Source: an uncultured Clostridia bacterium
Lineage (GTDB): Bacteria > Bacillota > Clostridia > TANB77 > CAG-508
Length of the DNA: 34,337 nucleotides
Assembly: GCA_944386665.1 (NCBI GenBank)
Contig: CALXBZ010000003.1
Location: forward strand, 1-34,337
Direction: 5' to 3'
In this document: piece by piece, positions 1 to 34,337 of the stretch
Position numbering within the stretch: the stretch's first letter is position 1
Layout: every line of letters begins with the position of its first letter
Notes under the pieces: generated by a model
Databases searched by the model: none
What the model saw: the letters and a program-made list of their open reading frames with translations, nothing else
What the model was told of the DNA's origin: nothing
Translations under genes and position numbers: made by a program

Positions 1-236
1 TTATCTACACTAGGAATGTTTACTTTCTTTTTTATATTGTCATTTTTTAATTTAACATTTGCAGAATATCCATCTGCCTCCAATTCGATTTCTTCAACTT
101 GACTTGCTTCAATCTTAGCAATTAATTCAGAATAAGCAAGTTTTGTATTTGCATTTTCCAAAACCGTTGATATTGCTACAACTAAAATTATTCCTATTAT
201 TAGCCACACTGCTAATGTTTTTATACTATTTTTCAA
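1..236 (-). CDS. ftsH: ATP-dependent zinc metalloprotease FtsH, N-terminal part (runs off the window)
   Basis: Only the first 78 codons are inside the window. They give one hydrophobic segment (about residues 8-25, AVWLIIGIILVVAIS) followed by an extracytoplasmic stretch beginning TKLAYSELIAKI and VEEIELEADGYSANV. This is the usual start of FtsH, the membrane-bound AAA+ zinc protease that degrades misassembled membrane proteins and short-lived regulators. The AAA and peptidase domains lie outside the window. The start is TTG at 236-234, chosen because GGAGG sits 7 bases upstream and no ATG is available there. It follows tilS on the same strand, as in many Firmicutes, but hpt, which often lies between them, is absent. 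A promoter and a leader hairpin precede it. Confidence 0.85.
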   Translation of the reverse strand, partial: MKNSIKTLAVWLIIGIILVVAISTVLENANTKLAYSELIAKIEASQVEEIELEADGYSANVKLKNDNIKKKVNIPSVD

Positions 237-251
237 ATCGTTTCCTCCTTT

Positions 252-278
252 TGCTAAAATCATACTGATTTTTTAGCA
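252..278 (-). promoter_or_regulatory. Inverted repeat in the ftsH leader, next to the RBS
   Basis: The arms TGCTAAAATCA and TGATTTTTTAGCA form a hairpin that ends about five bases before the GGAGG of ftsH. On the plus strand it is followed by a T-run and could end antisense transcription. On the minus strand it would sit in the ftsH 5' leader and may affect mRNA stability or ribosome access. No function is proven. Confidence 0.5.
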
Positions 279-324
279 TTTTTTATCTTTGTTTTTATAT
301 CATTTTGCCTTTAAGATACATTGG

Positions 325-353
325 AATATATCACATTATTTAAATTATTTCAA
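325..353 (-). promoter_or_regulatory. Sigma-A type promoter for ftsH
   Basis: The minus strand reads TTGAAA (353-348), a 17-base spacer and TATATT (330-325). A TG one base before the -10 makes it an extended -10 element. It lies in the 167-base gap between tilS and ftsH, so ftsH probably has its own transcript as well as any read-through. Confidence 0.65.
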
Positions 354-403
354 TACTATTGCACAAAGAACGATAAATTATCAATGTGCTTTTTTACATA
401 TAT

Positions 404-1399
404 TTAATTTTTGCCTTGTAGTTCACAATATATCTTTTTATTCTTTACAGTAATTTTATAATGTTTATTCGGCATTAAATATTTATTTCCTTTATTATTT
501 CCACATAATTTTATAATATCCTCTACATGTGTCTTTTCTATTCCATTTGCACTTCCAAATATTTTTTTAGTACTATATAATATTAATCTTGCTTTTATAA
601 CATGCTCTAATGAATTAAACTTTTTCAAATCTAATATAATACAATTATTTTTTTCATCAATTACTATATCTTTAAATGATTTTTCTGTAACTTTTTCCAT
701 ATATTTTTCTTCATTTGATACCAATTCAGATAATCTATCAATTGTTTCTATAATGTTCGGATTGAATTCTTTTTGAATATATGGAATTAGCTCATTTCTT
801 ATTTTATTCCTTGTATATGTATTATCATTATTAGATTTATCATATTTAGGATTTAAATTGTTGTCATTGCAATACTTTTCAATTTCTTCTCTTTTACACT
901 TTATTATTGGTCTTATAAATTTTCCCTCTCTGTAAGGTTTAATTCCAGTAAGTCCTGCAATCCCACTTCCTCTTAACAAATGCATTAATACAGTTTCTGC
1001 ATTATCATTACAATTATGAGCAATTGCTATTTTATTTGCATTTGTTTTTTTTGCAATTTCATCAAAGAAAGCATATCTTTCTTTTCTTCCTGCTTCTTCG
1101 ACTCCTATTTTTTCTTGCTCAGCTTTTTGTATTACATTAACAAATTTAATGAAACATTCTATGTTTTTATCTTCACAATATTTTTTTACATATTCTGTTT
1201 CGTCCTTTGACTCTTCTCTAATCATATGGTTTAGATGTGCTACCACTATTTTTTTTATTTTAAATTGTTCTTTTAAATTAACCAAATTGTCTAACAAGCA
1301 CATAGAATCAGGTCCACCTGACACTGCAACCACAACAATATCATTTGGAACTATTAAATCATATTTTTTTATTGTTTCTAATATTGTTTCCCTTACCAT
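404..1399 (-). CDS. tilS: tRNA(Ile)-lysidine synthase TilS
   Basis: TilS attaches lysine to C34 of the tRNA-Ile with CAU anticodon, using ATP, so that it reads AUA codons. The N-terminal PP-loop is clear: VAVSGGPDS with SGGPDS at residues 27-32. It is followed by HLNHMIREES, the AHNCNDNAET segment (near residue 127) and the RGSGIAGLTGI stretch, all typical of the family. Length is 331 aa, shorter than the 430-470 aa common in other bacteria. The C-terminal substrate-binding part is cut short just after a KYLMPNKHYKITV segment. An AAGGAA RBS lies six bases before the ATG. It is downstream of dnaB by 37 bases and upstream of ftsH, probably in the gdpP-rplI-dnaB operon. Confidence 0.92.
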   Translation of the reverse strand: MVRETILETIKKYDLIVPNDIVVVAVSGGPDSMCLLDNLVNLKEQFKIKKIVVAHLNHMIREESKDETEYVKKYCEDKNIECFIKFVNVIQKAEQEKIGVEEAGRKERYAFFDEIAKKTNANKIAIAHNCNDNAETVLMHLLRGSGIAGLTGIKPYREGKFIRPIIKCKREEIEKYCNDNNLNPKYDKSNNDNTYTRNKIRNELIPYIQKEFNPNIIETIDRLSELVSNEEKYMEKVTEKSFKDIVIDEKNNCIILDLKKFNSLEHVIKARLILYSTKKIFGSANGIEKTHVEDIIKLCGNNKGNKYLMPNKHYKITVKNKKIYCELQGKN

Positions 1400-1436
1400 T
1401 TAATTTCCTTACTTTTTATATTTACTTTCTTTTTAT

Positions 1437-2765
1437 TTATCCTCTATATTTATCCAAATTAGCAAATTTTGTGTATTGACCTAGCCAAGCCAAATCAACA
1501 GTACCAGTTGAACCAGCTCTTTGCTTTGCTATTATTACTTCTGCTATATTTTTCTTTTCAGAGTCTTCATTATAATAATCATCTCTATATAAAAACATTA
1601 CAATATCGGCATCCTGTTCTATAGAACCTGATTCACGTAAGTCTGATAGCATAGGTCTATGATCAGGTCTTGCCTCTACAGCTCTTGATAATTGTGAAAG
1701 TGCAATTACTGGTACATCTAGTTCTTTTGCAAGTATTTTTAGTGATCTACTAATTTCTGCTATTTCTTGCTCCCTGCTTGATGTTTTACCACTTCCTTGA
1801 ATTAACTGTAAGTAGTCAATTATTACTAATCCTATATTTTTCTCTAGTTTTAGTTTTCTACACTTTGCACGTATTTCCATAACAGATATTCCCGGTGTAT
1901 CATCAACATATATTTGAGCTTGAGATAATTCACCTGATGTTTCTGCAAGTTTGCTTAGCTCCTCATCATTTAATTCACCTGTTCTTAAGTGATTGCTATC
2001 AACTAAGGCTTCACTGCAAAGTATTCTGTTTCCTACTTGTTCTTTTGACATTTCTAAACTGAATATCGCTACTGGTACATTTGCTCTAGTTGCTGCATAT
2101 GCTCCTATATTTAGAACAAAAGCAGATTTTCCCATTGCTGGTCTTGCAGCTATTAATATAAACTCAGATCCATGTAATCCCGCTGTCATTTTATCAAGGT
2201 CTATAAATCCTGTTGGAACTCCTGTTACGTGTTGTTTTTGATTGTATAGCTCTTCTAGCTTTGCAAAAGACTCAACTAATATATCTTTAATTGAAGTATA
2301 TCCTTTTTGACTTTTCCTTTGCATTACATCAAAGATTTTCTTTTCTGCCAAGTCCATAACATCTTCTACGTCTTCAGTTTGTTCATATCCCATGCTTAAA
2401 ATTTCGTTTGCTGTTTTTATTAAATTTCTAAGCATAGATTTTTCTTCAACAATTTTAATATATCTATCAACATTGGCTGTAGTTGGAACTTTGTCAGGAA
2501 GTACTGCAATATACTCTAATCCTCCAACAGCTTCTAATTTATTCATTGAAGAAAGTTCAGCTTTCAAGGTTATAATGTCTATCGGCTCAGCTCTATTATA
2601 AATATTTAATATTGCTTCATAAATTATTTTGTTATCTTCCCTATAAAAATCTTCTGGCTTTAGTTTTTCTATCGCAGAACTTACTGCATCTTGGTCTGTA
2701 AGCATACTTCCTATTACTGCTTGCTCTGCTTCAACATCTTGTGGTGGTACTTTACCTAGTTCCAT
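1437..2765 (-). CDS. dnaB: Replicative DNA helicase DnaB
   Basis: Hexameric 5'-3' helicase of the replication fork. The start is set at ATG 2765-2763 (MELGKVPPQDVEAEQAVIG), the canonical N-terminus of Firmicutes DnaB, with AAGGGAAG upstream; an in-frame ATG 39 bases earlier gives an atypical extension. The N-terminal primase-interacting domain spans about residues 8-110. The RecA-like domain has Walker A AARPAMGKSAF (about residue 205), a Walker B region VIIDYLQLI and the FLYRDDYYN segment. Length is 442 aa, normal for the family, and no intein is present. It lies between rplI and tilS, all on the same strand. Confidence 0.95.
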   Translation of the reverse strand: MELGKVPPQDVEAEQAVIGSMLTDQDAVSSAIEKLKPEDFYREDNKIIYEAILNIYNRAEPIDIITLKAELSSMNKLEAVGGLEYIAVLPDKVPTTANVDRYIKIVEEKSMLRNLIKTANEILSMGYEQTEDVEDVMDLAEKKIFDVMQRKSQKGYTSIKDILVESFAKLEELYNQKQHVTGVPTGFIDLDKMTAGLHGSEFILIAARPAMGKSAFVLNIGAYAATRANVPVAIFSLEMSKEQVGNRILCSEALVDSNHLRTGELNDEELSKLAETSGELSQAQIYVDDTPGISVMEIRAKCRKLKLEKNIGLVIIDYLQLIQGSGKTSSREQEIAEISRSLKILAKELDVPVIALSQLSRAVEARPDHRPMLSDLRESGSIEQDADIVMFLYRDDYYNEDSEKKNIAEVIIAKQRAGSTGTVDLAWLGQYTKFANLDKYRG

Positions 2766-2833
2766 TATTATCTTCCCTTGTAACTTGTATTTAGGTTTTT
2801 GCATCCGGTTTTTACCTATAAACCTTATGTATT

Positions 2834-3280
2834 TTATTCAGATATTATATCAACTTTTAAATTTCCTATAACACCTTCATATAATCTAATATCAACAAGA
2901 ATTGTTCCTAATGTTTTTACCGTGTCTGTTAAGTTTATTTTTTTCTTATCTATTTCTATATTATACTCTCTTTTTAGTCCTTCAGAAATTTCTTTGCTTG
3001 TAACTCCTCCGAATATTTTTCCGTTTTCTCCAGCTTTTACTCTAATTTTTAGCATTATTCCTTTTAGTTTTCTAGCAAGCTCTTCAGCTTCTCTCTTTTC
3101 ATTGTCTTTTCTAAATTGCTTTGATTCTTGTTTTGCCTTCAATTTACTCATATTTGCATTATTAGCTTCAACAGCTAATTTCTTTGGAAACAAAAAATTT
3201 CTTGCATATCCGTCACTTGCTTCAATAACTTGATCTTTTTTTCCTACTCCTTTTATATCACTTAATAAAATTACTTTCAT
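2834..3280 (-). CDS. rplI: 50S ribosomal protein bL9
   Basis: 148 aa, the usual length of bL9, a 23S rRNA-binding protein of the large subunit with two globular domains joined by a long helix. The N-terminal domain reads MKVILLSDIKGVGKKDQVIE and DGYARNFLFPKKLA, the family signature. The charged connecting helix follows (residues about 40-75), then the C-terminal domain with GKIFGGVTSKEI. AAGGAAG lies ahead of the ATG. It sits between gdpP and dnaB as in Bacillus and many Clostridia. Confidence 0.96.
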   Translation of the reverse strand: MKVILLSDIKGVGKKDQVIEASDGYARNFLFPKKLAVEANNANMSKLKAKQESKQFRKDNEKREAEELARKLKGIMLKIRVKAGENGKIFGGVTSKEISEGLKREYNIEIDKKKINLTDTVKTLGTILVDIRLYEGVIGNLKVDIISE

Positions 3281-3399
3281 AAAAATCTTCCTTTCTAAAC
3301 TACATCACATCTATTTTACTATTTTATTGCTCATTTGTACACATATTTTGTTCAAAAAATGAAAATTGAATTAATATTTTATTACTCTAAGGAATAACA

Positions 3400-3425
3400 A
3401 GCACAACTATTAAAATAGCTGTGCT
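3400..3425 (-). terminator. Hairpin just after gdpP, weak terminator or attenuator
   Basis: The arms AGCACAGCTAT and ATAGTTGTGCT (minus strand) form an 11-base stem with one mismatch and a short loop, starting eight bases after the gdpP stop. The downstream tract TTGTTATT is poor in uninterrupted U, so partial termination or mRNA processing between gdpP and rplI is more likely than a full stop. Confidence 0.5.
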
Positions 3426-3432
3426 CATTTGT

Positions 3433-5445
3433 TTATGATATTTCTGTAAAATATTCATTTATTCTATTAATTAGTTCTTGTTTTACTTCTTCTTGTGTCA
3501 TTCCTTCTATTTGTGCCCCAGCGACAGTAATATGTCCTCCACCGCCAAGTTTTTCTAATATTAATTGAACATTTATATCTCCAATCGACCTACCACTTAT
3601 GCAGATTTTATCTTCCATTTTTCCTATTACAAAAGAAGCTGTAATGTTGCTTATTGTTAGCAATTCATCTGCTGCTTTAGCACATATTATATTAGCATCA
3701 CTATCTTCTTCGCCATATATAGAAATAGCAATTACATCGTCAAGTATTTCCGATTTAGCAACTATTTCTGAAATCTTATTGTATGTTTCTAAATCACTTT
3801 GGAACCATTTTTTTACTTTAATTATATCAACACCGCACTTTCTTAAAAATGCTGCTGCTTCAAAGGTTCTAACACCTGTTTTAAAAGTAAAGTTTTTAGT
3901 GTCCATCATTATTCCTGCATATAGTGCCTCTACCTCAAATGTTTCTAGTTTTACATTTGTCTCTGTATATTCTACAAGTTCTGTTACTAGTTCACATGCA
4001 GATGAAGCATAAACTTCATGGAATGTTAATATAGAGTTTTCTATATAGTCTGTTCCTCTTCTATGATGGTCAATAACCACTATTTTGGATGTTTTCTCTA
4101 ATAATTCTGGTACTTCAACATAATTTTTCTTATCTGTATCTACAACTATTAATAATGATTCTTCATTTATTTTTGATAATGATTCATTTTTATCAATTAT
4201 AACATTATTATAATTTGGATTTTGTTTTAATTCTTCAATGAAAGTATCTAAACTAGTTCCATTGGTTTCGTTTACAATATAAACCTCTTTTCCTAGTGTT
4301 TCAGCTATCCTGTATACTCCCATACTAGCACCCATCGCATCTATATCGCTATTTGTATGTCCCATTATTATAACATTGCTAGCTTCTTTAATTAATTCTT
4401 CTAACGCTTGTGCTACAATTCTAGCTTTTACCTTTGTACGTTTTTCTATTTCCTGTGTTCTTCCACCAAAGAAATAGTATTTTCCTTCCTGCTTTATTAT
4501 TGCTTGGTCTCCTCCACGTCCAAGAGCAATATCTATTATTGCTTTTGCTGATTTATATTCATCTAAATTTGTTTTTTCATTTTCAGAAATTGCTATACTT
4601 AAAGTTAATTGTATATTTTCTTGAGTTTTTATTTCTTTTATTTCATCTAATATTTCAAATTTTTCTTCTTTTATTTTTTCTAAGTTATATTGATCAAATA
4701 TAGCCACATACGAATCTCTTTCCGATTTTATTAGTAAGCCATTATATTTATTTATCCATGCATACATTTTTTTCTCAGCACCAGCAGTTATTTTTAATTT
4801 TTCTTCTTCTGTCGCCCTTTGCATTAGTTCTTCATAATTATCGATTACTATAATTCCTATACAAGTTCTAGAATCATTATATTTCTTTAATAATTCTATA
4901 TAGTTTGTTTCATCTAGGAAATATATTGTAGCCATATATTCTTGGGAATCTTTATGTTCTTTTTCTTTTAATTTTGTATGTTCTGCGATTATTTTATAAT
5001 TTCTGTCTCCTATTCGCATACTTTCACAAATTGAAAAGTTATTTTTATTTTTCCCTTTTTGAATATTAAGCTTTAGTTCTTTTATTATATCATTTAAAGT
5101 AACACCAATATCAATATTAGCAAATTCTTTAATAAAATTACTACTTTTCCATATTATATTTCCATTAGTTTCTATAACTACCAATGGAAATGGTGAATTT
5201 ATTATTGTACTTTGTGCTGCTTTATCAACATTTAATGTTAATTCGTTTATGTGTTCTGATATTTCTGATTGTCTTTTATTATTTGACCAAATAGTATATA
5301 TAACAATTAATATATATACTAATATTGATGGCATAATTGCCCTATGTTCTATAACACTTAATATTATTAATATTATAGCTATTATTATTAAATATACTTT
5401 TGTTCTAGATACAAGTTTATCTAAATTCATTTTATTTTTTAGCAT
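3433..5445 (-). CDS. gdpP: Cyclic-di-AMP phosphodiesterase GdpP (YybT/DHH family)
   Basis: Membrane-bound phosphodiesterase that hydrolyses c-di-AMP and so influences osmotic and cell-wall homeostasis. Visible in order: two N-terminal membrane segments (residues about 17-55); a PAS-like region (about 80-190); a degenerate GGDEF domain in which GRGGDQA (about residue 310) replaces the active motif; a DHH domain with GHTNSDIDAMGAS (about 355) and VVIDHHRRG (about 457); and DHHA1 ending in GGGGHITVAGA (about 633). The start is set at the ATG at 5445 because an AAAGGTGGAG ribosome site fits it; an ATG nine codons earlier does not. Length 670 aa is typical. It has its own promoter and leads the rplI-dnaB-tilS-ftsH group. 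Confidence 0.95.
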   Translation of the reverse strand: MLKNKMNLDKLVSRTKVYLIIIAIILIILSVIEHRAIMPSILVYILIVIYTIWSNNKRQSEISEHINELTLNVDKAAQSTIINSPFPLVVIETNGNIIWKSSNFIKEFANIDIGVTLNDIIKELKLNIQKGKNKNNFSICESMRIGDRNYKIIAEHTKLKEKEHKDSQEYMATIYFLDETNYIELLKKYNDSRTCIGIIVIDNYEELMQRATEEEKLKITAGAEKKMYAWINKYNGLLIKSERDSYVAIFDQYNLEKIKEEKFEILDEIKEIKTQENIQLTLSIAISENEKTNLDEYKSAKAIIDIALGRGGDQAIIKQEGKYYFFGGRTQEIEKRTKVKARIVAQALEELIKEASNVIIMGHTNSDIDAMGASMGVYRIAETLGKEVYIVNETNGTSLDTFIEELKQNPNYNNVIIDKNESLSKINEESLLIVVDTDKKNYVEVPELLEKTSKIVVIDHHRRGTDYIENSILTFHEVYASSACELVTELVEYTETNVKLETFEVEALYAGIMMDTKNFTFKTGVRTFEAAAFLRKCGVDIIKVKKWFQSDLETYNKISEIVAKSEILDDVIAISIYGEEDSDANIICAKAADELLTISNITASFVIGKMEDKICISGRSIGDINVQLILEKLGGGGHITVAGAQIEGMTQEEVKQELINRINEYFTEIS

Positions 5446-5477
5446 ATAATCTACTCTCCACCTTTTATACATCTTAT

Positions 5478-5506
5478 ATTTTACATTATTTTGTTGTTTT
5501 TGTCAA
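5478..5506 (-). promoter_or_regulatory. Sigma-A promoter for the gdpP operon
   Basis: The minus strand shows TTGACA (5506-5501), a 17-base spacer and TAAAAT (5483-5478), about 33 bases before the gdpP start. The -35 is a perfect consensus. The remaining bases between gdpP and the next gene (5507-5680) show no gene. Confidence 0.75.
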
Positions 5507-5680
5507 TTTTTCTATTTTACAATTAATCGTTGTGTATGTTGTTTTTCTAATGTTTATAGTATTTTTAATCAAAATATCAAAGCATAAAATTAGTATTATA
5601 TATTTTAAATTTAAGTGGCTAAGTATTAATTCTTTTTCTCTTTATATTATCAAGATTGTGTTTTGAACTTTATAGAAAGA

Positions 5681-5710
5681 AAAAAAGACCTAGAAATTCC
5701 AGAGTCTTTT
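5681..5710 (-). terminator. Rho-independent terminator of the ANL-like gene
   Basis: On the minus strand AAAAGAC and GTCTTTT close an imperfect stem with inner partial pairing, followed directly by a run of T. It lies about 60 bases after the stop of the gene that starts at 6732. Confidence 0.65.
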
Positions 5711-5772
5711 CCCATATTTATGCTGAATTTTATTTTCATCTAAATAATATCTTCCTCATTTTTGACAAAATT

Positions 5773-6732
5773 TTAATTATACATCACACTCTTTTTATTA
5801 TCCTTTATTTTTTCTTTTCTATTCGATTTTATTAATATAAAATTAGGTGTTTCTTTTTTCTGCTTGCTTCTTTGTAATTCGTTTTCAACTTTCATTACAT
5901 ATGTATAAATATTAATATTTTCAATTAAATATTTATTACTTCTATATTTAACAGTAATTTTATTTTTTTCTTTTTCTTGTATTTCTATATTATTTTTTAG
6001 ATTTTGATAATCTTCTAATGTATATTGTATATTTAATCCGTATAATAACGGTACTATTATTTTTATAACAATTTTGTAGAAACTGTTTATTGTATCATCC
6101 GCCAAAATTTCCTTTTTCTTCTTTATTTTTAAATTTTTACCTATTATGTAAGCACTTGTAAGAAGATCTTCTTGGCTATATTCCTTAGTTTCGGATAAAT
6201 TTGCAATTACGATATTTTTAATTTCTTCATCCGTATCTGGTATATTGTCTATACTATTATTTTCTATATATCTTCCTATATTTATTAGTTTTTCATATTC
6301 TACAATTGGATTTTTATTATTAGAATCAAAGTTTATTAGATTTAATTTTTTCTTTTTTATATTAGGGTTATATATTTCTAAAATTTTTTCTTTATTTTTT
6401 TCTGAGAAGAATACTGTATTAATGTCATATTTTTTTATTATTTTTGTTATTGCATTTTTACTTAAATTAATATCGATTATAATTATTTTATTTTTTAATA
6501 TTACATTTGCTAGATAGGTTACTAAAAATTCATATCTGTTTTCTGAAATAATAGCTATATTTTTATCATTAATTTTGCTTTTTATTACTCTCGCTAAAGA
6601 ATATACATCAAATATATAGTTAAAATAGTTAATATTTTTTATAGAACCTTTCTTTATTCTTATTGCATTTTTAATTTTGTACTTATTATATGCAAAATCA
6701 AGTAATTTTTTGACTGTTAATATTTTTCTCAT
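5773..6732 (-). CDS. Degenerate AMP-binding (ANL, acyl-CoA synthetase-like) protein, probably inactive
   Basis: 319 aa resembling the first half of ANL-superfamily enzymes, which adenylate carboxylates with ATP. The start (TVKKLLDFAYNKYKIKNAI) matches the family opening, KNIAIISENRYEFLVTYLAN (residues 58-77) matches the 'vaiiseNryEwvvayLA' block, and IIIIDINLSKNAITKIIKKY matches the strand-helix that follows. Where the P-loop TSGTTGxPKG should be (about residues 172-190) there is instead IVIANLSETKEYSQEDLLTSAYIIGKNL. The later adenylate-binding motifs and the C-terminal lid domain are missing; intact enzymes have 500-650 aa. The reading frame is uninterrupted and has a good promoter and a terminator, so it may be a retained non-catalytic protein and not a dead gene. 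Protein function is unknown. Lys- and Ile-rich composition matches rapid divergence. Confidence 0.6.
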   Translation of the reverse strand: MRKILTVKKLLDFAYNKYKIKNAIRIKKGSIKNINYFNYIFDVYSLARVIKSKINDKNIAIISENRYEFLVTYLANVILKNKIIIIDINLSKNAITKIIKKYDINTVFFSEKNKEKILEIYNPNIKKKKLNLINFDSNNKNPIVEYEKLINIGRYIENNSIDNIPDTDEEIKNIVIANLSETKEYSQEDLLTSAYIIGKNLKIKKKKEILADDTINSFYKIVIKIIVPLLYGLNIQYTLEDYQNLKNNIEIQEKEKNKITVKYRSNKYLIENINIYTYVMKVENELQRSKQKKETPNFILIKSNRKEKIKDNKKSVMYN

Positions 6733-6764
6733 ACAACCACATTCCTCTCTTTTTTTATGGTTTA

Positions 6765-6793
6765 ATTATAAGTTAGTCCCATATTAAAGTCAA
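6765..6793 (-). promoter_or_regulatory. Sigma-A promoter for the ANL-like gene
   Basis: Minus strand TTGACT (6793-6788), 17-base spacer, TATAAT (6770-6765). This is close to consensus and lies about 33 bases upstream of the ATG at 6732. Confidence 0.75.
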
Positions 6794-6871
6794 TTTAATT
6801 CGTAAGACAAATTTTTGTCATTTTCTACATTTTGTTACAATTCACAGTTATATGATTTTATATATTCCATA

Positions 6872-6904
6872 TAAAAAAGGTCATAGTTTTTGTTCTATGA
6901 CCTC
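6872..6904 (-). terminator. Terminator of the GGDEF gene, overlapping its stop codon
   Basis: The arms AGGTCATAG and CTATGACCT are a perfect 9-base stem with an 8-base loop, followed on the minus strand by a run of T. The stop codon TAG (6897-6895) is the last triplet of the 5' arm, so the gene ends inside its own terminator. Confidence 0.85.
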
Positions 6905-7824
6905 GATTTTCTTCTGTCTATTACATATGTACTTCCTGAGATTGTTTTTGATAAATGTTTTACTTGCGCTCCTGCTTCCCCTATTTCCAATGTATTGTGA
7001 AATCTTCCAGGGTCAACTTCTACAACACCAACAGATATTGTTGTTAATGGAAACTCTTCTATAATTCCTTTTCTATTTGGAACTTCTAAATATCCTTTTG
7101 TAATATCGTCTTCAGAGAAGTATTTCTTTATATTTTTGTCAAATTCAATAATTATATTTTGGCATATTTTTTCATAGTCACTGTCTTCTACTATAGCTAT
7201 AAAATCATCTCCACCAATGTGTCCTATAAAGTTGTTATCATCTTCTTTTGAATGTACATTTTTTATAATTGTTCTTGCTGTAAATTTAATTATTTCATCT
7301 CCATTTGAGAATCCATATACATCATTATATGCTTTAAAGTTGTCTAAGTCTATATATAACATTGCAAAGAATTTTCTTTTCATTAACCTTTTTTTCATTT
7401 CTGCTTGTATTTGTACATTACCTGGCAAGTTAGTTAATGGACTTACTTTTCTGTTTATATATAATAGATTAATTATATTTTGAATTGTATAATACAGATA
7501 TTCAAAATCGACTGGATTTTTAATAAAATATGTTGTCCCTGCTTTTAGCACTTCTATTCTATGTTCTCTTGCAATATTTGACGTAGCAACTATGACTGGT
7601 GTTATAGCATTATCATCATTATTTCTTATTCTATGGCAAATCTCTGTTGCGCTCTCAGAAATTGTATCTTCATTTATTATTATTAGTGCTGGTATGTCTT
7701 TTAATGCCACATCTATACTTTCTGTTTTTATTTGTTTAAATTTAAAATTTTTATCTTGTTTAAATGCTTCGTTTAATTTTTTTATTAGGTCTGCATCGTC
7801 ATCAATTAAATAAACTGTATGCAT
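6895..7824 (-). CDS. Receiver-like domain plus GGDEF diguanylate cyclase
   Basis: 309 aa without membrane segments. Residues 1-120 fold like a response-regulator receiver: acidic pocket IDDD (7-10) and the conserved Lys in FIKNP (residue 102). The phospho-acceptor Asp position is Asn51 (ALIIINED), so normal phosphorylation is unlikely. Residues about 128-300 are a GGDEF domain with PLTNLPGN, YIDLDNFKAYND (metal-binding Asp159) and GGDDF (204-208), an accepted active variant. It should make c-di-GMP from two GTP. No RxxD inhibitory site precedes GGDDF. GGAGG lies seven bases before the ATG. It is 62 bases downstream of the Ig-like membrane protein gene with no terminator between, so the two are probably co-transcribed. 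Confidence 0.88.
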   Translation of the reverse strand: MHTVYLIDDDADLIKKLNEAFKQDKNFKFKQIKTESIDVALKDIPALIIINEDTISESATEICHRIRNNDDNAITPVIVATSNIAREHRIEVLKAGTTYFIKNPVDFEYLYYTIQNIINLLYINRKVSPLTNLPGNVQIQAEMKKRLMKRKFFAMLYIDLDNFKAYNDVYGFSNGDEIIKFTARTIIKNVHSKEDDNNFIGHIGGDDFIAIVEDSDYEKICQNIIIEFDKNIKKYFSEDDITKGYLEVPNRKGIIEEFPLTTISVGVVEVDPGRFHNTLEIGEAGAQVKHLSKTISGSTYVIDRRKSRS

Positions 7825-7886
7825 AACTTTCCTCCGTAAATCAATCTTACATTATATGTGAATCTTCTTCTCTTATAAATTTTATA

Positions 7887-8858
7887 TTAATTTTGTATTG
7901 TCCATGTAAATTCTTCTACTTGTTCTCTTACATTGTATACTCGTAGAACTATTTTTGTATTTCCAGGCTCTATTTTAAATCTGTATTCAAAAGTATTTTG
8001 ATTTAGAGAAGTGTTAGGATCTGTTTTGTATTCTTGCTCATTTACGAACCAGTCTACCATTCTTAGTCCATATTCATCCTGTACTTTTAAAATTGCATAT
8101 GATGAATCTTCTGGGTCTAAAGTCAATTGTGCAGTTGGTTTACTATCTACACTTACTCCTTTGATTCTTTGTTCTGCTGTTGCTACATTTTGTTCTTTAT
8201 CAACTGCTTCAACTTTTAGTAATCTTTCTTCTGCCACAACATCTATTGTTGCTTTTATAGTTGTCTGCCCTTCTGATGTTGCTTTAACAGTTATTTCTTC
8301 GTCATCACCATATTTGTATGTTATATAATCCATTGCGTTGTCATCTGTTACTATAATTTGTAATGTATTTGTATTATCTGGCTTAAATTCTATAACTGGT
8401 TCTGTAACATCTTTTTCGTCTTGTTTCAATGTTTTAACATATCTTCTAATTTTTCCACTTGAATCAATTACGGAAATATTTAATCTGTTTTCTCCTGTAG
8501 GAATTGCCACCGATTGTTCTAGAACTGTTTTTCCTCTTCCTTGCACTATTGTAGGATTTGAGTTGTTCCATGCATATGAAATTGTTCTTATTCCAGTTTC
8601 GCATTTGATTGTGATTTTTGCTGTATTCCCACTTTTTAATACTTCTACACTTGGTATTTTTGTATTTCTAGCATTTTTTACATTTTGCATAAATGCATAT
8701 GTTCCATTACCTGATAAAGCCAAGCCAAATATTAATATTAATAAAGCAAAAACTTTTATAATTCCAGATACGTTTCCGGAATTATTAGTTCCTCTATTCC
8801 TTTCACTTTTAACTTTTTTTTCTCTATTTTTATTCTCAGTCATAAGGATTTGATTCAT
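7887..8858 (-). CDS. Membrane-anchored extracellular protein with Ig-like domains
   Basis: I recognise no specific family. From the ATG at 8858 (323 aa) there is a basic cytoplasmic start with about 30 charged residues, one membrane segment (GIIKVFALLILIFGLALSGN, about residues 32-51) and a long extracellular beta-rich part. That part looks like two or three Ig/cadherin-like units: IPSVEVLKSGNTAKITIKCE, then TEPVIEFKPDNTNTLQIIVTDD, then SKPTAQLTLDPEDSSYAILKVQDE. The start choice rests on AGGAAGGAG six bases upstream; the ATG 12 codons earlier would place this RBS inside the gene. A strong promoter lies just upstream. The neighbouring giant adhesin and downstream GGDEF gene suggest a cell-surface role, which is inference. 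Confidence 0.7.
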   Translation of the reverse strand: MNQILMTENKNREKKVKSERNRGTNNSGNVSGIIKVFALLILIFGLALSGNGTYAFMQNVKNARNTKIPSVEVLKSGNTAKITIKCETGIRTISYAWNNSNPTIVQGRGKTVLEQSVAIPTGENRLNISVIDSSGKIRRYVKTLKQDEKDVTEPVIEFKPDNTNTLQIIVTDDNAMDYITYKYGDDEEITVKATSEGQTTIKATIDVVAEERLLKVEAVDKEQNVATAEQRIKGVSVDSKPTAQLTLDPEDSSYAILKVQDEYGLRMVDWFVNEQEYKTDPNTSLNQNTFEYRFKIEPGNTKIVLRVYNVREQVEEFTWTIQN

Positions 8859-8900
8859 TTGTTTCTCCTTCCTTGGCATAAACACTTTTTTCACATTTAG

Positions 8901-8929
8901 ATTATAACATACGCATTTTTTAATGTAAA
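8901..8929 (-). promoter_or_regulatory. Sigma-A promoter for the Ig-like protein gene
   Basis: Minus strand TTTACA (8929-8924), 17-base spacer ending in TGT, TATAAT (8906-8901). It has an extended -10 and lies about 42 bases from the ATG. Confidence 0.75.
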
Positions 8930-8936
8930 TATAATT

Positions 8937-8974
8937 TAAAAAAATGGTACTCTATAATTAGAATACCATTTTTC
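8937..8974 (-). terminator. Terminator of the giant surface protein gene
   Basis: On the minus strand AAAAATGGTA-TTCT pairs with AGAG-TACCATTTTT, with small mismatches, and is followed by T residues. It begins about ten bases after the stop codon at 8983. Confidence 0.8.
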
Positions 8975-8982
8975 TATTTATC

Positions 8983-11900
8983 TTATAACACGAATTTTTT
9001 AATTAATACAACTCCTGATGAAAGTATTGTTAATACAGCTAATCCTATTGTTGTATATATTATCATTTGTCCTGTTTGTACTGTTACTATTACCGGTGCA
9101 TCATCTATATCGTCTTCTCCATGTTTATTATTGTCTGGAGTTGAATCTATATCTGGACTGTTAAAATCGTTATGATCCTTACTTATTTCTGCCCAGTTAT
9201 CCATTACACCGAAATTTTCTTTATCATTTATCCATGTTAATATTACTTCAACTTCTGTTGTTTCTCCTGGTTTTAGTAAAATATCTTTTGTTTGATCTGT
9301 TGTTATTGTGTTTTCGTCTATTTGTATCCATAGTGGATTATCTTTCGCAACAAATTTCAATCCCTTTGGAATGTAATCTTTTATCTCTTTTACATATCCT
9401 GCTATATTGCCCTCATTTTTAACTCTTATTTTATATCTAAATTTTATTGTTACGGCATTTATCTTGCTATCTTTTATATCTACTTTTACTACTTCCTCTG
9501 GGTCGTCTTCTGCTGTATGTCCTGTTTCAATTATTCTATCTTCACCATTTTCAGTTATTATTGCTTGTGTTACCCATTTTCTTAAGCTCAAATCAAAGTA
9601 TTGTACTTTTACTTTTTCAATATCTTGATCATCTTCGCCTTCATTCCATTTGTCTGGTTCTGAATCTTCATCTTCTACTTCATTTCCATCTTCATCTGAA
9701 TCATCTGATATTTGTGCTTTATTTATTACTATTCTATCCGATGTATTTGGTTCAGTTACCTCAAATGCTACTTTTACATCTTTATATGATATTATTCCTG
9801 TTTCTTTGTCAAATGCCTTTATTAGATTGCTTCCTGGTGTTTTTTCTTGTTCTTTTGATAGATAATCTGTTACTATTGAAACTGCTTTTTCTTGTTCTTC
9901 TGTCTCATTTCCGTCTTTGTCTAACATTACCCATCTATATTCTTTATTTGTATCATTATCTGGTAAGAATTTTAGTCCTTCTGGTATGTCGTCTTTTACT
10001 TGTTGAGCATATCCATTCATTTCGCCTTCATTATATACTCTTATTGTATATGTTACTACATTTCCATTTGACACTAGTACTGGATCCTTTGGATGATTGT
10101 ATATTGCAGTTGTTGAAGTTCCATTGACTAATCCACTTACATCTACTTGTGGCTCTCTATTAGTTATTGGTGTTGTATTTACTGCTGTTATAAATTTTCT
10201 TAAAGCCAAGTCAAATGTTTGTACTTCTAATTTTTCAAAATCGTCATCATCTTGTTGTCCTGGTACATAATCTTTACCAATTTCATCATCTTTGTATTCT
10301 GGTAGGTTATCTGGTATTTCTACATTGTCTTCTTCAGAATCTCTATCAGGTATTTCATTTCCGTTATTGTCTGTAAAATCACTTATATCTGCTATATTAG
10401 TTATTTTATTTGGCATTGGATCTGTTACTACTACTTTGCATGCAACTTTTACCTCTTTATACGATAGTGTTGTGCCATCAAAAGCTTTTATTAGATTCTC
10501 TCCTGATGTTTTCTCTTGTTCTTTTGATAAATAATTTGTTACGATAGTCTTAGCCTTTTTAGCATCTTGTGTTTCTTTTCCATCTTTATCATACATTATC
10601 CATTTATATTCTTTGTTTGTTTCATTGTCTGGTAAAAATTCTAATTGGTCTGGTAAATGATCTTTAACTTCTTTCACATAACCATCAATTTGACCTTCAT
10701 TATACACTCTTATTGTATATTCCACAATATTTCCAATAGCTACTTTTACAGGTTCTTTTGAATGATTATATATAGCTGTTGTTGAAGTTCCATTTTTTAG
10801 TCCTGTAGTATCAACTTGTGGTATTCTGCTTTTTATTTCTGTATCATTTACTTTTGTGATGAATTTTCTTAAAGCCAAATCAAATTCTTTTAATATTAGT
10901 TTTTCGAAATCATCATCATCTTGTTGTCCTGGTACATAATCTTTACTTATTTCATTGTCTTTGTATCCTGGTAAATCTTCTGGAATTTGTACATTATTTT
11001 CTTGTGAGTCGCGATCTGTTACTGTATTTCCTGTGCCATCTGTGAATTTTGTTATATCTGCTATATTTGTTATTTTATTTGGCATTGGCTCTGTTGATAC
11101 AACTTTACAAACAACTTTTACCTCTTTGTATGCAAGTGTTGTTCCATTAAATGCATCTATTTTGTTTCCATTTTCTTCTGTTTCATTTGTTTTTGATAAA
11201 TATGTTGTTCTTATTATTTTTGAATTATTTGAATCTACTGTCCATCCATAATTTTTATTTGTTTCATTATCTGCAATAAATTCTAATTGGTCTGGTAAAT
11301 GGTCTGTTATTTCTTCTACATATCCATCAACTTCACCTTCATTATACACTCTTAATGTGTATTCAACTATATCTCCTATTGCCACTGCAACTGGTGCTTT
11401 TGGATGATTATATATTGCTGTTGTTGATTCTCCTGATGCTAGTTTACTTACATCTACATTTGGTATTCTACTAGTTATTTCATCATCGTTTACTTTTGTA
11501 ATGAATTTTCTTAAAGCTAAATCAAATTCTTTTATTTTTACCTTTTCAAAATCATCATCATCTTGTTGTCCTGGTACATAATCTTTACTGATTTCGTCAT
11601 CTTTGTATCCTGGTAAATCTTCTGGAATTTGCACATTATTTTCTTGTGAATCTCGATCTGTTACTGTGTTTCCTGTGCCATCTGTGAATTTTGTTATATC
11701 TGCTATATTAGTTATTTTATTTGGCATTGGTTCTGTTGATACAACTTTACAAGCAACTTTTACCTCTTTGTATGCAAGTGTTGTTCCATTAAATGCATCT
11801 ATTTTGTTTCCATTTTCTTCTGTCTCATTTGTTTTTGATAAATATGTTGTTCTTATTATTTTTGAATTACTTTGGTCTACTGTCCATCCATATTTTTTAT

Positions 11901-14007
11901 TTGTTTCATTATCTGCAATAAATTCTAGTTGGTCTGGTAAATGGTCTGTTATTTCTTCTACATATCCATCAACTTCACCTTCATTATACACTCTTAATGT
12001 GTATTCAACTATATCTCCTATTGCCACTGCAACTGGTGTTTTTGGATGATTGTATGTTGCTGTTGTTCCATTATTGTTTAATGGTGTAATATCTACTACT
12101 GGTTCTCTTCCAGTTATTGTTGTATCATTTACTTTTGTAATAAATTTTCTTAAAGCCAAGTCAAATGATTTTAATGTTAATTTTTCAAAGTCATCATCAT
12201 CTTGTTGTCCTGGTATGTATTCTTCTCCTCTGTTTATTTCTGCATCTTTATAATCCTCTAGTTCTTTTCCAGTAGGTACATTTACATTGTTTTCTTGTGA
12301 ATCTCGATCTGTTACTGTGCTTCCAGTGCCATCTGTGAATTTTGTTATATCTGCTATATTAGTTATTTTATTTGGCATTGGTTCTGTTGATACAACTTTG
12401 CATTTTATTTTTACATCTTTATATGATAATTTTTCTCCATCAAATGCTGCTATTTTATTTTCTCCATCTACTGTTTCACTTGCTTTTGATAGATATGTTG
12501 TTTTAATCGTCTTTAAATCTGAACTGCTTGCTATTTGCCAACCGTATTCTATATTTGTTTGGTCATCTACAATAAATTCTAATTGTTCTGGTAAATGATC
12601 TGTTATTTCTTCAACATACCCATCAATTTCACCTTCATTATATACACGTATTGTATATGTTACTATATCTCCTATCTCTACTTTTACTGGTGTTTTTGGG
12701 TGATTATATGTTGCTGTTGTTGTTTCTCCTGCTGCTAACCCACTTACATCTACACTTGGTACTCTATTTGTTATTTCTTTCCCATTTATTTCTGTTATAA
12801 ATTTTCTTAAACTTAAATCAAATGGTTTTGGCACTACAATTGATATTGTATCAGAAAATTTTTGTGGTGTTTCATTTACTATTACAACTGGTTGTTCTGT
12901 TGCTGGTGCATTTTCTACCGACCAATATTCTACAGTTCTGGATGTGTATGATGAATCTATTGTCATTTTAATTCCAGCTATATTTGAACTTGTTGGCATC
13001 ATTAGATAAAAGTCTTTTCCAACTAGTTCTTTTAGTGTTTTATCTGTTGCTACTATGTTGTCATGTGAATCTTTTACACCTAAAGTTGGATTTATTGTTG
13101 TTCCATCTATATCTGTATATGTTGCATTAATTGTGTAATTTACGTTTAACAATTCGTTTATTCTATATGGACCTGCTATATAATTGTCTCCTATTTTTTG
13201 CATAGTTGCATTATCTTTTACAATTTCTATTGGAGTAGTTGTATTATTTTGTCCTGAATAATTGTTGTTTGCTTTTGCATTTGTTATGTAATATTGGAAT
13301 AAAGCTTCTATTGCATCTTCCCTATTCCATCCATCATCTTTTCCAGCATATTCTGGTAAATCTGCTATTGCTACATATTTATCGTCTGTATTTGCAATAG
13401 AGTTAACTGTTAAATTTGTTGTTTCATAATGATATTTATCACTTGACTCTGGATTTGTAAAATACCATATTGCTAATTGTTGTACTACATCTATATCATC
13501 ATCTGTTACTAATTCATAAATTTCTTCTGGAATTTTGCTCTTTAAGAATTCTTCTCTTACTTTTGTATTATCAGTTCCAACTTGTGGCATGATGTAAATA
13601 TTATCTAGTAACCACATTAATGAATTATAATTTTCTCCAGTTGGTAATATTTTTTTATATGTATCTGGAATTGATGACAAGTCTTTTAAGTTAAATTTTT
13701 GCGAATATCTACTTATTGCTGGTACTCCTCCCGTAGCTAAATCGCTCGAGCCAAAACCTGGTCCACCTTTTATACAATAAATAGTTTTGTTTAAATCTGC
13801 AGTTTTATCAGATTCGCTATCATATTCTGCTATTTTCCACACTTTGTACCCAGTTTGTTTATATCCATATCCTGAGGTTCTAAGTGATACTATTCCTAAA
13901 TATATTGGCCCTGCACTTGCTGCATTTACAATATTTATTTTTCCAAGTGTCAATATTAATACTGCCGTAATAATAATACTTGACATTATTTTTCTTAACT
14001 TTCTCAT
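8983..14007 (-). CDS. Giant repeat surface adhesin with thioester domain and C-terminal membrane anchor
   Basis: 1674 aa. A signal peptide covers residues 1-30 (IIITAVLILTLGKINIVNAA). The N-terminal region looks like a thioester domain: YCIKGG with Cys78 and QQLAIW with Gln177, the pair expected to form an internal Cys-Gln thioester that binds host or surface nucleophiles covalently. Six modules follow, starting near residues 396, 615, 828, 1042, 1265 and 1471. Modules 1-5 carry FDL(S/A)LRKFIT, YNH(P/S)K, (I/L)RVYNEG, GY, and DHLP/DDIP, resembling DUF11/isopeptide pilin-like beta domains; linkers are acidic (PGQQDDDDFEK, DRDSQENNV). The sixth module diverges (FDLSLRKWVTQ). The end is APVIVTVQTGQMIIYTTIGLAVLTILSSG then a Lys tail: a membrane anchor without LPXTG. 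AAGGAAGG precedes the ATG. The strand-specific promoter and terminator suggest a single-gene unit. Confidence 0.85.
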   Translation of the reverse strand: MRKLRKIMSSIIITAVLILTLGKINIVNAASAGPIYLGIVSLRTSGYGYKQTGYKVWKIAEYDSESDKTADLNKTIYCIKGGPGFGSSDLATGGVPAISRYSQKFNLKDLSSIPDTYKKILPTGENYNSLMWLLDNIYIMPQVGTDNTKVREEFLKSKIPEEIYELVTDDDIDVVQQLAIWYFTNPESSDKYHYETTNLTVNSIANTDDKYVAIADLPEYAGKDDGWNREDAIEALFQYYITNAKANNNYSGQNNTTTPIEIVKDNATMQKIGDNYIAGPYRINELLNVNYTINATYTDIDGTTINPTLGVKDSHDNIVATDKTLKELVGKDFYLMMPTSSNIAGIKMTIDSSYTSRTVEYWSVENAPATEQPVVIVNETPQKFSDTISIVVPKPFDLSLRKFITEINGKEITNRVPSVDVSGLAAGETTTATYNHPKTPVKVEIGDIVTYTIRVYNEGEIDGYVEEITDHLPEQLEFIVDDQTNIEYGWQIASSSDLKTIKTTYLSKASETVDGENKIAAFDGEKLSYKDVKIKCKVVSTEPMPNKITNIADITKFTDGTGSTVTDRDSQENNVNVPTGKELEDYKDAEINRGEEYIPGQQDDDDFEKLTLKSFDLALRKFITKVNDTTITGREPVVDITPLNNNGTTATYNHPKTPVAVAIGDIVEYTLRVYNEGEVDGYVEEITDHLPDQLEFIADNETNKKYGWTVDQSNSKIIRTTYLSKTNETEENGNKIDAFNGTTLAYKEVKVACKVVSTEPMPNKITNIADITKFTDGTGNTVTDRDSQENNVQIPEDLPGYKDDEISKDYVPGQQDDDDFEKVKIKEFDLALRKFITKVNDDEITSRIPNVDVSKLASGESTTAIYNHPKAPVAVAIGDIVEYTLRVYNEGEVDGYVEEITDHLPDQLEFIADNETNKNYGWTVDSNNSKIIRTTYLSKTNETEENGNKIDAFNGTTLAYKEVKVVCKVVSTEPMPNKITNIADITKFTDGTGNTVTDRDSQENNVQIPEDLPGYKDNEISKDYVPGQQDDDDFEKLILKEFDLALRKFITKVNDTEIKSRIPQVDTTGLKNGTSTTAIYNHSKEPVKVAIGNIVEYTIRVYNEGQIDGYVKEVKDHLPDQLEFLPDNETNKEYKWIMYDKDGKETQDAKKAKTIVTNYLSKEQEKTSGENLIKAFDGTTLSYKEVKVACKVVVTDPMPNKITNIADISDFTDNNGNEIPDRDSEEDNVEIPDNLPEYKDDEIGKDYVPGQQDDDDFEKLEVQTFDLALRKFITAVNTTPITNREPQVDVSGLVNGTSTTAIYNHPKDPVLVSNGNVVTYTIRVYNEGEMNGYAQQVKDDIPEGLKFLPDNDTNKEYRWVMLDKDGNETEEQEKAVSIVTDYLSKEQEKTPGSNLIKAFDKETGIISYKDVKVAFEVTEPNTSDRIVINKAQISDDSDEDGNEVEDEDSEPDKWNEGEDDQDIEKVKVQYFDLSLRKWVTQAIITENGEDRIIETGHTAEDDPEEVVKVDIKDSKINAVTIKFRYKIRVKNEGNIAGYVKEIKDYIPKGLKFVAKDNPLWIQIDENTITTDQTKDILLKPGETTEVEVILTWINDKENFGVMDNWAEISKDHNDFNSPDIDSTPDNNKHGEDDIDDAPVIVTVQTGQMIIYTTIGLAVLTILSSGVVLIKKFVL
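9597..12822 (-). repeat. In-gene tandem modules of the surface adhesin
   Basis: Five successive module starts, marked by the FDL-LRKF codons, lie at 12822, 12165, 11526, 10884 and 10215, with the divergent sixth at 9597. Spacings are 657, 639, 642, 669 and 618 bases, all multiples of three. Modules 2 and 3 are almost identical in DNA over long stretches, for example around 11290-11395 against 11936-12037. The tail regions at about 10985-11110, 11635-11750 and 12285-12400 are also near-copies. This indicates recent tandem duplication or gene conversion. Confidence 0.9.
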
Positions 14008-14032
14008 CTTTTTCCTTCCTTCTGTTAACTAT

Positions 14033-14061
14033 ATTATATATATTTCAATAATATAGAACAA
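14033..14061 (-). promoter_or_regulatory. Probable promoter of the giant adhesin gene
   Basis: Minus strand TTGTTC (14061-14056), 17-base spacer, TATAAT (14038-14033), 26 bases from the ATG. An overlapping alternative, TTGTAT with 17 bases to TATATT, lies a little upstream. The region is so AT-rich that only mapping can decide. Confidence 0.5.
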
Positions 14062-14120
14062 TATCTATTTTCATACAATTCTATTATATTACATTCTTAT
14101 TTAAAAATCAACAAATTATA

Positions 14121-14149
14121 TTGATTTTTACGATATATTAATATAAAAT
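14121..14149 (+). promoter_or_regulatory. Probable promoter of the penicillin-binding protein gene
   Basis: TTGATT (14121-14126), 17-base spacer, TAAAAT (14144-14149), about 50 bases before the ATG at 14201. If the gene is sporulation-specific, a different sigma factor could be used; I did not see a clear sigma-E or sigma-K site. Confidence 0.5.
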
Positions 14150-14200
14150 AATTGCAGTTTTAACATAAACATTTTATCTAAAGAAAAGTTGGTGAATTTT

Positions 14201-16420
14201 ATGAATTATAGGAAACAAAAGGAAGTAAATATAGATAATAAAGGTATGCATTTAAAGTACTTTATAATTATTTTTTTACTTTTAATTTTATTATTAACAT
14301 TTAGGTTATTTTGGTTACAATTTGTAGATGGGGCTTCTTTAAAGGAAAGGGCTTATAAGCAAATTACTGCAAATAGAATGTTAAGTCCAAAAAGAGGAAC
14401 AATTTACGATTCTACTGGAAAGGCTCTAGCTGTTAGTTCTGAGGTAGATACAATAAGTATTAATCCATCTCTTATTACTGTAAAAGATGATTCTGAAAAA
14501 ACAAATGCTTTAAAGAAAAAAGTTGCCAAAGCTTTAGCTGATATTTTTGAATTAAACTATGAAGAAGTTCTTGTAAAAGTAACTAGCACTAATTCAATAG
14601 AAACAATTGCGAAAAAAGTAGATGCAGATAAAGTTTCAGAATTAAAGCAATGGATGAAGGATAATGATTGTTATGCCGGTATAAATATAGATGCAGATAC
14701 CAAAAGATCATACCCTTACGAAAATTTAGCATCTAACTTAATAGGTTTTTGTGGTAGCGATAATAATGGCTTAGCTGGAATAGAATATCATTGGGACGAC
14801 ACTTTAACTGGTACTCCTGGGAAAGTTACTACTTCAATAGATGCAACACAAGAAGCAATTCCAGATAATGACAAAAAATATATTGCTCCTGAAAATGGTA
14901 GCAATATAACTTTATCAATTGATGCTAACATTCAAGCAATAGTAGAAAAATATTTAAAACAAGCAGTTGAAGAAAATGATTGCAAGAACGGCGGTTCAAT
15001 GGTTCTTATGGATCCATCAACTGGAGATATTTTAGCGATGGCTACATATCCTGATTATAATTTAAATACACCTTTTGAACCAAATGAAACTCTTCTAAAA
15101 ACTTGGGATAGTTTATCAAGTGAAGAACAAACTAACAGTTTGTATAAAATGTATAGTAATAAAGTTGTTAATGAAACCTATGAACCTGGTTCTGTATTTA
15201 AAACTATTATGGCATCTATTGCTCTTGAAGAAGATATTGTAAAAACTGATACTCCTGGAGACTTTTATTGTGACGGCAAAGAATATGTCGCAGGTGAAAC
15301 TATAAAATGTGCTAATTTAGCAGGTCACGGTAGTCAAAGTTTGAGAAATGCATTAGAAAATTCTTGCAACCCTGCATTAATTCAACTTGGTCAACGTATA
15401 GGAGCTTCTACATTATATAAATATTTCACAGCTTTTGGTCTTTTTGAAAGAACAGGAATTGAAACTGCTGGAGAAGCATCAAGTCAGTTTCATTCACTGG
15501 ATAAAGTTGGACCAACCGAACTTGCTACAATGTCATTTGGTCAAAGATTTACTATAACTCCACTACAAATGATAACAGCAGCTTGCGCAATTGCCAATGA
15601 TGGAGTATTAGTACAGCCAAGAATAGTAACAAAAATAGAAAATCCCGATTCTGGAGCTATTACAAATATAGATGTCAAGGAAATAAGGCAAGTTATATCA
15701 TCTGAAACAGCTGCCAAGGTTCGTGATATGATGCAATCTGTTGTAACAGATGGTGGTGGACAATCTGGTGCTGTAAAAGGATATTCTATTGGTGGAAAAA
15801 CTGGAACTTCAGAGCCAAATCCTAGCCACCCAGAAGATGGTTATGTAGCTTCTTTCTTAGCAATTGCTCCAGTGGAAAACACAAAAGTGGTAGCTTTATT
15901 GTCACTATATGGACTTCATGGAAAAAATCATTACGGTGGTCAGATAGCTGCTCCTGTTGTATCTCAAGTATTAAATGAAGTACTTCCTTATTTAGGAATA
16001 CCTTCAAACGATTCTTCTCAATCAACAAGTGGCAGTTCTATAACAATTCCAGATTTAAAAAATAAAACAATTTCTGAAGCAAAACAATATCTTAAGGACT
16101 TGGGATTAACTCCTATAACCTCAGCTTCTGATGATGAATTAATTACATCTCAAACTCCAAAAGCTGGTGTTGCAATACCTAAAGATGGAATTGTAAAATT
16201 ATACACAGAAGAAAATAATTCTTCAGTTTCTACTACTGTTCCTGACTTAAAGGGTAAAAGCCTAAGTAGTGCAATTTCAAGTTTAAAATCTAAAAATCTA
16301 AACATTCAAGCCACTGGCTCTGGAATTGTTATTTATCAAGATCCTCCTGCTGATTCTTCTGTTGAAGAAGGAAGTGTTGTAAAGGTAACGTTACAAGAAG
16401 TAACAACTGATTTACACTAA
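14201..16420 (+). CDS. Class B penicillin-binding protein (SpoVD/FtsI family) with two PASTA domains
   Basis: Peptidoglycan DD-transpeptidase, 739 aa. A cytoplasmic start is followed by one membrane segment (about residues 22-42, FIIIFLLLILLLTFRLFWLQ), then the dimerisation domain with NRMLSPKRGTIYD. The transpeptidase domain has the active-site PGSVFK (Ser331, Lys334), SCN (388-390) and KTGT (533-536). Two PASTA repeats close the protein (about 612-672 and 677-736). The start is ATG 14201 because GGTGA lies five bases before it; a TTG four codons earlier is less likely. The family includes division PBPs and SpoVD, which builds spore cortex. The gene stands alone and not in a division cluster, and the organism sporulates, so SpoVD is possible but not shown. 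Confidence 0.9.
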   Translation: MNYRKQKEVNIDNKGMHLKYFIIIFLLLILLLTFRLFWLQFVDGASLKERAYKQITANRMLSPKRGTIYDSTGKALAVSSEVDTISINPSLITVKDDSEKTNALKKKVAKALADIFELNYEEVLVKVTSTNSIETIAKKVDADKVSELKQWMKDNDCYAGINIDADTKRSYPYENLASNLIGFCGSDNNGLAGIEYHWDDTLTGTPGKVTTSIDATQEAIPDNDKKYIAPENGSNITLSIDANIQAIVEKYLKQAVEENDCKNGGSMVLMDPSTGDILAMATYPDYNLNTPFEPNETLLKTWDSLSSEEQTNSLYKMYSNKVVNETYEPGSVFKTIMASIALEEDIVKTDTPGDFYCDGKEYVAGETIKCANLAGHGSQSLRNALENSCNPALIQLGQRIGASTLYKYFTAFGLFERTGIETAGEASSQFHSLDKVGPTELATMSFGQRFTITPLQMITAACAIANDGVLVQPRIVTKIENPDSGAITNIDVKEIRQVISSETAAKVRDMMQSVVTDGGGQSGAVKGYSIGGKTGTSEPNPSHPEDGYVASFLAIAPVENTKVVALLSLYGLHGKNHYGGQIAAPVVSQVLNEVLPYLGIPSNDSSQSTSGSSITIPDLKNKTISEAKQYLKDLGLTPITSASDDELITSQTPKAGVAIPKDGIVKLYTEENNSSVSTTVPDLKGKSLSSAISSLKSKNLNIQATGSGIVIYQDPPADSSVEEGSVVKVTLQEVTTDLH

Positions 16421-16481
16421 TTTAGTGAAGCAACAAATATTGTATTAACTTTATGATATAGATTATAATATGCATTATTTA

Positions 16482-16529
16482 ATACAAAAAATTGTGTAGT
16501 TTATTAAAAAATTACACAATTTTTTGTAT
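16482..16529. terminator. Strong bidirectional terminator between convergent genes
   Basis: The arms at 16482-16498 and 16513-16529 are a perfect 17-base inverted repeat (ATACAAAAAATTGTGTA and its complement) around a 14-base loop. T-runs are present in both directions. It serves the PBP gene on the plus strand and the SDR gene on the minus strand. Confidence 0.9.
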
Positions 16530-16539
16530 CTATTTTATA

Positions 16540-17310
16540 TTATTGTATCTTTCTTTTTTGCACAAAATAGCAAAAGAATGCTGATAATTGGTCAGGTAAT
16601 ATCTTAAATAATAGCCTTCCCAACCATATTGTAAAACTTGGAAATATCAATATTCTATTCATAAACATTCTTCTTACTGCACATTTAGCAACTTTTTTGC
16701 TATTTGCTTCTAATAAATTAAATTTTACATCTGCTACTTTATTAAAATTTGTTTTTACAGGTCCCGGACATAATGCACTTATCTTTACCTTAGAATTAAT
16801 CATAAATAATTCTTGTCTTATACTTTGGGTTAATCTTACAACATATGCCTTTGTTGAATAATATGTAGCCATTAATGGTCCAGGCATAAATCCTGCTATT
16901 GACGCAACATTTAATATATGTCCTTTATCAGCCTTTACCATGTCCTGCAAAAATAATTTATTTAAAATGTGAAGTGCTGTAATATTTGTGTCTATCATAC
17001 TTAATTCTTTATTCAAATCGGTGTCTATAAAATTTCCGCACGTTCCAAAGCCCGCGTCATTTACTAGTACATCTATTGTGCCATATTTTTCTTTCACATC
17101 TTCATATAGATTCCTACATCTATTCCTATCTACTAAGTCCATTGCTTTAATATCTACATTAATTTTATACATTTCCTCTAATTCTTTTTTTAGCTTATTT
17201 AATGCTTCTTCATTCCTTGCAACTGCAATTATATTATATTTTCTTTTAGCAAGTTCTCTTGCAATATCTCTTCCTATTCCTGAAGAAGCTCCAGTTACTA
17301 ATGCTATCAT
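16540..17310 (-). CDS. Short-chain dehydrogenase/reductase (SDR)
   Basis: NAD(P)-dependent oxidoreductase of the classical SDR type, 256 aa. It has the Rossmann motif TGASSGIG (6-13), NDAG (84-87, in place of the usual NNAG), Ser137 in NVASIAG, the catalytic YYSTK (Tyr150, Lys154) and CPGPVKTNF. The Arg at residue 32 (VARN) after strand two suggests NADP preference. A hydrophobic C-terminal stretch (about 223-250, FTIWLGRLLFKILPDQLSAFFCYFV) is seen in DltE/YqjQ-like and other membrane-associated SDRs. Substrate cannot be told. AAAGGA precedes the ATG. It follows clpC by 91 bases containing a large inverted repeat, so it may be a separate unit. Confidence 0.9.
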   Translation of the reverse strand: MIALVTGASSGIGRDIARELAKRKYNIIAVARNEEALNKLKKELEEMYKINVDIKAMDLVDRNRCRNLYEDVKEKYGTIDVLVNDAGFGTCGNFIDTDLNKELSMIDTNITALHILNKLFLQDMVKADKGHILNVASIAGFMPGPLMATYYSTKAYVVRLTQSIRQELFMINSKVKISALCPGPVKTNFNKVADVKFNLLEANSKKVAKCAVRRMFMNRILIFPSFTIWLGRLLFKILPDQLSAFFCYFVQKRKIQ

Positions 17311-17346
17311 TTTGTTTTATTCCTTTCTACCAATAAATCAGCATAT

Positions 17347-17395
17347 ACCATACAAGTTCAAAATTAATTATATATTATTTTTGAACTTGTATGGT
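17347..17395. repeat. Perfect 17-base inverted repeat between clpC and the SDR gene
   Basis: The arms at 17347-17363 (ACCATACAAGTTCAAAA) and 17379-17395 flank an AT-only loop of 15 bases. It starts a few bases after the clpC stop, so it is the likely clpC operon terminator. On the minus strand it is followed by ATATGCTG and not a T-run; the plus-strand side has five T. It may act as a processed 3' end. Confidence 0.6.
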
Positions 17396-17401
17396 TTTTA
17401 G

Positions 17402-19849
17402 CTATTTTATAACAATTTCATCATTTTCTACTATCGCCTTAGCTTTTTTACCTGTTTTTATAATTCCATCTAATATAGCTTCTGCTATTTTATCTTCTAA
17501 CATGCTTTGTATCGCTCTTCTTAATGGTCTTGCTCCATAATTATTATCAACACCTTTTTTAGCTATTAATTCTTTAACTGAGTTGTCTATTTCTATATTT
17601 ATGTCTTGTGCTTCTAATCTTTTTATAACTTGTGAAATCATTATTTCTATAATTTTTTTAATATCTTCGTCTTCTAATTTATGGAATACAATAATGTCAT
17701 CAATACGATTAATTAGTTCTGGTCTAAATTGTTTTTTTAATTCTCCCATTACCTCTTTTTTTATGTCTTCATATTCTTGTTTCTTATTCTCTGTTTCATT
17801 TTCTCCAGAAAATCCTAGCTTGTTTTTATCTGTTATAAGTTTTGCTCCAACATTTGAAGTCATTATTATAATTGTGTTTTTAAAATTTACTGTTCTTCCT
17901 TGAGAATCTGTTAATCGTCCATCCTCTAATATTTGTAATAACATATTCATTACATCTGGATGAGCTTTTTCAATTTCATCTAGTAAAATTACAGAATATG
18001 GTTTTCTTCTTACTTTTTCTGTTAATTGACCTCCTTCATCATATCCTACATAGCCTGGAGGAGAGCCTATTAATTTTGCTACTGAATGAGACTCCATAAA
18101 TTCTGACATATCTACTCTTATCATATTATCTTCATTTCCAAACATCGCTTCTGATAATGATTTTGCAAGCTCTGTTTTTCCAACTCCAGTAGGGCCTAAG
18201 AATAAGAATGAACCTGTTGGTCTATTAGGATCTTTTAGACCGACTCTTCCCCTTCTGATAGCTTTTGCAACAGCTGTAACTGCTTCATCTTGGCCTACTA
18301 CTCTCTTATGTAAATTTACCTCTAGCTGTTTTAATTTTTCGTTTTCTGTTTCTGATATTTTACTAACAGGTATACCTGTCCAACTTGCTATTACATGTGC
18401 GATATCTTCTTTAGTTAAAACCATAACCTTTTTAGTGTTATCTTCTTTCCACTTTGTTTGAAGCTCATCTAGTTTTTTTCTTTTATTTTTCTCTGTATCT
18501 CTTAATTTGGCTGCTTTTTCAAAGTTCTGAGTTGCTATTGCTTCCTCTTTTTCTTTGCTCACTTTTTTAATTTCATCTTCTAAATTTCGCATAGAGTCAG
18601 GCTTTGTATATGTTTGCATTTTTACTTTTGAAGCAGCTTCATCAATTAAATCAATTGCTTTATCTGGTAAATACCTATCATTTACATATCTTGTTGATAA
18701 ATCAACAGCAGATTTTATTGCTTCGTCTGTAATTTTTACATTGTGATGTGCTTCGTACTTGTCTCTTAGTCCTTGTAGAATTTTGATTGTATCTTCTTCT
18801 GTTGGTTCATTAACCATTACTGGACTAAATCTTCTTTCTAAAGCAGCATCCTTTTCAATATATTTTCTATATTCATTTGTCGTTGTTGCGCCAACCACTT
18901 GTATCTCTCCTCTTGCTAAAAGAGGTTTTAAAATATTTGCCGCATCTACGGCTCCTTCGGCAGAGCCAGCTCCAACTATTGTATGAATCTCATCTATAAA
19001 TAATATTACGTCTCCTGCCTTTCTTACTTCTTCTAAAGATTTTTTTATTCTTTCTTCAAAATCTCCTCTATATTTCGCTCCAGCAACCATACTAGAAATA
19101 TCTATGCTTACCACTCTTTTATTTCTTAGTGTCTCTGGAACATCGCATTCAACAATTTTTTCTGCAAGTCCTTCTGCAATTGCTGTTTTTCCTACTCCCG
19201 GTTCTCCTATTAAACAAGGATTGTTTTTGTTTCTTCTAGATAGAATTTGAATAACTCTATCAATTTCGTTTCTTCTTCCTATTACCGGATCAAGCTTTCC
19301 TTCTCTTGCTTTTTTTGTTAAATCACTTCCATATTGGTTTAATGTTGGTGTTGAATTAAAGCTTCCATTATTTGTAGTTTTTCTTGGTCCTTGTTCCTTA
19401 CTCTCCGCTTGATTTATAGCATTTACAATTTCATTATATAATTTTTTAGGATTTACATTTAAATCCATCATTATTCTAACTGCAACACTATCTCCCTCGC
19501 GCATAATTCCAGAAAGAATATGTTCTGTTCCAATATACTCGCTATTTAGCTTGCGAGCTTCTATAAATGAGTTTTCTATTACTCTTTTGCTTCTAGGAGT
19601 AAAACCTATACTCTCTATATCTTCAATAGGACCATTTTCGCTGATTCCTATTAATTCTTCAATTTCTTTTAGTACCGCTTCGCTCGTAATTCCTTGATTT
19701 CCTAATACTTTGCTTGCAACGCCTGTACCTTCTTCTACTAGTCCATATAAAATATGTTCAGTTCCTATGTAATTATGTCCAAGCTTTGCTGCTAAGTCAT
19801 TAGCAATTTCTAAAGACTGTTCAGCACTATTAGTAAATTTATATTCCAT
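17402..19849 (-). CDS. clpC: Clp protease ATPase subunit ClpC
   Basis: Hsp100 unfoldase that feeds proteins, including those marked with phospho-arginine by McsB, to ClpP. 815 aa from the ATG at 19849, chosen over an ATG 11 codons earlier because the GAAGGGAAA ribosome site fits and [16 protein letters not shown] is the normal start. Two Clp-N repeats (about 1-145), first AAA+ module with Walker A GEPGVGKT (about 213) and [13 protein letters not shown], a middle domain with a UVR-like stretch [12 protein letters not shown], second AAA+ module with [12 protein letters not shown] (about 550), and a C-terminal D2 domain with [10 protein letters not shown]. Last gene of ctsR-mcsA-mcsB-clpC, 43 bases after mcsB. 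CtsR control is expected. Confidence 0.97.
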
Positions 19850-19892
19850 ACTTTTCCCTTCTTTCTTTAATATTTTACTCAAACAGAATTTT

Positions 19893-20909
19893 CTATTGTG
19901 CGATTATCTGCCTAATTATTTCTGTTCTTTTTGCATCTATTTCGTTTGAATCCATTACTTTTCCATAGTATTTTTGAAGATTTGCAGATTTTGTATATAA
20001 GAACAGCTTTTTAACTTTCATGTCATCAAGTTCACTTATCACTCCCATGTCTGTTCCTAATTTAACATCTGATAGTAAATCTATGCATTCATTACTTGAT
20101 AATATTCTTGCATTTGTTAATATTCCAAAGGATCTATAAACTTTATCAGCAAAACTTTCTTGATTTTTACCTAAATATTTTCTTGCAATTCTTTCCTGTT
20201 CAATTATTTTCTCTGTGATCATCTTCATATTTTTAACTATTTCTTGTTCTGAAATTCCTAAAGTTTGCTTGTTTGAAATTTGATATATATTTCCTAAACT
20301 TTGATTTCCTTCTCCATATATCGCTTTAATACTCATGCCAAAGTTATTAACTATATGAAGTACTTTATTTAAATTTCCTGTTTCTTCAAGACCCGGAAGA
20401 TGTACTATTACAGATAATTTCAAACCAGTTCCTACATCTGTAGGGCAAGCTGTTAAATATCCATACTTTTCACTATATGCATAATCTAATAATTTTTCTA
20501 GCTCTTGGTCAATTTCTATTGCTAAATTCATTAGCTCTTCTATTGCCATTCCTTCTGCAAAAACTTGCATACGTATATGATCTGCTTCATTTATCATTAT
20601 ACAAATATTTTCTTCATTATTTATTAGTATTGCTCCACTCTCATCTGCTTTATTTACAAATTCTGGACTAATAACATGTTTTTCAACTAATGATATTTTT
20701 GTTAAATTGTCCATGTCTTTTAATTTTAATAATTGAAGTCCATATCCTAACGAAGGAACTATTGATTCTATTTTTGATAATATTTGTTTTTTATCTTCCT
20801 TTTTGCATTGACTTTCAAAACTAAGATCTTTAATGTTACGTGCAAGTCTCACTCTTGTACTAATTACAACATCAGAATTTTTTCCATTTTGTAAATACCA
20901 ATTAGCCAT
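19893..20909 (-). CDS. mcsB: Protein-arginine kinase McsB
   Basis: Phosphorylates arginine side chains of misfolded proteins and of CtsR, marking them for ClpCP. 338 aa, related to phagocyte-like creatine/arginine kinases in its fold. ISTRVRLARNI (about 17-27) supplies nucleotide-binding arginines, and the phosphagen-kinase block LTACPTDVGTGLKLSVIVHLP has its Cys near residue 155. EQERIARKYLG and the C-terminal half agree with the McsB family. The start MANWYLQ follows a GGAAG ribosome site. The gene is directly between mcsA and clpC; McsA is its activator. Confidence 0.95.
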   Translation of the reverse strand: MANWYLQNGKNSDVVISTRVRLARNIKDLSFESQCKKEDKKQILSKIESIVPSLGYGLQLLKLKDMDNLTKISLVEKHVISPEFVNKADESGAILINNEENICIMINEADHIRMQVFAEGMAIEELMNLAIEIDQELEKLLDYAYSEKYGYLTACPTDVGTGLKLSVIVHLPGLEETGNLNKVLHIVNNFGMSIKAIYGEGNQSLGNIYQISNKQTLGISEQEIVKNMKMITEKIIEQERIARKYLGKNQESFADKVYRSFGILTNARILSSNECIDLLSDVKLGTDMGVISELDDMKVKKLFLYTKSANLQKYYGKVMDSNEIDAKRTEIIRQIIAQ

Positions 20910-20957
20910 ATTTTTTCTTCCTTCCTATAAATAGTTTTATACTTAGATTAGATTTTT

Positions 20958-21509
20958 TTATTTCTTGTCTGTAATATTTTTTATTTTGTCTCTTATAATT
21001 GCTGCATCTTCATATCTTTCTTCTTCTATTGCTTTATTCAATTCCTTCTTCAATTCTTCTAATTCGTTGTTTTTAGTGTCTTTACTTGTTTTAACTTTCT
21101 TTACAATGTTTTCACCCGTGTTTTTTATTTTTTCAGAAATATTCAAAGGTTTTCTTCCAACATGTCTTGTACTGCCTTGAATATGTTTAAGTACAGGATC
21201 TAATCTTTCTTCAAAGATATCGTAACATTCTGGGCATCCTAATAAACCAGTTTTTATAAAATCATCATATAATTCTCCACAAGAATTGCATTGATTGATT
21301 CTTCTATTTATAAAATTTGGTAACAATTGTTCATCATCAAAGAAATCATCTAAAAAATTTGAAAAATGTATTGGCATATTAATTTTAAAATTATTTATTC
21401 CCAGCTTTTCTGCACATTTCTCGCATAGTATCATTTCCTTTTTAACCCCATTTACAATTTGAGTATATCTTACATTTGCATCATTTTTTCCACAATTTTG
21501 ACATAACAT
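20958..21509 (-). CDS. mcsA: McsA, zinc-finger and UVR-domain activator of McsB
   Basis: 183 aa from the ATG at 21509. Two zinc-binding halves: LCQNCGKND with LCEKCAEKLG (residues about 2-40), and CNSCGELYDD with CPECYDIFE (about 88-120). The C-terminus is a UVR-type coiled coil (ELEELKKELNKAIEEERYEDAAIIRDKI). McsA activates the McsB kinase and tunes CtsR release. The start is set at ATG because AGGAGG is nine bases upstream; a TTG three codons earlier directly abuts the RBS. It begins 17 bases after the ctsR stop, indicating tight operon structure. Confidence 0.93.
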   Translation of the reverse strand: MLCQNCGKNDANVRYTQIVNGVKKEMILCEKCAEKLGINNFKINMPIHFSNFLDDFFDDEQLLPNFINRRINQCNSCGELYDDFIKTGLLGCPECYDIFEERLDPVLKHIQGSTRHVGRKPLNISEKIKNTGENIVKKVKTSKDTKNNELEELKKELNKAIEEERYEDAAIIRDKIKNITDKK

Positions 21510-21526
21510 AATAATCAACCTCCTAA

Positions 21527-21976
21527 TTAATCTTCAACAAGATTTAATAACATATTTTTAAATATATTCGCTCTCAATTTATCTTTATCTTTTGGATCTA
21601 CTGTGAGAACATTGTCACTAGTTGCAACTTTTAAAAGTTTAGCTTCGTTTCTAGTAATCATGTCATATGATAAGAAATTACTAATAAAAATGCTTACCTC
21701 CTGAGCAGTTATTGAATTTCCTACACTAGATATTATATGCATGAAGTAGTTACTTTTGGTAATGTTCACTTTTGTAATTGTAATATGTCCGCCGCCACCG
21801 CGTTTACTTTCAACATAATATCCTTGTGCAGGCTTAAATCTAGTTGATATAACATAGTTTATTTGTGACGGCACGCAATTAAATTTTTCTGCTAAATCGT
21901 TCCTTTGAATTTCTATACTGTTTTCTTCCTCAAATAATTCTTTTATAAAGTCTTCTATCATATCAGATATTCTCAC
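21527..21976 (-). CDS. ctsR: Heat-shock transcriptional repressor CtsR
   Basis: Represses class III heat-shock genes; released on heat through a glycine-rich loop and by McsB. 149 aa, typical. The N-terminal winged helix (residues 1-70) carries MIEDFIKELF, IEIQRNDLAEKFNCVPSQINYVI and the thermosensing wing SKRGGGGHITI. The C-terminal dimer and ClpC-contact domain has ISSVGNSITAQEV. First gene of the operon. A CtsR operator overlaps its transcription start, so it represses itself. Confidence 0.97.
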   Translation of the reverse strand: MRISDMIEDFIKELFEEENSIEIQRNDLAEKFNCVPSQINYVISTRFKPAQGYYVESKRGGGGHITITKVNITKSNYFMHIISSVGNSITAQEVSIFISNFLSYDMITRNEAKLLKVATSDNVLTVDPKDKDKLRANIFKNMLLNLVED

Positions 21977-22014
21977 GTTTTTTCGCCTCTTTTCTTTTAT
22001 TTATATTTTATTTG

Positions 22015-22037
22015 TTTGACTTTGACTTTCTTTGACC
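22015..22037 (-). promoter_or_regulatory. CtsR operator (CtsR box)
   Basis: On the minus strand GGTCAAA-GAA-AGTCAAA (22037-22021) fits the CtsR direct-repeat consensus (A/G)GTCAAA-NAN-(A/G)GTCAAA, with a further GTCAAA directly after it (22020-22015). It starts ten bases after the -10 element of the ctsR promoter, so bound CtsR would block initiation. Confidence 0.9.
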
Positions 22038-22046
22038 TACATTTAT

Positions 22047-22074
22047 ATTATAGCACCTTTTTTATTTTAGTCAA
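22047..22074 (-). promoter_or_regulatory. Sigma-A promoter of the ctsR-mcsA-mcsB-clpC operon
   Basis: Minus strand TTGACT (22074-22069), 16-base spacer, TATAAT (22052-22047), immediately followed by the CtsR box. Confidence 0.88.
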
Positions 22075-22119
22075 TAGTTTTTTTTAACTTTTAAAAACAT
22101 TTACCAAGTTTCTCGAAGT

Positions 22120-22302
22120 TTATTTTCTTTTGGTCATATCATTTAATTCCTCTGCTCTTGTTTTCTGCTTATTTAATCCAAGCCAAGCAAAATATGAAGA
22201 TATAAATTCTCCATATTTCGTTGTTTCTTCCTCTTCTAAAAGCTCTTCTATATGGTTAGAGCCTGTTTTATTTCGTTTGTTTTCATTATTTTCATTACGC
22301 AT
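22120..22302 (-). CDS. Small hypothetical protein, 60 aa
   Basis: No family recognised. Very charged start (MRNENNENKRNKTGSN), then acidic IEELLEEEETT, then a compact amphipathic part KYGEFISSYFAWLGLNKQ, ending in basic TKRK. No signal peptide or full membrane segment. Support for its being real: GAGGTG nine bases before the ATG, and an uninterrupted frame in an otherwise empty gap between the HAD gene and the ctsR promoter. The RBS lies in the 3' arm of a hairpin (22305-22345), so translation may depend on structure or on transcription through the HAD gene. Confidence 0.55.
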   Translation of the reverse strand: MRNENNENKRNKTGSNHIEELLEEEETTKYGEFISSYFAWLGLNKQKTRAEELNDMTKRK

Positions 22303-22304
22303 AA

Positions 22305-22345
22305 AAAATGCACCTCATAAATTTTTTATTTATTTTGCGCATTTT
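22305..22345 (-). terminator. Hairpin after the HAD gene overlapping the next RBS
   Basis: On the minus strand AAAATGCGC pairs with GTGCATTTT (one G-U pair), with an inner ATAAAT/ATTTAT pairing, followed by T residues. It lies nine bases after the HAD stop and ends just before the ATG at 22302. It can act as a terminator or attenuator for the small gene. Confidence 0.55.
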
Positions 22346-22353
22346 ATTTTCTT

Positions 22354-23232
22354 TTATTCTCTTAAAATATATTTTTCTAAAGCTTCTGCTACACCATCAT
22401 TATTGTTATCCGCAACAATAACATCAGCAAATTCATGCATATATGGAGCACTGTTTTGCATCATTATTCCTAATCCAGCATTTTCTACCATCTCTTTGTC
22501 ATTCATATTATCTCCAATTGCAATTATTTCACTGTCATCTATTTTTAAAATTTCAGCTAGCTTTTTTATTGCTTCCCATTTATTTACATTTTTGTTTGTT
22601 ATTTCTGTATAATAATATTCTACAGTCTTTTCTTCTGTTCCAAATGTTATATATTTTCTAGCCATATGTTGCAAATCTAGCACATCAACATTTTTTATTT
22701 CTTTTAATTTTCTAATTATGCTATCAAAAATTATTTTACTTTCGTCACATACTGTAATTTTTAATATTTGGATATTTTCATTTTCTTCAACATATTTATA
22801 AATATTATCAATTATTTTTATATTGGTTTTTTTATCATCTGCAATTTTTTTGTTTTCATTATTGTAAAAAGATATATTGTAATTTATTGATTTAGAAATT
22901 GTTAAGTTTTCTGTATATATGTTAAAAAATATACTATTTTCTTCGCATATTTTTATTATTTGTAAGGCTTTTTGCCTATCAATAGATTTATCGTATAATA
23001 CTTTTTCATTTTTGATATCATATAGTAAAGATCCATTTCCACATATCATGTAATTGTTAGCTCCAGATTCATTTGCATAACTTCTTGCAGATAAAACCGG
23101 TCTTCCTGACGCTATTATTACTTCTGCTCCTTTTTCCATAGACGCTTGTATAGCCTCTTTGTTTTTCTGTGATATTTCTCCATATGAATTTAATAATGTT
23201 CCATCTAAGTCTATAGCTACTAATTTATACAT
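22354..23232 (-). CDS. Cof-type HAD-superfamily phosphatase
   Basis: 292 aa, usual length of HAD-IIB (Cof) proteins, which dephosphorylate sugar phosphates, nucleotides or flavin mononucleotide. Motif I is AIDLDGTLLN (nucleophile Asp8, Asp10), motif II IIASGRP (about 40), motif III the conserved Lys in the NVNKWEAIKKLAE stretch, and motif IV IAIGDNMNDKEM (about 242). A cap domain fills the middle (about 85-195). Start at ATG 23232, preceded by an unusual leader: a strong Shine-Dalgarno sits 28 bases upstream with a three-codon open frame and no clear RBS directly before the gene. Substrate unknown. Confidence 0.9.
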   Translation of the reverse strand: MYKLVAIDLDGTLLNSYGEISQKNKEAIQASMEKGAEVIIASGRPVLSARSYANESGANNYMICGNGSLLYDIKNEKVLYDKSIDRQKALQIIKICEENSIFFNIYTENLTISKSINYNISFYNNENKKIADDKKTNIKIIDNIYKYVEENENIQILKITVCDESKIIFDSIIRKLKEIKNVDVLDLQHMARKYITFGTEEKTVEYYYTEITNKNVNKWEAIKKLAEILKIDDSEIIAIGDNMNDKEMVENAGLGIMMQNSAPYMHEFADVIVADNNNDGVAEALEKYILRE

Positions 23233-23248
23233 ATCTATTCAAATGATA

Positions 23249-23295
23249 TTAATTTATCATTTTTCTCCTTCCTTTATTTTAACAGAAACATTATA
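23249..23295 (-). promoter_or_regulatory. HAD gene promoter and leader with a three-codon mini-frame
   Basis: A TGATATAAT extended -10 lies at 23295-23290. It is followed by AGGAAGGAG and ATG-ATA-AAT-TAA (23260-23249), a mini-frame placed perfectly for that RBS. The bases AATGATA and TATCATT around it can pair, which would bring the RBS nearer the HAD ATG at 23232. Either reinitiation or a looped spacer could explain HAD translation. Confidence 0.4.
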
Positions 23296-23392
23296 TCATA
23301 TAATAATAATTTTTAAACATTTTTTAATTAATTTTTTAAAATATATTTTTTCAAAAAATTACCAGTTTATTTTTGTTTTTTTCGTGCAATAT

Positions 23393-23427
23393 ATATATTG
23401 AAAAAACACAAAGTTTTTTCGATATAT
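23393..23427 (+). promoter_or_regulatory. Stable hairpin in the spore-protein gene leader
   Basis: The arms ATATATTGAAAAAAC (23393-23407) and its near-complement at 23413-23427 form a 15-base stem with one T-G pair and the loop ACAAA. It ends about nine bases before AGGAGG. No gene is upstream on this strand, so it is more likely a leader stabiliser than a terminator. Confidence 0.6.
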
Positions 23428-23450
23428 TCACATTCTAGGAGGTGAAAATT

Positions 23451-23657
23451 ATGGCACATTCTTCAAACAATAGTAATTACAAAGTAGTTCCAGAAGCTGC
23501 TGACGCATTAAACAAATTCAAATACGAAGTAGCTAGTGAAGTTGGTGTAAATCTAAAAGATGGATACAACGGAGATATCTCTGCAAGAGATGCTGGTAGA
23601 ATTGGTGGAAACATGGTTAAGAAGTTAATACAACAAGCTGAAAACCAAATGAAATAG
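23451..23657 (+). CDS. Small acid-soluble spore protein, alpha/beta type
   Basis: 68 aa. SASPs coat and protect DNA in dormant spores and are degraded at germination. The body has LNKFKYEVASEVGVNLKDGY, the expected protease GPR cleavage region (EVASEVG), and ARDAGRIGGNMVKKLIQQAE, the second conserved block (normally the GxxGGxMxKxL pattern). The ATG at 23451 is used because AGGAGGTG is seven bases upstream; a GTG three codons earlier overlaps the RBS. Single gene; expression in the forespore under sigma-G is expected, though I could not mark a convincing sigma-G site. This shows the organism forms spores. Confidence 0.93.
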   Translation: MAHSSNNSNYKVVPEAADALNKFKYEVASEVGVNLKDGYNGDISARDAGRIGGNMVKKLIQQAENQMK

Positions 23658-23693
23658 TTCTAGTTTTATAAATATTTATTATACTTTTTAATT

Positions 23694-23719
23694 TTTTGTT
23701 ATCATTTATGATAGCAAAA
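23694..23719. repeat. Short hairpin downstream of the spore-protein gene
   Basis: TTTTGTTATCA and TGATAGCAAAA pair over 11 bases (one G-T) around a four-base loop, 37 bases after the stop. No T-run follows on the plus strand, so it may be a 3' stabilising structure. Confidence 0.4.
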
Positions 23720-23835
23720 CTGTATATTTAGTATATTAAATTTATAAACTATTATTATTAGACAGGATTTTAAGTTTTGTTTTATATATTTTATTTTTAT
23801 CAATATTTTTTATTAGTATAAAAGTGAAATACATA

Positions 23836-23862
23836 AGGCAGGATTTAATATCCTGCCTCTTT
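23836..23862. terminator. Terminator between the spore-protein gene and the YgjP-like gene
   Basis: AGGCAGGAT and ATCCTGCCT form a perfect 9-base GC-rich stem with a 5-base loop, followed on the plus strand by CTTTTATT. It starts three to six bases beyond the stop of the convergent minus-strand gene and probably serves both. Confidence 0.75.
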
Positions 23863-23864
23863 TA

Positions 23865-24404
23865 TTATGAAACTTTTATTATTCTATATTGAAAATTTTC
23901 ATATTTATTAATTGATCTTTGCAATAAGTCTTTATATTCTTTTGAATTCTCTTTGCATTTTGTTTTGCAAAATGCTTGTATTAAACTCGTTTCTATTATT
24001 TTTCTGCTATATTTTGTTATATCTGGATTTATTATTATCGTTTTATCTCTGTTATTCTTTATAAAGGATTCTTTCATTCTTTTTATCTTATAGTCTTCTG
24101 GTGCGAAGCCTAGCATTACTCTTATTTTTTCCATACTATTTGCAATCTCTATTTCTGCAATTTCGTCATACATTTTCTTTATAGCTTCGCTAACAATATC
24201 TACTGTTCCATTTTGCTTATATCTCATTGGTAGAAACAAATTTACTTCTCTATCATTCATGTCTAGCTCTGGAATATTTATCTTTTTATAATTTATATTT
24301 AGATTCAGACTTTTTCCTAAAACACTTACTGTTAAATATGTCTTTATTTCTACTGGCTTCATTAAATCTATGATTTTACTATTTTTCTGTTTTAGAATAC
24401 TCAT
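23865..24404 (-). CDS. YgjP/DUF45-like protein lacking the metalloprotease residues
   Basis: 179 aa. The layout follows the YgjP-like zinc metallopeptidase family: an N-terminal beta part (TVSVLGKSLNLNINYKK), VNLFLP, LGFAPEDYKIKRMKESF (family: ...P..ikir..ksrWGsc), IIINPDITKYSRKII (family LN..L...p.e.i) and then the segment where HELxHxxxxNHSxxF belongs. Here it reads IQAFCKTKCKENSKEY. The His, Glu, His and distal His all appear replaced (Gln143, Ala144, Lys147, Asn153), and the WGS motif is gone, so it should not bind zinc or cut peptides. AGGAGG and a consensus promoter show it is an expressed gene. Assignment rests on pattern alignment by eye; function unknown. Confidence 0.6.
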   Translation of the reverse strand: MSILKQKNSKIIDLMKPVEIKTYLTVSVLGKSLNLNINYKKINIPELDMNDREVNLFLPMRYKQNGTVDIVSEAIKKMYDEIAEIEIANSMEKIRVMLGFAPEDYKIKRMKESFIKNNRDKTIIINPDITKYSRKIIETSLIQAFCKTKCKENSKEYKDLLQRSINKYENFQYRIIKVS

Positions 24405-24452
24405 CTTTTTTTCCTCCTATAACATATAAACTTTTGTTCGGTTCATGTCCAT

Positions 24453-24481
24453 AGTATATATTTTTTTATTCATTTTGTCAA
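24453..24481 (-). promoter_or_regulatory. Sigma-A promoter for the YgjP-like gene
   Basis: Minus strand TTGACA (24481-24476), 17-base spacer, TATACT (24458-24453), about 49 bases before the ATG. The -35 is perfect. Confidence 0.8.
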
Positions 24482-24660
24482 TAGTTTTCTCAAACATTTT
24501 TTCGTTTTTCAATTTTCCTTAGAAGTGTTGAAAATACTATTGTTTAGTCTTTTTATATTTATAAATTTTCAAAATATTTTACCGATATCTTGCCCCTAAT
24601 AGTAGCCCTGGCTAAATTTATAGTTTGGTCCTAATTGTGGTATAATCTTTACAGGAAAGG

Positions 24661-24686
24661 CAAAAAAGAGGTAAAAATCTACCTCT
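24661..24686 (-). terminator. Terminator of the holin-amidase cassette
   Basis: On the minus strand AGAGGTA and TACCTCT form a 7-base stem with a 6-base loop and are followed by six T. It begins four bases after the amidase stop. Confidence 0.85.
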
Positions 24687-24690
24687 AAAT

Positions 24691-25578
24691 TTATTCGAAT
24701 AATTTTTTAAATGTATTTTTGCCTACAATTCCGTCAGAAGTTAAACCATTATCATTTTGGAATTGTCTTACTATTATTAATGTCTTATTTTCGAATTTCT
24801 TATCCATGTTTATATTGTAACCTTTTATAAATAATGCCATTTGAATAAGCATTGTTATATTTCCACTGGCACCTTGACGTACATTTATACAAGCATTATA
24901 AGTTGCATTTCCAAATATTCCATCTTCAGCTAATCCTCTGTTAAATTGTATATTTAATTCTTTTTGGAATCCTTTAACTAAAGCTTTATGAGTTTTTGGG
25001 CCATATATATTGTCTAATGACAATCCTGTGTTATAGTGTTCATTTAACCATTGCTGTATATCATAAATACAATTTACTAATCCATCATTAAAAATGTCTT
25101 TATTTACATTTTCATCTGTATTTGTTGTATTTTCTCCATTGTTTGTTTCAATATTAACTATTTTATCAAAAGGAAATTTATCTCCTGGACAACTTGTTGC
25201 ATTTTCATCTCTATGAGCATGAACTGTAGTTATATTATATTTATTTTTTATATATGCAACCAATTCTTTTCCTGCTAGTTTTTGTGCTTCTGGCATATCT
25301 TCTTGCATATATCTTCCTTCAAAGCATATTCCTATCGAATTATAGTTGCTTCCATATGCATGAGCCCCTACTTTGTCTTCTGGTCTTAATCTGTAAATAG
25401 AACCATCTTTTCTTACTAAAAAATGGTAACCTGCACCTGACCACCCCTTGTTTAAATGCCATCTATGGATATCTTCCGCAGAACATGAGCTTGCATCTGC
25501 ATGATGTAATATTATTATTTCTGTTTTATTTCTTGTATCCATTGCTTTAAAATTTAAATTACTTTCTATAATTTCCAT
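24691..25578 (-). CDS. N-acetylmuramoyl-L-alanine amidase (endolysin-like) with two peptidoglycan-binding domains
   Basis: 295 aa, no signal peptide. An Amidase_2/PGRP-type domain fills residues about 15-140: IIILHHAD (zinc His25 or His26), GYHFLVRKDGSIYRLRP, GAHAYGSNYNSIGICFEG, and AHRDENATSCPGD with His122 and Cys130 as further zinc ligands. It cleaves the bond between N-acetylmuramic acid and L-Ala. Two PG_binding_1 repeats follow (about 165-232 and 235-295, with IYGPKTHKALVKGFQ and SDGIVGKNTFKKLF). Lack of an export signal and the holin gene 12 bases upstream point to phage-style release. AGGAGG precedes the ATG. It may be prophage-derived and now used by the host. Confidence 0.9.
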   Translation of the reverse strand: MEIIESNLNFKAMDTRNKTEIIILHHADASSCSAEDIHRWHLNKGWSGAGYHFLVRKDGSIYRLRPEDKVGAHAYGSNYNSIGICFEGRYMQEDMPEAQKLAGKELVAYIKNKYNITTVHAHRDENATSCPGDKFPFDKIVNIETNNGENTTNTDENVNKDIFNDGLVNCIYDIQQWLNEHYNTGLSLDNIYGPKTHKALVKGFQKELNIQFNRGLAEDGIFGNATYNACINVRQGASGNITMLIQMALFIKGYNINMDKKFENKTLIIVRQFQNDNGLTSDGIVGKNTFKKLFE

Positions 25579-25590
25579 AACAATTCCTCC

Positions 25591-25893
25591 TTATTCTGAC
25601 TTTTTAGTTTGTTTAATAATTTGATTAGCATAAACAGATAATCCTGCTACTAATATTCCTTGTACTATTGATGTAAATATTGCCATTAAAATTGATTGAT
25701 AGCCATTAAAAGCACTTGTTGCAACTACATATATTGCTGATATTAAAACCCCTACTATTCCTAATATTATTGGAATATATTTATCATTTATTTTCTCTGT
25801 TTTCTTCATTCCCATTCCAACAAAATATAGTACTATTGATACAACTAGTAATTCTGGCTTAATATAATTTTGTATAATTTGAGTTATGTCCAT
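25591..25893 (-). CDS. Phage holin, Hol44/holin superfamily V type
   Basis: 100 aa with three hydrophobic stretches: LLVVSIVLYFVGMGMK (about 15-30), YIPIILGIVGVLISAIYVVA (about 39-58) and LMAIFTSIVQGILVAGLSVYA (about 69-90), and a charged tail KQTKKSE. The pattern 'elllv..vLyf.G...K.t..i.dkyIPiil...g' is that of the Phage_holin_5_2 group. Holins make membrane holes that let endolysin reach the wall. AAAGGAG precedes the ATG. It is directly upstream of the amidase. No other phage gene (terminase, capsid, tail) is in the window. Confidence 0.82.
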   Translation of the reverse strand: MDITQIIQNYIKPELLVVSIVLYFVGMGMKKTEKINDKYIPIILGIVGVLISAIYVVATSAFNGYQSILMAIFTSIVQGILVAGLSVYANQIIKQTKKSE

Positions 25894-26282
25894 ATTTTTT
25901 CACTCCTTTACTGTTTATTATGTATATTATGTTTAGTCTGCATAATATGACTATTATTTTAGAAACATTTTTATTTATTTTTTTTATTTTTATATTTATA
26001 TTTTCCATGTCTTCATATACTTGTTTAATAGACCTTTTCTGTTTAAGTTTATATATTCTGTATATACTTAATGAATATTCTCATTGTCTAATATTGTCAT
26101 TTTTCCCTTTTCTTCTGGTTTCAACTTAGTTGTAATTTTTTCTAAAACCATTCTTTTACACATATATACCGCTAAATTAATCAGATATTAACTTTAACAA
26201 TTCCATAAAATAAAAATAGAAAAATGTACATTCACATACATATTAAAGAATTAAAACAAAAGATTGAAAAGATAACACATAA
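25894..26282. other. Gene-poor stretch upstream of the holin
   Basis: No confident gene. On the minus strand a frame runs open for about 75 codons (about 26080 down to 25845) into the holin start, with a Lys-rich, coiled-coil-like piece (KQKRSIKQVYEDMENINIKIKKINKN). It has no good RBS. It could be the remnant of a small phage gene that often precedes holins. The plus-strand frame at 25920-26129 is low-complexity and looks non-coding. Confidence 0.3.
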
Positions 26283-26336
26283 AAAATAGAGCCCATTTTT
26301 AGGCTCTATTTTATGTCTTACGTGTTGTGTGTTATC
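26271..26336. terminator. Terminator of the NifU-like/GGGtGRT operon, with an outer inverted repeat
   Basis: AAAATAGAGCC (26283-26293) and GGCTCTATTTT (26302-26312) form an 11-base stem with T-runs on both sides, a good terminator in both directions. Outer arms GATAACACA (26271-26279) and TGTGTTATC (26328-26336) could extend it. It lies 110 bases after the GGGtGRT stop. TGTCTTACG occurs twice nearby (about 26314 and 26339). Confidence 0.75.
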
Positions 26337-26424
26337 TGTGTCTTACGAATATATTTTTTATAATTTTCTTAAAGTTTCGTAGGCGTTTAAAGTGTCGAAA
26401 AAACTGTGTTTCTAATATTTGTAA

Positions 26425-27426
26425 TTATTTCATAGCTTCTTCTACAGCAACAGCTACAGCAACTGAAGCTCCAACCATTGGGTTGTTACCCATACCAATT
26501 AAGCCCATCATTTCTACATGAGCTGGTACTGAAGAGCTTCCTGCAAATTGTGCATCTGAATGCATTCTTCCCATTGTATCAGTCATACCATATGAAGCAG
26601 GTCCTGCAGCCATATTATCTGGATGAAGTGTTCTTCCTGTTCCTCCACCTGAAGCTACTGAAAAATATTTCTTTCCAGCTTCTATTCTTTCCTTCTTGTA
26701 TGTACCTGCAACTGGATGTTGGAATCTTGTTGGGTTTGTTGAATTTCCTGTTATTGAAATATCAACATCTTCTAGCCACATTATTGCAACACCTTCTCTT
26801 ACATCATTTGCTCCATAGCATTTTACTTTGCTTCTTTCTCCATCAGAATAAGCAATTTCTTCTACAACATTTACTTTTCCTGTAAAGAAATCAAAATCTG
26901 TTTTTACATATGTAAATCCATTGATTCTAGATATTACTTGAGCAGCATCTTTTCCTAAACCATTTAATATTACTCTTAATGGTTCTTTTCTAACCTTATT
27001 TGCTGATTTTGCTATACCTATAGCACCTTCAGCTGCTGCAAAGCTTTCATGTCCTGCTAAGAAAGCAAAGCATTTTGTTTCTTCAGATAATAGCATTGAA
27101 GCTAAATTTCCATGTCCTAATCCAACTTTTCTATCATCAGCAACTGAACCTGGTATACAAAAAGCTTGTAGTCCTTCTCCTATTGCTTTTGCCGCATCTG
27201 CTGCTTTTGTGCAACCTTTTTTTATTGCTATTGCTGCACCTAAAGTATATGCCCATGCAGCATTTTCAAAACATATTGGCTGTACTCCTTTTACTATTTC
27301 GTATGGATTAAATCCTTTATCTGTGCAGATTTTTAAAGCATCTTCAAAATCTTTTATGCCATATTTTTCCATTACTGGTTTTATTTGATCAATTCTTCTT
27401 TCATAACTTTCAAATGTTACTGCCAT
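26425..27426 (-). CDS. GGGtGRT protein
   Basis: 333 aa, matching the family named for its GGGTGRT motif, here at residues 260-266 (SVASGGGTGRTLHPDN). Other conserved-looking blocks: FNPYEIVKGVQPICFENAAWAYTLG (39-63), VGLGHGNLASMLLSEETKCFAFLAGHESFA (101-130) and GNNPMVGASVAVAVAVEEAM at the end. No signal peptide or membrane segment. The biochemical function is not established to my knowledge; the glycine-rich loop might bind a nucleotide or cofactor. It is 68 bases downstream of the NifU-like scaffold gene, an association I know from Clostridia, which suggests iron-sulfur or redox work. AGGAGG lies ahead of the ATG. Confidence 0.9.
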   Translation of the reverse strand: MAVTFESYERRIDQIKPVMEKYGIKDFEDALKICTDKGFNPYEIVKGVQPICFENAAWAYTLGAAIAIKKGCTKAADAAKAIGEGLQAFCIPGSVADDRKVGLGHGNLASMLLSEETKCFAFLAGHESFAAAEGAIGIAKSANKVRKEPLRVILNGLGKDAAQVISRINGFTYVKTDFDFFTGKVNVVEEIAYSDGERSKVKCYGANDVREGVAIMWLEDVDISITGNSTNPTRFQHPVAGTYKKERIEAGKKYFSVASGGGTGRTLHPDNMAAGPASYGMTDTMGRMHSDAQFAGSSSVPAHVEMMGLIGMGNNPMVGASVAVAVAVEEAMK

Positions 27427-27494
27427 TTTATATTCCTCCTCTAATTAACTTAACATCCTATTAAAATTTTGTATTTAATTATTCTCTGTATAAA

Positions 27495-28187
27495 TTATTC
27501 TTTTCTAGGGTCAATCTTTTTAACTGCTTCATCAAATCTTCCATACTTTCCTGAAGCTTTTTCTATTGCTGCCATTGGTTCCATTCCTGATTTTATATTG
27601 TCCATCATTTTTCCTAAGTGAACATATTTATATCCTATAATTTGGTCATCTTTATCTAGTCCTAATTCAACAATATATCCCTCTGCAAGATTTAAATATC
27701 TAGGTCCCTTTAATGAGCTTGAATAAATAGTTCCAACTTGACTTGTATGTCCTTTTCCCAAATCTTCAAGTCCAGCTCCTACTGGAAGACCTCCTTCTGA
27801 AAAAGCAGTTTGTGTTCTTCCATATACTATTTGTAAGAATAATTCTCTCATAGCAGTATTTATAGCATCACATACTAAGTCTGTATTTAATGCTTCTAGT
27901 ATTGTCTTTCCAACTAAAATTTCTCCTGCCATTGCAGCTGAATGTGTCATTCCTGAGCATCCAATTGTTTCTACTAATGCTTCTTGGATAACACCTTCTT
28001 TAACATTTAGTGTTAATTTGCAAGCTCCTTGTTGTGGTGCACACCATCCTATACCATGTGTTAATCCTGATATATCTTTTACATCTTTTGCCTTTACCCA
28101 TTTTCCTTCTTCTGGAATTGGTGCTGGTCCATGGTCAACTCCTTTAGCAACATGACACATATTTTCTAATTCTTTTGAATAAATCAT
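27495..28187 (-). CDS. NifU-like iron-sulfur cluster scaffold protein (GGGtGRT partner)
   Basis: 230 aa from the ATG at 28187, chosen because AAAGGAG is nine bases upstream and MIYSKELENM is a NifU-like start; an ATG eight codons earlier overlaps the RBS. Cysteines at 11, 49, 56, 77 and 106. VETIGCSGMTHSAAMAGEILVGKTILEAL (73-101) matches the NifU N-terminal pattern with a cluster-ligand Cys, and the middle has WCAPQQGACKL, not found in standard IscU. The protein is longer than IscU (about 125-150 aa), so it is a specialised relative. It is first in a two-gene operon with the GGGtGRT gene and has a consensus promoter. Confidence 0.85.
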   Translation of the reverse strand: MIYSKELENMCHVAKGVDHGPAPIPEEGKWVKAKDVKDISGLTHGIGWCAPQQGACKLTLNVKEGVIQEALVETIGCSGMTHSAAMAGEILVGKTILEALNTDLVCDAINTAMRELFLQIVYGRTQTAFSEGGLPVGAGLEDLGKGHTSQVGTIYSSSLKGPRYLNLAEGYIVELGLDKDDQIIGYKYVHLGKMMDNIKSGMEPMAAIEKASGKYGRFDEAVKKIDPRKE

Positions 28188-28239
28188 TTTTATTGCTCCT
28201 TTCAAACTCATAATATAACGTTGCTTTTACAACATTTGT

Positions 28240-28268
28240 ATTATATTACATTTTTCTGTATTTTTCAA
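28240..28268 (-). promoter_or_regulatory. Sigma-A promoter for the NifU-like/GGGtGRT operon
   Basis: Minus strand TTGAAA (28268-28263), 17-base spacer, TATAAT (28245-28240), about 53 bases before the ATG at 28187. The rest of the gap to 28464 shows no gene and no clear terminator for the adhesin upstream. Confidence 0.75.
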
Positions 28269-28464
28269 TTTTTTTTACAATTTTTTCACAAAATTCTTTA
28301 CTATTTTCTACAATTTGCAGTAATAACTTTATAAGTGTACAATAAGGCTTATTTTTTATTTGCAGAGCTACAATTTTTAGTTTACAAGAACATATATCTA
28401 GGTTATGAAATAAACACTTAGCAAAAACTAATGTTTTTCAAATAAATTAAACTGCAAATTTAAA

Positions 28465-31086
28465 TTAATATCCTGTCCTTGGTAGCTTTTTGATTTTTTC
28501 AATATTATATACTATTGACGTAGTTTTATCTTCATCCGCGACTCTATATTCATGATTAAATCCTTCTAATATTGTATGATTTTCTATTATTGTATCATTT
28601 TTCAATGAATCATTTGCTTTCATGTATATATGTGGCTTTTCAATGTTTTTAAATCCAATATTCACCTTTCCAAATTTTACTTTTATTTCTATTATTTTTT
28701 CATCTTTTTCTAGGTGTATATTTGTTAGGTCTATATAATTATTCTGTTTACTATTTAAGTCTTTCTTCAATACTAAGTAATCTTCTTTTTGGTTTGTTTT
28801 GTAATATACACTATAATTAATATCTTGGTTAAAAGTTCCTGTCGAAATTTTAGTAATTTTTGCATAATCACTTGGCAATATATCATACCATGTAAATTCT
28901 GTTAATGCAGTATTTCCTGTATTTGATATTTCAAATTCGTAATCTATTTCCTCGTTTGATTTTACTACATTTTTACTTCTCTTTAATATTTCTAAGTTAG
29001 GATCTTCTGGTTTATTAGTTATTTCTAATTCTTCTATTTGATTATTTTTTAATATCTCTACATCATATTTTTTATTATCTAATATATACCACTTTCCAGT
29101 TTCAATTTCTTCCACTGTATATTTTCCTTTTTCTAATTCTTTACTTTCTGCTATCCCATTTTTGTTTGTTATTACTTGTTCTACCAATTTATTGTTTGAA
29201 TCATATATATTAAATTTTGCACCTTCTATTGGGCTTCCTGCTTCTACATTTAAGATTTTATTTTTTTCTTCACTTGTTTTAATTATTTTTATCTTTCCTT
29301 TTATTTTTTCGTTTTCTACTATCTTTTCGCTGATTACACTGTCATCTATATGTACTTCTATTATTTTATCATTTAATATGTATTTTGAATCTGTTTTTAC
29401 TTCTTGTATATAGTATTTACCTACAGGAAGTTTTGAGGATATTGCTTCTCCATTTTCATCTGTTACTAACGTTTCTAATTTTTCATTGTTTTCATTCAAT
29501 AAATTAAATTCTACTCCTTGTAATTTAATTTCATGATTTTCTTTATCAACTTTTATTACCTTAATTTGTCCTTTTTTCCTTACGTTTTCGATTGTTAATG
29601 TGGCTGTTTCTTTCCAGGTTATCTTGACCTTTTGTTCTGCTCCAATTTTATATTCTTCTTTGGTTTTCACTTCTTTTAGTGTATACTCGCCTATGTTTAA
29701 ATTTTCAATTTCCGCTTCACCCTTTTCATCAGTTACTAAATGTGCAACAACTTCTCCATTTTGATTTATTAAGTCAAATTCTACTCCTTCTAGCCTATGA
29801 CTGTTATCATCTTTGTCAACCTTTACGATTTCTAGGCCTCCTTTTTTGTGATTATTGTATATTGTTATTTCTTTGTTTTGATTATACTCTAGTTCTAAAT
29901 TAATTTCTGAAGTATCCAGCTCATATTCTTCTAATGTTGCTTTTTCTATTAATTTTATTTTCCCTTGCCTTAAATTTGTTATATTTATTTCTCCATTTTT
30001 ATCTGTAGTAAATTCTCCAATTACTTGGTTTGTGTCTGTATACTTTGCACTAAATGTAACTCCTTCTATTGGTTGCTTATTTTCTTTGTCTCTTTTTATC
30101 ACTCTTAAAGATGATTTATATGCATTTATATTCAATTTAGAATTTGTAGATATATTTTCTTCTATATCTGCATAAGTTATGTAGTCCTGATATTCGTCTG
30201 AATAAGCATTTGCGTAAAATACAGGATATGATTTTATTTTTATGTCTAATACATCTATTGTACCTTCTATGTTTCTTTTAATTTCTTTGATTGGTATTGC
30301 TATATTAAATGCTATATTAGTCATTTGAGTAGTCTCTTGATTTAAGTTGTTCAGTATTTTGGTTCCATTTGGAAAATTCTTTATTGATACTTTATAGTTG
30401 TCAATTTCTCTATTTCCTATAACAGTATAATTCTGGATTAGATACTTAACTCCATTTATAATTTTTTCTTGTTCTGTGCCATCTTTCTTAATATTTGCGG
30501 TAGGTATTGCATATTTTTCTTTTCCATTAACTCCATAGTCATATAATTGTTGTGCAACTTCTAAAACTTTTGCACCTCTTCTTTGTACCTCTTCTAGCGA
30601 AACATCTTGACCTATTCCCACTCTATTTGGTACTTCATATTTAGTTTTTGGAGTAGTCCCATCTGCTAAACAATGTACTGCTGTTTTTGTTGCATAGTAT
30701 AAATCATCATCACATTCCATGTTCCAAGAAGTATATGATGACCCCATATATCCTTTATATAGTACTCTCCATAATCGTTCATCATTTAAAAGTTTTAAAG
30801 TAACATCATATTCGTCACCTGCGCCTGTTCCTACGCCTGCTTTTTCAGGTTCCACACAAAAAGCAGGTTGTTTTTTTCCTGTTTCCGGATCTTTATACAC
30901 TATATAAAATACTTCTTTCAAAACGTCTTTTCCTTGCATTTTTAATACCGCTATGCATTCATGATCTTTCTCTATTTTTATAACTTGGTTATCATTAAAG
31001 TTAAACGCAAATACAGGCATTATTTTGGATATTATAACTATTAATAATATACAGAATGTTGTTATTTTTTTTAATCTAAAATTCAT
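28465..31086 (-). CDS. Cna-B (SpaA-type) adhesin ending in LPRTGY
   Basis: 873 aa. Signal peptide 1-28 (FCILLIVIISKIMPVFA). The N-terminal part resembles a thioester domain: AFCVEP with Cys77, but the TQxA(I/V)W partner reads TKTAVH (133-138), so the usual Gln is Lys134. Four Cna-B/SpaA domains start near residues 324, 413, 504 and 595, each with a Lys-bearing first strand (VIKRD, IVKVD, VIKVD, IIKTS) and a late Glu (LIEKAT, LKEVKT, IQEVKT, VEEIET) suited to isopeptide bonds. A DUF11-like domain follows (694-860). The last residues are KKLPRTGY then TAA: a sortase motif without the following membrane segment and basic tail. It lies 38 bases after the sortase gene. Confidence 0.88.
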   Translation of the reverse strand: MNFRLKKITTFCILLIVIISKIMPVFAFNFNDNQVIKIEKDHECIAVLKMQGKDVLKEVFYIVYKDPETGKKQPAFCVEPEKAGVGTGAGDEYDVTLKLLNDERLWRVLYKGYMGSSYTSWNMECDDDLYYATKTAVHCLADGTTPKTKYEVPNRVGIGQDVSLEEVQRRGAKVLEVAQQLYDYGVNGKEKYAIPTANIKKDGTEQEKIINGVKYLIQNYTVIGNREIDNYKVSIKNFPNGTKILNNLNQETTQMTNIAFNIAIPIKEIKRNIEGTIDVLDIKIKSYPVFYANAYSDEYQDYITYADIEENISTNSKLNINAYKSSLRVIKRDKENKQPIEGVTFSAKYTDTNQVIGEFTTDKNGEINITNLRQGKIKLIEKATLEEYELDTSEINLELEYNQNKEITIYNNHKKGGLEIVKVDKDDNSHRLEGVEFDLINQNGEVVAHLVTDEKGEAEIENLNIGEYTLKEVKTKEEYKIGAEQKVKITWKETATLTIENVRKKGQIKVIKVDKENHEIKLQGVEFNLLNENNEKLETLVTDENGEAISSKLPVGKYYIQEVKTDSKYILNDKIIEVHIDDSVISEKIVENEKIKGKIKIIKTSEEKNKILNVEAGSPIEGAKFNIYDSNNKLVEQVITNKNGIAESKELEKGKYTVEEIETGKWYILDNKKYDVEILKNNQIEELEITNKPEDPNLEILKRSKNVVKSNEEIDYEFEISNTGNTALTEFTWYDILPSDYAKITKISTGTFNQDINYSVYYKTNQKEDYLVLKKDLNSKQNNYIDLTNIHLEKDEKIIEIKVKFGKVNIGFKNIEKPHIYMKANDSLKNDTIIENHTILEGFNHEYRVADEDKTTSIVYNIEKIKKLPRTGY

Positions 31087-31124
31087 AAAATCTCCTTTCG
31101 ATTTATCTTAATTTTTATTTTCGT

Positions 31125-31709
31125 CTATGTTTCTTGTTCTATAGCTTGTACGCACATTCTTTGATTTACTTTATTCCTTATACATGTAATTAATGTTAAT
31201 TTATTTTCTTTAGTGTTCTTTAACATGCTCCAGTCAGTTTCCAATATTTCTTTTTTATTAGTTACAATATATTTTTTGGTGCCATATTTTGTTTGATATA
31301 TTATTTCATCTCCATTATCTAATTCGTTAATTCTCGCAAAGTAGGAATATTTATTTCCTCTATTATGAGCTGCTAGTCCTACATTTCCATCAAACTTAGA
31401 TGTTTCTTCAATATGCCCTATATATTCTTCTAATATTTCACTTGAACATCCTTCTTTTACTTCTCCATTAAGGCTAATTTTATTTATAATTAATTTTCCT
31501 AATATCTCATCTTGTTGCGTATTTTCATCTTGTTCTTTTTCATTTATAGTTTGTGTGTTTTCAAAGCTTTCATCTTGTATCATTTGATTCTCATCAACTA
31601 TTTGACCATTTTCTTCTTGTTCTAATATCTTTTTATCGTATATAAATAATGCACTTAAAGCACCAGCTAATATTGCCATGATTAATAAAACAAATAATGT
31701 TTTTTTCAT
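31125..31709 (-). CDS. Sortase, class D-like
   Basis: 194 aa. N-terminal membrane segment (about 5-23, LFVLLIMAILAGALSALFI), a low-complexity Glu/Asn/Gln linker (30-68), then the catalytic domain from IGKLIINKISL-like strand onward. Active site: His115 in GLAAHNRG, Cys176 in TLITCI and Arg184 (NQRMCVQAIE), the order and spacing of sortases. Sortases cut LPXTG between Thr and Gly and join the product to peptidoglycan or another pilin. The adhesin 38 bases downstream carries LPRTG and is the likely substrate. A consensus promoter, a palindrome at the start site and a long leader precede it. AGGAAGAGG lies before the ATG. Confidence 0.9.
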   Translation of the reverse strand: MKKTLFVLLIMAILAGALSALFIYDKKILEQEENGQIVDENQMIQDESFENTQTINEKEQDENTQQDEILGKLIINKISLNGEVKEGCSSEILEEYIGHIEETSKFDGNVGLAAHNRGNKYSYFARINELDNGDEIIYQTKYGTKKYIVTNKKEILETDWSMLKNTKENKLTLITCIRNKVNQRMCVQAIEQET

Positions 31710-31731
31710 ATTTGTCCTCTTCCTTTCTATT

Positions 31732-31747
31732 TACAAATTAATTTGTA
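31732..31747. promoter_or_regulatory. 16-base palindrome in the sortase leader
   Basis: TACAAATTAATTTGTA is a perfect palindrome lying directly before the sortase ribosome site. It could be an operator half or form a small leader hairpin. AT-rich chance palindromes are possible. Confidence 0.4.
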
Positions 31748-31810
31748 GTTTAAATATTTTTTTGGGGGAATTTTTTAGAATTAAAATTTTTATTCTTTTG
31801 AATGAACTTT

Positions 31811-31848
31811 TTAGATTAATCTAATGTATTACTAAAATATTTAGTAAT
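31811..31848. promoter_or_regulatory. Two palindromes at and after the sortase transcription start
   Basis: ATTACTAAA and TTTAGTAAT, separated by three bases (31828-31848), form a 21-base palindrome that starts four bases from the -10 and so covers the expected start point. TTAGATTAATCTAA (31811-31824) is a second perfect palindrome just downstream. The placement fits repressor operators for the sortase-adhesin operon; the regulator is unknown. Confidence 0.55.
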
Positions 31849-31851
31849 ATA

Positions 31852-31879
31852 ATTATATAACTTTTAGTTATTATGTCAA
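31852..31879 (-). promoter_or_regulatory. Consensus sigma-A promoter for the sortase-adhesin operon
   Basis: Minus strand TTGACA (31879-31874), 16-base spacer, TATAAT (31857-31852). Both hexamers are perfect consensus, one of the strongest promoters in the window. The leader would be about 130 bases. Confidence 0.85.
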
Positions 31880-31916
31880 TATTTTCTGTGCATTTTCATA
31901 AACATTCGTTCGACTA

Positions 31917-31945
31917 ATTATAACATATTTCTTCATTTTGTTTAA
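31917..31945 (-). promoter_or_regulatory. Possible second, upstream sortase promoter
   Basis: Minus strand TTAAAC (31945-31940), 17-base spacer ending TGT, TATAAT (31922-31917). The extended -10 offsets a weak -35. Confidence 0.45.
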
Positions 31946-31996
31946 TAATTCATAATTTTTTTAGAATTTATATTAGGCATAACTAAAAAATACACA

Positions 31997-32024
31997 AAAG
32001 AAGAACTTATAAAAGTTCTTCTTT
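31997..32024 (-). terminator. Terminator of the hibernation factor gene
   Basis: AAAGAAGAACTT and AAGTTCTTCTTT form a perfect 12-base stem with a 4-base loop, ending in T residues on the minus strand. It starts 15 bases after the hpf stop. Confidence 0.85.
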
Positions 32025-32038
32025 CTACTAATATTTTA

Positions 32039-32572
32039 TTATTCCTCTGGTTCTATTAAACCATAATTTTTATTGTCTTTTAATCTATATATTACATTTA
32101 CTTTTCCTGTTTCAATATTTACGAATGCTAAAAATTTATTTTGTGGTTGATCTTCTAATAATAGTTTTGCATCTTCTGCTCCCATAGGTTTTATGCTATA
32201 GTACATTGTTTTAAGAATTTCATTTTCAACTTCATGCTCATCTGCTCTATTAGTTTCTTTTATTCTAATAGATTCTGTCATGTTTTGCTTATCTTTTTTT
32301 GTTTTCATCTTTCTTATTTGTCCTTCTAATATGTCTATATTTTTATCTATAGAAGCATATAGATCATGACTAGCTGTTACTGCTCTAAAAGAATCTCCGC
32401 TTACTGATATTTGCATTTCTGCAACTTGGTCTTCTCTTTCTTTCTTTATAGTTACAAATAAGTCTATATCTTCTGTATCAAAATATTTTTTTAATCTTTC
32501 TGCTTTAGTATCAATATAATTTTTAATTGCATCTGTTGCCTTTAGTTCTTTTCCTGTTATTTTTATGTTCAT
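32039..32572 (-). CDS. hpf: Ribosome hibernation promoting factor, long form
   Basis: 177 aa from ATG 32572 (MNIKITGKELKATDAIKNYI), chosen for its AAAGGAG RBS over an ATG six codons earlier. The N-terminal HPF/RaiA domain (1-100) binds the 30S decoding region in resting cells. The C-terminal domain (about 120-177, MKPMGAEDAKLLLEDQPQNKFLAFVNIETGKVNVIYRL) allows 70S dimers to form, the mark of long HPF. It has its own promoter and terminator, as expected for a gene induced in stationary phase or under stress. Confidence 0.94.
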   Translation of the reverse strand: MNIKITGKELKATDAIKNYIDTKAERLKKYFDTEDIDLFVTIKKEREDQVAEMQISVSGDSFRAVTASHDLYASIDKNIDILEGQIRKMKTKKDKQNMTESIRIKETNRADEHEVENEILKTMYYSIKPMGAEDAKLLLEDQPQNKFLAFVNIETGKVNVIYRLKDNKNYGLIEPEE

Positions 32573-32624
32573 AAAAATCGCTCCTTTCAATTTATCTAAA
32601 TGTACTTTTGCTATTTGCTAATTC

Positions 32625-32653
32625 ATTATATATGTTTTCTTTGCTTTTTTCAA
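32625..32653 (-). promoter_or_regulatory. Sigma-A promoter for hpf
   Basis: Minus strand TTGAAA (32653-32648), 17-base spacer, TATAAT (32630-32625), 52 bases before the ATG. No sigma-B-type site was noticed. Confidence 0.75.
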
Positions 32654-32668
32654 GTATTTTTTGTGTAT

Positions 32669-33028
32669 TTATTGTAACGTTGCTTGTTTAATATGGTTAA
32701 TTATATACTTATTTCTACTTACATAGACTTCCACAATGTCAAATCTTATAAACTCCTTCTCTAAATGATGTTTATAAATATAATATAAAGCAACTTTTTT
32801 AATATGCTGTTGTTTTATACTGGTCACTGCTTCTGATGGTCTGCCATATTGCGGATTTGTTCTAGTTTTTACTTCAATAAAAACTAGTTCTTCTTTATCT
32901 CTTGCTATTATATCCAACTCGCCTTGTCTGCATTCAAAGTTTCTATTTACTATTTTGTAACCAATGGAATACAGATATCTTGTGGCTATATCTTCTCCTA
33001 TCTTTCCTATTTTATGTCTTTTATACAT
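32669..33028 (-). CDS. YraN (UPF0102) family endonuclease-like protein
   Basis: 119 aa, typical for UPF0102. The restriction-endonuclease-like core is visible: GEDIATRYLYSIGYKIVNRNFECRQGELDIIARD (12-45), with Glu, Asp and the FIEVKTRTN motif (50-58), then FDIVEVYVS. Family function is not firmly known; a nuclease fold is inferred from the D/E-EVK pattern. The ATG directly abuts the dprA stop (TAAATG), so translation is probably coupled. The association with dprA and yifB is common in Firmicutes and Proteobacteria. Confidence 0.9.
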   Translation of the reverse strand: MYKRHKIGKIGEDIATRYLYSIGYKIVNRNFECRQGELDIIARDKEELVFIEVKTRTNPQYGRPSEAVTSIKQQHIKKVALYYIYKHHLEKEFIRFDIVEVYVSRNKYIINHIKQATLQ

Positions 33029-33913
33029 TTATATTATCCTTTTAAAATTATTTCCGGCTACTTGCTCTATATAGCCCTCAATTTCCATCATCGTTAAAGT
33101 TGAATTTACCTCTTTAATATTTTTACCTAATTTTCCTGCTATTTCTTCTAAAGATTTTTTTTCATTTAATAAATTATATATTTCTTTGTATTCTTCTGAG
33201 ATATTTATTTTCTTATCTATTTTTGTATTGTTTTTTATCTTATTTTTCGCTTTTGTCTCTGTATTTTCTCCATATACATCCAGTATTATTTGATTTGGCG
33301 ATGTTACTAACTTTGCCCCTTCCTCTAATAAGTCCTTCATTCCGGAACTATTCTTTTGGTCTAAATTTACTGGAATACAATAGATATTTTTTTCTTGTGC
33401 CTTTGCATATTTAGCGGTTATTCTAGTTCCACTTCTATGATTTGCCTCTATCACTAATACGGCATCTGCTATTCCGCTTATTATTCTGTTTCTCTTTGGA
33501 AAATTTGATGTTTTTGTTTCTTCTTGTTCTTCATATTCAGTTATAATACAGCCATTTTCATTAAGAATTTTATTATACAGCCATGCATTTTCTTTAGGGT
33601 AAATATTTTTAAGTCCTCCTCCTAGTACTGCAATTGTAGAACCATTTTCTGATACTGCTCCACAGTGTGCTGCTGTATCTATTCCTATTGCCAAACCACT
33701 AACTATGCAAATACCTTTTTTTGAGAGTTCTTTTGCAAATATTTGAGCATATTTTCTTCCATAATCTGTACAATCCCTCGAGCCAACTATTGCAACTATT
33801 TTATTATGATTTAATAACTCTATATTTCCAATACAATATAATTGTTGTGGATATTCTTTTATATTTAGTAATCTTTTAGGATATTCATCCTCAAAACATT
33901 TTATATTTTTTAT
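33029..33913 (-). CDS. dprA: DNA-processing protein DprA with an apparent AUA start
   Basis: DprA (Smf) loads RecA on single-stranded DNA taken up in transformation. The Rossmann-like domain reads VAIVGSRDCTDYGRKYAQIFA, GICIVSGLAIGIDTAAHCGA, TIAVLGGGLKNIYPKEN, FPKRNRIISGIADAVLVIEA and RSGTRITAKYAKAQ; a C-terminal winged-helix domain follows (KSLEEIAGKLGKNIKEVNSTL). A TTG in VSGLAIGID would give only 221 aa and cut the domain in half. Going upstream the frame stays open for 73 codons with good DprA content (FEDEYPKRLLNIKEYPQQLYCIGN) up to the yifB stop at 33926, with no ATG, GTG or TTG. The only well-placed codon after AGGAGG (8 bases) is ATA at 33913. So 294 aa with AUA start, or a start-mutated gene. 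Confidence 0.8.
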   Translation of the reverse strand: MKNIKCFEDEYPKRLLNIKEYPQQLYCIGNIELLNHNKIVAIVGSRDCTDYGRKYAQIFAKELSKKGICIVSGLAIGIDTAAHCGAVSENGSTIAVLGGGLKNIYPKENAWLYNKILNENGCIITEYEEQEETKTSNFPKRNRIISGIADAVLVIEANHRSGTRITAKYAKAQEKNIYCIPVNLDQKNSSGMKDLLEEGAKLVTSPNQIILDVYGENTETKAKNKIKNNTKIDKKINISEEYKEIYNLLNEKKSLEEIAGKLGKNIKEVNSTLTMMEIEGYIEQVAGNNFKRII

Positions 33914-33925
33914 ACTATTATCCTC

Positions 33926-34337
33926 CTAATTTTTCCAATATTTTCTGTCTAAACTTCTGTACTGTATTGCTTCTACTATATGTTTACTCTCTATGATTTC
34001 TGATTTATCTAAGTCTGCAATGGTTCTTGCAACTTTTAGTATTCTAGTATATGCTCTAGCACTTAACCCTAATCTTTCAAACGCTTTTTGGAGTATTTTT
34101 TTCGATTCTTCATTCAATCTACAAAATTTTAATATCATGTTTGGTGTTAACTCAGAGTTAGAAAATATTTTTAATTTTCTATATCTCTCTATTTGAATAT
34201 TTCTAGCATCATTTACTCTCTTCTTTATTTCAATCGAGCTTTCTACTTTTTCATTTGATTGTAAATTATTATATTTTACAGGTGTTACCTCTATTTGAAT
34301 ATCTATTCTGTCTAATAAAGGTCCACTTATTTTGTTC
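33926..34337 (-). CDS. YifB/ComM-like Mg-chelatase family AAA+ protein, C-terminal part
   Basis: The gene enters from the right edge; its last 136 codons are visible. KISGPLLDRIDIQIEV at the edge is the arginine-finger block of YifB/ComM, then a helical part (EIKKRVNDARNIQIERY, NEESKKILQKAFERLGLSARAYTRILKVARTIADL) and the end IVEAIQYRSLDRKYWKN typical for the family. ComM-type proteins are hexameric helicases that help branch migration in transformation. The stop TAG (33928-33926) overlaps the AGGAGG of dprA, indicating coupling. The Walker motifs are outside the window. Confidence 0.93.
   Translation of the reverse strand, partial: NKISGPLLDRIDIQIEVTPVKYNNLQSNEKVESSIEIKKRVNDARNIQIERYRKLKIFSNSELTPNMILKFCRLNEESKKILQKAFERLGLSARAYTRILKVARTIADLDKSEIIESKHIVEAIQYRSLDRKYWKN

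Follow-up and report, generated by a model that had tools for sequence, protein, structure and literature searches.

The window, as the whole stretch of DNA analysed is called here, comprises 34,337 nt (assembly GCA_944386665.1, contig CALXBZ010000003.1) from an uncultured Clostridia bacterium, whose order and family we take to be TANB77 and CAG-508 (GTDB names). A sortase gene and the gene of a predicted secreted adhesin lie together on its reverse strand, with the adhesin start 39 nt downstream of the sortase gene. The features of the locus, in the direction of reading, are:

31996..32025, (-) strand: terminator-like hairpin after the upstream gene (one found, 0.5 expected)
31852..31879, (-) strand: sigma-70-like promoter TTGACA-16-TATAAT upstream of the sortase gene (12/12 consensus; pattern match only)
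31125..31709, (-) strand: RxC sortase gene, 194 aa (membrane helix 3-34, low-confidence linker 37-61, sortase barrel)
31152..31184, (-) strand: codons of C176 to C186, with the catalytic Cys, the Arg and a second Cys (TLITC...RMC; from alignments)
31092..31098, (-) strand: Shine-Dalgarno sequence AAAGGAG before the adhesin ATG (from sequence)
28465..31086, (-) strand: adhesin gene, 873 aa (Sec signal peptide, thioester domain or TED, SpaA/CnaB-like domains, DUF11/DUF7507-like domain, LPRTGY end)
31003..31086, (-) strand: predicted N-terminal Sec signal peptide, about residues 1-28 (...IMPVFA; from sequence, helix 2-22 in the model)
30538..30867, (-) strand: thioester domain PF08341, match at residues 74-183 (profile; conserved Cys77, Gln300 its likely partner)
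29014..30114, (-) strand: SpaA/CnaB-like stalk domains, about residues 325-691 (profile, model and alignment)
28468..28509, (-) strand: coil, adhesin residues 860-873 (AlphaFold model)
28468..28485, (-) strand: putative minimal sorting signal LPRTGY, with the stop TAA directly after it (28465-28467)

The gene upstream of the sortase gene (32039-32590) is hpf-like by eye, and loci L124 and L126 of the same genus have the three genes (hpf-like gene, sortase, adhesin) in the same order. A promoter-like site precedes the sortase gene (35 such sites found against 28.6 expected) and a hairpin follows the upstream gene, so the sortase and adhesin genes appear to form an operon of two.

The catalytic triad of the sortase is intact (H115, C176, R184) and invariant in the sortase alignment. 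A second Cys (C186) is located two residues past the catalytic Arg, hence the label RxC. R184 and C186 are on the same strand (residues 180-191), and as they are two apart both side chains should face the active site. The enzyme scores 71.3 bits against PF04203 (cut-off 26.6); among the NCBIfam models only the general sortase model is passed and no class model reaches its cut-off, the class D models NF033746 and NF058671 scoring 50.2 (cut-off 165) and 66.3 (cut-off 140). At E 0.01 the NCBIfam matches are to class D, C, E and GN and the general model, and none is to a class B model. The best PDB sequence matches of the RxC profile are 4d70 of C. perfringens (9.2e-23) and 2kw8 of B. anthracis (4.9e-22), the latter presumably a class D sortase, and the best Foldseek matches of the window sortase are of class C and A. 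The enzyme resembles 4d70 and 2kw8 in its barrel and best PDB sequence matches, but stays below every class cut-off and differs in the Cys two past the Arg.

BLAST relatives of the sortase split into two groups, with a gap from 1e-16 to 1e-12 in the genome search and from 6e-17 to 1e-9 in the protein search. RxC is present in 50/50 of the ORFs reaching the C-terminal end at E <=1e-15 and in 0/16 between 1e-15 and 1e-3; since these groups were defined by BLAST, RxC is not an artefact of motif searching. Elsewhere the RxC label was set by motif search, and the invariance of C186 in the labelled alignments is partly by construction. G98, H99, R117, Y138, W160, N169 and Q188 separate the RxC sortases (n=104) from the others (n=34), which have Ile or Val at 186; of these positions, G98-H99, Y138, W160 and Q188 set the RxC enzymes apart from other sortases encoded in the same genomes.

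The thioester domain of the adhesin scores 26 bits against the PF08341 cut-off of 22. In the AlphaFold model (mean pLDDT 87.4, pTM 0.43, 18 sequences) the TED is followed by a chain of beta domains whose final strand spans residues 847-859; beyond it lies the coil 860-873, along which block means of pLDDT drop to 61 and then 46. A Pfam scan (E 0.01) took in 70 of the 95 distinct relatives with the same kind of end (short-tail adhesins, described below) and found a TED in 66/70 and SpaA in 66/70. Cys77 is kept in 61/70 and Gln300 in 63/70 aligned relatives, and the two are likely the thioester pair of the window adhesin. K331, E381 and N411, each kept in 64/70, are likely the isopeptide set of the SpaA/CnaB-like stalk. 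The LP..G end is present in 70/70 of these rows by construction, the rows having been picked for it. A Sec-like signal was recognized in 85/95 short-tail relatives by a heuristic of hydropathy and an AxA-like pattern; most of the other 10 are short or N-terminally broken as annotated by script. By hydropathy, none of the 95 adhesins has a membrane-like stretch past residue 75. Retention by an N-terminal membrane segment was rejected, since the signal peptides look cleavable by prediction and the 95 adhesins have no other hydrophobic stretch.

LPXTG proteins are usually described with a three-part sorting signal, and in Staphylococcus aureus a substrate deprived of the hydrophobic part is secreted. 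The adhesin ORF ends in IEKIKKLPRTGY followed by TAA, that is, ...KKLPRTGY-stop, with LPRTG at residues 868-872. It resembles the canonical case in having LPxTG near the C-terminus of a multidomain surface protein, predicted to be Sec-secreted, and a sortase with His, Cys and Arg. It differs in two of the three defining features: a single residue in place of a hydrophobic segment, and nothing after Y873 where a positively charged tail would be expected.

Read onward in-frame or in either shifted frame, the window gene yields no hydrophobic helix. Among 93 short-tail relatives a hydrophobic stretch beyond the stop was found in 7/279 readings (in-frame, +1 and -1), against 216/2,556 for controls consisting of 852 ends of other ORFs in the same loci. 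The window's protein is not among the seven. The stop codons of the 95 distinct short-tail proteins are TAA (77), TAG (17) and TGA (1), an ordinary usage on which a recoded stop was rejected. Truncation, frameshift and read-through were rejected with the 93 relatives and 852 control ends, and the short end of the window adhesin is, to judge from sequence, no truncation. The initial annotation had described an adhesin that stops at LPRTGY without membrane anchor or basic tail, an intact motif with a sortase next door, and no downstream frame that would explain the end by a simple frameshift; the end of ORF 28465-31086, the sortase with its triad and the readings beyond the stop bear out each of these points. 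In the window's own genome a loose LPxTGx-stop pattern matches twice, and only the window's site is a real protein end; the second match reads TGG, not a stop.

The same ending recurs among relatives. An adhesin homologue is present in 42/56 related genomes, and all five same-genus genomes searched have LP[RK]TG[FY]-stop, with no membrane segment after the motif. Among 30 homologue loci (L006-L035, including that of the window), 22 have a single residue after LP.TG, the tail is classical in two (L027, L029), and the LP.TG search shows none in the remaining six. A coding pattern K-LP-[K/R]-TG-x-stop has 26 sites in 22/56 related genomes, and its reversed control none. After the sortase neighbourhoods were fetched there were 46 short-tail proteins, in 39/56 genomes and 28/41 genera; with the Thr motif alone, the numbers are 35/56 and 24/41. 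LPx[A/S]G replaces the Thr motif in L149, L150, L156 and L174 (one genome and genus each). Of the 46, 41 are on the same strand as, and within 3 kb of, an RxC sortase. The five exceptions are L144 and L163, in which a sortase or sortase fragment was missed by the ORF filter; L167, with a split sortase; and L175 and L176, whose genomes carry an RxC sortase elsewhere (L145, L162). One locus (L135/L260) has an altered motif and an apparent frameshift.

The best 80 of 418 relatives from a search with the sortase profile supplied named MAG loci. Among these best 80, 62 have a short tail (60 by script; L240 and L254 by reading frames), one (L278) has a long tail, and 17 have no readable tail owing to contig ends, broken frames or lack of an adhesin beside the sortase. 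L296 was flagged as long-tail as well, but the flag stems from an unrelated membrane protein next to a short-tail locus. Titles of the named records give uncultured Clostridia and similar names, and those that state a source have 'Lapin' (presumably rabbit), sheep jejunum and wild mice.

The spacing of the end is exact. A census took in 1,516 distinct ORFs with a minimum length of 150 codons, an enriched sample because the loci had been retrieved through a sortase or an adhesin. At 97 ends a single residue stands after LP.[TSA]G, and at none are there 0 or 2-12; three permuted motifs gave 0 matches in the same ORFs. Clustering of the 95 distinct short-tail proteins gives 79 groups at 70% identity and 36 at 50%. 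These proteins end in M (39), F (21), Y (16), C (7), K (4), I (3), N (2) or V, W or L (1 each); the final residue is hydrophobic or Cys in 89/95, against a background of 34%, and terminal Met reaches 41% against 1.1%. If extra residues were tolerated, stops would be expected to drift; none do, which suggests that the C-terminal end itself is read by the sortase. Motif position X is K or R in most cases and V or I in 26/95. In 100 pairs X goes with the residue after the catalytic Arg, the ratio of K/R to V/I being 46:1 with Leu and 22:25 with Arg, a pairing that fits direct recognition and is confounded by descent.

Tail type also follows sortase type. Among 146 distinct sortases, the 105 of RxC type lie beside a short-tail adhesin in 81 cases, beside a long-tail protein in 2 and beside neither in 22, and the 41 non-RxC sortases have 0 short-tail, 12 long-tail and 29 no such neighbours (Fisher p 1.7e-13, ignoring relatedness). 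The 22 RxC sortases in the last group have no LPxTG neighbour in reach, and two of the 12 long-tail neighbours (L175, L216) face the other way. The sortase-adhesin gap is at most 120 nt in 79/103 cases, a locus in both sets being counted twice. In a tree of 146 rows, built without duplicates and without sortase ORFs shorter than 140 aa, all 81 short-tail partners fall into one clade of 107 rows (support 100/88). Three rows without RxC (L166_1033, L186, L201) also lie in this clade, on a long branch, and L203 is labelled RxC yet lies outside it. Long-tail LPxTG proteins adjoin three RxC sortases (L161, L172, L278), consistent with LPxTG as the motif of the RxC clade; the size filter dropped L172 from the tree. 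L161 and L278 form a starred pair inside the clade whose depth is not fixed by the tree, so gain and loss of the membrane segment are not polarised. In two genomes, G023 (L156) and G007 (L174), the paired sortases no longer have the catalytic His (ANN or GNN for AHN) or Cys (TLITG for TLITC), and the adhesins end in LPKAGI and LPEAGI, respectively, with Ala in place of the motif Thr. Enzyme decay thus goes with loss of the motif Thr in two cases, which are perhaps related. The LPx[AS]G ends of L149 and L150 stand beside sortases that retain the Cys. The initial annotation had offered a short-signal variant as one explanation and proposed a search of homologues; recurrence beside RxC sortases, exact length and the tie to one sortase clade speak strongly for it.

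A spread of the ending outside the order found no support in searches of the class and the phylum. Among 391 genomes of the class, a strict pattern demanding K before the motif and K/R inside it, which misses LPVTG and LPITG (26/95 known cases), matched in 9 genomes, against 13 matches for the reversed control. Five of the 9 genomes belong to the order. Of the four outside it, one match does not end at a stop codon, and the other three, at the ends of frames of 8, 20 and 77 codons, were judged spurious. In 398 genomes of the phylum (E 1e-15, usually the best 7 candidates scored per genome), the 30 loci listed include RxC-like sortases from other classes in two cases, L305 (recognized by script) and L306 (by eye), neither with an LPxTGX end in about 1.5 kb of flank; RxC alone is therefore not diagnostic of the short-tail system. 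Two sortase relatives are on viral contigs, L302 (RxC) and L303 (no RxC). L302 is followed by a frame of 1,477 codons that runs off the contig, its end lying beyond the sequence.

A search of the literature in which subscription journals were sparsely covered found no description of LPxTGX-stop proteins or of the RxC sortase clade. The nearest known system is AbpA/SrtB of oral streptococci (Liang 2016, PMC4974636). As described in the accessible text of that paper, the LPKTS-AVK tail of AbpA is anchored by SrtB, amylase binding is lost when the three final residues are deleted, part of AbpA leaks into the medium, and AbpA runs as a ladder made by its own sortase; SrtB is called a hybrid with likeness to SrtA and SrtC. 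Gemella has abpA without srtB, according to the parts of PMC5399409 available. The present system is like AbpA/SrtB in combining a secreted adhesin, a very short C-terminal signal without membrane segment or charged tail, and a dedicated sortase gene beside it. It is unlike it in having LPxTG plus one residue in place of LPKTS plus three (AVK), a sortase encoded upstream rather than downstream, and an adhesin unrelated to the amylase-binding protein. The sortases may differ too, the RxC enzyme being unclassified and class D-like and that of AbpA being named SrtB. With motif, tail length and adhesin different and the sortase matching models of other classes, the short-tail system is not filed under AbpA/SrtB, although it would work in the same way.

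The adhesin resembles the thioester adhesins BaTIE and TIEpLS20 in its N-terminal TED followed by a CnaB/SpaA stalk. In the accessible parts of PMC4450167, TED stalk proteins mostly bear LPXTG wall-anchoring motifs. There and in the corresponding parts of PMC8092201, BaTIE is given with LPXTG plus a membrane segment, and TIEpLS20, of a conjugative plasmid, with no sorting signal and no sortase on the plasmid. The window adhesin differs from both in having the motif and no membrane segment. Conjugation genes adjoin some relatives of its locus, a likeness to TIEpLS20.

Most probably, the sorting signal is minimal and free of a membrane segment, and the dedicated sortase cuts it and attaches the thioester adhesin to the cell wall. 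The adhesin would be exported by Sec and its signal peptide removed. The flexible tail, in which LPxTG is followed by one hydrophobic residue and a free C-terminus, would be a complete yet minimal sorting signal. The RxC sortase, tethered to the membrane and made from the same transcript, would take this tail directly, with no retention segment spanning the membrane. Cleavage between T and G would free only a Gly-X dipeptide, and the adhesin would pass to the cell wall with its TED outward on the SpaA stalk. One residue is always kept after Gly, so that Gly itself is not the C-terminus. Retention would be replaced by co-expression, by a tethered sortase with a 25-residue low-confidence linker and by recognition of the end. 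Signal cleavage, the T-G cut, the wall as acceptor and the reading of the terminal hydrophobic residue and carboxylate are the predicted parts of this scheme; the tail, its exact length, its recurrence, its pairing with one sortase clade and the lack of any other membrane-like segment are observed. Capture at the translocon, also raised by the initial annotation, would be compatible with it. As a TED and a sortase tail occur in one protein, the adhesin would most likely make two covalent bonds, one to its target through the thioester and one to its own wall through the sortase.

Staphylococcus aureus SrtA builds a soluble LPETG-amide peptide into the wall (accessible text of PMC3929722), so the membrane segment appears unnecessary for the chemistry. 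The AbpA case, as far as the available text of PMC4974636 goes, indicates that a paired sortase can anchor a short-tail protein in vivo with some loss to the medium. Since the tail is held, in the textbook view quoted there, to retain substrates, and AbpA leaks, anchoring of the short-tail adhesin may be partial. A more tentative reading, on which we lean to doubt, is that RxC sortases form a distinct class that reads LPxTG-Phi-COOH. The terminal hydrophobic residue and carboxylate would then belong to the signal, end recognition would replace membrane retention, a substrate would need only to be secreted close by, and the second Cys might serve in recognition or redox control.

It is unlikely that the adhesin is a soluble donor joined to another protein, a pilin or itself as multimers, instead of peptidoglycan. 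The ladder that AbpA forms by its own sortase (PMC4974636, accessible text) and the many class C pilus sortases among the Foldseek and HMMER matches point that way, and the adhesin may link to itself through an unrecognised Lys. The initial annotation's form of this idea, attachment to another pilin, finds little support, for the two-gene locus has no pilin and a YPK-type pilin motif occurs in 1/95 short-tail adhesins. Against joining to a protein there are also the single substrate of this kind in the window's genome and the best PDB sequence matches, which are class D-like (2kw8 presumably so). Still less probable is that the sortase hydrolyses the tail and the adhesin is released or matured as a secreted protein, as the lack of a retention segment and the partial release of AbpA (PMC4974636, accessible text) might suggest; LPxTG would hardly be needed to trim two residues off a soluble protein, the accessible parts of PMC4450167 give wall-anchoring motifs to most TED stalk proteins, and the long form, LPxTG followed by a membrane segment, persists next to L161, L172 and L278. 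That the adhesin is a decayed substrate that lost its tail by truncation, frameshift or read-through is scarcely tenable: decay does occur, as at L135/L260, but the same end in 28 genera, the exact one-residue spacing, hidden hydrophobic frames rarer than in controls, ordinary stop codons and a hydrophobic last residue all speak against it.

Anchoring to the wall by the dedicated sortase is thus the preferred reading, and it suggests that wall anchoring may not need the long textbook tail. By the usual three-part description such a protein would pass as secreted or truncated, and a signal that consists of the motif and one residue is maintained across many genera in a single order of gut bacteria. 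The occurrence of both kinds of tail beside the same sortase clade allows the role of the membrane segment to be asked directly. RxC sortases may act on soluble ends and could serve in protein ligation. The finding also suggests that surface adhesins of gut commensals, and of the conjugative elements these carry, have been overlooked.

The RxC sortases (second Cys two residues after the catalytic Arg) do not always adjoin a short-tail adhesin, whose C-terminus is LPxTG, one residue and the stop. Loci are numbered L and the genomes carrying them G. An adhesin is not adjacent to the RxC sortase in L136/L293 (G025), L145 (G008), L162 (G024), L258, L275 and L285, where a recurring gene of about 570-620 aa lies within about 5 kb of the sortase; G008, G024 and G025 each have a short-tail protein end at another genome site. 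Two RxC sortase homologues are pseudosortases without the catalytic His and Cys, and the short-tail adhesins still adjoining them carry the motif LPxAG.

L156:7553-8002, pseudosortase of G023
L174:2522-3092, pseudosortase of G007, its gene split between two frames

RxC-like sortases were also observed in other lineages, in L302 (a viral contig), L305 (G751) and L306 (G637), the latter two with a signal-peptide-like N-terminus. No LPxTGX end was readable beside these three, the neighboring frame leaving the contig in L302 and the flank covering ~1.5 kb in L305 and L306.

Another sortase of the window's genome (G000:C17:16843-17205; L004, L180) has an internal TAA; the small protein that it adjoins has LPQTG and an ordinary membrane tail. 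Adjoining amidase-like and holin-like genes, named by eye, occupy window positions 24691-25893; L124 and L126 lack this pair at the equivalent position, and it is possibly a phage lysis remnant.

An additional protein (~235-313 aa), hydrophobic over a stretch near its N-terminus, lies between sortase and adhesin in L129, L132, L137, L139, L141, L148 and L158, and also in L170 and L171. Some of these loci may be located on conjugative elements, since genes for a TraG-like ATPase and an M23 peptidase (L129) or an ArdC-type gene (L158) are nearby. By analogy with the plasmid adhesin TIEpLS20, described in PMC8092201 as serving mating-pair formation, their adhesins may have this role.

Other RxC sortases are paired with LPxTG proteins having a membrane segment and basic tail.

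L161:4783-7086, adjoining the sortase, with both thioester (TED) and SpaA domains
L172:5472-7766, adjoining a split sortase, no Pfam family matched
L278, 1,085 aa, about 1 kb after the sortase

These three loci are natural pairs for testing the contribution of the tail.
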